Below, piece by piece: positions 1-64,000 of a stretch of 64,000 nt of DNA; position 1 is the first letter of the stretch, and the number at the start of each line of letters is the position of its first letter. The position numbers and the translations under genes are program-made. The notes under the pieces are model-generated. The model had not been told where the DNA came from. It worked only from the letters and a program-made list of their open reading frames with translations, and did not search any database. Source of the stretch: Gemmatimonadota bacterium. Its GTDB lineage: Bacteria > Gemmatimonadota > Gemmatimonadetes > Gemmatimonadales > Gemmatimonadaceae. Location of the stretch: NCBI GenBank assembly GCA_021413975.1, contig JAIOPJ010000013.1, forward strand, positions 1-64,000, written 5' to 3'.

Positions 1-3000
1 CGTCGGCTCGGTCTGCCCCGCCAGCGGCAGCGGCAACATCACCGCGACGGTCGATCTGCTGAATGGTGGCACCGCGACCTTCACGGTCACGGCGACCGCG
101 AGCGGCACGGGCACGATCACGAACACGGCGACGATCACGGCACCAGTCGGCGTGAACGACCCGGCCGGCAACAACAGCGCGACCGACAACAACACCGTCA
201 TCACGCCGACGGCCGACCTGAGCATCACGAAGACCGACGGGGTCGCGACCGTCAACCAGAACGGCACCGTCACGTATACGATCGTCGCGAGCAACGCCGG
301 CCCCAGCGCGGTCAGTGGCGCGACGATCACCGACGTCATCCCCGCGAACCTGAGCGCGGCGACCTGGACCTGCTCCGCGAGTGCGGGCTCGGTCTGCCCG
401 GCGAGCGGCAGCGGGAGCATCAACGCGAGCGTCGATCTCCTGAGCGGCGGCGCCGCGACCTTCACGGTCACCGCGACCGCCAGCGGCGCGGGCACGATCA
501 CGAACACGGCGACGATCACCGCGCCGGTGGGCGTCAACGACCCGGCCGGCAACAACAGTGCGACCGACAACACGGCCATCACGCCGACCGCCGACCTGAG
601 CATCACCAAGACCGACGGCATCGTGAGCGTCTTCCAGGGTGGCACGGTCACCTACACGATCGTGGCCGGCAACGCGGGCCCGAGCGCCGTGACCGGCGCG
701 ACGGTCAGCGACGTCATCCCGGCGACCCTCGGTGCGGCCACCTGGACCTGCGCAGCCAGCGTCGGCTCGGTCTGCCCGGCGAGCGGCAGCGGCGACATCA
801 ACGCCACGGTCGACCTGCTGAGCGGCGGCAGCGCCACCTTCACCCTGACGGCGACCGCGAGCGGCACCGGAGCGATCACCAACACCGCGACGATCACGGC
901 GCCGGTCGGCACGAACGATCCGGCGGGCAACAACAGTGCGACCGACAACAATACGGTCATCATCGCCGCTGCCGACCTGAGCATCACCAAGACCGACGGT
1001 CTCACCGCCGTGAATCAGGGCGGCACGGTCACCTACACGATCGTGGCCAGCAATGCCGGCCCGAGCGCCGTGACCGGGGCAACCGTGAGCGATCTGATCC
1101 CGGCCAACCTGAGCGCCGCGACCTGGACCTGCTCCGCGAGCGCGGGCTCGGCCTGCCCGGCGAGCGGCAGCGGGAACCTGAACGCGACCGTCGACCTGCT
1201 GAGCGGCGGGACCGTGACCTTCACCGTCACGGCGACGGCGAGCGGGGCGGGGACCATCACCAACACCGCCACGATCACGGCACCGGTCGGCGTGGTCGAT
1301 CCGGCGGGCAACAACAGCGCCACCGACAACAACACGGTCATCACGCCGACGGCCGACCTGAGCATCACCAAGACGGACGGTCTCACGGCGGTCAATCAGG
1401 GCGGCACGGTCACGTACACGATCGTCGCGTCGAACGCCGGTCCGAGCGCCGTGACCGGCGCGACGGTCAGCGACGTGATCCCGGCGAACCTGAGCGCGGC
1501 GACCTGGACCTGCTCGGCGAGTGCCGGCTCCGCCTGCCCTGCGAGCGGCAGCGGCAACCTCGCCGCGATTGTGGACCTGTTGAGCGGCGGGTCGGCGACC
1601 TTCACGGTCACGGCGACGGCGAGCGGCTCCGGCACCATCACCAACACCGCGACCATCGCCGCACCGGTCGGCACGAACGACCCGGCCGGCAACAACAGCG
1701 CGACCGACAACAACACCGTCATCGCACCGACCGCCGACCTGAGCATCACCAAGACGGACGGCCTCACGGCCGTGAACCAGGGCAGTGCGGTGACGTACAC
1801 GATCGTGGCGAGCAACGCGGGCCCGAGCGCCGTGACCGGCGCGACCGTGGCCGACGTCCTCCCGGCGAACGTCTCCGGCGCGACCTGGACCTGCTCCGCC
1901 ACCGCGGGCTCGGCGTGCCCGGCGAGCGGCGTCGGGAACCTCGCCGCGAGCGTCGACCTGCTCAGCGGCGGGTCGGCCACGTTCACCGTCACGGTGACCG
2001 CGAGCGGCGCGGGGACCATCACCAACACGGCGACGATCACGGCGCCGGTGGGCGTGAATGACCCGGCCGGCAACAACAGCGCGACCGACAACAACACCGT
2101 CATCACGCCCGTCGCGGACCTGAGCATCACCAAGGTCCTCGGCTCCGGCCCGCCCGTCCCGGGGCTCCCGGTCACCTACAGCATCACCGTGGCCAACGCC
2201 GGTCCGAGCGACGTGGCCGGCGCCACCGTCACCGACGTCTTCCCGGCGGCGATCTCCGGCGTCACCTGGAGCTGCAGCGCGAGCGCGGGCTCGTCGTGCG
2301 CGGCGAGCGGCAGCGGCGACCTCAACACCACCGTCAGCCTGTTGAGCGGCGGATCGGTCACCTACACGGCGACCGGCACGCTCGCGGCCAGCGGCACCGG
2401 CGCACTCGTGAACACCGCGACCGTCACGGCTCCCGTGGGTCTGTTCGACCCGCCGGGCAACAACAGCGCGACGGCGAACAACGTCCGTACGCCGCAGGCC
2501 GACGTCGCCGTCTCCCAGACCGGTCCCGCGTCGGTGGTGCCGGGCAATCCGATCACCTACTCGGTGACGGTGACGAACAACGGTCCGTCCGACGCCGTCA
2601 CCACCAACGTGACCGTGCCGCTGCCGCCGGGGGTCACCTTCATCAACAGCGCGGGCGATTGCCCGGCCGGCTTCCCGTGCGCGCTCGGGACACTCCCGCC
2701 GGGCGCGACCCGCACCTTCACCGTGACGTACCTCGTGCCGGGTGCGTACGCGGGTCCGGACCCGATCACGCACTCGGTCACGGCGACCACCGCGACCACC
2801 GATCCGGCCCTCGGCAACAACACCGCGGTCGCCTCGACCTCCGTGGGTTCGCCGATCGCGGACCTCGGCATCACCAAGTCGGACGGCTCGGCCGTCTCGA
2901 TCCCCGGCGCGCCGATCACCTACACGATCGTGGCGAGCAACGCCGGCCCGAGCGCGGCGATCGGCGCGACGGTCACCGACAACTTCCCGGCCGACATCAC

Positions 3001-6000
3001 CGGCGTCACCTGGACCTGCTCGGCGGCCGGTGGCGCGGCCTGCCCGGCCTCGGGCAGCGGGAATCTCTCGGTGCTCGTCGACCTCCCCGCCGGCGGCACG
3101 GTGACCTTCACCGCCAGCGGCACGATCTCGCCGAGCGCGACGGGATCGCTCGTGAACACGGCGTCGATCACCCCGCCGCCCGGCGTGAGCGACCCGTCAT
3201 CGGCGAACAACACCGACGTCAACACGCTCGTGCCGAGCGCGGACCTGAGCCTCACGAAGACGGGACCGTTGAACGCGGTGCCCGGATCGTCGCTGGTCTA
3301 CACGTTGACGGTGAGCAACGCCGGACCCTCCAACGCCGCCGGCGTGACGGTCACGGATCCGACGCCGGCCGGACTCACGTTCGTCAGCACGGCGGGTGAC
3401 TGCGTCACGGCATTCCCGTGCGTGCTCGGCATCGTGCCGCCGGGCGCGACGCGGACGATCACGGTGACGTACGCCGTGCCCCCGACCTACACGACGCCCG
3501 ACCCGGTGGTGAACACGGCGACGGTCTCGAGCACGACGGCCGATCCGGTCGCCGGGAACAACAGCGCGTCCACGAGCACGCCGGTCGCCGCGACCGCCGA
3601 TCTGGGCATCACCAAGACCGACGGCCTCGTCACCGTGAATCAGGGCGGCACGGTCACGTACACGATCGTGGCGAGCAACGCCGGACCGAGCGCGGTGACC
3701 GGGGCGACGGTCACTGACGTGATCCCTGCCGCGTTGAGCGGTGCGACCTGGACCTGCTCCGCGAGCGCGGGCTCGGTCTGCCCCGCGAGCGGCAGTGGCA
3801 GCATCGCGGCGAGCGTGAGCCTCCTGAGCGGCGGCAGCGCGACCTTCACCGTCACGGCGACGGCGAGCGGGACGGGGACGATCACCAACACTGCGACGAT
3901 CGCGGCCCCGGTGGGCGTGACCGATCTCGGCGTCGGCAACAACAGCGCGACCGACAACACGGCCATCACGCCGACGGCCGACCTGAGCATCACCAAGGTC
4001 CTGAGTTCCGGCGCGCCGGTGGCAGGGGCGACCGCGAGCTACACGATCACGGTGTCGAACGCAGGCCCGAGCGCGGTGGCCGGCGCGGCGGTCGCCGACG
4101 CGTTCCCGGCGACGCTGACCGGCGTCACCTGGACCTGCGCCGCGAGCGCAGGTTCGGCGTGCGCGGCGAGCGGCGCGGGCGACATCAACACCACGGTCGA
4201 TCTCCTCAGCGGCGGCACCGCGACCTTCACCGCGAGCGGCGCGATCGCCGCGAACGCGACGGGCTCGCTCGCCAACACCGCGACGGTCACGCCGCCGGTG
4301 GGTGTGAACGATCCCGCGGGCAACAACAGCTCGACCGCCACGGCCGCACTCACCGCGCAGGCCGACGTGACCGTCACCCAGACCGGCCCCGCCAACGCGG
4401 TGCCGGGCACGACGATCACCTACACGGTCGTCGTGACCAACAACGGTCCGTCGGACGCGCAGAACGTCGTTGTGAGCGCGGCGGTGCCGCCGGGCCTCAC
4501 GCTGGTCGGCACGGCGGGCGCCTGTCCCGCCGGCTTCCCCTGCGCGCTCGGCACCCTCACGCCGGGTGCGACGCGCACCTTCACGGTCACCTACACGGTG
4601 CCGAGCGGGTACACGACGCCCGATCCGATCGTGCACACGGTCACGACGTCGAGCACGACGCCGGACCCGGTGCCCGTCAACAACAACGCGGCGCTCCCGA
4701 TCGGCCTGGGCGCCTCGCAGGCCGACCTGAGCATCACGAAGACCGACGGCGTGGCGAGCGCCACGCAGGGCGGCACGATCACCTACACGATCGTGGCGGC
4801 CAACGCCGGCCCCAGTGACGTCACGAGCGCGACCGTGAGCGACCTGCTCCCGGCGCAGCTCACCGGAGCGACCTGGACCTGCACGACGTCCGCCGGCTCG
4901 GTCTGCCCGGCGAGCGGCGCGGGCAACCTGAATGCGACCGTCAGCCTCCTGAACGGCGGCAGCGCGACCTTCCTCGTCACCGCGACCGTCAGCGGCACCG
5001 GCACGATCGCGAACACGGCGACGATCACGGCGCCCGTGGGCGTGGTGGATCCGGCCGGCAACAACAGCGCCACCGACAACCACACGGTCATCACGCCGAC
5101 GGCCGACCTGAGCATCACCAAGACCGACGGTGTGGTGGCGGCGAGCCAGGGCAGCACGCTCACCTACACGATCGTCGTCTCCAACGCAGGCCCGAGCGCG
5201 GTCACCGGCGCCACGGTGACCGATCTCCTGCCGGCGCAGCTCACGGGTGCGACCTGGACCTGCGGCGCGACCGCGGGTTCGACCTGTCCGGCCGCGGGCG
5301 CGGGCGACATCAACGCGACCGTGGATCTCCTCAGCGGCGGCCAGGCGACCTTCACGGTCACTGGCACGGTGACGGGCACCGGCGTGATCACCAACACGGC
5401 GACGGTCGCCGCACCGGTGGGGGTGAACGACCCGGCCGGCAACAACTCGGCGACCGACAACAACACCGTCATCACGCCCACCGCGGACCTGCGCATCACC
5501 AAGACCGACGGCGTGGCGTCGGTGCTGCAGGGCGCCACCGTCACGTACACCATCGTCGCGAGCAACTCGGGCCCGAGCGCGGTCACCGGAGCCACGGTGG
5601 CCGACCCGCTGCCGGCGCAGTTGACCGGCGCGACCTGGACCTGCTCGGCGACCGCGGGCTCGGCCTGCCCCGCGAGTGGCGCCGGCAACATCAATGCGTC
5701 GGTCGACCTGCTCAACGGCGGCACGGCGACCTTCATCCTCACCGCGACGGCGAGCGGATCGGGCACTGTCATCAACACGGCGACGATCGCGTCGCCGGTC
5801 GGCTCCAACGACCCGACGCCGGGTGACAACAGCGCGACCGACAACACGACGATCGTGCCGACGGCGGACCTGAGCATCACCAAGAGCGACGGCGTGGCCA
5901 CCGTGAATCAGGGCGGTACGCTGACGTACACGATCCTGGTGAGCAACGCCGGCCCGAGCGCCGTCGTCGGTGCCACGGTGAGCGATCCGCTCCCTGCCGC

Positions 6001-7350
6001 CCTCTCGGGCGCGACGTGGACCTGCACGGCGTCCGCGGGCTCGGCCTGCCCGGCGAGCGGTTCGGGCAGCATCAACGCGAGCGTCAGCCTCCTGAGCGGC
6101 GGCACCGCGACCTTCACTCTCACGGCGACCGTGAGCGGCAGCGGGAGCATCACCAACACCGCCACCGTCACCGCGCCCGTGGGTGTGAACGACCCGGCGG
6201 GCAACAATGCCGCCACCGACGTGACCACGGCGGCGAGCACCGCGGACCTGAGCATCACCAAGACCGACGGCCTCACCACCATCGCCACGGGCGCCACGGT
6301 CACGTACACGATCGTCGCCAACAACGCCGGGCCGAGCGCGGTGACCGGCGCGACGGTCTCCGACGTCATGCCCGCGCAGCTGAGCACCCCGACCTGGACC
6401 TGCACGGCCTCCGCGGGTTCGACCTGCCCGGCCGCCGGCGCGGGGAACATCAATGCGGCCGTGGATCTCGCGGTCGGCGGCACGGCGACCTTCACGGTGA
6501 CGTCGCCGGTGACGGGTACGGGCGTGCTGAGCAACACGGCGACCATCACGGCACCGGTCGGCATAAACGATCCGGCGGGCAACAACAGCGCCACCGACGT
6601 CACGACCATCCAGCGTCCCGACCTCGCGCTGACCAAGAGCCACACCGGCACCTTCATCGTCGGCAGCAACGGCACCTACTCGCTGACGGTGCAGAACGTG
6701 GGTGCTGCGGCGACCGCGGGCGTCACGACGGTGCTCGACACGCTCCCGGCCGGCCTCGGATTCGTCTCCGCGACGGGCACGAACTGGGCCTGCGGCGTGG
6801 TCGGCCAGATCGTGACCTGCACGACGAACACGCCGATCGCCGCGGGCGCGAGCAGCGTCATCACGCTGGTGACCGCCGTGACGGCGCCGGCCCTGCCCAG
6901 CGTCACCAACCGGGCAGTGGTGAGCACGGCCAATGACGCCAGTCCCGCGAACGACGCGGCCTCCGATCCGACGACCGTCAGTCCGGCGGTCGACCTCTCG
7001 ATCACCAAGACCCCGGTCGGCGTCTTCCGCGTGGGCGGGACCGGCAGCTACAACATGGTGGTCGCGAACGTCGGTCCCACCGCCACGCTCGGCACGGTCA
7101 CCGTCGTCGACACGCTGCCCACGGGCCTGACCTTCGTCTCCGCCGTCGGCGCCGGCTGGTCGTGCGGTGCGGTGGGCGCGGTGATGACCTGCACCTACTC
7201 GGCGGTGCTGGCGCCGGGGGCCACCGCCGCCTTCACGCTCACGGTGAACGTGGCCGCGGCCGCGCTCCCGACCGTCGTCAACCGCGTCACCGTCTCGACC
7301 CTCGGCGACGAGATCTCGATCGGCAACAACGTCTCCACCACCTCGCCGGT
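1..7350 (+). repeat. Array of ~20 DUF11-like coding repeats, ~360-380 bp each
   Basis: Repeated motif (P/T)ADLSITKTDG...GGTVTYTIVASNAGPSAVTGATV...TWTCSASAGSVCPASGSG...TNTATITAPVGVNDPAGNNSATDN. The periodic ~363-nt antisense ORFs in the track reflect the same period. Confidence 0.9.
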
Positions 7351-10300
7351 GCTCGTCTCCGACGTGCAGCTCACGGTGGAGAAGACCGCGTCGCGCGATG
7401 TGGTCGAGATCGCCGACGTGCTCGACTACCGCGTCGAGGTGCGGGCCTCCGGTACGGTGACGGCGACCGACGTCGTGCTCAACGACGCGCTCCCCTCCGG
7501 CTTCTCGTACCTCAACGGAACCGCGCGCCTCGACGGCGTCGTGATCGCCGATCCCACCGGCGCGCCCGGTTCACGCCTGGCCTTCGCGCTCGGCACGGTG
7601 CCGAGCGGCGGCAGCGTGGTGGTGACGTACCGCGTACGCGTGGGCGCCGGCGCCCGCCTGGGTGATGGCATCAACCGCGCCTTCGCGTCGAGCGCCATCA
7701 TGGGCGCCGCGTCCGCGACGGCGGCCGCGCGCGTGCGGGTCGAGGGCGGGGTCTTCACCGACCGCGCGACGATCCTCGGCAAGGTCTATGTCGATTGCGA
7801 GTGCGACTCGCTGCAGGTGGTGCAGGGGGCGCACGAGGTCGGCGTCCCGGGCGTGCGCGTGATCCTCGAGGACGGCACCTCGGTGATCACCGACGTCGAG
7901 GGCAAGTTCAGCTTCTACGGGATCAGCCCGCGCCGCCATGTGCTGCGCGTGGACGAGCGCACCCTCCCGCCGGGCTCGGTGCTCCTCGAGACCGCGCGCC
8001 GGAACGCAGGGGACGCGCGCAGCCGCTTCGTCGACCTGACGACGGGTGAGCTGCATGTCGCCGACTTCGCGCTGCGGCGCACCGATGGCCTGCTGCGCGA
8101 AGTCCAGGCGCGTCGCGCGCAGGGCGAGATCAGCGGGCTCGTGGCCGACAGCGGCGTGGTGATGGTGAGTGGCGTGCCGGTCGAGGGCGGAGTGCCGGTC
8201 GCGAGCGGGATGCCAGTGACCGGTGGAACGGTCGTCGCGGGTGGTGCTGCCGTCGCGGGCGGGGTCGCCGTCGCCGGCGGATCGGGCGCCGGCGTCCTGA
8301 CCGTGGCGCCGCGCACCGACGGCGTCTATCGCCCGCTGCTCGCGACCGGCGTCGCGGCGCTCGGTGAAGGCCTGACCACGTTCCTGCTGCGGTCCGACTC
8401 GTCCGCCTCGGCGCCGTCGGCCTCGGGGCATCGCATCGACATGCGGGTGCCGCAGAGCGTGCTCCCCGCCGATGGCGTCACCGCGGTGCCGGTCATCGTG
8501 CGCGTCGTCGACGCGCGCGGCACGGTCGTCTCGGCGCCCGGCCGCGTGACCCTCGAGACGAGCCTCGGCCGCTGGCTGGTCGAGGACCTCGACCTCAATG
8601 AGCCCGGTGTGCAGACGATGCTAGGCGACAGCGGCTCGGTCTTCCGTCTGGCCGCGCCCACGCAGCCCGGCAACGGCCAGGTCCGTGTGACGACCGAACA
8701 GCGGCTCAGCACCACGCAGAACATCTACTTCGGTGCCGCCTCGCAGGCGCTCCTCGCCACCGGCCTCGTGCAGGCGCGCGTGAGCCTTCGCTCGCTCACC
8801 ACCGGCGCCCTCACGCCGGCGCGCGCCGAGGACGGCTTCGAGGAGGTCCTGCAGGATCTCTCGGTCTCGAGCGGCAGCGGCGACCTCCGGGCCGGAGCCC
8901 GTGGTGCGCTCTACCTGCGCGGCAAGGTGAAGGGCGACTACCTGCTCACGCTCGCGCTCGACTCCGAGCGCGAGGAGCAGGAACGCTTGCGCCGCGACAT
9001 CCGGCCGGACGAGTTCTACCCGGTGTACGGTGACGCGTCGGTGCGCGAGTTCGACGCGCAGTCGGCGGGCCGCTTCTACGTGCGCGTCGACAAGGAGCGC
9101 TCGTACTTCCTCTATGGCGACTTCGCGACGCCGTCGGCGGTGGACAGCCGCGTGCTGACCGCCTACGACCGCACCTTCACCGGTGCCCGGCAGCACATCG
9201 AGGGGAATCGCGGCGTGCTCGACGTCTTCGCCAGCCAGGGTCGCCTGACGCAGATCGTGGACGAGATCCGCGGCATGGGCATCTCCGGCCCGTACGCGCT
9301 GCGCCGCCGCGACGCGCGGATGAACACCGAGCGCGTCGAGATCCTCACCCGTGACCGGAACCAGCCGAGTCTGATCGTGCGCGTGGAGCCGCAGCAGCGC
9401 TTCGCCGACTACACGCTCGAGCCCTTCACGGGTCGCATCCTCTTCCGGCGTCCGGTGCCGAGCCTCGACTCCGACCTCAACCCGGTGTCGATCCGCGTCC
9501 TGTACGAGGTGGAGCAGGGTGGTGACGCCTTCTGGCAGGCCGGCCTCTCGGGTCAGGCGCGCGTGACGAGCAGGCTCGAACTGGGCGGCACGCTCGTGCG
9601 CGACGCCAATCCGACGGACGCGCGCTCGCTCGTCGGCCTGAATGCCACGTTGCAGCTCGGTGAGGCCACCTTCCTGCTCGCCGAAGCGGCGCAGACCGAC
9701 GGCGACAGCCTCGTCACCGGTCGCGCGACGCGGTTCGAGCTGCGGCATCGCTCCACGCGCCTCGACGCGCGGCTCTTCGTCGGCCGGTCGGACTCGGGCT
9801 TCGCGAACCTCTCCTCGACCTTCGCCGGCGGGCGCGGCGAGATCGGCGCGCGCGGTACGTACATGCTCGATGCCCGCACCCGCATCCTCACCGAGGCGCT
9901 CCGCACCGAGGATCGCGTCACGGGCGGCCGCCGCGAGGGCGCGCAGCTCGGGGTGGAGCGGTCCTTCAACGAGCGCCTGCGGGTCGAGGCCGGCTTCCGC
10001 CACGCCTCCGAGACCACCGCGCCGGCGTCGCTGCAGACCGTCGGGGCGACGCCCAACGAGACGAACGCCCTGCGCACCCGCGTGACGGCCGACCTGCTCG
10101 ACCGCCGCCGCGCCTCGGTGTGGGGCGAGTTCGAGCAGGACGTCCAGAGCTCCGACCAGCGTCGCGCCGCCCTTGGCGCGGACTTCCTGGTGGCCAAGCG
10201 CACGCGCATCTACGGCCGCCACGAGTTGCTCTCGTCCTTCGCCGGTCCCTACGCCATGAACGGCGCACAGAGCGCCGCGCAGACGGTCCTCGGCATCGAC

Positions 10301-11212
10301 ACCGACTACCTCACGGGCAACCAGGCCTTCAGCGAGTACCGCGCGCGCGACGCCTTCGCCGGCCGCGACGCCGAGGCCGCGATCGGTCTGCGCAACCGCT
10401 GGACGCTGCAGCGCGGCCTGGTGCTCAACACCTCGTACGAGCGGGTGGCGCGCCTGCGCGGCACCGGCGTCGAGGCGACCTCCGTCACCGGCGGCATCGA
10501 GTACACGCGCAATCCGCTCTGGCGCGGCACCGCACGCGTCGAGTTCCGCGACGCCACCGGCGGCGACAGCTGGCTCGGCTCGCTCGGCTACGCCCGCAAG
10601 GTCACGCGCGACGTGACCTTCCTGGGCCGTTCGCTCTTCAGCACCATCGCCAACACGCAGACGCAGAGCCGCACGCAGCTCGGCTTCGCCTTCCGCCAGA
10701 CCGACACCGACACCTGGAACGCGCTCGCGCGCTACGAGTACCGTTACGATGACAGCCGGCCGGCCGGCTCGGTCGAGACGGAGAGCCGTGCGCACATCCT
10801 GAGCGCCCACCTGAACGTGCGCGTGCGGCCCGATCTCACGCTCTCGGGCCAGTACGCGACCAAGCTCGGCCACGACGACATCGGCGGGATCGGCTCCGAT
10901 CTCAGCGCGCACCTCTTCACCACCCGCGCGCTCGTGGACCTCAGCCGCAACTGGGACGCGGCCCTGATCGGCCGTGCGCTCTTCACCGGCGGCTTCAGCG
11001 ACCGCGAGTTCGGCCTGGGCGCCGAGGTCGGGCGCCGGATCGCGCGGAACATGCGTCTGGCGATCGGCGGCAACGTGTTCGGGGTGCGCGACCGCGGGCT
11101 CACGGACACCAACAGCACGCAGCGCGGCCTCTACATCGACCTTGGCTGGAAGTTCGCCGAGGATATCTTCGGTGCACCCCCCGCAGCGCCCGCTCCCGCC
11201 CCGCGTCCATGA
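1..11212 (+). CDS. Giant surface protein, 5'-truncated by the window: ~20 DUF11-type Ig-like repeats, an SdrD B-like/prealbumin-like domain, an invasin-like region, and a C-terminal predicted outer-membrane beta-barrel
   Basis: The frame is open from nt 2 (VGSVCPASGSGN...) through the track ORF 152..11212. ADLSITKTDG...NDPAGNNSATD units recur about every 120 aa. The C-terminal ~900 aa is rich in alternating aromatic/charged strands (GDYLLTLALDSE, RFYVRVDKERSYFLYGDF). Confidence 0.9.
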   Translation, partial: VGSVCPASGSGNITATVDLLNGGTATFTVTATASGTGTITNTATITAPVGVNDPAGNNSATDNNTVITPTADLSITKTDGVATVNQNGTVTYTIVASNAGPSAVSGATITDVIPANLSAATWTCSASAGSVCPASGSGSINASVDLLSGGAATFTVTATASGAGTITNTATITAPVGVNDPAGNNSATDNTAITPTADLSITKTDGIVSVFQGGTVTYTIVAGNAGPSAVTGATVSDVIPATLGAATWTCAASVGSVCPASGSGDINATVDLLSGGSATFTLTATASGTGAITNTATITAPVGTNDPAGNNSATDNNTVIIAAADLSITKTDGLTAVNQGGTVTYTIVASNAGPSAVTGATVSDLIPANLSAATWTCSASAGSACPASGSGNLNATVDLLSGGTVTFTVTATASGAGTITNTATITAPVGVVDPAGNNSATDNNTVITPTADLSITKTDGLTAVNQGGTVTYTIVASNAGPSAVTGATVSDVIPANLSAATWTCSASAGSACPASGSGNLAAIVDLLSGGSATFTVTATASGSGTITNTATIAAPVGTNDPAGNNSATDNNTVIAPTADLSITKTDGLTAVNQGSAVTYTIVASNAGPSAVTGATVADVLPANVSGATWTCSATAGSACPASGVGNLAASVDLLSGGSATFTVTVTASGAGTITNTATITAPVGVNDPAGNNSATDNNTVITPVADLSITKVLGSGPPVPGLPVTYSITVANAGPSDVAGATVTDVFPAAISGVTWSCSASAGSSCAASGSGDLNTTVSLLSGGSVTYTATGTLAASGTGALVNTATVTAPVGLFDPPGNNSATANNVRTPQADVAVSQTGPASVVPGNPITYSVTVTNNGPSDAVTTNVTVPLPPGVTFINSAGDCPAGFPCALGTLPPGATRTFTVTYLVPGAYAGPDPITHSVTATTATTDPALGNNTAVASTSVGSPIADLGITKSDGSAVSIPGAPITYTIVASNAGPSAAIGATVTDNFPADITGVTWTCSAAGGAACPASGSGNLSVLVDLPAGGTVTFTASGTISPSATGSLVNTASITPPPGVSDPSSANNTDVNTLVPSADLSLTKTGPLNAVPGSSLVYTLTVSNAGPSNAAGVTVTDPTPAGLTFVSTAGDCVTAFPCVLGIVPPGATRTITVTYAVPPTYTTPDPVVNTATVSSTTADPVAGNNSASTSTPVAATADLGITKTDGLVTVNQGGTVTYTIVASNAGPSAVTGATVTDVIPAALSGATWTCSASAGSVCPASGSGSIAASVSLLSGGSATFTVTATASGTGTITNTATIAAPVGVTDLGVGNNSATDNTAITPTADLSITKVLSSGAPVAGATASYTITVSNAGPSAVAGAAVADAFPATLTGVTWTCAASAGSACAASGAGDINTTVDLLSGGTATFTASGAIAANATGSLANTATVTPPVGVNDPAGNNSSTATAALTAQADVTVTQTGPANAVPGTTITYTVVVTNNGPSDAQNVVVSAAVPPGLTLVGTAGACPAGFPCALGTLTPGATRTFTVTYTVPSGYTTPDPIVHTVTTSSTTPDPVPVNNNAALPIGLGASQADLSITKTDGVASATQGGTITYTIVAANAGPSDVTSATVSDLLPAQLTGATWTCTTSAGSVCPASGAGNLNATVSLLNGGSATFLVTATVSGTGTIANTATITAPVGVVDPAGNNSATDNHTVITPTADLSITKTDGVVAASQGSTLTYTIVVSNAGPSAVTGATVTDLLPAQLTGATWTCGATAGSTCPAAGAGDINATVDLLSGGQATFTVTGTVTGTGVITNTATVAAPVGVNDPAGNNSATDNNTVITPTADLRITKTDGVASVLQGATVTYTIVASNSGPSAVTGATVADPLPAQLTGATWTCSATAGSACPASGAGNINASVDLLNGGTATFILTATASGSGTVINTATIASPVGSNDPTPGDNSATDNTTIVPTADLSITKSDGVATVNQGGTLTYTILVSNAGPSAVVGATVSDPLPAALSGATWTCTASAGSACPASGSGSINASVSLLSGGTATFTLTATVSGSGSITNTATVTAPVGVNDPAGNNAATDVTTAASTADLSITKTDGLTTIATGATVTYTIVANNAGPSAVTGATVSDVMPAQLSTPTWTCTASAGSTCPAAGAGNINAAVDLAVGGTATFTVTSPVTGTGVLSNTATITAPVGINDPAGNNSATDVTTIQRPDLALTKSHTGTFIVGSNGTYSLTVQNVGAAATAGVTTVLDTLPAGLGFVSATGTNWACGVVGQIVTCTTNTPIAAGASSVITLVTAVTAPALPSVTNRAVVSTANDASPANDAASDPTTVSPAVDLSITKTPVGVFRVGGTGSYNMVVANVGPTATLGTVTVVDTLPTGLTFVSAVGAGWSCGAVGAVMTCTYSAVLAPGATAAFTLTVNVAAAALPTVVNRVTVSTLGDEISIGNNVSTTSPVLVSDVQLTVEKTASRDVVEIADVLDYRVEVRASGTVTATDVVLNDALPSGFSYLNGTARLDGVVIADPTGAPGSRLAFALGTVPSGGSVVVTYRVRVGAGARLGDGINRAFASSAIMGAASATAAARVRVEGGVFTDRATILGKVYVDCECDSLQVVQGAHEVGVPGVRVILEDGTSVITDVEGKFSFYGISPRRHVLRVDERTLPPGSVLLETARRNAGDARSRFVDLTTGELHVADFALRRTDGLLREVQARRAQGEISGLVADSGVVMVSGVPVEGGVPVASGMPVTGGTVVAGGAAVAGGVAVAGGSGAGVLTVAPRTDGVYRPLLATGVAALGEGLTTFLLRSDSSASAPSASGHRIDMRVPQSVLPADGVTAVPVIVRVVDARGTVVSAPGRVTLETSLGRWLVEDLDLNEPGVQTMLGDSGSVFRLAAPTQPGNGQVRVTTEQRLSTTQNIYFGAASQALLATGLVQARVSLRSLTTGALTPARAEDGFEEVLQDLSVSSGSGDLRAGARGALYLRGKVKGDYLLTLALDSEREEQERLRRDIRPDEFYPVYGDASVREFDAQSAGRFYVRVDKERSYFLYGDFATPSAVDSRVLTAYDRTFTGARQHIEGNRGVLDVFASQGRLTQIVDEIRGMGISGPYALRRRDARMNTERVEILTRDRNQPSLIVRVEPQQRFADYTLEPFTGRILFRRPVPSLDSDLNPVSIRVLYEVEQGGDAFWQAGLSGQARVTSRLELGGTLVRDANPTDARSLVGLNATLQLGEATFLLAEAAQTDGDSLVTGRATRFELRHRSTRLDARLFVGRSDSGFANLSSTFAGGRGEIGARGTYMLDARTRILTEALRTEDRVTGGRREGAQLGVERSFNERLRVEAGFRHASETTAPASLQTVGATPNETNALRTRVTADLLDRRRASVWGEFEQDVQSSDQRRAALGADFLVAKRTRIYGRHELLSSFAGPYAMNGAQSAAQTVLGIDTDYLTGNQAFSEYRARDAFAGRDAEAAIGLRNRWTLQRGLVLNTSYERVARLRGTGVEATSVTGGIEYTRNPLWRGTARVEFRDATGGDSWLGSLGYARKVTRDVTFLGRSLFSTIANTQTQSRTQLGFAFRQTDTDTWNALARYEYRYDDSRPAGSVETESRAHILSAHLNVRVRPDLTLSGQYATKLGHDDIGGIGSDLSAHLFTTRALVDLSRNWDAALIGRALFTGGFSDREFGLGAEVGRRIARNMRLAIGGNVFGVRDRGLTDTNSTQRGLYIDLGWKFAEDIFGAPPAAPAPAPRP

Positions 11213-12774
11213 ACCGCTTCGTCGCTCTGCCTCGTGCGGTCCGCTGGATCGGCGCTCTCGCGCTGATCGGGCTGGGCCTCGCGTGCAGTGCGACCGCGGG
11301 CCCGAGCGGCCTGAACGCGCCCTCCCAGCGCATCACCGACGAGGCGATCGGTGAGGACCTGAAGCTGCTCAAGACCTGGCGGCAGCGGCTCGACGCGCTC
11401 GCGGCCGACAAGTCACCCGACCCGGCGCGGCGCTATCTGCTCGCGAAGGCGCAGGCCTGGCTGGGGCTGAGCACGGACGAGTACTGGGCCAACGACCGCG
11501 GCCCCATCGTCGAGGAGAGCCTCGGCGAGGCCATGCGCCTCTCGGCCCTCCTGATCGACGGCGCGACGGACCGGGTGGAAGGGGAGACCAAGCTGCCCAA
11601 CGGGACCCGGATCGTGCGCCCGGACCTCTGGATGGCCGTGAAGCGTTTCAAGGCGCATCCGCGGTTCGACCTCGTGGCGGAGGAGGTCGCGCAGCTCGAG
11701 GTCGAGCTCGTCCGCGCGGGGCACGACGGCGCCCCGGGAGCGGCCTGCAGCGCCGAGCCGCACATCAGGGCCTCGGACTCGCTCGGGACCTACGTGGACA
11801 GCGTCCTCAAGTCGGCGCCTCCTCCGGCCCCCGTCGTGCCGATCGTTCCCCCCACGCCGACCGTGACGCCGCCGGACCGCGACCGCGACGGCGTGCCGGA
11901 CATGATCGACTGCTGCCCGAACACACCGGCGGGTCTGCCGGTCGACGCCCGCGGCTGCCCGGCGCCGACGGTGTCGACCGTGTCGGTCCTCGATGGGGTC
12001 GAGTTCGACATCGATCGGTTCGCACTGCGGCCGCGGGCGAAGTCGGTGCTCGACAGCGTCGGACAGGAGCTGCTGCGCCGAGCGGGCGTGCCGGTCGCGC
12101 TGACCGGTCACACCGACTCGATCGGCACCGAGGCCTACAACCAGACGCTCTCGGAGAACCGGGCGCGGACCGTGCGGCAGTACCTCATCGACCGCGGCGT
12201 CGCGGCGGATCGGATCTCGTCGGCCGGCTACGGCGAGACCCGTCCGCGTGACACCAACCGCAACTCCGCCGGGCGGCAGCGCAACCGCCGCGTGGAGCTC
12301 ACCTGGCAGCAGCCGGATCAGCCGGATCTCGCGCCGTCGTGCGCCGTGGCGCCGCCGGAGCAGGAGATCCCCGCGGTCGTGCCCGACGTGACCGCGGTGA
12401 CGCCCAACGAGCAGGAAGGCACGGGACCGCTGCTCGACCGCGTGCTCTTCGCGTCCGCCTCCATGGCGATCACGCAGATGGAGCGCGCCCGCCTCGTGCG
12501 GACGGCGCGCGAGCTCGCGACCCGCGGCGACTACACGCTCGAGGTCGTCGGACATGCCGACGACGTGGGTGATCGCGAGTCGAACCTGGCGCTCTCGCTC
12601 TCGCGTGCCTGGGCGGTGCGGGCCTTCCTCGTCGATCTCGGCGTGCCGGCCTCGCGGCTGGTGGTCAGCGGCTTCGGCGCCGATCGTCCTGCCGTCGTCG
12701 GGCGGTCGCGCGCGGCGCGGGCGCACAACCGGCGCGTCGACCTCCTGCTGAGCCGTTCCACGACGACGCCCTGA
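11209..12774 (+). CDS. OmpA family protein with two OmpA-like peptidoglycan-binding domains and a TSP3-like calcium-binding motif
   Basis: DRDGVPDMIDCCPNTPAG (TSP3-like). Two copies of the OmpA_C pattern (LTGHTDSIGTEAYNQTLSENRARTVRQYL; VVGHADDVGDRESNLALSLSRAWAVRAFL). ATGA overlap with the upstream gene. Confidence 0.88.
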   Translation: MNRFVALPRAVRWIGALALIGLGLACSATAGPSGLNAPSQRITDEAIGEDLKLLKTWRQRLDALAADKSPDPARRYLLAKAQAWLGLSTDEYWANDRGPIVEESLGEAMRLSALLIDGATDRVEGETKLPNGTRIVRPDLWMAVKRFKAHPRFDLVAEEVAQLEVELVRAGHDGAPGAACSAEPHIRASDSLGTYVDSVLKSAPPPAPVVPIVPPTPTVTPPDRDRDGVPDMIDCCPNTPAGLPVDARGCPAPTVSTVSVLDGVEFDIDRFALRPRAKSVLDSVGQELLRRAGVPVALTGHTDSIGTEAYNQTLSENRARTVRQYLIDRGVAADRISSAGYGETRPRDTNRNSAGRQRNRRVELTWQQPDQPDLAPSCAVAPPEQEIPAVVPDVTAVTPNEQEGTGPLLDRVLFASASMAITQMERARLVRTARELATRGDYTLEVVGHADDVGDRESNLALSLSRAWAVRAFLVDLGVPASRLVVSGFGADRPAVVGRSRAARAHNRRVDLLLSRSTTTP

Positions 12775-12838
12775 TCGAAGGCAGGCGACCGGCCGTGCGA
12801 CCTCGCGGCGGAAGGCGTGCGGCGGCATACTTCCGGCC

Positions 12839-14215
12839 ATGACCGAATCCCTCAATCGCCGCGACCTGCTCAAGCAGGCCCTTGTCACCGGTGCGGGCAT
12901 CGCCGCTGCCAACGCGCTCACCCCGATGCCCGCCGTCGCGGAGAACATCACGGCGGCCACGGCGCCCGACGCCGCGCCTCCGCGCGCGGCATTCGCGAAG
13001 TCCATGAAAGGAGTGCCGTTCGCACGCCATGAGGTGGTGCGCCTCGCCGTGGTGGGCACGGGGCTGCGCGGCCGGGGCCAGATCTCCGAGTTCCTCGCGA
13101 TCGAGGGCGTGCGCATCGTCGCGGTGGCCGACACGGTGCCGGAGAAGGCCGCCCGCGCGGTGAAGATGTGCACCGACGCCGGCCAGCCGGCTCCCGCGGT
13201 CTACACCAACGGGGAGCGCGACTTCGAGCGCCTCGTCGAGCGCGACGACATCGACTACGTCTACACCGCCACGCCCTGGGAATGGCATGTGCCGGTGCTG
13301 CTCGCGGCGCTCCGGGCAGGGAAGCACTGCGGCGCCGAGTGCCCGATCGGGACCACGCTCAAGGACCTCTGGGAGTTGGTCGACGCGAGCGAGAAGGCGC
13401 AGCGCCACTGCCAGCAGCTCGAGAACTGCAACTACGGCTACAACGAGATGCTCGTGAACCGTCTCGTGCACGACGGCGTGCTGGGCGAGGTGCTCTACGG
13501 CTCGGCGGCGTACCTGCACGACCTGCGCGAGATCCTCTTCGAGAACCGTGACGAAGGACTCTGGCGGCGCGGCTGGCACACGCGCATGAACGGCAACCTG
13601 TACCCCACGCACGGCCTCGGGCCGGTGGCGGGATACATGGACCTCAATCGCGGCGACCGGATGACCTACATGGTCTCCATGAGCACGCCCGAGCGCGGCC
13701 TCACGCTGCACCGCGAGGCGACGGTCACCGACCGCAACGACCCCAAGTGGCAGGAGCGCTACGTGACCGGCGACCTCAACTCGTCGCTGATCATGACCGC
13801 GAAGGGGCGCAACATCCTCCTGCAGCACGATGTCTCGAACCCGCGCCCCTACTCGCGCCTCAACGGCGTGCAGGGCACCAAGGGCGTCTTCGAGGACTAC
13901 CCGGCGCGCATCTACGTGGACGGGCAGGCCGGTGGCGAGCGCTTCACCGGCATCGACGAATGGAAGAAGACCCACGAACACCCGCTCTGGACGCGCGTCG
14001 GCGAACTCGCGCGCACCAAGGGCGGTCATGGCGGGATGGATTTCATCCTCGCCTACCGGCTCATCGAGACCATGCGTGAGGGACTCGTCCCCGACATCGA
14101 CGTCTACGACTCGGCGAGTTGGAGCGCGCCGATGCCGCTGAGTCAGATGTCGGTCGCCAGGGGCAGCGCGCCGATGAGGTTCCCGGATTTCACCCGCGGC
14201 AACTGGAGCGCCTGA
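12839..14215 (+). CDS. Gfo/Idh/MocA-fold, GH109-like (alpha-N-acetylgalactosaminidase-type) protein with a Tat signal
   Basis: Twin-arginine NRRDLLK followed by a hydrophobic stretch. Rossmann motif VVGTGLRGRGQ. NLYPTHGLGPVA motif typical of the GH109 family. Confidence 0.8.
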   Translation: MTESLNRRDLLKQALVTGAGIAAANALTPMPAVAENITAATAPDAAPPRAAFAKSMKGVPFARHEVVRLAVVGTGLRGRGQISEFLAIEGVRIVAVADTVPEKAARAVKMCTDAGQPAPAVYTNGERDFERLVERDDIDYVYTATPWEWHVPVLLAALRAGKHCGAECPIGTTLKDLWELVDASEKAQRHCQQLENCNYGYNEMLVNRLVHDGVLGEVLYGSAAYLHDLREILFENRDEGLWRRGWHTRMNGNLYPTHGLGPVAGYMDLNRGDRMTYMVSMSTPERGLTLHREATVTDRNDPKWQERYVTGDLNSSLIMTAKGRNILLQHDVSNPRPYSRLNGVQGTKGVFEDYPARIYVDGQAGGERFTGIDEWKKTHEHPLWTRVGELARTKGGHGGMDFILAYRLIETMREGLVPDIDVYDSASWSAPMPLSQMSVARGSAPMRFPDFTRGNWSA

Positions 14216-15987
14216 TGCTGCTCACCAAGCTCGACTGGATCATCGTCGTCGTCTCGCTCGCCCTCGCGTTCATCCCGGCGCTGTTCCTCGCCGGCCGCGC
14301 GGGATCGAGCACGGCCGAGTTCTTCACCTCGGGGCGTTCGGCGCCCTGGTGGCTGATCGGCGTCTCGATGGTCGCGACGACCTTCAGCACCGACACGCCG
14401 AACCTCGTCACGGATCTCGTGCGCACCGGCGGCGTGGCCGGCAACTGGGTCTGGTGGGCCTTCCTGCTCACCGGCATGGCGACGGTGATGTTCTACGCTC
14501 GCATGTGGCGGCGGTCGGGCGTGCTCACCGACCTCGAGTTCTACGAGATCCGCTATTCGGGCCGGGCCGCGTCGTTCGTGCGCGGATTCCGCGCAATCTA
14601 CCTCGGGCTCGTCTTCAACGTGGTGATCATGGCGACGGTGAACCTCGCCGCCGTCAAGATCGCCAACATCCTACTCGGCTGGCCGATGGAGAAGACGCTG
14701 CTCTGGTGCGCCGGGCTCAATGTCGGCTTCGCCGTGATCTCCGGGCTCTGGGGCGTGCTGGTCGCCGACCTGATCCAGTTCGGCATCGCCATGACCGGCT
14801 CGTTCGCGGCCGCGTACTTCGCGCTCCAGCGTCCCGAAGTGGGCGGGCTCGCCGGGCTCTTCGCCAAGCTGCCCAAGGAGACCTACGCCTTCCTCCCCGA
14901 TTCCTCGAACTGGGGCGTGTTCGTCACGGTGCTCATCCTGCCGCTCACGGTGCAGTGGTGGTCGGTCTGGTATCCCGGCGCCGAGCCCGGCGGCGGCAGC
15001 TACATCGCCCAGCGCATGCTCGCCTCCAAGAGCGAGAAGGACGCGCTGGTGGGGACGCTCTTCTTCAACGTCGCGCACTACGGGCTCCGCACCTGGCCCT
15101 GGATCATCGTGGCGCTGAGCTCCATCCTCGTCTTCCCCCAGCTCACCGACATCTCGGCCGCCTTCCCAAACGTGCCGGCGAACCTGATCGGCAACGACAT
15201 CGCCTATCCGGCGATGCTCACCTTCCTGCCGGTCGGCTGGCTCGGCCTCATGATCGCGGGGCTGCTCGCGGCCTACGTCTCCACGATCGTCACGCACCTG
15301 AACTGGGGCACGTCGTACCTGGTGCACGACCTCTACCGGCGCTTCATCCGCAAGGATGCCAGCGAGAAGCACTATGTCGGCGTCGGCCGGTTCGTGACCG
15401 CCGGCCTCATGCTCGTCGCCGCGATCGTGACGAGGTACATCAACACGGCCTCGACTGGTTTCTCGCTGCTCCTCTCGATCGGTGCGGGCACCGGGCTGCT
15501 CTATCTCCTGCGCTGGTACTGGTGGCGCGTCAACGCGAGCGCCGAGATCGGCGCCATGGCCGCGTCGTTCCTGACCGCGATCGCGTTCCAGGTCCTCAAG
15601 GCGCGCGGCATGGACATCAGCGCCACGACCTCGCTCCTCGGCACGGTCGGCGTGACGACCGTGGTGTGGGTCGCGGCGGCCTTCCTCGGCCCGAAGACCG
15701 ACGAGAAGGTGCTCGAGTCGTTCTACAGGCTCGTTCGGCCTGCGGGGCCGGGCTGGACGCGCGTGCGCGCCGCCACGGGCATCACCTCGTCGCCCGACTC
15801 CATCCCGCAGGCGATGGTCGGCTGGGTGTGCGGCATCTTCTTCGTGTACGCCGCGCTCTTCGGCGTCGGGTCGTTCCTGGCCGGCAACCTGTCGCTCGCG
15901 GCCACGTGGGGCGTGATCTTCGTCGTCAGCGGGGCGGGGGTGCTCAAGGTGCTCCAAGGCTTCTGGCAGCCTGCCAAGGCGGGCTGA
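14215..15987 (+). CDS. Sodium:solute symporter (SSS family)
   Basis: Multi-TM protein MLLTKLDWIIVVVSLALAFIPALFLAGRAG...; ATG overlaps the upstream TGA. Confidence 0.85.
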   Translation: MLLTKLDWIIVVVSLALAFIPALFLAGRAGSSTAEFFTSGRSAPWWLIGVSMVATTFSTDTPNLVTDLVRTGGVAGNWVWWAFLLTGMATVMFYARMWRRSGVLTDLEFYEIRYSGRAASFVRGFRAIYLGLVFNVVIMATVNLAAVKIANILLGWPMEKTLLWCAGLNVGFAVISGLWGVLVADLIQFGIAMTGSFAAAYFALQRPEVGGLAGLFAKLPKETYAFLPDSSNWGVFVTVLILPLTVQWWSVWYPGAEPGGGSYIAQRMLASKSEKDALVGTLFFNVAHYGLRTWPWIIVALSSILVFPQLTDISAAFPNVPANLIGNDIAYPAMLTFLPVGWLGLMIAGLLAAYVSTIVTHLNWGTSYLVHDLYRRFIRKDASEKHYVGVGRFVTAGLMLVAAIVTRYINTASTGFSLLLSIGAGTGLLYLLRWYWWRVNASAEIGAMAASFLTAIAFQVLKARGMDISATTSLLGTVGVTTVVWVAAAFLGPKTDEKVLESFYRLVRPAGPGWTRVRAATGITSSPDSIPQAMVGWVCGIFFVYAALFGVGSFLAGNLSLAATWGVIFVVSGAGVLKVLQGFWQPAKAG

Positions 15988-15991
15988 CGCA

Positions 15992-16861
15992 GTGGGTCCG
16001 CGGCGCGGCGACGCGGCCACCCCGCGTGCGACGACCGCGGTGATCCTCGCGCGCGGACTCGGCACCCGGATGCGTGCCGAGGATGGCGCGACGCTCACGG
16101 AAGCGCAGCGCGTGGCCGCGAGCGCCGGCGCCAAGGGGCTCATGCCGGTGGCGGGGTTCCCGCTACTCGACCATGTGTTGCATGAACTCGCCGAGGGCGG
16201 CGTGACCGACGTCGTCTTCGTCATCGCCCCGCGAGAGACGGCCCTGCGCGGGCGCTACGGGCGCGACCACGTCCCGCGCCGCCTGCGTGTGCGGTTCGCG
16301 GAACAGGTCGAGCCGCGCGGCACCGCCGACGCATTGATCGCGGCGCGCGAGGCGGTGGACGCATGTGGTCCGCATGACGCCTCGGGTGTAGCGCACTTCC
16401 TCATGCTCAACGCCGACAACCTCTACCCGGCCGAATCGGTGCGGGTGCTCGTGGGTCTCGACGGGCCGGGGCTGATCGCGTACGAGGCCGAGGCCCTCAC
16501 GGCACAGGGCAACATCGAGGCCGCGCGCGTGCAGGCCTTCGCGTTGCTCGACCTCTCGGCCGCAGATGAACTGCGCGAGATCGTCGAGAAGCCGGCGGCG
16601 GACCATCCGCTCATGCTCGCCGCCGAGCGATGGGTCTCGATGAACCTCTGGCGGTTCGACTCGGGGATCTTCGATGATTGCGCCCGCGTGCGGCCCTCGG
16701 TCCGCGGGGAGCTCGAGCTGAGCGATGCGGTGCGCGGTGCGATCGCACGCGGGGTGCGGTTCCGCGCCGTGCGGCAGCGGCTGGCGGTGCTCGACCTCTC
16801 GCGACGGGGCGACGTGGCGACCGTCGAGGCGCGGCTCGCGGGCCGAGTGCCGGCCCCATGA
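15992..16861 (+). CDS. Sugar-phosphate nucleotidyltransferase-like protein (GTG start)
   Basis: TTAVILARGLGTRMR signature; KGLMPVAGFPLLDHVLHEL; NADNLYP. Confidence 0.78.
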   Translation: MGPRRGDAATPRATTAVILARGLGTRMRAEDGATLTEAQRVAASAGAKGLMPVAGFPLLDHVLHELAEGGVTDVVFVIAPRETALRGRYGRDHVPRRLRVRFAEQVEPRGTADALIAAREAVDACGPHDASGVAHFLMLNADNLYPAESVRVLVGLDGPGLIAYEAEALTAQGNIEAARVQAFALLDLSAADELREIVEKPAADHPLMLAAERWVSMNLWRFDSGIFDDCARVRPSVRGELELSDAVRGAIARGVRFRAVRQRLAVLDLSRRGDVATVEARLAGRVPAP

Positions 16862-18111
16862 GCGATGGTGCGCTCGTCGCCGGCCTCGGGGACGCTCCCG
16901 ACGGCGTGCGCCGGATCTTCGTGCCCGGCCGGATCGAGCTCTTCGGCAAGCACGTGGACTACGGTGGCGGTCCCTCGCTCACCTGCGCGATCGACGACGG
17001 CATCACTGCGGACTGGGAGCCGATCGAGCGGCCGGTGATCGAGGTGGAGGACCTCACGACCGGCCGTCGCACACGCGTCCCGCTCAAGCGCGACGCGCGC
17101 ACCGGCGGCGCGCACGGGGGCACCTACGTCACGGCCGTCGCGCGGCGCCTCGCGCGTGACTTCTCGCCGCTCAAGGTCGGCGTGCGCGTGCGTTCGTCGA
17201 GCACGCTGCCCCGGTCCTCGGGACTGTCGAGCTCGAGCGCTTTCGTCACCATGCTCACGCTCGCCCTCTCCGAAGCCAACCGGCTGCGCGAGCGGCGGGC
17301 CTGGCGCGACCACATCGCGAGTCCGCTCGCCTTCGCCGAGTACTGCGGCGCGATCGAGATGGGCGGCGCGTTCGGTCCGTTCACGGGGGACAAGGGTGTT
17401 GGCACGCGCGGCGGTGCGCAGGATCATGTCGCCATCATCTGCAACGAGGCGGAGGCGGTCGGCGCGTATTCGTATCTCCCGGCCACGCGCGTGGGGCGCG
17501 CGTCGTTCCCCGCGCACTGGAGCATCCTCGTGGGGGTGAGCGGGGTGCGGGCGACCAAGACCGGCGGGGCGCTCGCCGACTACAATCGCGCCTCCGACGT
17601 GGTGCGCGACCTGCTCGGGCTCTGGAATCGCGGTACGGGGCGTCTCGACGCCTCGCTCGGGTCGGCACTCCGCTCCGCGCCCGACGCCGCCGCGAGACTC
17701 TCGGACCTCGCGCGCAACGCGCCCGACGCACCCTGGTTCCTCGCACGGATAGAACAGTTCCGCGCCGAGACCGAGCGGATGGTGCCGCAGGCGCTCCAGG
17801 CCTTCGAGACCGCCGACGCCGACCTGCTCGGGCGGCTCTCGGTGGAATCGCAGCAGCGCGCCGAGACGGCGCTGCACAACCAGATCCCCGAGACGATGTT
17901 CCTCGCGCGCGCCGCGATGGCGGCGGGTGCGCACGGCTCCACGGCGTTCGGGGCGGGCTTCGGCGGCGCGGTCTGGGCGGTCGTCGATCGCGAGAGGGCC
18001 GAGGAGGTGCGCGACCGCTGGAAGGCCTCGTACGCGGCGGCGTTCCCCCAGCGGGCAGGGAAGGCCGAGTGGCTGCTGGTCCGGCCGGGCGCCGGCGTGC
18101 GGCTGCCATGA
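16858..18111 (+). CDS. Galactokinase-like GHMP kinase
   Basis: PGRIELFGKHVDYGGGPSLTCAID (galactokinase signature-like), LPRSSGLSSSSAF (GHMP motif 2), GTRGGAQDHVAI; ATGA overlap. Confidence 0.82.
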   Translation: MSDGALVAGLGDAPDGVRRIFVPGRIELFGKHVDYGGGPSLTCAIDDGITADWEPIERPVIEVEDLTTGRRTRVPLKRDARTGGAHGGTYVTAVARRLARDFSPLKVGVRVRSSSTLPRSSGLSSSSAFVTMLTLALSEANRLRERRAWRDHIASPLAFAEYCGAIEMGGAFGPFTGDKGVGTRGGAQDHVAIICNEAEAVGAYSYLPATRVGRASFPAHWSILVGVSGVRATKTGGALADYNRASDVVRDLLGLWNRGTGRLDASLGSALRSAPDAAARLSDLARNAPDAPWFLARIEQFRAETERMVPQALQAFETADADLLGRLSVESQQRAETALHNQIPETMFLARAAMAAGAHGSTAFGAGFGGAVWAVVDRERAEEVRDRWKASYAAAFPQRAGKAEWLLVRPGAGVRLP

Positions 18112-19397
18112 CCGACGAAGAGGAAGTCCGGCGCCCGCTCGGCGACCGCGGCAAGAGCGCGCGCTCGGCCCCCCGGCCGCCGCTCTCCCGCAACGTACGC
18201 ATCCTCGCCACGGTGAGCTTCTTCACCGACGTCGCGAGCGAGATGATCTATCCGCTGTTGCCGCTCTTCCTCTCGACGGTCCTCGGCACCTCGGCCGCCG
18301 CGCTCGGCGTGATCGAGGGGCTCGCCGAGAGCGTCTCGTCGCTGCTGAGACTGCCGGCGGGGTGGTACTCGGATCGGATCAAGCGTCGCAAACCGTTCGT
18401 GGTGGTCGGCTACTCGCTCGCCTCACTGGTGCGGCCACTGATCGGACTCACCCAGAACATGGGGCAGGTGCTCGCGATCCGGCTCACGGACCGGTTCGGC
18501 AAGGGGCTGAGGTCGGCGCCGCGCGACGCGTTGATCGGGGACTCGGTGCCGCCGTCGCAGCGCGGGTACGCGTACGGGGTGCATCGGGCGGCGGACAGCC
18601 TGGGCGCGGTCGTGGGGCCGCTCCTCGCTTGGTCGCTACTCACGTTGAAGTGGGTCGACCTGCGCGGGCTCTTCCTGTGGGCCGCGGTGCCGGGCGTCGT
18701 TGCGGTGGTGCTCGTGGTGGCGTTCGTGAAGGAGACGGGCACTGCGGGGCCCGTGCGTGGCGCGGGTGCTCCCTCCGGCGCGACCGCGGCGACCGCCGCC
18801 ACGGCCGCAGCGCCGGTCTTGGAGCAGGCCGCGGCGCCGCTCGGCGGATACTTCTGGCGGTACCTCGCCGTGCTCTTCGTCTTCACGTTGAGCACCTCCA
18901 CCGATGCGTTCCTGCTCCTGCGTGCCTCGCAGCTCGGCGTCGCGACCGCGCTCATCCCGATCCTTTGGGCGCTGCTGCATGTGGTGAAGTCGTCATCGAC
19001 GGTGATGGGCGGCGCGCTCTCCGACCGCGTGGGGCGACGGCCGCTCATCCTCGGTGGGTGGGCGCTGTACGCGCTCGTGTACCTCGGCTTCGCGATGGCG
19101 AGTGTCGAATGGCACATGTGGGCCCTGTTCGTGGTCTACGGACTCTACTTCGGCGCGACGGAGGGGACGGAGAAGGCGTTCGTCGCCGACCTCGTGCCTG
19201 CGGCGCGGCGAGGCACGGCGTTCGGATGGTTCAATGCAGCGCTCGGGTTGGGGGCGCTGCCGGCGTCGGTGGTGTTCGGCGTGGTGTGGGAGCGGAGCGG
19301 CGCCGATGCGGCGTTCGTCATGGGGGCGGGGATCGCCGCGCTCGCGACGTTGTTGTTCATCCTGCTGGTACCGAATCGAGCGCGGGGGGCCGTATGA
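18108..19397 (+). CDS. MFS transporter
   Basis: NVRILATVSFFTDVASEMIYPLLPLFLSTVLGTSAAALGVIEGLAES..., multi-TM; ATGA overlap with the kinase. Confidence 0.85.
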   Translation: MTDEEEVRRPLGDRGKSARSAPRPPLSRNVRILATVSFFTDVASEMIYPLLPLFLSTVLGTSAAALGVIEGLAESVSSLLRLPAGWYSDRIKRRKPFVVVGYSLASLVRPLIGLTQNMGQVLAIRLTDRFGKGLRSAPRDALIGDSVPPSQRGYAYGVHRAADSLGAVVGPLLAWSLLTLKWVDLRGLFLWAAVPGVVAVVLVVAFVKETGTAGPVRGAGAPSGATAATAATAAAPVLEQAAAPLGGYFWRYLAVLFVFTLSTSTDAFLLLRASQLGVATALIPILWALLHVVKSSSTVMGGALSDRVGRRPLILGGWALYALVYLGFAMASVEWHMWALFVVYGLYFGATEGTEKAFVADLVPAARRGTAFGWFNAALGLGALPASVVFGVVWERSGADAAFVMGAGIAALATLLFILLVPNRARGAV

Positions 19398-20218
19398 TTG
19401 GACGGACGTTCGTATCGCTGACGACGAGCGCGATGATCGTCGGGGCGCAACAGACCGTGCGCATCGAGGTGCGGGACGACGCGGGGATGCCGGTGCCGTA
19501 CGCGCTCGTGGCGCCCATGAATGGCGCGTCGCAAGTCGCGAACGACTCGGGCGTCGTCTCCTTCAGGATGAAGGCGGCGGATTCGCTGAACCTGCGGGTG
19601 CGGCGCATAGGGTACCGCGAGCAGTTCGGCTGGGTCGTGCGCATCGGCGAGAACCTCTATCGGGTCACGCTGCCGCGGGTGGCGGCGGTGCTGGGCACCG
19701 TCGACGTCACCGCGCCGGGTTCGGCATCCAACACGCCGTTGGCGCAGCGTGGATTCTACGACCGACTCGATCGCGTGCAGCGCGGCGCCATCCTCGGTGA
19801 CTTCCTCACGCCCGAAGAGCTGGATGTCAGGGCGGCAGCGACGGTGACGCGGATGCTTGCGGGTTCGCGATATGCGAAGGTCACGACGATGCCGTCCAGC
19901 CGAGGCCGCGGCACATTGGTGGTCGTCGGACGCGCCGGATGTCCGATGACGATCCTCCTCGACGGACAGGTGGTCCGAGGGACCGTGCAGGACGTGGCCG
20001 TCTCGGAGACACCGACTTCGATCAACCCGGGCGGAACCAGGCAGACCGGTGTCTCTTTCAATGACACAACGACCTCCATCGACGACGTCGTGGACGGTCG
20101 CTCCGTCATGGCGATCGAGGTCTATCCCAGCACGGCGAACGCCCCAGCCGAGTTGCAACGGTTGAGCGGGCGTGGATCCTGCGGCATCGTGGCGTTGTGG
20201 ACCGGAGCACGCCGGTAG
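19394..20218 (+). CDS. Carboxypeptidase-regulatory-like/TonB-plug-like exported protein without a barrel
   Basis: VRIEVRDDAGMPVPYALVAPMNG...DSGVVSFRM, then a plug-like region ending ...SVMAIEVYPSTANAPAELQRLSGRGSCGIVALWTGARR. Confidence 0.6.
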   Translation: MIGRTFVSLTTSAMIVGAQQTVRIEVRDDAGMPVPYALVAPMNGASQVANDSGVVSFRMKAADSLNLRVRRIGYREQFGWVVRIGENLYRVTLPRVAAVLGTVDVTAPGSASNTPLAQRGFYDRLDRVQRGAILGDFLTPEELDVRAAATVTRMLAGSRYAKVTTMPSSRGRGTLVVVGRAGCPMTILLDGQVVRGTVQDVAVSETPTSINPGGTRQTGVSFNDTTTSIDDVVDGRSVMAIEVYPSTANAPAELQRLSGRGSCGIVALWTGARR

Positions 20219-20239
20219 CGCGTCGCTGCGCCGATCCGC

Positions 20240-20476
20240 TCAGCAGCAGCGCGATCCGGGCTTCTCGTACCGCGAGTTCAACCGCTCCGCCACGAACTCG
20301 CGCTCACCCATCGGCTCGCGCTCCGGGTGATGCGCCCGCACATGCGCCACATAGGCCGCATAGTCGGGCGCTCCGATGATCGTGCGGATCGTGGCCGCGA
20401 TGCGCGCCCAGCCGCGGAGCGGCGGTCCTGAGACCGCCGCTCCGCCCGCGCACCTGGCCGTGTCCGTGTTGCTCAC
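20240..20476 (-). CDS. YbdD/YjiX (DUF466) family small protein, GTG start
   Basis: WARIAATIRTIIGAPDYAAYVAHVRAHHPEREPMGEREFVAERLNSRYEKPGSRCC matches the CstA-associated YbdD family pattern. Lies in the track ORF 20240..21124; GTGA overlap with the S9 peptidase stop. Confidence 0.85.
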   Translation of the reverse strand: MSNTDTARCAGGAAVSGPPLRGWARIAATIRTIIGAPDYAAYVAHVRAHHPEREPMGEREFVAERLNSRYEKPGSRCC

Positions 20477-22797
20477 CGTCGGACCTTGCTCCCGTTCGGC
20501 CCGATCGTCCGGTCGAACAGCTCGAGGATGCGACGATACTCGTCGGTCCACGAACTCGGCCGCACGAAGCCATGGTCCTCCACCGGGTACGCCGCGAGCT
20601 CCCAGTCGGTCTTGCCCAACTCGATGAGCCGCTGCGAGAGCTGGACGATGTCCTGGAACTGCACGTTGGTGTCGACCATCCCATGCGCCATCAGGAGGGG
20701 ATCCTTCAGCCCTTCGGCGAAGAAGATCGGCGACGACTTGCGATACGAGGTCGTGTCGTCCTGCGGCAGGTTCAGGATGCGGCCGGTGTAGCCGTGATTG
20801 TAGCTCGCCCAGTCGGTCACGGAACGCAGCCCCGCACCGGCGCCGAAGTACTGCGGCTTGGTGAAGAGCGCCATGAGCGTCATGAAGCCGCCATAGCTGC
20901 CGCCGTAGATGCCGATCCGCTCGGGGTCGATGCCGTACGTCCTGGTGAGGTACTTGGAGCCGCTCACCTGGTCGTCGAGGTCCTTGCCGCCCATCCAGCG
21001 GTAGATCGCCGTGCGCCAGTCGCGCCCGTAGCCCGCCGAGCCGCGATAGTCGATGTCGATCACCGTGTAGCCGCGCTCGGCGAGGAGGTGGTGGAACATG
21101 TACTCGCGCGAGTAGGTCGACCACCAGTTGTGGACGTTGTGCAGGTAGCCCGCGCCGTGCACGAAGATCACCGCGGCGCCATTCGATGCCTTGCCGAACG
21201 CCTTGGGGTCATAGACGCGCGTCGGGACCTTGGTGCCGTCCTCGCCGTCGAGCATCACGATGGGCGGCACCTTCCAGGCGTACGAGCGGAACTCGGCCGT
21301 CGTCGACGTGGTGAGCTGCGCCATCGTCGTCTGCCCCGCGCGCGCGAGGAAGAGCTCGGGCGGCGTGTTGGGCGTGGAGTAGACCGTCGCCATCACGTTG
21401 GCATCCACGGGGCTCATGACCGGTGCGTGGCCCCCATCGCCGCTGGTGAGCCGCGTGCGCGCGCCGCCGGTCATCGCCATGCGGTATGCCTGCCGCGTGA
21501 AGGGCGAGGGCTCGCTCGTGACCATCTCGAAGTTCACGTCGTCGGCCGCGCGATCCACCTGGAGCACTTCCCAGTTTCCGCTCGTCAGCGCTTGCTTGCC
21601 GCTGCCGTCGGCGTTGGCGGCGTAGAGCTGCGAGTAGCCGCTCTCCTCCGACACGAACCAGGCCTTGCCCTGCGGCGTCCAGCCGATGCAGCCGAAGCAG
21701 GGGCCGTTCACCCATGCCTCGTCACGAAGGGCATCGACCATCAGCATCGCGCCACCGGCCGAGGCCACGGACCAGAGGTAGCGGTTCTTGAAGTCGGCCG
21801 AGGAGACGAAGAGGAGCGCGTACCTGCCGTCGTCGCTCCAGTCGCCGACCTGCGCACCGCCCGCCGCCTTGTCGTCGGGCGTGAGCTTGAGCCAGGTGAC
21901 CTTCCCGCTCGCGATGTCGAGGTGTCCCACCTTCTGCGTCCCCTGCGCGTCGCCGACCTTGGTGCGGCCGGGGATCATGCGCGGGTAGCCGTCGGGGTTC
22001 ACGTAGTCCGGCACGTCGGAGGGGCGGGGGCCCGTGGCCGCGGTGAAGGTGGTGATGATCGCGCTCTTGCCGTCGGGCGAGACCGAGACCGTCCCGATGC
22101 GCTCGACCTGCGGGATCCACACGACCGGGAGACGACGGGCCTCGACGGCACGGCGCTGCGCGGCCTGCAGGGAGTCGGCGGCGATCTCGTCGCGGATCAC
22201 TTCGAGGAGCATTCGCTCCTGCGCCGCGAGCGCCGCACGCTGACCCTTGGGTGCGTCGGGCTCCTTGGGGGCAGCGCCGCTGCGGATATCGGTCAGCTGC
22301 CTCGTGAGCCCGCTCGCGATGTCGAACGCGTACACATTGTTGTCGCGGACGAAGAGGACCTCGCGCTCGTCGAGCGAGAAGCGCGGGTCCGCCTCGTTCC
22401 CGTTGGTCTGCGTGATCCGCCGGTGCGCGAGCGCCGGTCGGCGCGTGCGCAGCCAGAGGTCGCCGTTCGCCGCGAGCACTTCAAACCTGCCATCGCGCGA
22501 ACGACGCCCGGTGGCGAGCATAGGCGCGACCGAATCCATGTGCGCATCCGTCACCTGCTCCGGCGCGGCGCCGGCGCGCGCCGCGACGCGGAAGGGCTGC
22601 AGGTCATCACTCCACTTGGCCCCGGGCCGCAGCCAGCGGAAGTAGATCCACTGCCCGTCGGCGGTGAAGCGCACCTGGCTGGGTTCGCGCCCATACAGCT
22701 CCGGGCCGCGCATGATGTTGCGGACGGAGAGGTCGAAGGGCTGCTGGGCGCCGAGGGTGCCGGCGAGGAGGACGAGTGCGGGGAGGAGGCGGCGCAT
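20473..22797 (-). CDS. S9 family peptidase (prolyl oligopeptidase/DPP-IV-like)
   Basis: Signal peptide, propeller-like N-terminal region, GIYGGSYGGFMTLMAL nucleophile elbow, VEDHGF near the C-terminus. Confidence 0.92.
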   Translation of the reverse strand: MRRLLPALVLLAGTLGAQQPFDLSVRNIMRGPELYGREPSQVRFTADGQWIYFRWLRPGAKWSDDLQPFRVAARAGAAPEQVTDAHMDSVAPMLATGRRSRDGRFEVLAANGDLWLRTRRPALAHRRITQTNGNEADPRFSLDEREVLFVRDNNVYAFDIASGLTRQLTDIRSGAAPKEPDAPKGQRAALAAQERMLLEVIRDEIAADSLQAAQRRAVEARRLPVVWIPQVERIGTVSVSPDGKSAIITTFTAATGPRPSDVPDYVNPDGYPRMIPGRTKVGDAQGTQKVGHLDIASGKVTWLKLTPDDKAAGGAQVGDWSDDGRYALLFVSSADFKNRYLWSVASAGGAMLMVDALRDEAWVNGPCFGCIGWTPQGKAWFVSEESGYSQLYAANADGSGKQALTSGNWEVLQVDRAADDVNFEMVTSEPSPFTRQAYRMAMTGGARTRLTSGDGGHAPVMSPVDANVMATVYSTPNTPPELFLARAGQTTMAQLTTSTTAEFRSYAWKVPPIVMLDGEDGTKVPTRVYDPKAFGKASNGAAVIFVHGAGYLHNVHNWWSTYSREYMFHHLLAERGYTVIDIDYRGSAGYGRDWRTAIYRWMGGKDLDDQVSGSKYLTRTYGIDPERIGIYGGSYGGFMTLMALFTKPQYFGAGAGLRSVTDWASYNHGYTGRILNLPQDDTTSYRKSSPIFFAEGLKDPLLMAHGMVDTNVQFQDIVQLSQRLIELGKTDWELAAYPVEDHGFVRPSSWTDEYRRILELFDRTIGPNGSKVRR

Positions 22798-22876
22798 GGT
22801 GAGGTCGGGAACGGGTGGGGCGTGGGCGGGGCTCTTGAGAAACTACGCTATCCCTGGTGGTGTCGCTTGCAGACTC

Positions 22877-23029
22877 AACTGCTTGCACCACCGAGGCACC
22901 GGGGACACCGGGAACAGCGAGTGGGAGGCGGACGTCGGGGGCTCTCTCTGTGCCCTTTGACATACCAAGACCCACCACCCGAGACGCCCGTCCCTCGGTG
23001 CCCTCGGTGCCTCGGTGGTGAAAGCAGTT
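22877..23029. repeat. Non-coding element bounded by ~34-bp imperfect inverted repeats of CACCGAGG type
   Basis: Left arm 22877-22910 aactgcttgcaccaccgaggcaccggggacaccg. Reverse complement of 22996-23029 is aactgctttcaccaccgaggcaccgagggcaccg (31/34 identical). Confidence 0.8.
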
Positions 23030-23043
23030 CACGTGACCCGGAC

Positions 23044-23853
23044 TCAGAGATGCCGCAGGAACCGCTCCGGCGCCCGCAGGAAGTCCCGCGTCACCCGCAC
23101 ATGCTCCACCTCGTCATAGGCGATCGCCCGCGGCGGCCGCTCGTCGAACGACCAGATGGTCGCCCCCGGCAACGCCAGCAGGATCGGCGAATGCGTGGCG
23201 ATCACGAACTGCCCGGCATCGTTCACCATGTCCTTCAGCATCGCGAGCAGCGCCAGTTGCGAAGTGGGAGAGAGCGCCGCCTCGGGTTCGTCGAGCAGGT
23301 AGAGCCCATCGGGCACGAACCGGCTGCGAAAGAGGCTCAGGAAGCTCTCCCCATGCGACTGCGCGTCGAAGTCCTCGCCGTAACGCGCCTTGATGTCCCT
23401 CAGCGACCCCATGAGCGGCCCGAGCTTCAGCGCCTTCGACATCGCGCTCCGCCCTTCGTACTCGGCATCCACCCCTTCGATCTCGCGCTCGAGCGCCGCG
23501 CGTTGCATGGCCAGCGAGCGCGTGAAGCCGAAGAAGTCCTCGGCGCGGAGGAAGAATCCCCGATGCGCGCGCCCTTCGCGTCCCCATGTGAGCTTCATCG
23601 CGGCGGCCAGTGCGCGGGCGGGGCCGAGGGTGTCGTCCTCCTCGACGCTCGCGCTGCCGACGGTCGGCAGGTGGACCTTGGCCGCGAGCCCTTCGAGCAG
23701 CGTCGACTTCCCCGACCCGTTCTCGCCGACGAAGAACGTCACCGGTGTCTCGAAGTCGAGCGCGGTCGTCTCGCGCACCGCCGGCACGCTGAACGGATAT
23801 CGCGCCACCTCGTCCTCCGGCGCCGCGAGCGTCAGTCGGCGGAGCCGGTTCAC
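23044..23853 (-). CDS. AAA family ATPase (ABC/SMC-like, COG3910-type)
   Basis: Walker A VGENGSGKST, GLYLLDEPEAALSP (Walker B/signature), ATHSPILLALPGA. GTG start overlaps the CstA stop (tcac 23850-23853). Confidence 0.85.
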   Translation of the reverse strand: MNRLRRLTLAAPEDEVARYPFSVPAVRETTALDFETPVTFFVGENGSGKSTLLEGLAAKVHLPTVGSASVEEDDTLGPARALAAAMKLTWGREGRAHRGFFLRAEDFFGFTRSLAMQRAALEREIEGVDAEYEGRSAMSKALKLGPLMGSLRDIKARYGEDFDAQSHGESFLSLFRSRFVPDGLYLLDEPEAALSPTSQLALLAMLKDMVNDAGQFVIATHSPILLALPGATIWSFDERPPRAIAYDEVEHVRVTRDFLRAPERFLRHL

Positions 23854-25910
23854 GCCGCGGCGCGCGCCGTGTAGGGCTCCTCGCTCGACACCATCGGCTT
23901 GCGCCCCGCCAGCACCGCCCACCATTCGCGCATGGAGTCGACGAGGATGACGATCACCGAGATCATGAAGAAGGCCGCGACCGCCGCATCGAGGCGGTCG
24001 TTGAAGACCAGTCGTGCGGCGCCGGCGGCATCGCTCACCCCCGGGGGCAACTCTCCGGCGGCGACCTTCTCCGCCACCCACCGCGCATGCGCGAGGAATC
24101 CGAGCTTCGGGTTGGGATCGAACAGCTTGAGCGTCCCGGCGGTCATCGTGACGATGACCAGCCAGATCATCGGCAGGATCGTCATCCAGGCGTACTTCGC
24201 CTTGCCCATCTTGATGATCACGGTGGTGCCCACGCAGAGCGCGATCGTCGCGAGCAGCTGGTTGGCGATGCCGAACAGCGGCCAGAGCGAGTTGATGCCG
24301 CCGAGCGGGTCGGTCACGCCCTGGTAGAGGAAGAAGCCCCAGCAGGCCACGAACATCGCGCTCGAGGTCACGACGGCAGGGTACCAGGAGACCCGGCCGA
24401 ACGGCGCCCAGATGTGCTTGCCGAGGTCCTGCAGCATGAAGCGGCCCACGCGGGTGCCGGCGTCGAGCGTCGTGAGGATGAACAGCGCCTCGAACATCAG
24501 CGCGAAATGGTACCAGAGCGCCATCGAGTTGGTGCCGCCGAGCAGGTCGGAGAAGATCTTCGCCATGCCGACCGCGAGCGAGGGCGCGCCTCCCGTGCGC
24601 GAGAGCAGGGAGCTCTCCTGCACCTGCGCGGCGAGCATGGTGAGCTCGGTCGGGCTCAGCGTGAATCCCCAGGTCGCGATCATCGCCGCCGCGCTCTCGG
24701 CCGTCGTGCCGATCAGTCCGGCCGGGGCGTTGATCGCGAAGTACACGCCGGGCGTGAGGACGCAGGCGGCGATCAGGGCCATGATCGCGACGAGTGATTC
24801 CGTGAGCATCGCCCCATAGCCGATGAAGCGCGCGTAGGCCTCGTTCTCGAGGATCTTGGGCGTGGTGCCCGACGAGATCAGCGCATGGAACCCGCTGATC
24901 GCCCCGCAGGCGATGGTGATGAAGACGAACGGGAAGACCTTCCCCGCGAACACCGGACCGGTGCCGTCGATGAACTGCGTCACGGCGGGCATCTGCAGCG
25001 GCGGCAGCACGAGGATGATGCCGACGGCGAGCGCGACGACCACGCCGATCTTCACGAACGCCGAGAGATAGTCGCGGGGCGCGAGCAGCAACCAGACCGG
25101 GATCACCGAGGCGGCGAAGCCGTAGACCATGAGGGCGTAGGCGAGCGTGACCCCGTCGAGCGTGAACATCGGCGCCAACACCGGATGCGTCCCCGCCCAG
25201 CGGCCCACGTAGAGCGAGAGCATGAGGAGCACGATGCCGATCGCGCTCACCTCGAGCACGCGGCCCGGCCGCAGGTACTTGAGGTACACGCCCATGAACA
25301 TCGCGATCGGCACGGTGAGGCCGATGGTGACCGTGCCCCAGGGGCTCGACTTGAGCGCGTTCACCACGATCAACGCGAGTACCGAGATGAGGATGATCAT
25401 GATCCCGAGCACCGCCACGAGAGCGGTGTAGCCGGCGATCGGGCCGATCTCCTCCTTGGCCATCTGCCCGAGCGACTTGCCGTTGCGCCGCACCGACGAG
25501 ATGAGGATCACGCAGTCCTGCACCGCGCCACCCAGCACCACGCCGACGATGATCCAGAGCGCGCCCGGGAGGAACCCGAACTGCGCCGCGAGCGTCGGCC
25601 CCACGAGCGGACCGGGACCGGCGATGGCCGCGAAGTGGTGCCCGAACACGATCCACTTGTTGGTCGGGTGGAAGTCGCGCCCGTCGGCGAGCCGCGCGGC
25701 CGGCGTCGCGCGCGTGGCGTCGAGCGCGAAGATCTTCGCCGCGATGATCTTGCTGTAGAAGCGGTACCCGATCGCGTAGGTGCAGACCGCCGCCACCAGC
25801 AGCCAGGCCGCATTGATCGTCTCGCCCCGCTGGAGCGCGATGAACGCGATCGCACCGGCGCCGGTGAGGGAGATGGCGGCCCAGAGGAGGGCCGAGAGCC
25901 AACGGGGCAT
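23850..25910 (-). CDS. cstA: Carbon starvation protein CstA family transporter
   Basis: MPRWLSALLWAAISLTG...GYRFYSKIIAAKIFALDATRATPAARLADGRDFHPTNKWIVFGHHFAAIAGPGPLVGP is diagnostic of CstA. Confidence 0.95.
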   Translation of the reverse strand: MPRWLSALLWAAISLTGAGAIAFIALQRGETINAAWLLVAAVCTYAIGYRFYSKIIAAKIFALDATRATPAARLADGRDFHPTNKWIVFGHHFAAIAGPGPLVGPTLAAQFGFLPGALWIIVGVVLGGAVQDCVILISSVRRNGKSLGQMAKEEIGPIAGYTALVAVLGIMIILISVLALIVVNALKSSPWGTVTIGLTVPIAMFMGVYLKYLRPGRVLEVSAIGIVLLMLSLYVGRWAGTHPVLAPMFTLDGVTLAYALMVYGFAASVIPVWLLLAPRDYLSAFVKIGVVVALAVGIILVLPPLQMPAVTQFIDGTGPVFAGKVFPFVFITIACGAISGFHALISSGTTPKILENEAYARFIGYGAMLTESLVAIMALIAACVLTPGVYFAINAPAGLIGTTAESAAAMIATWGFTLSPTELTMLAAQVQESSLLSRTGGAPSLAVGMAKIFSDLLGGTNSMALWYHFALMFEALFILTTLDAGTRVGRFMLQDLGKHIWAPFGRVSWYPAVVTSSAMFVACWGFFLYQGVTDPLGGINSLWPLFGIANQLLATIALCVGTTVIIKMGKAKYAWMTILPMIWLVIVTMTAGTLKLFDPNPKLGFLAHARWVAEKVAAGELPPGVSDAAGAARLVFNDRLDAAVAAFFMISVIVILVDSMREWWAVLAGRKPMVSSEEPYTARAAA

Positions 25911-26019
25911 CGGGGGTCCGAGTTCGGGGAGAGCGACGGGACGATTCTACGCGTTACGCGGCGGGGGCGGGAGGGGTTGGAGGTGGAGCGGCATCGGGCG
26001 CCCGACTAGCTTTATCACT

Positions 26020-26090
26020 TCAGGTGGTAGGGGGTAGTGGGTAGGTGACCTGCACTCTCCCGGACTCCTCCCACCTTCCTCCTCCCACCC
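26020..26090. repeat. Intergenic heptanucleotide-periodic tracts in inverted orientation
   Basis: AGGTGGT AGGGGGT AGTGGGT AGGTGAC (26022-26049), then CCTCCCA CCTTCCT CCTCCCA CCC (26067-26090). Confidence 0.7.
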
Positions 26091-26094
26091 GTCC

Positions 26095-26709
26095 TTGAGC
26101 CCTCAGCGCGTTCTCAGACTCGCAACCCTCACGCTCTGGCTGGGCGCGGTTGCCCAGCTCGGCGCCCAGGGGAAGCCGGCCCCAGTGGCAGGCCCACCGC
26201 TCTCGCCGTTCGTGGCGATGCGCGTCGCGATCGTCCCCGCCCAGCTCTGGCACGCCGACTCGGTGGGCTGGAGCCGGAGTGTCGCCTGGGCTACCACCCG
26301 CGTGGAACTCGACTCCGCCATCGCGGCCGTGCTCCAGGAGCGAGGGCTCGCCAGGAAGTGGGCCTATGCCGCTGACGTCGTCCGCAGTGCCAAGCGCAAC
26401 CCGACCTACGCCTCCGATCCCTACGCGCTCGGCGTGACGCGTCTGCGCGGGGGCGAGCTCAAGAGCGGCACCGAGGTCCCCCAGCTCCTCGCCGACAACC
26501 TCCGCACCGTCACCGCCCTCGGCGACACGCGCTTCGCCCTCATCCCCGTGGAGCTGCGCGCTCAGGGGGAGGGAGTGGTGCTCCGCCTCGTGCTGGTCGA
26601 TACTCGCACACGCAACCTCGTCTGGGCCGGTGACCTCCTCGCGCCGGGTGGCGCGCAGATGGTCGCGGGCCTCGCCACGCGTGTCGCCGACCTCATCATC
26701 GAACCCTGA
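26095..26709 (+). CDS. Hypothetical exported protein (TTG start)
   Basis: Signal-like N-terminus LRLATLTLWLGAVAQLGAQG; coherent codon usage. Confidence 0.6.
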   Translation: MSPQRVLRLATLTLWLGAVAQLGAQGKPAPVAGPPLSPFVAMRVAIVPAQLWHADSVGWSRSVAWATTRVELDSAIAAVLQERGLARKWAYAADVVRSAKRNPTYASDPYALGVTRLRGGELKSGTEVPQLLADNLRTVTALGDTRFALIPVELRAQGEGVVLRLVLVDTRTRNLVWAGDLLAPGGAQMVAGLATRVADLIIEP

Positions 26710-26749
26710 CGCCGCCGATGCGCGGCCTCGCACTGCTGGAGCGCACCCC

Positions 26750-27775
26750 ATGAGCACCCCCCGTGAAGTCACGCTGATCCCCGGAGACGGGATCGGACCC
26801 GCCATCACCGACGCGACCCTCCGACTGCTCGACGCCGCCGGCGCCGAGTTCCGCTGGGACCGCCAACTCGCCGGCATGGCCGCCGTCACGGACCACGGTG
26901 ATCCGCTTCCCGAGGCCACCCTCGACTCGATCCGGCGCACCAAGCTCGCGCTGAAGGGTCCGCTCGAGACGCCGGTCGGCAAGGGCTTCCGCTCGATCAA
27001 CGTGGCGCTGCGCAAGGAGTTCGATCTCTACGCGAACCTCCGTCCGGCCAAGACCGTGCTCACGAACACGCGCTTCGAGAACGTCGACATCATCCTCGTG
27101 CGCGAGAACACCGAAGGGCTCTACGTGGGCGCGGAGAGCTACATCAAGGTCGGCAACGATCCGCAGGCGGTCGCGCAGTCGGTGGCGGTGATCACCCGCG
27201 GTGGCGCCGAGCGGATCGTGCGCTACGCCTTCGAGTACGCGCTCAAGCACGGCCGCAAGCGCGTGACGGTCGTGCACAAGGCGAACATCCTCAAGTACTC
27301 GCAGGGCCTCTTCCTCGAGATGGGCCGCAAGGTGGCGGCCGAGTACGCCGGGCGCATCGCGAGCGACGACAAGATCGTCGACGCCTGCGCGATGGAACTC
27401 GTGATGAAGCCCGAGAAGTACGACGTGATCGTCACGACCAACCTCTTCGGCGACATCCTCTCCGACCTCACGTCGGGTCTCGTGGGCGGGCTCGGGCTCA
27501 CGCCCGGGGCGAACATCGGCTACGACTGCGGGATCTTCGAGGCGGTGCACGGCACCGCCCCCGACATCGCCGGGAAGGGGATCGCGAATCCCACGGCGGT
27601 GATGCTCGCGGCCTGTCAGCTCCTGGACCACGTGGGGGACGTGCCGAGAGCCGACCGCATCCGCGCCGCCATCGGCGCCACGCTGCGCGAGCGCAAGGTC
27701 GTCACCGGCGACGTGGGCGGGACGGCCACCACGGACCAGTACACCGACGCGGTGATCGCGCGGCTCAAGAGCTGA
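26750..27775 (+). CDS. NAD-type isocitrate/isopropylmalate dehydrogenase family protein, probably isocitrate dehydrogenase
   Basis: VTLIPGDGIGP; NVALRKEFDLYANLRPAKT; VRENTEGLYVGAE; NLFGDILSDLTSGLVGGLGL. Confidence 0.9.
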   Translation: MSTPREVTLIPGDGIGPAITDATLRLLDAAGAEFRWDRQLAGMAAVTDHGDPLPEATLDSIRRTKLALKGPLETPVGKGFRSINVALRKEFDLYANLRPAKTVLTNTRFENVDIILVRENTEGLYVGAESYIKVGNDPQAVAQSVAVITRGGAERIVRYAFEYALKHGRKRVTVVHKANILKYSQGLFLEMGRKVAAEYAGRIASDDKIVDACAMELVMKPEKYDVIVTTNLFGDILSDLTSGLVGGLGLTPGANIGYDCGIFEAVHGTAPDIAGKGIANPTAVMLAACQLLDHVGDVPRADRIRAAIGATLRERKVVTGDVGGTATTDQYTDAVIARLKS

Positions 27776-27789
27776 GCGCACCCCGCTCG

Positions 27790-28608
27790 GTGCGCATCCT
27801 CCAGATCTCCGACGTCCATTTCGGACGCCACGCGGTCGGCGCGTACCTCTCGGCGGTCGCGCGGCGCATCGCCGAGCGACGGTACGACGTCGTCGTCGTC
27901 GCCGGGGACCTCACGCAGCGCAACTTCCGCGGGCAGTTCCGCGCGGCGCGCTCGTTCCTCGATGCGGCGGCGGCGCTCTCGACGGTCTTCGTGGTGCCCG
28001 GGAATCATGATGTCGCCTGGTGGTGGAAGCCGCTCGGACTCGGACCCCGGGCGCTGTTGCTTCGCGGCTATCGCAAGTGGATCTCGAACGACCTCGAACC
28101 GGTGCTGCAGTTGCCGGGCGTGACGTTCGTGGGACTCAACTCCTGCCACGGCGTACAGCCGTACACGCTCACCACGCGCCTGCGCGACCTGAGCGTGGTC
28201 GGCGCGATCCGCCCGGAGCAGTGGGAGCGGGCGCGTGCGACCTTCGCCGGCGCGCCGGCCGGCGACCTGAAGGTGCTCGTCTTCCATCACAATCTCCTCC
28301 GCGGCGATCTGTCCAATCGGTGGGGCCTCGTGAATCGCGCCGCCGGAATCACCGAGGCGCTCGGCACCGGGGCGGACCTCGTGCTCAATGGCCACGATCA
28401 CCAGACGCGCATCGAGGCCGTCGAGGTCGGCGCGCGACGCCTGGTGGTCTCGCACAGCACCACGCTCTGCGACCGCACGCGCGGCGGACTGCCGGCCGCG
28501 TTCCAGGAGATCGAGCTCTCGCCGCAGGCCCTCACCCTGCGTGCCGTCACCTGGGACAGCGACGCGGGCGACTTCACGCCGCGTCAGGACCGGGTCTTCG
28601 CCCGATGA
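27790..28608 (+). CDS. Metallophosphoesterase (GTG start)
   Basis: ILQISDVHFG; VVAGDLTQR; VVPGNHDVAW; VFHHN; LNGHDH. Confidence 0.9.
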   Translation: MRILQISDVHFGRHAVGAYLSAVARRIAERRYDVVVVAGDLTQRNFRGQFRAARSFLDAAAALSTVFVVPGNHDVAWWWKPLGLGPRALLLRGYRKWISNDLEPVLQLPGVTFVGLNSCHGVQPYTLTTRLRDLSVVGAIRPEQWERARATFAGAPAGDLKVLVFHHNLLRGDLSNRWGLVNRAAGITEALGTGADLVLNGHDHQTRIEAVEVGARRLVVSHSTTLCDRTRGGLPAAFQEIELSPQALTLRAVTWDSDAGDFTPRQDRVFAR

Positions 28609-29351
28609 CCGCACGCGCCGACGACCAGTTCCAGCTCGGCTTCGGCCTGAGCTTCGCCGAGGGTCCCGACCTCGTGGCAGAGGCCGAGGAGCTCGCGGAC
28701 GAGGTCGAGGAGCTCGCCGACGCCGAGCGGGCGGCGGACAAGCTCTTCAGGAAGCTGTCGGCGATGGGGCTCGCGCACGTGCGACGCGTGGTGCTCACGC
28801 GCAACCGCAGCATCCTCGTGAGCGTGAAGGGCTTCGAGCTGCGCGTGCACGAGGGCTTCGTGGACGCACCGACCGAGATGCATGTGCAGATCGTGCGTTT
28901 CGTGATGGCCCGCCGCAAATGGGAGCGTCAGGCGGCGCGCGAGGCGATCGTCGCCTTCCCGCTTCCGCGCCACACCAAGCCCGCACGCGCGCCCGAGAAG
29001 ACGCACCCGGACGACGAACCGCTCGCCGAGCGGCTCGCCGAGTGGCACACGCGGCTCAATGGCGAGCGCTTCGGCGCGCAGCTCAAGCCGGTGCCGATCC
29101 GCGTCTCGCGGCGCATGCTGCGCCGCCTGGGCCATTACGCGCCGGGCGTGGAGGGCGGGGGACCGGAGATCGCGATCTCGGCGCGCCACTGTCACCGGGA
29201 CGGTTTCGCGTCGGCGCTGGAGACGCTGCTGCACGAGATGGTGCATCAGTGGCAGCATGAGAACGCGCTGCCGATCGACCATGGGGCGGACTTCCGGCGG
29301 AAGTGCCGTGAGGTGGGGGCGGTGCCGAGCGCCAAGCGCGCGGTGTGCTGA
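28605..29351 (+). CDS. SprT-like zinc metallopeptidase-domain protein
   Basis: LLHEMVHQWQHE (HExxH-like). Start inside track ORF 28020..29351; ATGA overlap with the upstream gene. Confidence 0.8.
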   Translation: MTARADDQFQLGFGLSFAEGPDLVAEAEELADEVEELADAERAADKLFRKLSAMGLAHVRRVVLTRNRSILVSVKGFELRVHEGFVDAPTEMHVQIVRFVMARRKWERQAAREAIVAFPLPRHTKPARAPEKTHPDDEPLAERLAEWHTRLNGERFGAQLKPVPIRVSRRMLRRLGHYAPGVEGGGPEIAISARHCHRDGFASALETLLHEMVHQWQHENALPIDHGADFRRKCREVGAVPSAKRAVC

Positions 29352-29374
29352 GCGCCGAGCCCCGCGGTCGCGTC

Positions 29375-29950
29375 TCACTGGGCGCTTGACTCCGGTGGGA
29401 CGATGCCGCCTCGGGCGCTGAGCAGCTCCGCGAGCATCGCGATCTGCCGCTCCTGCTGAGAGACGAGCTCGACCCACCGCGCCTCGCGCAGTTCGTCGAG
29501 CTTCTCGTGCAGGTGCCGGATCTCGATCTCGGCCTTGAGATTCACCTCGTAGTCGGCCTCGGCGTTCCTGCGGTCGAGCATCGCCGTGCGATTCTGCGAC
29601 ATCATGATGACCGGCGCCTGCAGTGCGGCCAACATCGAGAGGATCAGGTTGAGGAAGACGAACGGGTAGGGGTCGAACACGCGCCCCGGCGCCAGGAGGA
29701 CGGTGTTCATCGTCGCCCAGACGATCATCATCGTGAAGAAGATCAGGATGAAGGTCCATGAGCCGCCGAAGGCGGCGACCCCGTCGGCGAGCCGTTGGCC
29801 GAATGTGCGCTCCTCGTGGAATTCCCGATTCGTGTCGCGCGAGACCGTCGCACGTTCGTGCAACGCATCGACGACGCGTCGTTGCCGATCGGTGAGGGAG
29901 ATCCACTCCTTGCGGAGGAAGCGCTTGGCGAGGGATTCCGGCGTCGACAT
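29375..29950 (-). CDS. DUF1003 domain-containing membrane protein
   Basis: RTFGQRLADGVAAFGGSWTFILIFFTMMIVWATMNTVL...FDPYPFVFLNLILSMLAALQAPVIMMSQNR. Confidence 0.92.
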   Translation of the reverse strand: MSTPESLAKRFLRKEWISLTDRQRRVVDALHERATVSRDTNREFHEERTFGQRLADGVAAFGGSWTFILIFFTMMIVWATMNTVLLAPGRVFDPYPFVFLNLILSMLAALQAPVIMMSQNRTAMLDRRNAEADYEVNLKAEIEIRHLHEKLDELREARWVELVSQQERQIAMLAELLSARGGIVPPESSAQ

Positions 29951-30081
29951 CGGTCACGCCTCCGGGTCATGAGGGATGCAGGGCAATCTAGGAGGTAGGC
30001 ACGGGGGCGGCCCGGCCCGGGCGGCCCGCGCGACAGGAGCGGACGCGTGACCCGGCCGCCGTCTCGGGCGTTGTAGGAACG

Positions 30082-31221
30082 ATGACCGCTCGCCGATCCC
30101 TGCTCCATCTGCTCGCCCTCCTCACGTGCCCCCTGCCGCTCGCGGCCCAGGCGGTGAGCGGCGTCGTCCTCCTCCCCGATTCGGTCACGCCGGCGCCGGC
30201 CGTGCTCGTGCAGTTGCATACCGGCAGCGGGACGCCGCGACAGGCGCTCACCGACGCGCGCGGGCGCTTCGCCTTCCGCCTCGACCGAGCCGACTCGGTC
30301 ACCCTGCGCGCGATGCGTCCCGGACTCCGCCCGACGATCGCGCCAGCCCGTTTCGTCGCGGCGGGCGCCACGTCCGAGCTCCGGCTCATCCTCGGGGCCG
30401 AGCGCGTCGCCCTCGCGCCGGTGACCGTGACCGAGGACCGCGGCCTCTGCGGCCTCCGCGCCGACGCCGCGGCCTGGCAGCTCTGGGACGAAGCGCGAAC
30501 CGTGCTCGCGAGCACGGCGCTCGCCGAACGCGACAGCAGCCTGCAGATCCGCACCATCGAATACGAGGGCGTCCCGGGCGCGGACGGCGAAGTGGAGATG
30601 GTGGACTCCACGCTCCGGGTGGTCCCGTTGGGCGATGCCTTCGGTGAGGCGCACTACGACTCGCTCTTCCGATACGGCTACATCAGGCGCAACACGCCCG
30701 GGGTGACGACCTACTACGCGCCCAACGCGCGGCTCCTCACCGACGAACGCTTCGCGGCGACACACTGCTTCATCCGCGCGCCCGAGGACACGCTCGCCGA
30801 CGACGTGGTGGGCGTGCGCTTCGAGCCGATGACGCGTCCCCGCTACACGGACGTCGTGGGCACCTTCTGGCTCGACGTCGCCACGTACAAGCTGCGGCGC
30901 ATCGACTTCACCTACGTGAACCCTCCACCGCGGCACCGCGTCGCGGGCACCGGCGGAACGGTCGAGTTCAGCGAACTCAAGACCGGCCACTGGATCATGC
31001 GCGCCTGGACGATCCGCATGTCGAACCCGTCCGGGGGGTACAGCATCGCGTCGGCCGGGAGTTCGGGGTCGCGCAGCTGGCCGGAGGCGGGTCCGGTCGA
31101 CTTCGGCCTCTGGGCGCGGCGCCAGGTGGTCTTCCAGGTCACGCAGGACGAGTCATTGCTCATGCGTGACGCGGCCGCCGACCTGCTCGCGCGCCGGGTG
31201 CCGCTGGCCAAGGGACCGTAG
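30082..31221 (+). CDS. Carboxypeptidase-regulatory-like domain exported protein
   Basis: Signal peptide; AVSGVVLLPDSVTPAPAVLVQLHTGSGTPRQALTDARGRFAFRL. Confidence 0.75.
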   Translation: MTARRSLLHLLALLTCPLPLAAQAVSGVVLLPDSVTPAPAVLVQLHTGSGTPRQALTDARGRFAFRLDRADSVTLRAMRPGLRPTIAPARFVAAGATSELRLILGAERVALAPVTVTEDRGLCGLRADAAAWQLWDEARTVLASTALAERDSSLQIRTIEYEGVPGADGEVEMVDSTLRVVPLGDAFGEAHYDSLFRYGYIRRNTPGVTTYYAPNARLLTDERFAATHCFIRAPEDTLADDVVGVRFEPMTRPRYTDVVGTFWLDVATYKLRRIDFTYVNPPPRHRVAGTGGTVEFSELKTGHWIMRAWTIRMSNPSGGYSIASAGSSGSRSWPEAGPVDFGLWARRQVVFQVTQDESLLMRDAAADLLARRVPLAKGP

Positions 31222-31303
31222 CGCCCGCTGAGCGCCGACGGCTCGGCAAGCACGAGCCGCGTCTCGAACCGGCCGCCGCAATGACCTGGGCCACGGGTGC
31301 CGG

Positions 31304-31353
31304 CGCCAAGGGGGGGCGAGCGGACCACCGCCAAGGGGGGGCGAGCGGACCAC
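31304..31353. repeat. Perfect tandem duplication of a 25-bp unit
   Basis: CGCCAAGGGGGGGCGAGCGGACCAC at 31304-31328 and 31329-31353. Confidence 0.95.
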
Positions 31354-31495
31354 AGCGTCCCTGCGACCGCGCGCGTAGGACGGCTGATGTCAGATGCGCG
31401 CGTCCGGTCGGTTGCGCCCTCCCCTCCGGACGCGCACTCTCAACATCCAGCCGCCGCGACACTCGCGACGACCGATCCATTCCCGGGAGTCGTCG

Positions 31496-32524
31496 ATGCA
31501 TCAGCTCCGGCAGTCCGTCCTGTTGGCCGCCCTCGTCCTGTTCCCCGCGGTCGTCGCGGCCCAGGCGGCGCCAACGTACCACGTCGCCCGCACGGTCAGG
31601 ATCGGCGGTGACGGCGGCTTCGACTATGTGACCGCGGATCCCGCCGCGAAACGTGTCTTCCTCACCCACGCCAGCCGCGTCATCGTCTACGACCTCGCGA
31701 AGGACGCCGTCGCCGGCGAGATCCCCAACACCATCGGCGTGCATGGCGTCGCCCTGGCGCCGGACCTGAACCGCGGCTTCACCTCCAACGGTCGCGACTC
31801 GTCGGTCACCATCTTCGATTACACCACGCTCGCGGTGATCACCGTACTGCCGATCCATGCGATCAACCCGGACGCGATCACCTACGACGAGCTGACCAAG
31901 CGCATCTTCACCTGGAACCACGGGACCCACGACGCGACGGTCATCGACGCGGCCAAGGGCGAGGTCATCGGCCGCATCCCGAACATGGGGACGCCCGAGA
32001 CCGCCGTGACCGACGGGAAGGGCGCCCTCTGGGTCAACGTCGAGGACTCGGCGATGGTGGTCCGGATCGACACGCGCACCATGCGCGAGGTGACGCGCTT
32101 CTCGATCGCCCCGTGCGACGAGCCCACCGGCATGGCGATCGACCGCGCGAACCGCGTGCTCTTCTCGGTCTGCGACAAGGTCATGGCCGTCATCGACGCC
32201 GACAACGGCAAGATGATCACGACGGTGCCGATCTGCGGCGGCCCCGACGCGGCGGCGTACGATCCCGGCACCAAGCTGGTCTTCGCCTCGTGCGGCGACG
32301 GCAGCCTGAGCGTCATCCGGCAGACGAGCCGCACCGCGTACGCGCCGGTACAGACCGTCACGACGCCGCGAGGGGCGCGCACCATGGCGCTCGACCCGCT
32401 CACCCACGTCGTGTACCAGATGGCGGTCGAGTACGGTCCCGTGCCGGCGGCGACGCCGGGTGGCCGGCCGCCACGCGCGCCGATCATCCCGGGGTCGTTC
32501 TCGATGCTCGTCATCGCGCCGTAG
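31496..32524 (+). CDS. YncE family beta-propeller protein
   Basis: Signal peptide; repeated blades (GDGGFDYVTADPAAKRVFLTHASRVIVYDL; HGVALAPDLNRGFTSNGRDSSVTIFD). Confidence 0.8.
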   Translation: MHQLRQSVLLAALVLFPAVVAAQAAPTYHVARTVRIGGDGGFDYVTADPAAKRVFLTHASRVIVYDLAKDAVAGEIPNTIGVHGVALAPDLNRGFTSNGRDSSVTIFDYTTLAVITVLPIHAINPDAITYDELTKRIFTWNHGTHDATVIDAAKGEVIGRIPNMGTPETAVTDGKGALWVNVEDSAMVVRIDTRTMREVTRFSIAPCDEPTGMAIDRANRVLFSVCDKVMAVIDADNGKMITTVPICGGPDAAAYDPGTKLVFASCGDGSLSVIRQTSRTAYAPVQTVTTPRGARTMALDPLTHVVYQMAVEYGPVPAATPGGRPPRAPIIPGSFSMLVIAP

Positions 32525-33736
32525 GTGCGCGAGGCGACCCGACTCCTCGTGCTCGGGGCGGCGCTGCTCATCGCCGCCCCGACCGGGGCGTCCGCCCAGT
32601 CCCTCACACGGGCGCAGGCGATCGAGTCGGCGCTCGCGCGCGGGCCGCGCCGCGCCCTCGCGGCCGCCGACACGCTCGCTGCCGCCGCGCAGTACCGCGT
32701 CGCGCGCACCTTTCCCAACCCGACGCTCACGACCGAGTTCACCAAGGACGCACCGCAGTACCACGTCCTCGTGGACCTGCCGCTCGACCTCGGCACCTTC
32801 CGCAGCGCGCGCGTGCGGTCGGCCGCGGCGGCGCGCGAATCGAGCCGACTTCGCTTCGTCTACGAGCGCGCCTCGATCGCCTTCGACGCGGACGTGACCT
32901 ACACGAAGGCCTTGGCGGCGCGCGAACGCGCCCGCATCTCGCGCCTGAACGCCGCCGCCGCCGATTCGCTGCGTCAGATCGCCTCGACACGCCGCGACGC
33001 GGGTGATGCGAGCGACCTCGATGTGGAGGTCGCGTCCGTGAACGCCGGACAGCAGGCCAACGCCGCCGCCGCCGATGCGCTCTCCGTCGCCGTGGCATTG
33101 CTCGACCTCCAGGTCCTCGTGGGCGTCGCGGCCGAGAGCTCCACGGTCACGCTCTCCGACCCGCTCGAGCCGCTGCCAGACGCTGCACTCCCGGTCGGAA
33201 CGGGCGTGCCGCTGCTGGTGGACGCGGCGGCCGCATCGCTCACGGCGAGCGAGTACGCGCTCCGTCAGCAGAAGCGCGGCACCTGGCTCTGGCCCACGCT
33301 CACCGCCGGATTCGAGACGCACGACCCGGGCGGTGCGACCGGCGCGCTCCCGGTGGTCGGGCTCTCGCTGCCGCTCCCGCTGCTCGATCGCAATCGCGGC
33401 CCGATCCTCGCGGCCACCGCCGAGCGCGACCGCGCCGCCGCCGCCCTCGCTCTCGCGCGCCTGGAGGCGCAGTCCGGGATCGTGCGGGCGGCGCGCGAGC
33501 GCACGGCGGCGACCGCGCGGCTCGCGCGGGACCGCACCCTGCTCGCGAGCGCGGACCGCATCGCGGCGATGTCGCTGCGTGCGTACGAGGAAGGTGCCGC
33601 CCCGCTGGCCACCGTGCTCGAGGCGCAACGCGCCGCGCGCGAGATCCTCCTGCAGTACGTCGACGATGTCGCCGCGGCCCGGATCGCGGCGGCGACGGTC
33701 TCGCTCGTCACCCTCACCGCCGGCATCCGCCCATGA
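32525..33736 (+). CDS. TolC family outer-membrane efflux protein (GTG start)
   Basis: LTRAQAIESAL; FPNPTLTTEFTKDAPQYHVLVDLPLDLG; coiled-coil repeats. Confidence 0.85.
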   Translation: MREATRLLVLGAALLIAAPTGASAQSLTRAQAIESALARGPRRALAAADTLAAAAQYRVARTFPNPTLTTEFTKDAPQYHVLVDLPLDLGTFRSARVRSAAAARESSRLRFVYERASIAFDADVTYTKALAARERARISRLNAAAADSLRQIASTRRDAGDASDLDVEVASVNAGQQANAAAADALSVAVALLDLQVLVGVAAESSTVTLSDPLEPLPDAALPVGTGVPLLVDAAAASLTASEYALRQQKRGTWLWPTLTAGFETHDPGGATGALPVVGLSLPLPLLDRNRGPILAATAERDRAAAALALARLEAQSGIVRAARERTAATARLARDRTLLASADRIAAMSLRAYEEGAAPLATVLEAQRAAREILLQYVDDVAAARIAAATVSLVTLTAGIRP

Positions 33737-34827
33737 TCCGACCCTCCCCCCGCGTGCGTGATCGACGGAGCGGCCGCGCGCCAGTGCGCGCGCTGGTGCT
33801 CGGCGTGACGATATTGACCGCCGCCACCCTCGTCGCCTGTGGCGGCGGAGAGGCGACAGAGGAGGAGGCCGGCGCGGCCGTCGCCGTGCGTACCGAGGTC
33901 GTCGCCGTGAGCGACTTCACCGAATCGGTGAGCGCCATCGGTGAGGTCACGCCGCGCATCGGCCACGTGGCCGCCATCGGCGCCCCCGCGCCCACGCGCG
34001 TCACGAGCGTCCTCGTCACGTCGGGGGACCGCGTGAGCATGGGCGCGAACCTGGTCGACCTCGAGTCATCGGTGTTCGCCTCCGCGGCGAAGGGTGCGCG
34101 CGCGACCGCCGAGGCCGCGCGGCAGAACGCCGACCGCGCCCGCCGGCTGGTGGACGCGGGTATCCTGCCGCGCCGCGACCTCGAGGCTGCGACCGCAGCG
34201 CTCGCCGCCGCCGACGCGGACCTCGTCGTCGCCGAGCGGAACGTCGAACTCGGCATGGTGCGCGCGCCCTTCGACGGCGTGATCACGCGCGTGACGGCCG
34301 TGGTCGGCGCCGCGGTCGACGTCGGTGACGTGCTCGTGGAGATCGCGGACCCCTCGGCGGTGGACATCCTGTTCGCGGTTCCCGCGAATGACGCCGCGCG
34401 CATCCGCGTGGGCGCGGTCGTCCAGGTGCGGTCCGATGAGGGCGACAGTGCGGTCGCCGGCCGCGGCACCGTTGCGGAGGTCGGTGGCGTCGTCGATGCG
34501 GTCACGCGGAGCGTGGCTGTGCGGGTGCGCGTCGTGACCGCGCTCCGGCCGCTTCGCATCGGGGAGATGCTGTCCGGCGACATCACCGTCGCGACGATCC
34601 GTGCCGCGCTCGTCGTGCCCGTCGAGGCGCTCGTGCCGGACGGCGACGGCTTCAAGGTGTTCGTCGTGGACTCCGCGGACGTCGCGCACGCGCAGGCCGT
34701 GACCGTCGGCGCCCGCCATGCCGGCGTGGCACGCCTCCTCGGCGGCGTCGCGGCGGGCGACCGTGTGGTGACCTACGGTGCGTACGGCATGGACGACGGC
34801 GCCAGAGTCACGGCCCCGAAGCCGTGA
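33733..34827 (+). CDS. Efflux RND transporter periplasmic adaptor (MFP/HlyD family)
   Basis: Lipoprotein-like VACGGGE; SAIGEVTPRIGHVAAIGAP; APFDGVITRVTAVVGAAVDVGDVLVEIAD; ATGA overlap. Confidence 0.9.
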   Translation: MIRPSPRVRDRRSGRAPVRALVLGVTILTAATLVACGGGEATEEEAGAAVAVRTEVVAVSDFTESVSAIGEVTPRIGHVAAIGAPAPTRVTSVLVTSGDRVSMGANLVDLESSVFASAAKGARATAEAARQNADRARRLVDAGILPRRDLEAATAALAAADADLVVAERNVELGMVRAPFDGVITRVTAVVGAAVDVGDVLVEIADPSAVDILFAVPANDAARIRVGAVVQVRSDEGDSAVAGRGTVAEVGGVVDAVTRSVAVRVRVVTALRPLRIGEMLSGDITVATIRAALVVPVEALVPDGDGFKVFVVDSADVAHAQAVTVGARHAGVARLLGGVAAGDRVVTYGAYGMDDGARVTAPKP

Positions 34828-37800
34828 CCTCGCCGCGCGGCTGGTTCGATCGCCTCTCCGAGCAGCGCCGTCTGGTCTACCTCGCGGCCGCCCTGCTGAG
34901 CGCCGCCGGCGTCTGGGCGATGGATCGCCTGCCGTCGGCCATCTACCCGGAGCTGACGTTCCCCCGCATCACGATCGTGGCGCAGGGCTCGTCGCTCGGC
35001 GCGCGGCAGGTGGTCTTCGCGGTCACGCGGCCGATCGAGGAGGTGGTGAGCATCGTGCCCGGCGTGGTACGCGTGCAGTCGCGCACCATCCGCGGCGCGG
35101 CCGAGATCAACATGACGTTCGCATCGGGCACGGAGATGCGGTACGCGTTACAGCTCGTGCAGCAACGCGTCAACGAGGTGCTCGGCGAGCTTCCGCCCGG
35201 ACTCGACATCGTCGTCGACCGCCTGACGCCGTCGCTCTTCCCGATCATCTCGTACAACCTCGAGGGCGGTGACCCCGCGACCCTCTACGACATCGCGCGC
35301 TACCGCATCAAGCCGCTGATCTCGCGCGTGCCCGGCGTGGGGCGCGTGGATGTCGAGGGGACCGATGTCCATGAGGTGGAGGTCGTCGCCGACCCCGCGC
35401 GGCTCGCCCAGCAGGGCCTGACCTACGACGACCTCGCGCAGTCCATCAAGCGTGCCACCGGCGCCGAGGCGGTCGGTCGCCTCCCGCGGGACTACAAGCA
35501 GTACCTGATCGTCGCCGCGCACGAGGCGCACGCGACGGAGGACATCGCGAACGTCGTCGTGCGCGGCGGGTTGCGTGTGCGCGACATCGCGACGGTCACG
35601 CTCGGCACCGAGGACCGCGTCCGCATCATCAGCGGCAACGGCAAGCTCGTGGCGCAGATCAGCATCACGCGGCAGGTCGGGGGCAACTCGGTCGCCATCG
35701 CCGATTCCGTCGCCGGCGTGGTGCGCGCGCTCGGTCCGGCGCTGCCGCCGGGCGTACGCCTGCGCGCGGTCTACGACCAGCCTGAGCTCGTGCGCGACGC
35801 GGTGCGATCGGTGCGCGACGCGATGGTCGTCGGGGCGGTGCTGGCGATCCTCGTGCTGCTCGTCTTCCTCCGGCATGCCCGCATCACCGCGATCAGTGCC
35901 TCCGCGATCCCGCTGACGATGGCTATCACGGTGCTCGTCATGTCGTTCCTCGGACAGTCGTTCAACCTGATGACGCTCGGCGCCATGGCGATCGCGACCG
36001 GCCTCGTGATCGACGATGCGGTGGTGATCACCGAGAACATCGTGCGGCACCTCCACATCACGAGCGACCGTGCGCGCGCCGTCCGCGACGCCGTGCAGGA
36101 ACTCATCTGGCCGGTCACGACCTCGACGCTCACGACCGTCGTCGTCTTCCTCCCGCTCGGGCTCCTCGAGGGCGTAGTGGGACAGTTCTTCGCCGCGCTC
36201 TCGCTCACGCTCACCGTGGCCGTGATGGTCTCGCTGGTCCTGGCGCTCACCATCATCCCGCTGCTGAGCGAGCAGTTCCTCACGGCCGCCGACGCCGAGC
36301 TGGTCGAGGCGCAGGACGGCCACGACGCCACCGCGCGCGACGGGGCGCGAGCTATCCTCGCCCGCCTCGGCTCCGCCGTCGACGCCCTCTCCGACTGGTA
36401 CGCGGAGTCGCTCGGGCGTGTCCTGGGCCGGCCGCGATGGATCTTCGCGGGCGCACTCGTCCTCCTCCTCGCGGGCCTGTTGGCGCTGCGCGTCGCGAGC
36501 ACCGGGTTCCTGCCGGACATGGACGAGGGCGCGTTCGTGCTCGACTACGTCACGCCGGGCGGCACCGCGCTCGCCGAGACCGACCGCCAGATGCGGATCG
36601 TCGAGGGGATCCTCGGCGACACGCCGGAGATCCTCGGCACGTCGCGGCGGACCGGCGCCGAGCTCGGCCTCTTCGCGACCCTGCAGAACTCCGGCGACCT
36701 CGTCGCGCGCCTCTCGCCGCGCCGAAGCCGCGACCGCAGCGTCTTCGAGGTGGTGGACGACGTACGCGTGCGGATCGAGACCGCGCTCCCGCGCCTGCGG
36801 ATCGAGTTCGTCCAGATCATCACCGACGTGCTCAACGACGCCGCCGGTGTCTCGAGCCCCGTCGAGATCAAGCTCTTCGGTTCCGACCTCGCCGCGCTCG
36901 AGGGCTACGGCACGACGCTCGCGACCGCGCTCGAGGAGGTCGTCGGACTCGAGGACTTGTACGACGGCGTGAGCGAGCCGAGCGCCGAACTGGAGATGCG
37001 CGTGAACGCCGCGGAGGCCGACCGTGTCGGCCTCGCGCCGCAGGACGTGAGCGAGGCGGTGGGGGGCGCGTTGATGGGGGCCGCCGCCGGAGAGGTCCGG
37101 CTCGAGGATCGCGCCTACGGCGTCCGCGTCCGCGCGCCGGACTCCGTGCGCTTCAACGGCGCCCGGCTCGGCACGCTCCCGGTGCTGGCCCCCGCGACCG
37201 GGCGCACCGTCCCGCTGGCGTCGCTCGCCCGCTTCACCCCCATCGAGACGCGCGCCGAGCTCTGGCGCGAGAACCAGCAGCAGATGATCGCCGTCACCGC
37301 GGACGTCTCCGGCCGGGCGCTCGGCGACATCATGACCGACGTGCGCGGCGTGCTCGCGTCCACGCCGGCGCCGGAGGGCATCCGGGTCGAGGTGGCGGGG
37401 CTCTCGGCGCAACAGCAGGAGGCGTTCCGCTCGCTGTTGCTCGTGCTGGCACTGGCCGCGGCGAGCGTCGTCGCGATCATGGTGGTGCAGTTCCAGTCAT
37501 TCGTCGAGCCGCTCGTCGTGCTGCTGGCGGCGCCGCTCTCGTTCGTCGGTGCGCTCGCCCTGCTCATCGTGACGGGGACGCCCCTGAACGTCTCGTCGTT
37601 CATGGGACTCATCCTGCTTGTCGGGCTGATCGTGAAGAACGGCATCATCCTTCTCGACTTCACTCGGCGCCGCATGCGCGATGACGGCGTGCCCCTCGAG
37701 GAGGCGATCCGCGAAGCGGCGCGCGTGCGGCTTCGTCCGATCCTGATGACGACCCTCTGCACGCTCTTCGGACTCGTGCCGCTGGCGCTCGGGATCGGGG

Positions 37801-37937
37801 CAGGGAGCGAACTGCAGCAGCCGCTGGCGCTCGCCGTGATCGGCGGGCTGGCGCTCTCGACGCCGATCACGCTCTACCTCGTGCCGGCCGTGCTCGTCGC
37901 GATCCGCGGGCGCGGGCATCGCCTGCCCCGGGGCTGA
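34824..37937 (+). CDS. Efflux RND transporter permease (GTG start)
   Basis: SAIYPELTFPRITIVAQGSS...; VIDDAVVITENIVRHL; 12-TM RND architecture, 1037 aa. Confidence 0.93.
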   Translation: MTSPRGWFDRLSEQRRLVYLAAALLSAAGVWAMDRLPSAIYPELTFPRITIVAQGSSLGARQVVFAVTRPIEEVVSIVPGVVRVQSRTIRGAAEINMTFASGTEMRYALQLVQQRVNEVLGELPPGLDIVVDRLTPSLFPIISYNLEGGDPATLYDIARYRIKPLISRVPGVGRVDVEGTDVHEVEVVADPARLAQQGLTYDDLAQSIKRATGAEAVGRLPRDYKQYLIVAAHEAHATEDIANVVVRGGLRVRDIATVTLGTEDRVRIISGNGKLVAQISITRQVGGNSVAIADSVAGVVRALGPALPPGVRLRAVYDQPELVRDAVRSVRDAMVVGAVLAILVLLVFLRHARITAISASAIPLTMAITVLVMSFLGQSFNLMTLGAMAIATGLVIDDAVVITENIVRHLHITSDRARAVRDAVQELIWPVTTSTLTTVVVFLPLGLLEGVVGQFFAALSLTLTVAVMVSLVLALTIIPLLSEQFLTAADAELVEAQDGHDATARDGARAILARLGSAVDALSDWYAESLGRVLGRPRWIFAGALVLLLAGLLALRVASTGFLPDMDEGAFVLDYVTPGGTALAETDRQMRIVEGILGDTPEILGTSRRTGAELGLFATLQNSGDLVARLSPRRSRDRSVFEVVDDVRVRIETALPRLRIEFVQIITDVLNDAAGVSSPVEIKLFGSDLAALEGYGTTLATALEEVVGLEDLYDGVSEPSAELEMRVNAAEADRVGLAPQDVSEAVGGALMGAAAGEVRLEDRAYGVRVRAPDSVRFNGARLGTLPVLAPATGRTVPLASLARFTPIETRAELWRENQQQMIAVTADVSGRALGDIMTDVRGVLASTPAPEGIRVEVAGLSAQQQEAFRSLLLVLALAAASVVAIMVVQFQSFVEPLVVLLAAPLSFVGALALLIVTGTPLNVSSFMGLILLVGLIVKNGIILLDFTRRRMRDDGVPLEEAIREAARVRLRPILMTTLCTLFGLVPLALGIGAGSELQQPLALAVIGGLALSTPITLYLVPAVLVAIRGRGHRLPRG

Positions 37938-37946
37938 GGAACCGAG

Positions 37947-37969
37947 GACCGGGGGCTGACGCCGGTCCG
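37947..37969 (+). terminator. Possible hairpin after the RND gene
   Basis: GGACCGG - 9 nt - CCGGTCC; no U-tract. Confidence 0.3.
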
Positions 37970-38026
37970 GGCCGGGGGCGTCCGCCACGGCTCCCGGTTA
38001 GATTCCGGAGTCCCTTTCCCCTTCGC

Positions 38027-39256
38027 ATGGCCTCCTCCGAAACCGAAAACTTCCTCGCCTCACCGCAGCTCCGCCCGCGCGACGGCGACCTGTTCAACAT
38101 CGACGCCGCCCTCACCGAAGAGGAGCGTGCGGTCCGCGATTCCGTCCGCGCCTTCGTCGACGAGAAGGTCCTGCCGATCATCGGCCAGGCCTACGTCGAC
38201 GGCCGCTTCCCGCGCGAGCTCATCGCCGAGATGGGCGAGAACGGCTACTTCGGCGCCAACCTCCCCGAGGAGTACGGCTGCGCCGGGCTCAACAACGTGA
38301 TGTACGGCCTCATCATGCAGGAGCTCGAGCGCGGCGATTCGGGCATCCGCTCCTTCGCGTCGGTGCAGGGCGCCCTGGTGATGTATCCCATCTACGCCTT
38401 CGGCTCCGAGGCGCAGAAGAAGCACTGGCTCCCGCAGATGGCGAAGGGCACCAAGATCGGCTGCTTCGGCCTCACCGAACCCGACTACGGTTCCAACCCC
38501 GGCGGGATGATCACGCGGGCGCGCAAGCAGGCCGACGGCACCTGGATCCTCAACGGCGCGAAGATGTGGATCACCAACGGCTCCACCGCGCACGTCGCGG
38601 TGGTCTGGGCCAAGACCGAGGACGGCGACGACGAGGGCAAGTCGATCAAGGGATTCCTCGTCCCGACCGACAGCAAGGGCTTCAAGGCGAAGGACGCCAA
38701 GGGCAAGCTCTCGCTCCGCGCGTCGGACACGAGCGAGCTGGTCTTCGACAACGTCCATCTCCCGGCCGACGCGATCCTGCCGAACTCGGGCGGCCTCAAG
38801 AGCCCGCTCATGTGCCTCACACAGGCGCGCTACGGCATCTCGTGGGGTGTGCTCGGCGCCGCCATCGCCTGCTACGAGGAAGCACTCTCGTACGGCAAGA
38901 ACCGCGTGATGTTCGGCAAGCCGATCGCCGGCTTCCAGATCCAGCAGGTGCGCCTGGCCGACATGATCACCGAGATCACCAAGGGCCAGCTGCTCTCGCT
39001 CCACCTGGGCCGCATGAAGGACGCCGGCACCTTCACGCCGCAGCAGGTCTCCATGGCCAAGCGCAACAACGTGGACATCGCCACGAACATCGCCCGCGAG
39101 GCGCGGCGGCTGCTCGGCGCGGTGGGCATCCTGGCCGAGTACGGCAGCATGCGGCACATGGCCAATCTCGAGAGCGTCTACACGTACGAGGGGACGCACG
39201 ACATGCACTCGCTGATCATCGGGCAGGCGATCACCGGGATGGGGGCGTTCAAGTAG
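38027..39256 (+). CDS. Acyl-CoA dehydrogenase family protein (glutaryl-CoA dehydrogenase-like)
   Basis: GCFGLTEPDYGSNPGGMITRARK; YEGTHDMHSLIIGQAITG. Confidence 0.92.
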   Translation: MASSETENFLASPQLRPRDGDLFNIDAALTEEERAVRDSVRAFVDEKVLPIIGQAYVDGRFPRELIAEMGENGYFGANLPEEYGCAGLNNVMYGLIMQELERGDSGIRSFASVQGALVMYPIYAFGSEAQKKHWLPQMAKGTKIGCFGLTEPDYGSNPGGMITRARKQADGTWILNGAKMWITNGSTAHVAVVWAKTEDGDDEGKSIKGFLVPTDSKGFKAKDAKGKLSLRASDTSELVFDNVHLPADAILPNSGGLKSPLMCLTQARYGISWGVLGAAIACYEEALSYGKNRVMFGKPIAGFQIQQVRLADMITEITKGQLLSLHLGRMKDAGTFTPQQVSMAKRNNVDIATNIAREARRLLGAVGILAEYGSMRHMANLESVYTYEGTHDMHSLIIGQAITGMGAFK

Positions 39257-39292
39257 GAAGTAGGATGGAGGATGAAGGATGGAAGAAGAGGG
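39251..39292. repeat. Heptanucleotide-periodic tract starting at the stop codon of the acyl-CoA dehydrogenase gene
   Basis: AAGTAGG AAGTAGG ATGGAGG ATGAAGG ATGGAAG AAGAGGG. Confidence 0.75.
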
Positions 39293-39323
39293 CGTCCCGC
39301 GTTCGGGGCGCCCTCCTTCTTTC
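39289..39323 (+). terminator. Rho-independent terminator-like hairpin
   Basis: AGGGCGTCCC - gcgttc - GGGGCGCCCT, then CCTTCTTTC. Confidence 0.7.
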
Positions 39324-39360
39324 GGGAGCGGCCTTGACAAGCAAAGCGTAGAGTGCCACT

Positions 39361-39378
39361 GTATTGGTACACTACTAC
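39361..39378. promoter_or_regulatory. Imperfect palindrome upstream of the pilin-like gene; possible operator
   Basis: GTATTGGTACACTACTAC matches its own reverse complement at 12/18 positions; ahead of a canonical SD AAAGGAG (39382-39388). Confidence 0.4.
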
Positions 39379-39393
39379 ACTAAAGGAGTCCCG

Positions 39394-40143
39394 ATGCCGC
39401 CGTTCCGTCGTCCGCTCGCCTGGCTCACCGTACTCTTGCTCGTTGCCGCGCCGTTGCGTGCCCAGTCCGCACCCGACACTTCGCGGGCGCTGATCGCCCG
39501 GATGAAGTCTGACCTCCGGAACCTCGTCACTGCACAGGAGGCGCACTATGCCGAGAAGGGGGCGTATGCCCGCACCCTCACCGATCTGGGACCGAACCGG
39601 TACCGCGCCTCGCGGGGCGTGAAGGTCGAGATCGTGAACGCGGGCAGTAACGCCTACGGTGCGGTCGCCCGGACGGAGGGGCGTGACGGGAGTTGTGTCA
39701 TCCACGTGGGGCTCGACGGGTCAGTGGCGCCGCGCACCGACATCGAGAAGAAGCGACTGCCCGAGGGAGAGCCAGGTTGCGACGGGGACGGCATCACGGA
39801 GCGCGCGCGCCTCGCCTCGGAAGCGGAATCGCGCGTGACACTGACTCTGCTGCTAATCAATAAGCTGCAGGAGCGGCGCTTCGGTCGGCTCGGCAACTAC
39901 GCACCCGACGCGTCTTCGCTCGAGGGGATGCGCGTGCCCGAGACCGTGAGCGTGACGATCGAACTCGCCGCGGCACCGAATCGGGAGCCCGCTTTCCTCG
40001 CCGTCGCGACGGATTCGCGCTATCCGGGCTATTCCTGCGTTCTCGCCTCAGGCTGGGCCCGTTTCCCGTCGGGTGCGACGACGCTCGCGGAGAAGAAGCA
40101 CGCCGGCGGTAACAGCCAGATCGTCTGCGACACCTTCAAGTGA
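39394..40143 (+). CDS. Exported protein with two pilin-like repeats
   Basis: Signal peptide VLLLVAAPLRAQ. Two halves share a helix plus ...Y..D...L...VKVEIV/VSVTIEL...CVI/CVL pattern. SD AAAGGAG 5 nt from ATG. Confidence 0.65.
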   Translation: MPPFRRPLAWLTVLLLVAAPLRAQSAPDTSRALIARMKSDLRNLVTAQEAHYAEKGAYARTLTDLGPNRYRASRGVKVEIVNAGSNAYGAVARTEGRDGSCVIHVGLDGSVAPRTDIEKKRLPEGEPGCDGDGITERARLASEAESRVTLTLLLINKLQERRFGRLGNYAPDASSLEGMRVPETVSVTIELAAAPNREPAFLAVATDSRYPGYSCVLASGWARFPSGATTLAEKKHAGGNSQIVCDTFK

Positions 40144-40145
40144 GG

Positions 40146-40204
40146 CGTCCGTCGCCCGTCGTCGTCGGTTCCGTGAAGGGGTCCTCCGACGACGGGCACG
40201 GACG
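40146..40204. terminator. Bidirectional terminator-like hairpin between convergent genes
   Basis: CGTCCGTcGCCCGTCGTCgtCGG pairs with the downstream CTCCGACGACGGGCACGGACG. Confidence 0.6.
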
Positions 40205-40218
40205 TTCTCCGTACACGG

Positions 40219-41025
40219 TCAGATTCGGGCCCGGCCGTAGCGCTCCTGCATGAGCTTCCGCACCCAGAGCGGCATGTAGCGCAGCGCGAGCACAACCGCG
40301 CGGTACCGCTTCCCCGGGATCACCACCACCGGTCCGTCGCCGAAGGCCGCGTCGAGCGATTCGCGCACCACGCGGTCGGTGTTGAGCCAGGCCCACGACG
40401 GGATCCCCTTCGACTTGTCGATCTTCATCCGGTCGTGGAACTCGGTGTGCGTGAACCCGGGGCAGAGCACCTGCACATGCACGCCCGTCCCGGCGAGCTC
40501 CATCGCGAGCGCCTCGGTGAAGACGCGATTGTAGGCCTTGGTGGCGCAGTAGTTCACGTTGCCCGGACTCGCCGTGAACGAGGCCACCGACGCCACCGTG
40601 ATGATCCGGCCCTCGCGCCGGTCGATCATCCCCGGGAGCACGGCCCGGGTGAGCAGCATCGGCGCCATCACGTGCAGCTCGAGCATCGTCGCCTGCTCGC
40701 TCAACGGCCGCGTCGCGAACTTCCCCTTGGTGCCGAAGCCGGCGTTGTTCACGAGCAGCATCACGCGTTCGTTCCGCGCCAGGAACTCGGCCAGCGTCCG
40801 CATCGCGTCGTCGCGGGAGAGGTCGGCCGGCCACGGTTGCGCGTCGATGCCGTGCGCGGCACTGAGTTCGGCGCCGAGCGCCTTGAGCCGTTCGGCGTCG
40901 CGGGCGACGAGCAGGAGGTCGAAGCCGCGCTCGGCGAGCTGGCGGGCGAACTCGCGTCCGATCCCGGCGGAGGCACCGGTGACGACGGCGAGGGGGCGGG
41001 TGGACTCGGAGTTGGTCGTGGGCAC
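40219..41025 (-). CDS. SDR family NAD(P)-dependent oxidoreductase (GTG start)
   Basis: AVVTGASAGIGREFA; LVNNAGFG; YCATKAYN. The longer track ORF (to 41877) is an antisense extension. Confidence 0.9.
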   Translation of the reverse strand: MPTTNSESTRPLAVVTGASAGIGREFARQLAERGFDLLLVARDAERLKALGAELSAAHGIDAQPWPADLSRDDAMRTLAEFLARNERVMLLVNNAGFGTKGKFATRPLSEQATMLELHVMAPMLLTRAVLPGMIDRREGRIITVASVASFTASPGNVNYCATKAYNRVFTEALAMELAGTGVHVQVLCPGFTHTEFHDRMKIDKSKGIPSWAWLNTDRVVRESLDAAFGDGPVVVIPGKRYRAVVLALRYMPLWVRKLMQERYGRARI

Positions 41026-41049
41026 GCGATAATCTACAATTAGATCGCC
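41026..41049. promoter_or_regulatory. 24-bp divergent promoter region with nested dyads
   Basis: GCGATAATCTACAATTAGATCGC contains ATCTA-N4-TAGAT and GCGAT...ATCGC. Confidence 0.5.
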
Positions 41050-42360
41050 ATGGGCATCATCCAGGCTTCCATCCCGATCTTCTTCGTCCTCATCGCCGTC
41101 GAACTCCTCTGGAGCCAGGTGAGCGGGCGCCGCGTGGTGCGCCTCAACGACTCGCTCTCCGACCTGAGCTGCGGGATCCTGAGCCAGCTCGCCGGCATCT
41201 TCACCAAGCTCTTCACGATCGGGATCTTCATCTGGGTCGGGGAGCGCGCCTCGATCCAGCTCCTCCTCCCGTTCGTTCCCGCATGGCCGGAGCGCGCACC
41301 CTTCGTGGACGCCGCGGGCATTCCGGGATTCGGCGTCGACATCGCGGCCCTCGCGAGCTGGAGCGTGGTCTTCGTCCTCGTCGACTTCTGCTACTACTGG
41401 TCGCACCGCTACGCGCACGAGATCAACATCCTCTGGGCGGGGCATGTGGTGCATCACCAGAGCGAGGAGTACAACCTCCCCGTCGCGCTGCGGCAGAGCG
41501 CCCTGCATGGGCTCATGAGCTGGGTCTTCTACGTGCCGCTCGCGGTGATCGGGGTGCCCTGGCGGATGTTCGTCGCCTGCAATGCGATCAACCTCGTCTA
41601 CCAGTTCTGGATCCACACGCGCGCCGTCGGCACCATGGGGCGCGTCACGGAGTACGTGATGAACACGCCGAGCCATCATCGCGTGCATCACGGGGTGAAC
41701 CCCAAGTACCAGGACCGGAACTACGCCGGCGTCTTCATCGTGTTCGACCGGTGGTTCGGGACCTTCGTTCAGGAAGCCGACGAGCCCGTGTACGGGATCA
41801 CCAAGCCGCTGCGGAGCTGGAATCCGCTCTGGGCGAACGTGCACGTGTTCGTGCAGATCGCCAAGGACGCCTGGCACGCCGAGCGGTGGATGGACAAGCT
41901 CCGGATCGTGTTCGGGCGTCCGGGCTGGAGGCCCTCCGAGCTCGGGGAGATCGAGCGGCCGCGCGAGGTCTCGGCGGAGACGTTCGTGAAGTTCGACCCG
42001 CCGGTGCCGGCGCCACTCGCCTGGTACGGCTTCGTGCAGTTCGCGTCGGCGCTCGTTGCGGGCTTCCTCCTGCTCCAGCGCGCAGGCACCATGCCGGTGG
42101 CCCTGGCGGCGGCACCGGCCTTCTTCGTGACGCTCGCGCTGGCCGGCGTGGGTGGGGTGTTCGAGCGCGCCAGGTGGGCGCGATCGCTCGAGACCGCGCG
42201 ATTGCTCGCGACCGCGGCCGCCTGCGGCGGCCTGCTCTACACCGGCCTGGCGCCTGGGCTCGTCGCGTGGAGCGTGCTCGCGTTCGCGGTGGTCTCGCTC
42301 GCGGTGCTCTGGGCCTATCGGGGTGAGCTGACCGAGGTGGAGCTCGCGCCGCTGATGTGA
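41050..42360 (+). CDS. Sterol desaturase/fatty acid hydroxylase family protein
   Basis: His-box pattern: WSHRYAHE; HVVHHQSEEYN; NTPSHHRVHHGVNPKY. Confidence 0.92.
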   Translation: MGIIQASIPIFFVLIAVELLWSQVSGRRVVRLNDSLSDLSCGILSQLAGIFTKLFTIGIFIWVGERASIQLLLPFVPAWPERAPFVDAAGIPGFGVDIAALASWSVVFVLVDFCYYWSHRYAHEINILWAGHVVHHQSEEYNLPVALRQSALHGLMSWVFYVPLAVIGVPWRMFVACNAINLVYQFWIHTRAVGTMGRVTEYVMNTPSHHRVHHGVNPKYQDRNYAGVFIVFDRWFGTFVQEADEPVYGITKPLRSWNPLWANVHVFVQIAKDAWHAERWMDKLRIVFGRPGWRPSELGEIERPREVSAETFVKFDPPVPAPLAWYGFVQFASALVAGFLLLQRAGTMPVALAAAPAFFVTLALAGVGGVFERARWARSLETARLLATAAACGGLLYTGLAPGLVAWSVLAFAVVSLAVLWAYRGELTEVELAPLM

Positions 42361-42431
42361 CCTCGGCGTTCGCCTACCACCGACCAGCCACCGCCAGTAG
42401 TTTTCAGTCCGTCCCAGACACCAGGTATCCA

Positions 42432-43184
42432 GTGAAGATCGCCGTCTGCATCAAGCGCGTCCCCGACATGGACGTCCGCTTCAAGATCGCCCCCTCCGGC
42501 AAGGCCGTGGACGAAGCGGGGCTCAAGTTCGAGATCTCCGACTTCGACGGCTACGCCGTCGAGGCCGCGCTCCAGATCAAGGAGAAACTCAATGCCGGCG
42601 AGGTCGTCGTCATCTCCCTCGGCCCCGACGTCGTGCAGGAGACCCTGCGCAAGGCCATGAGCATGGGCGCCGACCGCGCCGTGCAGCTCAAGGCCGACAC
42701 GGTCCCCGCCGACTCGTACGCCATCGCGACCGCACTCGCGGCCGAACTCAAGGACGGCGCCTACGACCTGATCATGTTCGGCCGCATGTCGATCGACACG
42801 GCGCATGGCGCCACCGGAGCCATGACCGCCGAGCTCCTCGGCCTGCCGGTCGTCAACGCGATCAGCAAGCTGGAGTTCGACGGCCGCACAGCGAAGATGC
42901 GCCGCGAACTCGAGGGCGCGTACGAACTCGTGGAGTGCGCGCTCCCGGCCGTCGTCACGATCGACGAGGGCATCGCCCGGCCGCGCTACCCCTCGCTCAA
43001 GGGGATCATGGCCGCCAAGAAGAAGCCGCTCGAGACCAGGTCCGCCCAGCTCGCCGAGCAGCGCCTCGCGCTCGACGCCATGGCGCTCCCCCCGGAGCGG
43101 TCGGCCGGTCGCATCATCGGCGAGGGCTCGGCCGTCGTGCCCGAGCTCGTCCGACTCCTCAAGGAAGAAGCGAAGGTCCTCTAG
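42432..43184 (+). CDS. etfB: Electron transfer flavoprotein subunit beta (GTG start)
   Basis: VKIAVCIKRVPDMDVRFKI; AIATALAAELKDGAYDLIMFGRMSID; YPSLKGIMAAKKKPLE. Confidence 0.93.
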   Translation: MKIAVCIKRVPDMDVRFKIAPSGKAVDEAGLKFEISDFDGYAVEAALQIKEKLNAGEVVVISLGPDVVQETLRKAMSMGADRAVQLKADTVPADSYAIATALAAELKDGAYDLIMFGRMSIDTAHGATGAMTAELLGLPVVNAISKLEFDGRTAKMRRELEGAYELVECALPAVVTIDEGIARPRYPSLKGIMAAKKKPLETRSAQLAEQRLALDAMALPPERSAGRIIGEGSAVVPELVRLLKEEAKVL

Positions 43185-44167
43185 TGTCCAACAACGTCCT
43201 CGCATTCGCCGAGTCCCGCGGTGGTGATCTCCGCCGCGCCGCGCTCGAAGCCGTCACCGCCGCCCGCGCCGTCGCCGACGTTCGTGGTGGCGCCGTGCAC
43301 GCGATCCTCTTCGGCGCGCCCGGCATCGGCGCGCACGCCGCCCGGCTCGGGGCCCATGGCGCCGACAGCGTGATCGTCGTCGAACACGCGGCCTTCGCGC
43401 AGAACAATCCCGAAGCGGTCGCCGCGACCGTCGCGGCGCGCATGGGTTCCGGCTACGGTGCCTTCATCTGCGCCGCTTCCGCCACGGGCAAGGACATCGC
43501 CCCGCGCGTGGCGGCCAAGCTCAAGGTCCCCGTGGCCTCCGACGCCGTCGCCATGACCGCGAGCGCGTCGTCGATCACCGTCACGCATCCGGGCTACACA
43601 GGCAAGATCCTGCAGACGCTCACGCTCACCGCCAGCCCGGCCGTCGTGAGCGTCCGTCCCGGCGCCTTCCTGCCCAAGGAGAACGCCAAGGCGGGCGCGG
43701 TCGAGGCGTACGCTCCGGCGGGCGATCCGTCGGCGAGCCGCGTGCGGATCACCGAGACCGCCGCCGGCAACACCGCCAAGCTCGATCTCGGCGAGGCGCC
43801 GGTGATCATCTCCGGCGGTCGCGGCCTCAAGGAAGCAGGCAACTTCAAGCTCGTCGAGGAGCTCGCAGCGGCCTTCGGCAACGCCGCCGTCGGCGCGACG
43901 CGCGCCGTGACCGACGACGGCTGGCGCCCGCACTCGGACCAGATCGGCCAGACCGGGCGTCTCGTCTCGCCCGATCTCTACATCGCCTGCGGCATCTCCG
44001 GCGCCATCCAGCACCTCGCCGGCATGCGCACGTCCAAGACCATCGTTGCGATCAACAAGGACAAGGAAGCGCCGATCTTCAAGATCGCCGACTACGGCAT
44101 CATCGGGGACGTGCTCGAGATCCTGCCGGTGCTCACGGCCGAGGTGAAGAAGGCGAAGGCGCACTAG
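43184..44167 (+). CDS. etfA: Electron transfer flavoprotein subunit alpha (GTG start)
   Basis: [69 protein letters not shown]. Confidence 0.95.
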
Positions 44168-44170
44168 AGA

Positions 44171-44205
44171 GCAGGGCCCGCCGCGCGCGACGCGGCGGGC
44201 CCTGC
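44171..44205 (+). terminator. Strong hairpin after etfA
   Basis: GCAGGGCCCGCCGCG - cgcga - CGCGGCGGGCCCTGC, a perfect 15-bp stem; no U-tract. Confidence 0.55.
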
Positions 44206-44248
44206 GGGCCCTGTGGTGCCTCGCGGTCACGCGCACTATGTTCACGCC

Positions 44249-46309
44249 ATGACCGCCGCCAACGGGCTCTTCCTCGCCATCCTCGTCGTCTCGATCGGGT
44301 TCTTCGCCGCCAACGTCCAGCGGCTGATCGGCTACCTGCGCGTCGGCCGCCTCGACGATCTCCGCTGGAACGACGTGCCGGCCCGCGTGGGGAACCTCCT
44401 CGGCGTCGGCATCTTCCAGTCCAAGATCTTCCGCGACTCGATCGCCGGCCCCATGCACGCCGCGATCTTCTGGGGTTTCATGATCCTCGGCGCGGGCACC
44501 ACCGAGCTCCTCATCGAGGGCGTGGTCCCCTCGTTCAGCTACGCGAACTTCCTCCCGCAACAGGTCTACTGGCTCTACGTGGCCAGTCAGGAGGCCTTCG
44601 GTGCGATCGTGCTCGCGGCGGTCGCCATGGCGCTCTTCCGGCGCCTCACCAAGCGCGTGAAGCGGCTCATGGGCAAGGAGACGCATCCCAACGATCCGCT
44701 GCTGATCCTCTCCTGGATCGGCGCGCTGATGGTGACGATGTTCCTCGCGAGCGCCTTCCGGATCGCCGCCGAGCCGCTGGCGCTCGCCGGCATGCGGCCG
44801 ATCAGCTATCCGCTCGCGGTCGCGCTCGTGAACGTCGCGGTGGTGCCCTGGTTCCCGTCCCCGGTGTTCATGCACGAGCTCTTCTGGTGGGCCCATGCCC
44901 TGCTCGTACTCGGGTTCCTGAACTACCTGCCGTACTCCAAGCACCTGCATGTCGTCGCCTCGCTCCCCAACACCTACCTCTCGAACACCAGCGGCCCGGG
45001 TACGATCGGGGCCATGCGCCCGATGGACTTCGAGGGCGTGGAGGCCGAGCAGTTCGGCGCGAGCGATGTGGAGCACCTGAGCTGGAAGTCGCTGCTCGAT
45101 GGCTTCGCGTGCACCGAGTGCGGGCGCTGCACCGCGGTCTGCCCGGCCAACACCACGGGCAAGATGCTCAGCCCACGCAAGATCATGATCAACGTGCGCG
45201 AGCGGCTCGAGGCCAAGGCGCCCTGGATGGTCACCGACGCCGCCGGGGTCGCGACGCTCTCGCCCGACGCGCCCGTCGGCCTCGCCGAGAAGACCCTGCT
45301 CGGGGGCTACATCACCGACGAGGAACTCTGGGCCTGCACCTCGTGCCGCGCGTGCGTGTACGAATGCCCGGTCTCGATCGACCAGCTCTCGGTCATCAAC
45401 GAACTGCGCCGCAACCTGGTGCTCGCCGAGTCGCGGTTCCCCGAGGAGATGATGCCTGCCTTCGAGTCCATGGAGGCGAGTGGCTCGCCCTGGGCCTTCG
45501 ATCCGGGCGACCGCGGCAAGTGGGCCGAGGGGATGAACATCCCCACCATGGCCGAGATGGCCGCGCGCGGCGCAAAGCCCGAGGTGCTCTATTGGGTCGG
45601 CTGCATGGGATCGTTCGACGATCGCGCCAAGAAGACCACAGTGGCGTTCGCGAGGATCCTCCAGGCCGCGGGCGTCGATTTCGCGATCCTCGGTCAGGAG
45701 GAGAAGTGCAACGGCGACCCCGCGCGCCGCATGGGCAACGAGTACCTCTACCAGATGCTCGCCAAGGACAACGTCGAGACGCTGGGCAAGTACGGCGTCA
45801 GGACCGTCGTCACCGCCTGCCCGCACTGCTTCCACCAGCTCGGCAACGAGTACCCTCAGTTCGGCGGGGAGTACGACGTGGTGCATCACTCGACGTACAT
45901 CGAGCACCTGCTGGCCGAGGGGCGCGTGCCCATCCGTCAGGATCTGCACGCGCCGGTGAGCACGTTCACCTATCACGATTCCTGCTACCTCGGGCGCTAC
46001 AACGAGGTGTACGAGGCGCCGCGCGAGACGCTCAAGCGCGCCCTGCCGGTGATGAACCTCGTGGAGATGCCGCGCAGCAAGGACAAGGGGCTCTGCTGCG
46101 GCGCCGGCGGCGGCCGCATGTGGATGGAGGAGAAGGAAGGGAAGCGGATCAACATCGAACGCGCCGAAGAGGCGCTCTCCACGAATGCCGGTTCGATCGC
46201 GGTCGCCTGCCCCTTCTGCATGACGATGATGGCCGACGGCGTGAAGGCGAAGGGCAGCGAGGTCCCGGTGTACGACATCGCCGAGGTCGTGGCGCAGCAA
46301 TTGGTCTGA
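44249..46309 (+). CDS. Membrane-bound heterodisulfide-reductase-like Fe-S oxidoreductase (EMO/FadF-like ETF partner)
   Basis: N-terminal TM domain; [12 protein letters not shown] and [12 protein letters not shown] ferredoxin motifs; CCG-type [13 protein letters not shown] and [10 protein letters not shown]. Confidence 0.88.
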
Positions 46310-46319
46310 GGAGAGAGCC

Positions 46320-46805
46320 GTGAGCCAAGCGAACGCGGCGGTCGATCCGTTGCCCGACCATCCCGACCTGCCGTACAAGCCGCCGCTCGCGTACCTCGGG
46401 GCGATCGCGGTCGGCGTCGGGGTGCACCATTGGTGGCCGATGCATGCGCGCCCCGCCGGGTGGATGCCGGTCGGGGTCACAGTGGTCCTGCTCGGCGTCG
46501 CCCTCCTCGTCTGGGCGCAAGTCGTGTTCCGTGCCAAGCGCACGCCGCTCGAGCCCTGGAAGGCGACCAGGGCGATCGTCGACGACGGCCCGTTCGCGTG
46601 GTCGCGCAATCCGGTCTACATCGGGTTCGCGATCATCCAGGTGGGCATCGGCGTCTGGAGCGACAAGCTCGCGGTGGTCGCGCTCGTGCTCGTGCCGATG
46701 GTGCTCACGGCGCTGGTGATCGTACCGCGCGAGGAAGCGTATCTCCGGCGCAAGTTCGGCGCCGAGTACGAGGGTTACTGCTCGCGGGTCGGTCGCTGGT
46801 TCTGA
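46320..46805 (+). CDS. Isoprenylcysteine carboxyl methyltransferase (ICMT)/phospholipid methyltransferase-like membrane protein (GTG start)
   Basis: GPFAWSRNPVYIGFAIIQVGIGVW; PREEAYLRRKFGAEYEGYCSRVGRWF. Confidence 0.85.
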   Translation: MSQANAAVDPLPDHPDLPYKPPLAYLGAIAVGVGVHHWWPMHARPAGWMPVGVTVVLLGVALLVWAQVVFRAKRTPLEPWKATRAIVDDGPFAWSRNPVYIGFAIIQVGIGVWSDKLAVVALVLVPMVLTALVIVPREEAYLRRKFGAEYEGYCSRVGRWF

Positions 46806-47056
46806 CCGCTGCGCAGCGCGAGCGCCATGCTCGCCAACATGCGCTGTTCCTTGGGACTCATCGCGGCCAGCGTCTTCGGCGTCGCCAGCCCGCTCGAGAC
46901 GATCGCGTCGATCTCGTCCTTCAGGAGCCCCGCACGCGGCTTCCCGCCGGAGCCACCGAGTTCCGCGCGGAGGCGGTCACCGGCCCGCCGGATCGCCCAG
47001 GCCGAGAAGCCGAACAGCGTGAGGAGCGCGATCGTGCGCCACACCCAGGCCGGCAT
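46775..47056 (-). CDS. Small membrane-anchored hypothetical protein
   Basis: N-terminal TM WVWRTIALLTLFGFSAWAI, helical C-terminal region; adjacent to the downstream methyltransferase start. Confidence 0.5.
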   Translation of the reverse strand: MPAWVWRTIALLTLFGFSAWAIRRAGDRLRAELGGSGGKPRAGLLKDEIDAIVSSGLATPKTLAAMSPKEQRMLASMALALRSGQNQRPTREQ

Positions 47057-47057
47057 C

Positions 47058-47801
47058 TCAGGCGTGCCTCAGTTCATAGATCGTGATCGCGTGCACCGCC
47101 GAGCCCTCCGGCGCCGGTGGGTTGGTGGGACGGGTCTCGAAGTGCACGATCCGCGCGACGAGGCCGCGAGCGATCGCTTCGTCGAGGAAGAGGCCGAGCG
47201 CCACGCGCCCCTGGTCCGAGACCCACGCGACCCCGCCGGGCGCGAGCGTACGCTTGATCGCCTCGGCCACCAGCGGGGCGTAGGGCTTCTCGTAGAGCAC
47301 GTCGGCCGCGAGCACCACGTCGAACGTGCCCAGGTCTGCGGGGAAGTCGCGCCAGTCGACCATGCGCATGGCAGGTTCGCGTCCCACCACGCGCATGGCG
47401 TTGCGCGCCGTGAGCAGGGTCGAGTCGGCGTAGTAGTCGGTGGCGAGGACGTCGTAACCGGAGCGCATCGCCGCGATCGTCACCAATCCCAGGCCGCAGC
47501 CGAGCTCGAGCGCACGCGGGGTGGCCGCGCCACTTGCGGGGCGCGGGCCGACGGCGCCGGAGGTCGCGCCGTCCGACAGCGCCCGCTGCTCGAGGAACCC
47601 CGCCAGTACGATCGCCGCCGGCCAGAGATCGGCCCAGTAGGGCAAGCGATCGTCCTTCGCGAAGTCCGCTTCGCTGATCAGGTCGTCGGGGTCGCTCGGC
47701 TTCTCGAGCACCACGCGCCCCATCGGCAGCTCCACCGACATATCGACGAGCGTGAAACGACGGTCGAGCGCCGCGAGTTCGGGACGCATCATGACGGCCA
47801 T
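47058..47801 (-). CDS. Class I SAM-dependent methyltransferase (methyltransferase-16-like)
   Basis: RALELGCGLGLVTIAAMRSG; FDVVLAADVLYEK. Confidence 0.8.
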   Translation of the reverse strand: MAVMMRPELAALDRRFTLVDMSVELPMGRVVLEKPSDPDDLISEADFAKDDRLPYWADLWPAAIVLAGFLEQRALSDGATSGAVGPRPASGAATPRALELGCGLGLVTIAAMRSGYDVLATDYYADSTLLTARNAMRVVGREPAMRMVDWRDFPADLGTFDVVLAADVLYEKPYAPLVAEAIKRTLAPGGVAWVSDQGRVALGLFLDEAIARGLVARIVHFETRPTNPPAPEGSAVHAITIYELRHA

Positions 47802-47820
47802 GGACCACCGCCGGCGGGGC

Positions 47821-49077
47821 TCACAGCGCGAATCCCTCCGCCGTGCCGGCGTCTTCGGTGAGCAACAGTGCCGACAGCCGTTCCCCGGCGGCGACCTGCG
47901 GCATCTCCTCGGGTACGATGAGCAGCGCGTTGGCCAGCGACATCGAGGTGAGGATCCCCGAGCCCTGCGGCCCCGTGAGCCGCGCGACCATCTGACCGTC
48001 GCTCCGCGGAGTGACGATCGCCCGCAGGAAGTGCGTCAGTCGCGCGCCGATGCTCACCGGTTCCTCGAGCGTGACCGTGATCGGCCGGCGATGCAGGCGC
48101 ACATGTCCGAGCATCCGACGGACCACGGGCCGTACGAACAGCTCGAAGGTGACCATCGCCGACACGGGGTTTCCCGGCAGTCCGATCCAGGGGATGCCAC
48201 GGATCATCCCGAACCCGAGCGGGGCACCGGGCCGCATGCGCACCTTCCAGAAACCCATCTCCGCCCCCATGGCCTCGAGTGCGGCGCGCGTGTGGTCGAA
48301 CTCTCCCACGCTCACGCCCGCCGAGGTCACGATCAGGTCGGGCCCGGCCGCGACCGCCCGCTCGAGCAGCGCGCGCATGGCCTCGAGCGTGTCGGCCGCG
48401 TGACCGAACCCGAGCGGCTCGCCGCCGGCCGTGCGCACGAGCGCGTCGAGCGTGTACGAGTTGGAACTCACGATCTTGCGGCCGGAGCGCACTTCGTCGA
48501 ACCGGTCGATGTCCACGAGCTCGTCGCCGGACCCGAGGATCGCCACGCGCGGCCGTCGATGCACGCGCGCGCTCGCCTGACCGATCGACGCGAGGATCCC
48601 GATCTGCGCTGCCGCGATCGGGATCCCGCCGGGCAGTGCGACCGCTCCCTCGTGCAGGTCCTCGCCGCGGAGGCGCGTGTTCTTGCCGGCGTCGCGGTCC
48701 TTGAGGATGCGCACGCGCTCCAGCCCGGCGTCGGTGTCCTCCACCCGCACCACGGTGTCGGCGCCCTCGGGGAGCGGGGCGCCGGTCATGATCCGCGTCG
48801 CCTGTCCGGGTCCGAGCGCGCGCGTCGCGAATGCCCCCGCGGCGATCGTCTCGAGCACCGGAAGCTCGATCGGATTCGCCTCGCTCGCGCCGAGCACGTC
48901 GGCCCCGCGCACGGCGTACCCGTCCATCGCCGAGTTGGTCCAGTGCGGGAGGGTGATCGGTGAGATCACGTCCTCCGCCAGCACGCGGCCGAGCGCGTCG
49001 CGGAGCGCGACCGTCTCCACGTCGAGCGGCCCGATCCCCTGCAGGATGCGCGCGACCGCCTCGGTGACCGAGAGCAT
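47821..49077 (-). CDS. moeA: Molybdopterin molybdenumtransferase MoeA
   Basis: LPHWTNSAMDGYAVRGADV; IMTGAPLPEGADTVVRVED; GIPWIGLPGNPVSAMVTFELFVRP. Confidence 0.95.
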   Translation of the reverse strand: MLSVTEAVARILQGIGPLDVETVALRDALGRVLAEDVISPITLPHWTNSAMDGYAVRGADVLGASEANPIELPVLETIAAGAFATRALGPGQATRIMTGAPLPEGADTVVRVEDTDAGLERVRILKDRDAGKNTRLRGEDLHEGAVALPGGIPIAAAQIGILASIGQASARVHRRPRVAILGSGDELVDIDRFDEVRSGRKIVSSNSYTLDALVRTAGGEPLGFGHAADTLEAMRALLERAVAAGPDLIVTSAGVSVGEFDHTRAALEAMGAEMGFWKVRMRPGAPLGFGMIRGIPWIGLPGNPVSAMVTFELFVRPVVRRMLGHVRLHRRPITVTLEEPVSIGARLTHFLRAIVTPRSDGQMVARLTGPQGSGILTSMSLANALLIVPEEMPQVAAGERLSALLLTEDAGTAEGFAL

Positions 49078-50651
49078 CAGGGCGCCCCGAGCGTCGCGCC
49101 CGCGAGGAAGGCGACGAGTGCGTCCTGCACGCGCTCCACTTCGCGGTTGGCGACGACGTGGTTGTTGGAGAGGATCGAGAAGAGCAGCAGGCGCCCATCG
49201 GCGGTGGTGACGTAGCCGGAGAGCGAGCGGGCCTTGTCGAGCGTCCCCGTCTTGGCGTGGACGTTGCCCGCAGCCGGCGTGCCCCTCATGCGGTCGCCGA
49301 TCGTGCCGTCCACTCCGCCGATCGGCAGGGCGTCGTAGAAGGTGCGGAACTCCGGGCCGCGGTGCATCGCGCCGAGGACGCGCACGATCGTCTCGGGCGA
49401 GACATAGTCGTGCCGCGAGAGTCCGCTGCCGTCGCGGACCGCGAAGCCGGCGCTGTCCGCACCCCACGCGACCAGTTGGCGCTCGACGACCACGCGTCCG
49501 CTGTCCGCCGTGCCCACGCCCGTCCGCACCCGACCGAGCGTCTTGAAGAGGATCTCCCCGATCTGGTTCTGCGACGGCTTCTCGAAGAAGGGGAGGATCG
49601 CGCTGAGCGGTGGTGAGAGGCGCGATGCGAGCGTGACGTAGCCGGTGGTGTCGGCCAGGAGATCGGCCTCCACGCCACCGCGCACCCTGATGCCGCGGTC
49701 GGCGAGCGCTTCGGCGAACGCGTCGAGCCAGGCACCCGACGAATGCCGCAAGGCGACGTCGACCGTCACGCTGTCGCCCGGCCGCACGCTGCCCTGCAGC
49801 GTGAGCGACGGCCGCGCGCCCCGCACGTCGGCGGACCACTGCACGCGCGAGCGCGCCGCGCAGCAGGGGCCGCCCGTCACGACCTCCACCGTGCCGATCC
49901 GTGGCACGGTGCGCGAGGGCGAGGTGCGCACGGTCACCGGTGCGCCGGACACACGCCCGCCCACGACCGTCACGCGCGCGAAACCCTCGTTGAAGAAGAG
50001 CTCATCCACCGGCGCCGAGTACGCGTAGTCGAGGTCGTCCCACGCCCAGCCGAATCCGAGCGACGAATCGGGGAAGGCGTCGCCGCCGCGCATGAGGCGC
50101 CCCGTGATCTCGGTGATGCCGCGTGCGGCGAGCGAGTCGGCGAATGCCCGCAACGGGGCCATCGCGTCGCCGCCGCCGAGTGAGTCGCTGAAGGTCGGGT
50201 CACCGCTGCCCACCACCGCGAGGTCGCCGGTGAGGATCCCGTTCACCGGGTGCGCGGCGCCCAGCACACGGGTCTCGAACCGGAAGTCGGGCCCGAGCAG
50301 GGTGAGTGACGTCGCGCCGGTGAGCAGCTTCTGGTTCGACGCCGGCATGAAGAGCTTGCCCGAGTTGCGCGAATAGAGCGTGTCGCCGCTCAGCGCGTCG
50401 ACGACGAGCACGCCCCAGTGCGATGAGCGGAACATCGGGTCGTTCACGAGCGAGTCGGCGAGCCGGGAGAAGGCGCGCCGCGTGGAGCTCTCACCGCGCC
50501 CTGCGACGGCCACGGGAACCGGTGTCACGGTCGCGGGAGCACGGGTCGCCGGTACGGGTGCGGGCGTCACCGGCGCGGCACACCCCGCACCGAGCATCAG
50601 GGCGAGCACCACGATCGGGCGTGGGAGGAGCGTCGGACGATCAGCGGTCAT
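49077..50651 (-). CDS. dacB: D-alanyl-D-alanine carboxypeptidase/endopeptidase (PBP4/DacB, S13)
   Basis: FMPASNQKLLTGATSLTLLG (SxxK); RDGSGLSRHDYVSPETI; HAKTGTLDKARSLSGYV. Confidence 0.92.
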   Translation of the reverse strand: MTADRPTLLPRPIVVLALMLGAGCAAPVTPAPVPATRAPATVTPVPVAVAGRGESSTRRAFSRLADSLVNDPMFRSSHWGVLVVDALSGDTLYSRNSGKLFMPASNQKLLTGATSLTLLGPDFRFETRVLGAAHPVNGILTGDLAVVGSGDPTFSDSLGGGDAMAPLRAFADSLAARGITEITGRLMRGGDAFPDSSLGFGWAWDDLDYAYSAPVDELFFNEGFARVTVVGGRVSGAPVTVRTSPSRTVPRIGTVEVVTGGPCCAARSRVQWSADVRGARPSLTLQGSVRPGDSVTVDVALRHSSGAWLDAFAEALADRGIRVRGGVEADLLADTTGYVTLASRLSPPLSAILPFFEKPSQNQIGEILFKTLGRVRTGVGTADSGRVVVERQLVAWGADSAGFAVRDGSGLSRHDYVSPETIVRVLGAMHRGPEFRTFYDALPIGGVDGTIGDRMRGTPAAGNVHAKTGTLDKARSLSGYVTTADGRLLLFSILSNNHVVANREVERVQDALVAFLAGATLGAP

Positions 50652-51208
50652 GGTGGGGCAGGGGAGAGGTACTCGCGCTCCACCCAGTCGGCGAGCGCGT
50701 CCAGCCAGCTGGTATCATCAAGGTCGATTGAAGCACCCGGGAATCCCGGCACCGGCACATCCGACACCATCACGCGCCAGCTGCTCGCGTTCGCGGGTCC
50801 ATCGGTCCAGAGCGCGCTCGGGTGCACCGCCGCACGGAAGACCTCCACCTTGGGCAACGCGCTCGCCTTGAAGCCCTCGCAGAGCACGAGCTCGGCGTCG
50901 GCGAGGTAGCGCGCCGCGATCTCCTCGGGGGCGAGCTCGCGCTCCCACCGCATCACGAGCGCGAACTTGTCGGGCGACGCCATCGCCACGCGCTCGGCGT
51001 TGCCCTCGTGGAAGTGACGATAGGTGTCGGTCGCCGCGGGGTCCAGGTTGAACGTGTGTGACCCGTGCTTGAGCGTCATCACGCGATGGCCGCGTCGCGT
51101 GAGCTCCGCCGAGAGCCGCACCGTGAGCGTCGTCTTGCCGGCATGCTTCTTCCCGACGATCGCGAGGAGAGGCGGACGTGCGGGTGCGACGGCCGTCGGG
51201 TCACCCAC
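50648..51208 (-). CDS. mobB: Molybdopterin-guanine dinucleotide biosynthesis protein B
   Basis: LLAIVGKKHAGKTTLTVRLSAELTRRGHRVMTLKHG. Confidence 0.9.
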   Translation of the reverse strand: MGDPTAVAPARPPLLAIVGKKHAGKTTLTVRLSAELTRRGHRVMTLKHGSHTFNLDPAATDTYRHFHEGNAERVAMASPDKFALVMRWERELAPEEIAARYLADAELVLCEGFKASALPKVEVFRAAVHPSALWTDGPANASSWRVMVSDVPVPGFPGASIDLDDTSWLDALADWVEREYLSPAPP

Positions 51209-51881
51209 GCGCGGGCTCCACCGTCGACTCGTGGGCGACCCCTTCGGCCCACGCCAGTTCGGCCGGGGTGTTCACGTTCGCGAAGAGCCGCGCCGGGTCG
51301 CCGAACGCGCGCACCTCGTCGATCCCCATCCGCACGGTGCGCACGGCATCGTGGAACGCGATCACGCGCCGGTCGCCGGCATCGAGTGCTGCGGCGATGG
51401 CAGGCAAGCAGCGGGACGAGTACCAGGCGCAGAGCGGCTCCACCCCGCGCCGCGAACCGTCGCTCTCGGGGAGCACCGCATCGGCGCTCTCGCGCGCGCC
51501 GCGCGCCCGCAGTGCCGCGAGCAACGCTGCGCTCACGAACGGCATGTCCCACGCCACGAGCACGATCTCCCCTCTGGCATGCGTGAGCGCCGCATGGAGT
51601 CCACCGAGTGCCCCTTCGCCCGGCCGCACGTCGGCGGCCAGGCGCACCCCCGGCAGCCAGGCCACCGCGCCGGGGTCGTTGGCGATCAGCAGGAGCCCGT
51701 CGGTGACCGCGCCGAGCGCCCCGGCGACACGGTCGATGATCCGTGCTCCACCGACCTGCTCGAGCCCCTTGGGCAGTCCGCCGTACCGCGTCGCGCCACC
51801 TCCGGCGAGGATGACGCCGGTGCAGCGAGGCCGCGCGCTGTCGGCGCCGGCCGCATCGACCGCGGCGCCCGCAGCCCTCAC
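51201..51881 (-). CDS. mobA: Molybdenum cofactor guanylyltransferase
   Basis: TGVILAGGGATRYGGLPKGLEQVGG; VLVAWDMPFVSAALL; FANVNTPAEL. Confidence 0.9.
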   Translation of the reverse strand: MRAAGAAVDAAGADSARPRCTGVILAGGGATRYGGLPKGLEQVGGARIIDRVAGALGAVTDGLLLIANDPGAVAWLPGVRLAADVRPGEGALGGLHAALTHARGEIVLVAWDMPFVSAALLAALRARGARESADAVLPESDGSRRGVEPLCAWYSSRCLPAIAAALDAGDRRVIAFHDAVRTVRMGIDEVRAFGDPARLFANVNTPAELAWAEGVAHESTVEPARG

Positions 51882-52609
51882 GGCTCCCAGACCTGCGGCG
51901 TCCCCGACACCGCGCGCCCCACCAGCACCATGCCCGCCGCCTTCGCGATCTCCACGGCGATCGTGCTCGGCACGCTCGGCGTGGCCACGACCGACACGCG
52001 CGCCCGCGCCGCCTTGAAAGCGAGTTCGCCCGAGATCCGTCCGGTCACCAGCAACACCAGGTCGTCCGGACGCTCGCCCGCGAGTATCCGTTGCCCCAGC
52101 ACCTTGTCCACCGCGTTGTGCCGCCCGATGTCCTCGGCGTGCGCGAGCAGCGTCTCGCCGTCGGTGAGTGCGGCCGCATGGATGCCGCCGGTCGACTGGT
52201 AGCGCTCACCGCGCGCGAAGAGTTCCTTGAAGAGTGCGCGCGTGCGGGCGAGATCGGGCACGCTGGGCCGAGTGGCGCGGCGCGGCACCGCGCTGAGCGA
52301 TCCGAGGATCGTCGTCACCGCGCCACAGCCGGACGCGAGCACACGCCGGCGTTCCTGTCCCTCGACCGTCTCGAAGCGCTCCGCCGGCACAGTGACCCAG
52401 AAGCCGGGCTCCTTGGCGCAGGGTCGCATGGTGAGCAGGTCGGCACGCGAATCGATGTAGCCCTCGCCGAAGCACCATCCCACGACGAGTTCGGGGAGCT
52501 GGTCGGGGGTGCACATCCAGGTGACGGCCGGCTGACCGTTCACCTCGAGCCAGACGAGCACCTCGTCCACCGCGTCGAGGCTCGTGCCGCCGTCCGGCAG
52601 TCGCGTCAC
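51878..52609 (-). CDS. fdhD: Formate dehydrogenase accessory sulfurtransferase FdhD (GTG start)
   Basis: PELVVGWCFGEGYI; STGGIHAAALTDGETLLAHAEDIGRHNAVDKVLG; VTGRISGELAFKAARARV. Confidence 0.93.
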   Translation of the reverse strand: MTRLPDGGTSLDAVDEVLVWLEVNGQPAVTWMCTPDQLPELVVGWCFGEGYIDSRADLLTMRPCAKEPGFWVTVPAERFETVEGQERRRVLASGCGAVTTILGSLSAVPRRATRPSVPDLARTRALFKELFARGERYQSTGGIHAAALTDGETLLAHAEDIGRHNAVDKVLGQRILAGERPDDLVLLVTGRISGELAFKAARARVSVVATPSVPSTIAVEIAKAAGMVLVGRAVSGTPQVWEP

Positions 52610-53031
52610 GCGGGCTCGACCTCGGCCCAGAGTCCGGGCTCCTCGGCGACCCGCACGCGCACCACGCGCGTCGCGGCGCCGAGCGCGTCCTGCACCGCCC
52701 GCGCGATCCACCAGGCGAGGTTCTCACTCGTGGGGATGAGCTTGCCTTCGTGGAACTCGGCGACGTCGAGCACGAGGTTGCGATGGTCGAGGACGTCGAC
52801 GACGCGCTCGCGCAGCGCGCGGTCGAGTGCCCCGAGATCGGCGCAGAATCCCGTGAGCGCGTCGATCGGCCCGCCGACCGTCACGTCGCAGACGTAGGTG
52901 TGGCCATGCCAGTTGGGCCGCGCACAGAGCCCGAACGCGGCCGCGTTGCGCGCATCGTCCCACTCCGGGCGCCGGTACCGATGCGCCGCCGAGAAGGTCA
53001 CCCGCCGCGTGAGCGTCGCGCGCGAGGTCAC
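52606..53031 (-). CDS. 6-pyruvoyl-tetrahydropterin synthase/QueD family enzyme (GTG start)
   Basis: FSAAHR; CARPNWHGHTYVCDVTVGG; LDHRNLVLDV; PTSENLAWWI. Confidence 0.88.
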   Translation of the reverse strand: MTSRATLTRRVTFSAAHRYRRPEWDDARNAAAFGLCARPNWHGHTYVCDVTVGGPIDALTGFCADLGALDRALRERVVDVLDHRNLVLDVAEFHEGKLIPTSENLAWWIARAVQDALGAATRVVRVRVAEEPGLWAEVEPA

Positions 53032-53033
53032 GG

Positions 53034-53732
53034 TCAGCGGAAGAAGAACCGGCTCATGCCGATCGAGAGGACCGCGTTGCCCTTCGTCTGCGTGAGCGGG
53101 CCGCCCTGCAGGATCGACGTGTTCACCGTGGAGGAACTGCTCACGCGGTAGTCGTTGGGATACGAGTACTTCCAGAACAGGTGCGTGACGTCCGCCTGCA
53201 CTTCCCACTCACGGCCGGTGACGATGCGCAGTCCCAGCCCGTACGAGACGGTGAACTTGTTCCCGAAGCGATAGCCGCCGGGATCGAACTGCTTGGTACC
53301 GCCGGTCACGAATCCGAAGGCGCCGTGCAGCTGCGGGGTGACCCGGTGCCACGACTTGTTGCCCGTGAGGTTCAGGCCGAACCCGGCTTCCATGGCGGCG
53401 AGCGGCCGCGTCGACGTGCCGAGCTCGCGGGCGGCGCCGGTCAGCACCGGATCCTTGACCGTGCGCTCGAGCGACGGTGCATAGGTCGCCCGCACCTGCA
53501 GCCAGAGCGGACCGGTGAGCAGCAGCTCGTAGCGCGTGCCGAGCTGGAGCCCGGTGCGCGGTCCCACGCCGGCGGGATCACCGCCCGGCGCGACCGAGCC
53601 GGTGAAGATCGTGAGCGCCTGCTTGCCGCGCAGGTCCTCGAACGGACTGTTCTCGGGGGTGTGACCCACCTGGGCGCCGAGCGGTGCGGCCACGAGGGCG
53701 GCGAGGACGAGCGGAAGGGAACGACGGATCAC
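53034..53732 (-). CDS. Outer membrane beta-barrel protein
   Basis: Signal peptide; alternating beta-strand pattern; C-terminal aromatic strand GNAVLSIGMSRFFFR. Confidence 0.7.
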   Translation of the reverse strand: MIRRSLPLVLAALVAAPLGAQVGHTPENSPFEDLRGKQALTIFTGSVAPGGDPAGVGPRTGLQLGTRYELLLTGPLWLQVRATYAPSLERTVKDPVLTGAARELGTSTRPLAAMEAGFGLNLTGNKSWHRVTPQLHGAFGFVTGGTKQFDPGGYRFGNKFTVSYGLGLRIVTGREWEVQADVTHLFWKYSYPNDYRVSSSSTVNTSILQGGPLTQTKGNAVLSIGMSRFFFR

Positions 53733-55279
53733 GCGGATGCTCCAGTTAGTCGCAGGTCACGGCCGGTCATCTCACTCGGCTGCTCGACTCCGAGCATCGC
53801 GAGGACCGTGGGGCCGATGTCACAGAGCGCGCCACCGGCGCGCAGCGGGGTCGCCGCGCCGTCCTCGACCAGCAGGAGCGGCACGGGGTTGGTCGTGTGG
53901 GCGGTGTGCGGCCCACCCGTCTCGGGGTCGATCATCATCTCGCAGTTGCCGTGGTCGGCCGTGATCAGGAGGCGCGCACCCGCGCGCTCCGCCGCCGCCA
54001 CCACCTTCGCCAGCTGCTCATCCACGCATTCGCACGCCCTGATCGTCGCGGCGATGTTCCCGCTGTGACCGACCATGTCGCCGTTCGCGTAGTTGCAGAG
54101 CGTGAACTCGTGCGTGCGCCCCTCGATCGCCTTCACGAGCACGTCGGTGATCCCGGGGGCGCTCATCTCGGGCATCAGGTCGTAGGTCGCCACCTTCTGG
54201 CTCGGGACGAGGATCCGCTCCTCGCCCGTGTACGGCACTTCGTTGCCGCCGTTGAAGAAGTACGTCACGTGCGGGTACTTCTCGGTCTCCGCCGTGCGGA
54301 GCGACGACATGCCGTTGTCCTGCAGCACCTCGGCCATGATCCTCGCCATCGAGAACGGCTCGAAGGCGATCGGCAGGCCGTACGTCTGGTCGTACTGCGT
54401 CATGGTCGCGACGTGGAGCTTCGGGCGATCCCGCACGTCGAAGCCATCGAAGCCGGCGATCGCGATCGAGCGGATGATCTGCCGCATCCGGTCGGAGCGG
54501 AAGTTCCAGGTGATCACGGCGTCGCCGTCGCGCATCGGCGCGACCGGGCGACCGTCGTGCAGCACCACCGCCGGCTCCTGGAACTCGTCGGTCACGCCGC
54601 GCGCGTAGTTCTCCTCGATGAACCGCAGCGCGTCGTCGGTCGACGGGCCCACCCCGCGCACCGCGGCGTCGTACCACTTCTGCGTCCGCGGCCAGCGCTG
54701 GTCGCGGTCCATGCCGAAGTACCGCCCGCCGATGCTCGCGATCCGCGCGCGACCGCCGATCCGCGCCATGAGCGCGCGCACGAAGCCGAGCGCCGACATC
54801 GGCAGCGTGTCGCGGCCGTCGAGGAGGAAGTGCAGCGCCACGCGCGGCACGCGCTCGCGCTCGGCGAGGTCCACGAGCGCCAGGAGATGATCGTCGTGCC
54901 CGTGCACGCCGCCGTCGCCCACGAGGCCGACGAGGTGGAGGGTGCCGCCGTTCGCCCGGGCATGCGCGCAGGCGGCGCGGAACGCGGGGTTGGAGTGGAA
55001 CGCGCCGCTCCGGATCGCCTCGCCGATGCGCACGAGGTCCTGCATCACCACCCGCCCGGCGCCGAGGTTCATGTGGCCGACCTCGCTGTTCCCCATCTGG
55101 CCCTCGGGGAGCCCCACGGCGAGGCCGCTCGCGCTCAGCAACGTGCGCGGCGCGCGCGCCCAGAGCCGGTCCCACGTCGGGGTCCGCGCCATCGCGATCG
55201 CGTTGCCCTCCGTTGACTCGCGATAGCCCCAGCCGTCGAGCACCACGAGCACGACCGGGCGATCCACCCTCGAAGCCAT
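53729..55279 (-). CDS. gpmI: 2,3-bisphosphoglycerate-independent phosphoglycerate mutase
   Basis: VVLVVLDGWGYRE; GNSEVGHMNLGAGRVV; ITADHGNCEMMID. Confidence 0.95.
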   Translation of the reverse strand: MASRVDRPVVLVVLDGWGYRESTEGNAIAMARTPTWDRLWARAPRTLLSASGLAVGLPEGQMGNSEVGHMNLGAGRVVMQDLVRIGEAIRSGAFHSNPAFRAACAHARANGGTLHLVGLVGDGGVHGHDDHLLALVDLAERERVPRVALHFLLDGRDTLPMSALGFVRALMARIGGRARIASIGGRYFGMDRDQRWPRTQKWYDAAVRGVGPSTDDALRFIEENYARGVTDEFQEPAVVLHDGRPVAPMRDGDAVITWNFRSDRMRQIIRSIAIAGFDGFDVRDRPKLHVATMTQYDQTYGLPIAFEPFSMARIMAEVLQDNGMSSLRTAETEKYPHVTYFFNGGNEVPYTGEERILVPSQKVATYDLMPEMSAPGITDVLVKAIEGRTHEFTLCNYANGDMVGHSGNIAATIRACECVDEQLAKVVAAAERAGARLLITADHGNCEMMIDPETGGPHTAHTTNPVPLLLVEDGAATPLRAGGALCDIGPTVLAMLGVEQPSEMTGRDLRLTGASA

Positions 55280-55321
55280 CTTGGCCCTGTTCTGTGCGGG
55301 GTATACCTTCGTAGCTGAGGT

Positions 55322-55341
55322 GCGCGTCTCGTGAGACGCGC
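55322..55341. promoter_or_regulatory. Inverted repeat in the divergent gpmI/SH3 intergenic region
   Basis: GCGCGTCTC-gt-GAGACGCGC. Confidence 0.45.
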
Positions 55342-55383
55342 GCGAGAGGGCAATCTAGCCCTGAGTCTCCCCCCCTACCAGCG

Positions 55384-56367
55384 ATGCGCCTCCTTCGTTC
55401 CCTCCTGTTCGTCGTCACGGTGGCACTCGCCGGCTCGCCCATGGGCGCGCAGGGCCGCGCCACGCGCGACGCCGAGGTCCGCGCGACCCCGGACGGGAAC
55501 GTCATCGCCACGGTCCAGTCGGGCACCACCTGGCGGACCAACGGCGTGCGTGGAGGCTTCACGCGCGCCACCCTCGAAGGGTGGATCGACGCCTCCCGGC
55601 TCGGTGCCGGTCGCGATTCCTTCCCGGCCAGCATCGGCGGGACCGGGACGCTGCGGCTGCGCGCGGAACCCTCGCTCAACGGCCGCATCCTCGCGGTCTT
55701 CGAGGCGGGGGCCGGCATCCGCGTCCTCGAACGACGCGGCGACTGGGCGAGGATCCGTCGCGACGGGTGGATCCCGACGTCGGCGATCGCGGCTCGTGCG
55801 CAGCCGGCCACGGCCGCGCCGGTCCCCACGGAGCCCGAGGAGCCGGCGACCGCACCGGCTCGCGATGGGGCCCTGCGCGCGAGCAAGGCGCTCCCGCTCA
55901 GCCTCGCGCCGGGAACGACCGCCATCGGTTCGCTCGACGCCGGCGCCGTCGTCGATCCGATCGCCCGCGATCGCGGCTGGGTCCGCGTGCGAGTCGAGGC
56001 GTGGGTGCCCGAGAGCCTGCTCGTCCCCGCCGACTCGTCGTACCAGGCGGCACTCACCGCGGCCGATCTGCGGCTCGACCCCGAGCGGGTCCGCGGCCGC
56101 ATCGTGCGCTGGCAGGTGCAGGTGATCGGACTCCAGACGGCCGACGGCCTGCGACGGGCGCTCGTGCCGGACGAACCGTACCTCCTCGCGATGGGACCGT
56201 CGGGCGAGAACGCCATGCTCTATCTCGCCGTCCCACCCGCACTGCTCGAGCAGTCCAGGGCGATCGCACCGCTCACGAACGTCACCGTCACGGCCCGCGT
56301 CCGCAACGGCCGCTCACAGCCCACGGGCGCTCCGGTGCTGGACCTCCTGTCCATCGTCAAGCGATGA
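55384..56367 (+). CDS. Exported protein with SH3-like repeats
   Basis: Signal peptide; successive SH3b-like segments (ATRDAEVRATPDGNVIATVQSGTTW; TGTLRLRAEPSLNGRILAVFEAGAGIRVLERRGDWARIRRDGWI). Confidence 0.7.
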   Translation: MRLLRSLLFVVTVALAGSPMGAQGRATRDAEVRATPDGNVIATVQSGTTWRTNGVRGGFTRATLEGWIDASRLGAGRDSFPASIGGTGTLRLRAEPSLNGRILAVFEAGAGIRVLERRGDWARIRRDGWIPTSAIAARAQPATAAPVPTEPEEPATAPARDGALRASKALPLSLAPGTTAIGSLDAGAVVDPIARDRGWVRVRVEAWVPESLLVPADSSYQAALTAADLRLDPERVRGRIVRWQVQVIGLQTADGLRRALVPDEPYLLAMGPSGENAMLYLAVPPALLEQSRAIAPLTNVTVTARVRNGRSQPTGAPVLDLLSIVKR

Positions 56368-56864
56368 AGCCGTTCGCCGCCCTCATCGCGCTCGCCCTCG
56401 CGCTCGCTCTCGGCAGCGCCGGCCTGCTCTCGTACCGACGCGCCGTCGGCGCCGAGATCGCGTCGATCGACGCGGCGCGCACCGCCGCGGCCGACCTGAC
56501 CGGGGACGCCCGTCTCATCGCCGAGATCGAGCGCATCCGGTTCGCACTCGAACAGGCCCGGAGCCAGCCGGCGAAGACCGCCGAGGCGCACCTCGCCCTG
56601 GCGCTCGGCGAGGGTCTGCTCACGCTCGAGCGCGGTGATATCGTCTTCCGCACGGCGACCGTGCAGGCCCAGGTGCCGCGCGGGGTCCATCTCGTCGAGA
56701 AGGTCGAGGACCGCCTCATCACCCTCTCCGGCGGGATCAGACTGCACCCTACCACCGGCGGCGACTCCCTCCCGGTCGCGCAGGGTGAGATCCGCGTCCC
56801 GAGAGCCGACTTCCTCGCGATCCGCCCGAACCTCCGACCCGGCCAGTCGGCCTACTTCTTCTAG
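56364..56864 (+). CDS. Hypothetical exported/membrane-anchored protein
   Basis: ATGA overlap; TM KPFAALIALALALALGSAGLLSY. Confidence 0.65.
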   Translation: MKPFAALIALALALALGSAGLLSYRRAVGAEIASIDAARTAAADLTGDARLIAEIERIRFALEQARSQPAKTAEAHLALALGEGLLTLERGDIVFRTATVQAQVPRGVHLVEKVEDRLITLSGGIRLHPTTGGDSLPVAQGEIRVPRADFLAIRPNLRPGQSAYFF

Positions 56865-56866
56865 TC

Positions 56867-57715
56867 ATGCCGGATTCACTCAAGCGACTGCTCGTCCCGG
56901 GCCTGTTGGCGATCGTCTTCGCGGCGTTGATCGGGTGGCAATGGCCCGATGCGCGGCAGCGCGTCGCCGACCGGGAGGCGCTGCGGGCGGCCCTCGCCGG
57001 CGACTCGGCTCGTCTGGCGGAGGCCCGCAGCGAGGCCAAACGCGTCTCCGATTCGCTCGCTGCCTTCCTCGGCGGCCGAGCGGCGCGTGATTCCGCCGCC
57101 GACCTGGCGTACATCGTCGTCTCGATCGCCGACAACCGGCTCTGGTACCGTCGCGGCAATGAAGTGCTGTTCGAGACCCGGGTGGCCACGGGGACAGGGA
57201 AGTTCCTGGAGAAGGCCGGTGCGGGGAGTGAGCAGTGGAAGTTCGAGACGCCGCGCGGACGACTCGTGGTGCAACGCAAGGACGTCGAACCGGCCTGGGT
57301 CCCGCCCGACTGGCACTTCGTGGAGGCGGCCCAGAAGAAGAAGCTCGAAGTCGTGCGACTCGAGCGCGGCATGACCATTCCCGCGGAGAATGGAACTGTG
57401 GTCGTGGTGAGCGGTACCAATGTGGTCACTCGCTTTCCCGACGGGCGGGAAGTCCCGTTCGAAGTGAAGGAGGGGCGCGAGATCCGGGTCGGGAACAAGC
57501 TCATCGTCCCTCCGTTCGGTACGGTGCAACGCCGCTACCTCGAGGTCCTCGGAGCGAATCGGCTCTATCTGGGTGACGGCTACGGGATCCATGGGACGGA
57601 TGTTCCGTCGAGCATTGGCCGTTCGGCCAGTCACGGTTGCATCAGAGTGAGAAACGAGGATATCGAGACCCTGTTCCGCATCGTCGCCGTCGGGACTCCG
57701 GTGTACGTATACTGA
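56867..57715 (+). CDS. L,D-transpeptidase (YkuD domain)
   Basis: YGIHGTDVPSSIGRSASHGCIRVRNEDIETLF. Confidence 0.93.
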   Translation: MPDSLKRLLVPGLLAIVFAALIGWQWPDARQRVADREALRAALAGDSARLAEARSEAKRVSDSLAAFLGGRAARDSAADLAYIVVSIADNRLWYRRGNEVLFETRVATGTGKFLEKAGAGSEQWKFETPRGRLVVQRKDVEPAWVPPDWHFVEAAQKKKLEVVRLERGMTIPAENGTVVVVSGTNVVTRFPDGREVPFEVKEGREIRVGNKLIVPPFGTVQRRYLEVLGANRLYLGDGYGIHGTDVPSSIGRSASHGCIRVRNEDIETLFRIVAVGTPVYVY

Positions 57716-57748
57716 CCTAGTGGTCAGACACTCTGACCGCTAGGTCAG
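57712..57748. promoter_or_regulatory. Two tandem palindromic sites CTGACC-N4-GGTCAG, which also pair with each other as a 16-bp stem
   Basis: CTGACCtagtGGTCAG (57712-57727), acact, CTGACCgctaGGTCAG (57733-57748). Confidence 0.75.
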
Positions 57749-57857
57749 AATAAGGAAGATCAGCATTTCGCCGATAACTGTCACAATGGGACTATGGGCT
57801 GAATCGCCAGCCCGGTATCTTGCGTCCTCGTCGCGACACCAGCCCGAGGTCCTGTAC

Positions 57858-58790
57858 GTGCAAGTCTCATTTCGCAGTCTGGCGGTTCGTCGGGTCGCTC
57901 GCGCCTTCCTACTCTGCGCGATCGCGATCTTCGGCTCCGCTGCGGGCTCCGCTTCCGCGATGACGGCGCCGGGCGACCCGGTCATGCACGTCCCCGACTC
58001 GCTTCGGGGGCGGAGCGGTCGCCTGCTGTTCCGGATCCTGCGCTCTGAGATCGATCCGACGGTCGAGGTCGAGCCGCTGACGCGCCTCTTCGGTCCCGAC
58101 GCGCTCTCGCGTCCCGGCATCCTGGCGGTCCAGGACTCTCTCTCCGCCGATCCCTTCAGCTTCGCCAATCTCGTTCCCTTCGCGGTCAAGCAGAACGGCC
58201 GCGTGGGGCTCTATCAGGTGGGCCGCTGGCCGGCCGAGGTGCGGCGCCCGCGCGGCGACGCGTATCGCCTCCCGGAGGGCTTCATCGAGGTCAGCGAGTC
58301 GATGAGCAACGTCCGGGTGTCGACCCACTTCACGCTCGGGCAGTTCCTCACGAAGGATCAGCGCGACGTCTGGCCGAAGATGCTGCTGCTCGACGAGCGT
58401 CTCATCGACAAGCTTGAACTCGTGGTCTCCGAACTCCGGCTCGCCGGCATCAAGGCCGAGGGGCTCGGCGTGCTCTCCGGCTTCCGCACGCCGCAGTACA
58501 ATGCCCGTGGGCGGAACTCCGGACGCGCGACCGACAGCCGCCACCAGTACGGTGACGCCTCCGACGTCTACGTGGACGTGAACGGAGACGGGCGCATGGA
58601 CGACATCACGGGTGACCGGAAGGTGGACATCCGCGACGCGGTGCGTCTCGCGCGCATCGTCGAGCGGGTCGAGGCGAAGTATCCCGAGCTCACGGGTGGC
58701 CTTGGCGTCTACCGTGCGACCGGATCGCATGGCCCGTTCGTCCACATCGATGCCCGTGGCGAGCGCGCCCGGTGGGGCTTCCCGAAGTGA
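57858..58790 (+). CDS. M15-type (YcbK/DUF882-like) peptidase with dockerin/EF-hand-like insertion; start uncertain (track start 57786)
   Basis: VLSGFRTPQYNARGRNSGRATDSRHQYGDASDVYVDVNGDGRMDDITGDRKVDIRDAV...GPFVHIDARG. Confidence 0.8.
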   Translation: MQVSFRSLAVRRVARAFLLCAIAIFGSAAGSASAMTAPGDPVMHVPDSLRGRSGRLLFRILRSEIDPTVEVEPLTRLFGPDALSRPGILAVQDSLSADPFSFANLVPFAVKQNGRVGLYQVGRWPAEVRRPRGDAYRLPEGFIEVSESMSNVRVSTHFTLGQFLTKDQRDVWPKMLLLDERLIDKLELVVSELRLAGIKAEGLGVLSGFRTPQYNARGRNSGRATDSRHQYGDASDVYVDVNGDGRMDDITGDRKVDIRDAVRLARIVERVEAKYPELTGGLGVYRATGSHGPFVHIDARGERARWGFPK

Positions 58791-59149
58791 ACGACCTGCT
58801 CAAGGACCGGATCATGCGCCGGCTGGAGGTGCTGCCGGAGGAGCGACAGTACCAGGTCCTTGATTACATCGAGTTCCTCGAGAGCAAGTACGCCCAGCGG
58901 CAGGCTCCTGGTCCCAACGTGTTCCAGAAGTTCGCCGAGGGGGTCGAGGACACGCTCCGCGCGGGGAATGTCTCCGCCACGACCGTCGCCGAAGCGATGG
59001 GCTTCATGGCCAAGGCGATGGGCGTCCTGAACGGCGTCGCCGCCGCAGGAAAGTCGGTCGCGGCCGACATCGTCTCTCCCGCCAAGTCGTCCCGACCACC
59101 GGAAGCTGCGAAGGCGCCCGAGCCGCCGAAGGATTCCGCGACGCCGTAG
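58787..59149 (+). CDS. Small hypothetical protein
   Basis: LKDRIMRRLEVLPEERQYQVLDYIEFLESKYAQR; GTG start overlapping the previous stop (track start 58772). Confidence 0.6.
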   Translation: MNDLLKDRIMRRLEVLPEERQYQVLDYIEFLESKYAQRQAPGPNVFQKFAEGVEDTLRAGNVSATTVAEAMGFMAKAMGVLNGVAAAGKSVAADIVSPAKSSRPPEAAKAPEPPKDSATP

Positions 59150-60657
<1,508 letters not shown>

Positions 60658-60658
<1 letters not shown>

Positions 60659-62130
60659 TGTCCATCTGGTCAAAGAAGCCGCTCTCGATCCTCATGCAAG
60701 AGGCGAGCGCGGAGGGCGAGCATTCGCTGAAGCGCAGTCTCACGGCGATGAATCTCACCCTGCTCGGGGTCGGGGCGATCATCGGCGCCGGGATCTTCGT
60801 GCTCACCGGCACCGCCGCCGCCCAGCACGCCGGTCCGGCGATCGTGATCTCCTTCCTCGTGGCCGGTGCGGGCTGCGCGTTCGCCGGGCTCTGCTACGCC
60901 GAGTTCGCGTCGATGATCCCGATCGCCGGTTCGGCGTACACCTACGGGTACGCGACGCTCGGGGAGCTGCTCGCGTGGATCATCGGCTGGGACCTGATCC
61001 TCGAGTACCTGTTCGCCGCCTCCACCGTCGCGGTCGGCTGGTCGGGCTACTTCGTGCAGTTCCTCGGCGACATCGGCATCGTCCTGCCGGCGTCACTGAC
61101 GAATGCGCCCTTCGGCGTCGAGGGCACCCACACGCTCGTGCGCACCGGGGCGATCGTGAACCTCCCCGCCGTGCTCCTCGTGCTCGGCCTGACCGCGCTC
61201 CTCGTGGTGGGCATCAGGGAGTCCGCGCGCCTGAACAACGTGATCGTCTACGTGAAGGTCGCGATCGTCCTGCTCGTGATCGGGTTCGGCGCCTTCTACG
61301 TCGACACGGCGAACTGGCACCCCTTCATCCCCGCGCAGTTGACCGACGCCACGGGCGCGCTCATTCCCGGGAAGTACGGCTGGAGCGGGATCTTCGCCGG
61401 CGCCGGTGTGATCTTCTTCGCCTACATCGGCTTCGATGCGGTCTCCACGGCGGCGCAGGAAGCCAAGAACCCCCAGCGCGACCTCCCGATCGGCATCCTC
61501 GCGTCGCTCGCGATCTGCACCGTCCTGTACATCCTGATGGCGCTCGTCATGACCGGCATGGTGCCCTTCATGCAGCTCGACGTCGCCGAACCGGTCTACG
61601 TCGCGCTCGACAGCGCCGGGCCGCAGCTGGCATGGCTCAAGTACTTCGCCACGCTCGGCGCGATCGCCGGACTGGCCTCCGTGGTCCTCGTGATGCTCAT
61701 GGGGCAACCGCGGATCTTCTACGCCATGTCCCGCGACGGCCTGCTCCCGCCGCTGTTCGGCAGGGTGCACCCCAAGTACCAGACGCCCTGGCTCGCCACG
61801 ATCGTCACCGGCGTGGTCGCGTCGGTGGTCGCCGGCCTCTTCCCGATCGGCCTCCTCGGACAGCTCGTCTCGATCGGCACGCTCTTCGCGTTCCTGATCG
61901 TCTGCGCGGGGATCCTCGTGCTGCGCTACCGCAGTCCCGAACTCAAGCGGCCGTTCCGCACGCCGTTCGTGCCGTTCGTACCGCTCGCGGGCATGGCGAT
62001 CTGCGGCTGGTTGATGTACAACCTGCCGACGGACACCTGGTGGCGACTCGGCATCTGGATGGGACTCGGGCTCGTGATCTACGCTTTCTACGGCCGATCG
62101 CACTCCAAGCTCGGGCGGGCCGGTGTCTGA
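60658..62130 (+). CDS. APC family amino acid permease (cationic amino acid transporter-like)
   Basis: LKRSLTAMNLTLLGVGAIIGAGIFVLTGTAAAQHAGPAIVISFLVAG. Confidence 0.92.
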
Positions 62131-63151
62131 GCTGTTGCAGGTCCCTGCGGCCCGCCGCGAGGCCATCCAGCGTCTCGCCGCAGAGCTCCGCCCGGGGATG
62201 ACCGTCGCGCTCTCCACGCACATCAACGCCGACGGCGACGGCTGTGGCTCGCAGACGGCGCTCGCGCGCCTCCTCGGCCAGATGGGTGTGCGCGCCGTGA
62301 TCGTGAACCCCACGCCCTGGCCCGAGCTGTTCCGCTGGCTCCTCGGCGACGACGTCGAGGACCGCTCCGCCGAAGGCGCCAAGGCGCTCAAGGGCGTCGA
62401 CCGGCTCATCGTACTGGACATCAGCGACGTGAGCCGCCTTGGGCATCTCGCCGAGGCGGTCCGCGCGCTGCCGGTGGACGCGCTGGTGATCGACCATCAC
62501 CTGCCCGGGGACGAACCGCCGGGCAAGACGATGCTCAGCGACACGGCCGCCTGCGCCACGGCCGAGCTGGTGTTCGACTTCGCGCGCGAGCGCGGACTCA
62601 CGATCACCACGCCGATCGCCAAGTCGCTCTACACGGCGCTCGTGACCGACACCGGAGGTTTCCGGTTCGGGAACACCTCGCCCCGCTGTCTGGCGGTCGC
62701 GGCGGAGCTCCTCACGGCGGGCGTCGACCCCGAACAGATGTACGCCCGCATCTACGGCAGCGTGCCGCTGGGCCGCATCCATCTCCTGCGCGACGCGCTC
62801 GACACGCTCGAGGTCGACATGGCGCACGGGATGGCCTGGGTGAAGGTCCTCGCGGGCGCGCTCGAGCGGCACGGGGTCTCCAGCGAGGACCTGGACGGGG
62901 TCGTGGAGCATCCGCGATCGATCGCGGGCGTGCGCCTCGCGATGCTCTTCCGCGACCTCGGGCACGGCAAGGTGAAGATCTCGTTCCGCAGCCTGGCAGG
63001 TGTGAACGTGAACACGCTCGCCCGGGCCTTCGGCGGTGGCGGGCACGCGCGCGCCTCCGGAGCGTTGGTCCCGGGAACGCTCGTCGAGGTCGAGGCGAGC
63101 GTGCTCGCCGAAGCGCGCCGGCTCCTCGAGTCCGGTGGGCTCGCCGACTGA
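62123..63151 (+). CDS. DHH/DHHA1 family phosphoesterase (NrnA-like, GTG start)
   Basis: THINADGDGCGSQTAL; VIDHHLPGD; TDTGGFRFGNTS; FGGGGHARASGA. Confidence 0.92.
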   Translation: MSELLQVPAARREAIQRLAAELRPGMTVALSTHINADGDGCGSQTALARLLGQMGVRAVIVNPTPWPELFRWLLGDDVEDRSAEGAKALKGVDRLIVLDISDVSRLGHLAEAVRALPVDALVIDHHLPGDEPPGKTMLSDTAACATAELVFDFARERGLTITTPIAKSLYTALVTDTGGFRFGNTSPRCLAVAAELLTAGVDPEQMYARIYGSVPLGRIHLLRDALDTLEVDMAHGMAWVKVLAGALERHGVSSEDLDGVVEHPRSIAGVRLAMLFRDLGHGKVKISFRSLAGVNVNTLARAFGGGGHARASGALVPGTLVEVEASVLAEARRLLESGGLAD

Positions 63152-63175
63152 CGCGGCGCTACCCGTACGTACCGC

Positions 63176-64000
63176 ATGAACCCCGGATCCCCCGACATGA
63201 CCGATACCCTGCAAGCACGCCTCGCCGAGGCGCTCGCCCCCATCGCCAATCCCCGCACCGGCGCGTCGATCTACCAGACGCAGCAGGTGCGTGACATCGC
63301 CGCCACGCGCGACGGCAAGGTGCGCGTCACGCTCCTGCTCGCCGCGCAGGACGACCCCACGCTCGCGCGGCAGGTGCGCCAGGCGCTCGAGAAGGTCGAC
63401 GGCGTGACCGACGTGCGAGTGGACGTGAAGGACGCCACGGAGGTCCCCGCCACGGGGTCCCCTGCCGCGCCCACCAAGTCCGCTCCGACCGCTCCCGGCA
63501 AGACGAGGAGCGCGTTGCCGATGATGGAGGCGCCCCAGCAGCCTCCCCGCGTCGCCGCGCCCACACCCGTCGCGTATCCCCGACTCGGCCGCATCATCGC
63601 CGTCTCGTCAGGCAAGGGCGGGGTCGGCAAGTCGACCGTCACCACGAACCTCGCGATCGCGCTGGCCAAGGCCGGCTATCGCGTGGGCCTGCTCGACGCC
63701 GACATCTACGGGCCGAACATCCCGCGGATGATGGGCGTGGACGAGGCCCCGCCGGTGCAGAACGAGAAGATCATGCCGCTCGAGGCGCATGGCGTGAAGA
63801 TCATCTCGATCGGGTTCCTGATCGAGCGCGACCAGCCGGCGATCTGGCGCGGCCCGATCGTGATGAAGATCCTCACGCAGTTCCTGCGCGACGTGGACTG
63901 GGGCGACCTCGACACGCTCCTCGTGGACATGCCCCCCGGCACCGGGGACGCCCAGCTCTCGCTCGTGCAGGCCACGCACATCGCCGGGGCGGTGATCGTC
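63176..64000 (+). CDS. Mrp/NBP35 family ATP-binding protein, 3'-truncated by the window (alternative start 63197)
   Basis: GRIIAVSSGKGGVGKSTVTTNLAIALAKAGYRVGLLDADIYGPNIPRMMG; LLVDMPPGTGDAQLSL. Confidence 0.93.
   Translation, partial: MNPGSPDMTDTLQARLAEALAPIANPRTGASIYQTQQVRDIAATRDGKVRVTLLLAAQDDPTLARQVRQALEKVDGVTDVRVDVKDATEVPATGSPAAPTKSAPTAPGKTRSALPMMEAPQQPPRVAAPTPVAYPRLGRIIAVSSGKGGVGKSTVTTNLAIALAKAGYRVGLLDADIYGPNIPRMMGVDEAPPVQNEKIMPLEAHGVKIISIGFLIERDQPAIWRGPIVMKILTQFLRDVDWGDLDTLLVDMPPGTGDAQLSLVQATHIAGAVIV

Follow-up and report, generated by a model that had tools for sequence, protein, structure and literature searches.

The spacer between cstA and its divergently transcribed neighbour in a Gemmatimonadaceae genome carries two short tracts that proceed in steps of seven nucleotides and face each other as an inverted pair. 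The question they raise is whether such a pair is a chance G-rich stretch or one member of a repeat family with an origin, and perhaps a function, of its own. We addressed this question in the window, the 64,000-nucleotide stretch of a Gemmatimonadota genome in which the pair occupies 26020–26094, in a larger sample of the same genome, and in its relatives.

The tract pair between cstA and its neighbour

The purine-rich left arm on the plus strand (26022–26049) consists of four imperfect heptamers, AGGTGGT AGGGGGT AGTGGGT AGGTGAC. After a loop of 17 nt (26050–26066), three more heptamers follow, CCTCCCA CCTTCCT CCTCCCA (26067–26087), as part of a right arm (26067–26094) that is pyrimidine-rich as written, purine-rich on the minus strand, and stops at the TTG start of the next open reading frame (ORF). 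The letters are exactly those quoted in the first-pass annotation, but calling the 7-nt steps strict overstated the case, as identity at lag 7 is 15/21 in the left arm and 13/21 in the right arm (over 26066–26093). Tandem Repeats Finder reports 26022–26045 with a period of 7, 3.4 copies and a score of 34, which is close to its floor. At least 15/21 matches at period 7 were obtained in 27 of 5000 dinucleotide shuffles of the local spacer (~0.5%), and when six periods were allowed, 62 of 2000 shuffles matched the reported tract (~3%). By itself, the reported tract is modestly unusual and has little claim to attention.

It had also been suggested that the two tracts could pair into a degenerate hairpin and that the G-rich strand could form a quadruplex. 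The predicted RNA hairpin does somewhat better than shuffles when read from the minus strand (z -2.2) but no better when read from the plus strand (z -1.1). As for a quadruplex, the four-G-run motif (G3+, loops of 1–7) is found on neither strand of this locus, and only two-G runs are present. Rfam returned no matches at gathering scores for the whole window, and simple promoter and terminator scans found nothing.

On the minus strand, the divergent neighbour is cstA (23850–25910; Pfam CstA, E = 8e-250), which is closest to sequences from Gemmatimonadota metagenome assemblies, the nearest at 92%. On the plus strand, the ORF at 26095–26709 has a TTG start, a signal-peptide-like beginning, no Pfam match, and orthologs at cstA in relatives; an isocitrate/isopropylmalate dehydrogenase gene comes after it. 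In an alignment of these relatives, a -10-like box that precedes the ORF on the plus strand (ACTAGCTTT, 26005–26013) is conserved. In the relatives, the spacer upstream of the orthologs contains the conserved box as GATTAGCTTT or similar, and in several of them the ORF starts 5–8 nt past it, as read by eye from the alignment; such a box-then-start order is that of a leaderless transcript. In the window, 81 nt separate the box from the TTG, the reported element occupies that gap, and the equivalent site of the closest cstA relative has no heptamers. A heptamer hairpin of ~75 nt (26020–26094) may have been placed between the -10-like box and the ORF start, where it would provide a new 5' leader for a gene that appears leaderless in relatives.

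Two other features of the window were observed in passing, a very long ORF at 2–11212 with 381-bp tandem repeats, which likely encodes a repetitive surface protein, and a perfect 25-bp tandem duplication at 31304–31353 made of two copies of CGCCAAGGGGGGGCGAGCGGACCAC.

Period-7 tracts in intergenic spacers

Enrichment of 7-nt periodicity in other spacers of the genome had been set beforehand as the test of the proposal. Our sample comprised 961 kb of the window's genome chosen without regard to repeats, plus selected stretches, or about one third of the genome. Genes were predicted with our own caller, seeded with amino-acid composition, on which the gene borders depend and with which start codons are uncertain, and purine- or pyrimidine-biased tracts were counted for each period in spacers and in coding DNA. 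Within the 961 kb, one count found 41 period-7 tracts in spacers and 7 in coding DNA, with 1–6 spacer tracts at each of periods 4–6 and 8–13. In the count that was set against dinucleotide shuffles of the spacers, period 7 had 40 spacer tracts and the other periods had 1–5, and the shuffles gave a mean of 1.0 and a maximum of 3 in 60. The enrichment is present, at 40 tracts against 1.0, and the reality of period-7 spacer repeats in this genome and its order, the soil and freshwater Gemmatimonadales, is strongly supported.

The main word of the genome is GGATGAA, with the variants GGATGGA, GGCTGAA and GGATGTA. A typical member of the family, and a far better example than the reported pair, lies in the same window: a GGATGGA/GGATGAA arm at 39247–39292 on the plus strand matches itself at 23/28 positions at lag 7 and begins at the stop codon of the gene at 38027–39256. 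Directly after this arm, on the same strand, is a GC-rich core hairpin with a CUUCUUUC tail (39281–39323; fold -35.5 kcal/mol, z -2.0). Several relatives have a hairpin in this position, accompanied by different heptamers or by none. Several spacers show large folds in which a GC-rich core separates the arms.

For tracts at gene borders in six genomes, the purine-rich strand reads 5' to 3' away from the gene, toward the interior of the spacer, regardless of how the gene is oriented. At stops, the sense strand is purine in 40 cases and pyrimidine in 3; at starts, it is pyrimidine in 20 cases and purine in 1, whereas random placement would give equal shares of both polarities. Spacers with two arms have the purine arm first and the pyrimidine arm second in 16 of 16 cases in four genomes (G000, which is the window's own, together with G015, G005 and G010) and in 3 of 3 cases in G062, making 19:0 overall in the sampled DNA; at G015:C1:231927 and 232037, a pair in the opposite order was noticed by eye in a whole-genome listing. 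Inverted pairs of the kind first noticed at cstA are frequent among the period-7 spacer tracts of the genome and the order. An association with gene 3' ends had likewise been raised, and tracts do often lie there in this genome and order, but the reported locus sits between two gene starts, those of cstA and the ORF at 26095. Part of the tracts have no partner arm, and part lie between divergent genes.

These results bear on whether the reported pair is G-rich by chance and has no tie to the heptamer family. The pair is an outlier in its own genome, given its other words and its position between divergent genes: its mean word sharing with other loci of the genome is 0.006 versus 0.17. The off-word letters, the divergent spacer, the ~3% of shuffles matched over six periods, and a plus-strand hairpin no better than shuffles all favour chance. 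However, the spacers of the 961-kb sample hold 40 such tracts where chance would give about one in total; the reported tract has a partner arm, in the purine-then-pyrimidine order of the family; the pyrimidine arm adjoins a start codon, as the placement rule predicts; and the stretch is missing from the equivalent place in the closest cstA relative. We consider chance a rather unlikely account, and the reported pair is probably a degenerate, off-word member of the heptamer family.

Related arrangements were also observed. Three short gaps between co-directional genes of the window's genome (L008:12617–12654, L010:17765–17805 and L184:3335–3385) consist almost entirely of pyrimidine heptamers that directly precede the start codon, with no evident ribosome-binding site. 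At 22890–23020 of the window, between two minus-strand genes, there is a sibling hairpin with 8–9-nt steps of the CACCGAGG type, with its purine arm on the left and its pyrimidine arm on the right (RNA fold -123 kcal/mol, z -5.0); translated in six frames, it produces spurious ORFs of the HRGTEGTE kind. Hairpins of CACAGAGG with 8- or 9-nt steps occur in G015 (L137:10736–10879, L138:91–346, L141:6310–6503 and 9484–9677) and in G005 (L162:1728–2050). The purine arm is always first in these G015 and G005 hairpins, so the order rule extends outside period 7. The words of the 8-nt-step siblings were not found in the literature searched.

Genome-specific words and candidate explanations

Relatives have the same layout with other words, for example GGTGTGA, GGACGGA, GGCTGGA, GGGAGAA and GACGAGA. 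Words are shared more within than between genomes, to a degree that 0 of 5000 label permutations reached, and in genome listings one or two words dominate and recur at many sites of a genome: GGTGTGA/GGTGGGA in G010, GGCTGAA/GGCTGGA in G013, GGACGAA/GGATGAA in G015, GGGAAGA in G137, GGGAGAA in G062, GGGAAAA in G029, GGTGAGA/GGTAAGA in G023 and GGGGGAA in G160. G023 and G062 additionally have (GACGAGA)n and (GATGACA)n arrays, in which GG hardly occurs. Of 150 genomes from the phylum, those rich in tracts are in f1, f2 and, weakly, f3, which are families of the same order as the window, and other families have almost no tracts. Within the genus, richness is patchy: the window's genome has 110 matches and G011, to which it is closest at the compared genes, has 3, while G012 and G014, both complete genomes, have none.

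A single word at many loci of a genome is what favours reading the tracts as sites for a sequence-specific RNA- or DNA-binding protein whose word changes from species to species. CsrA is the first candidate, since AAGGATG resembles its consensus, and a csrA gene exists in the window's genome (G000:C46:12569–12721; it is patchy in the genus, occurring also in 5 of 16 congeners). However, CsrA is missing from G005, which is rich in tracts and 96% complete, and was found in 6 of the 17 genus genomes; words like GACGAGA have no GGA core; and the polarity at starts presents the wrong strand for a site in mRNA. CsrA was rejected as a general cause on its absence from G005, and we regard the binding-protein reading as improbable.

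The tracts could also be quadruplex-forming repeats, as proposed for the heptamers of Xanthomonas and Nostoc. Two-G runs occur in 72 of 95 tracts from six genomes, and most tracts of the window's genome have four GG in step, a length that our detector roughly favours. Yet the three-G motif is present in 14 of these 95 tracts, with the reported locus having it on neither strand, and the arrays of G062 and G023 keep the layout almost without GG. Quadruplexes were rejected as a general cause on both of these counts, and we hold this explanation to be very improbable.

Orthologous spacers were found both empty and filled. The genes before a putative cutC (named from its start) abut or nearly so in G001, G004, G007, G009, G010 and G014, while the gap holds arms of four different words in the window's genome, G016, G005 and G003, and hairpins with 8-nt steps in G008, G012 and G015. 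At a second place, locus A, the window's genome has a 100-nt heptamer hairpin between convergent genes that abut in several relatives. Downstream of an acyl-CoA dehydrogenase gene, the window's genome, G003, G007 and G010 have heptamers of differing words together with a core hairpin, and the relative nearest at this gene has a hairpin there without heptamers. The number of empty relatives points to gain rather than loss.

Entire hairpins between genes that abut in relatives, and sibling hairpins with 8- and 9-nt steps that keep the same arm order, are features that a mobile palindrome such as a REP/BIME element or a MITE might leave. Against such an element, the cores differ from locus to locus, as judged by eye, and arm words alone are common. 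The RAYT transposase (Y1_Tnp, PF01797) was found in 0 of 17 genus genomes, on which ground REP/RAYT was rejected, and a mobile element appears to us very unlikely.

A simpler possibility is that these are neutral simple-sequence repeats without function, generated as the polymerase slips in 7-nt steps and surviving as arrays only in non-coding DNA. In many bacteria, no long simple repeats are commoner than heptamers, and it has been suggested that the polymerase makes a 7-nt contact (Mrazek 2007, as cited in PMC4679880 and PMC4692102); the 3 matches in the closest relative at the compared genes versus 110 here indicate fast turnover, in agreement with neutrality. However, independent slippage would not put the same word at dozens of loci, the polarity follows spacer borders rather than gene or replication direction, and the arm order is fixed. 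Neutral repeats are thus a possible but doubtful explanation.

The observations to be explained are the period of seven, confinement to spacers, outward polarity, arm order, words particular to each genome, and orthologous spacers that hold no such element in relatives. Tentatively, we favour spacer hairpins that grew by slippage and template switching and persist as two-way transcript-end hairpins, with the reported pair as a degenerate member. Their layout, in short intergenic gaps, comprises a purine arm of imperfect heptamers at the left border, often a pyrimidine arm at the right border, and a GC-rich hairpin or loop between. Arms may arise and lengthen at spacer hairpins through slippage in 7-nt steps and through template switching, and short copying may carry words from one locus of a genome to another. 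With the purine arm first and the pyrimidine arm second, transcripts entering from either side would fold into a hairpin whose 5' arm is purine and whose 3' arm is pyrimidine, which offers one RNA-level reason for a constant order across words, and elements would persist through this property. The resulting polarity would be that of a two-way intrinsic terminator or insulator. Bidirectional intrinsic terminators are similar in that a hairpin follows the stop codon and is flanked by purine-rich sequence on the 5' side and pyrimidine-rich sequence on the 3' side, but heptamer arms are not in any terminator definition.

Several observations count against the two-way terminator model. Perfect core stems of at least 8 were found at 35% of heptamer-bearing 3' ends versus 20% of others (17 versus 215 ends; p = 0.31), which is no significant excess. 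In the window's genome, the arms of one locus match each other no better than arms elsewhere; locus-specific arm matching is present in G005, where loci differ in words. Unpaired tracts, and tracts between divergent genes, where no terminator is needed, also speak against it. In addition, neither slippage alone nor terminator selection would yield a word shared across the genome, which needs either copying between loci or selection for the word.

A bolder alternative is that each genome's own heptamer is actively written, from gene borders outward, through templated or copy-based addition at DNA ends or stalled forks, such that every 3' end would receive the purine-rich strand, like telomere repeats at chromosome ends. 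If true, it would account jointly for dominant words, differences between sister species, outward polarity, the order of pairs, and gain between abutting genes. The core hairpins inside the arms argue against its simplest form, and we think it very doubtful.

Known heptamer systems and significance

The short tandemly repeated heptamers (STRR) of cyanobacteria such as Calothrix are dispersed in the genome. The present tracts, which the first-pass annotation had compared with these, resemble the Calothrix repeats by description only, as short, tandem, dispersed heptamers. The cyanobacterial comparison is nonetheless apt, as the G-rich heptamers of Nostoc, and of Xanthomonas, obey the same placement rule (PMC4692102). 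These GGGNATC and GGGGAYT repeats (Rehm et al. 2015, PMC4692102) lie mostly in spacers, have imperfect units, and commonly number ~4 units. Regardless of gene orientation, their G-rich strand begins close to the gene on the 5' side, and they include overlaps with stop codons, convergent inverted pairs, few cases between divergent genes, and loci that differ between sister species (PMC4692102). The seven-base unit, spacer enrichment, border polarity and convergent inverted pairs are therefore common to Xanthomonas, Nostoc and the Gemmatimonadales. In contrast, Xanthomonas and Nostoc have one word family per genus with a quadruplex-forming GGG run, whereas the Gemmatimonadales have many words, which change between species of one genus and in some cases almost lack GG, and, unlike the other two, have empty and filled orthologous spacers with different words.

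Two further systems are less similar. The TAACTGA repeats of marine Beggiatoaceae (MacGregor 2015, PMC4679880) are likewise heptamers dispersed in the spacers of one genome and patchy across lineages, but they use one word across phyla, are not purine-rich, and form direct repeats just upstream of starts, with inverted repeats almost never seen. Geobacter metallireducens has four-unit heptamer elements, GGACCGG and MTYCTGA (PMC2700814), and shares with the Gemmatimonadales genome-specific heptamer families of four or five units; the GGACCGG elements differ in occurring also within genes, and border polarity is not mentioned in the available excerpt of that paper (PMC2700814). A literature search found no description of such repeats in Gemmatimonas or Gemmatimonadota, in line with the earlier remark that none was known from this lineage.

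The Gemmatimonadales heptamers are a further variety of a known type of G-rich heptamer, itself largely unexplained. Their existence is well shown, and it is their function that we infer. Heptamer repeats have been recorded in scattered bacteria with no consensus on what explains them, and the single detailed study that we found ties them to quadruplexes. Here, a whole order provides a natural experiment in which period, placement and polarity stay constant while the word varies by species. Comparison across the order tells the shared features, namely the period, purine bias, outward polarity and arm order, apart from those that are not shared, namely the exact word and quadruplexes, and the paired empty and filled orthologous spacers allow direct tests of the origin of these repeats and of their effect.
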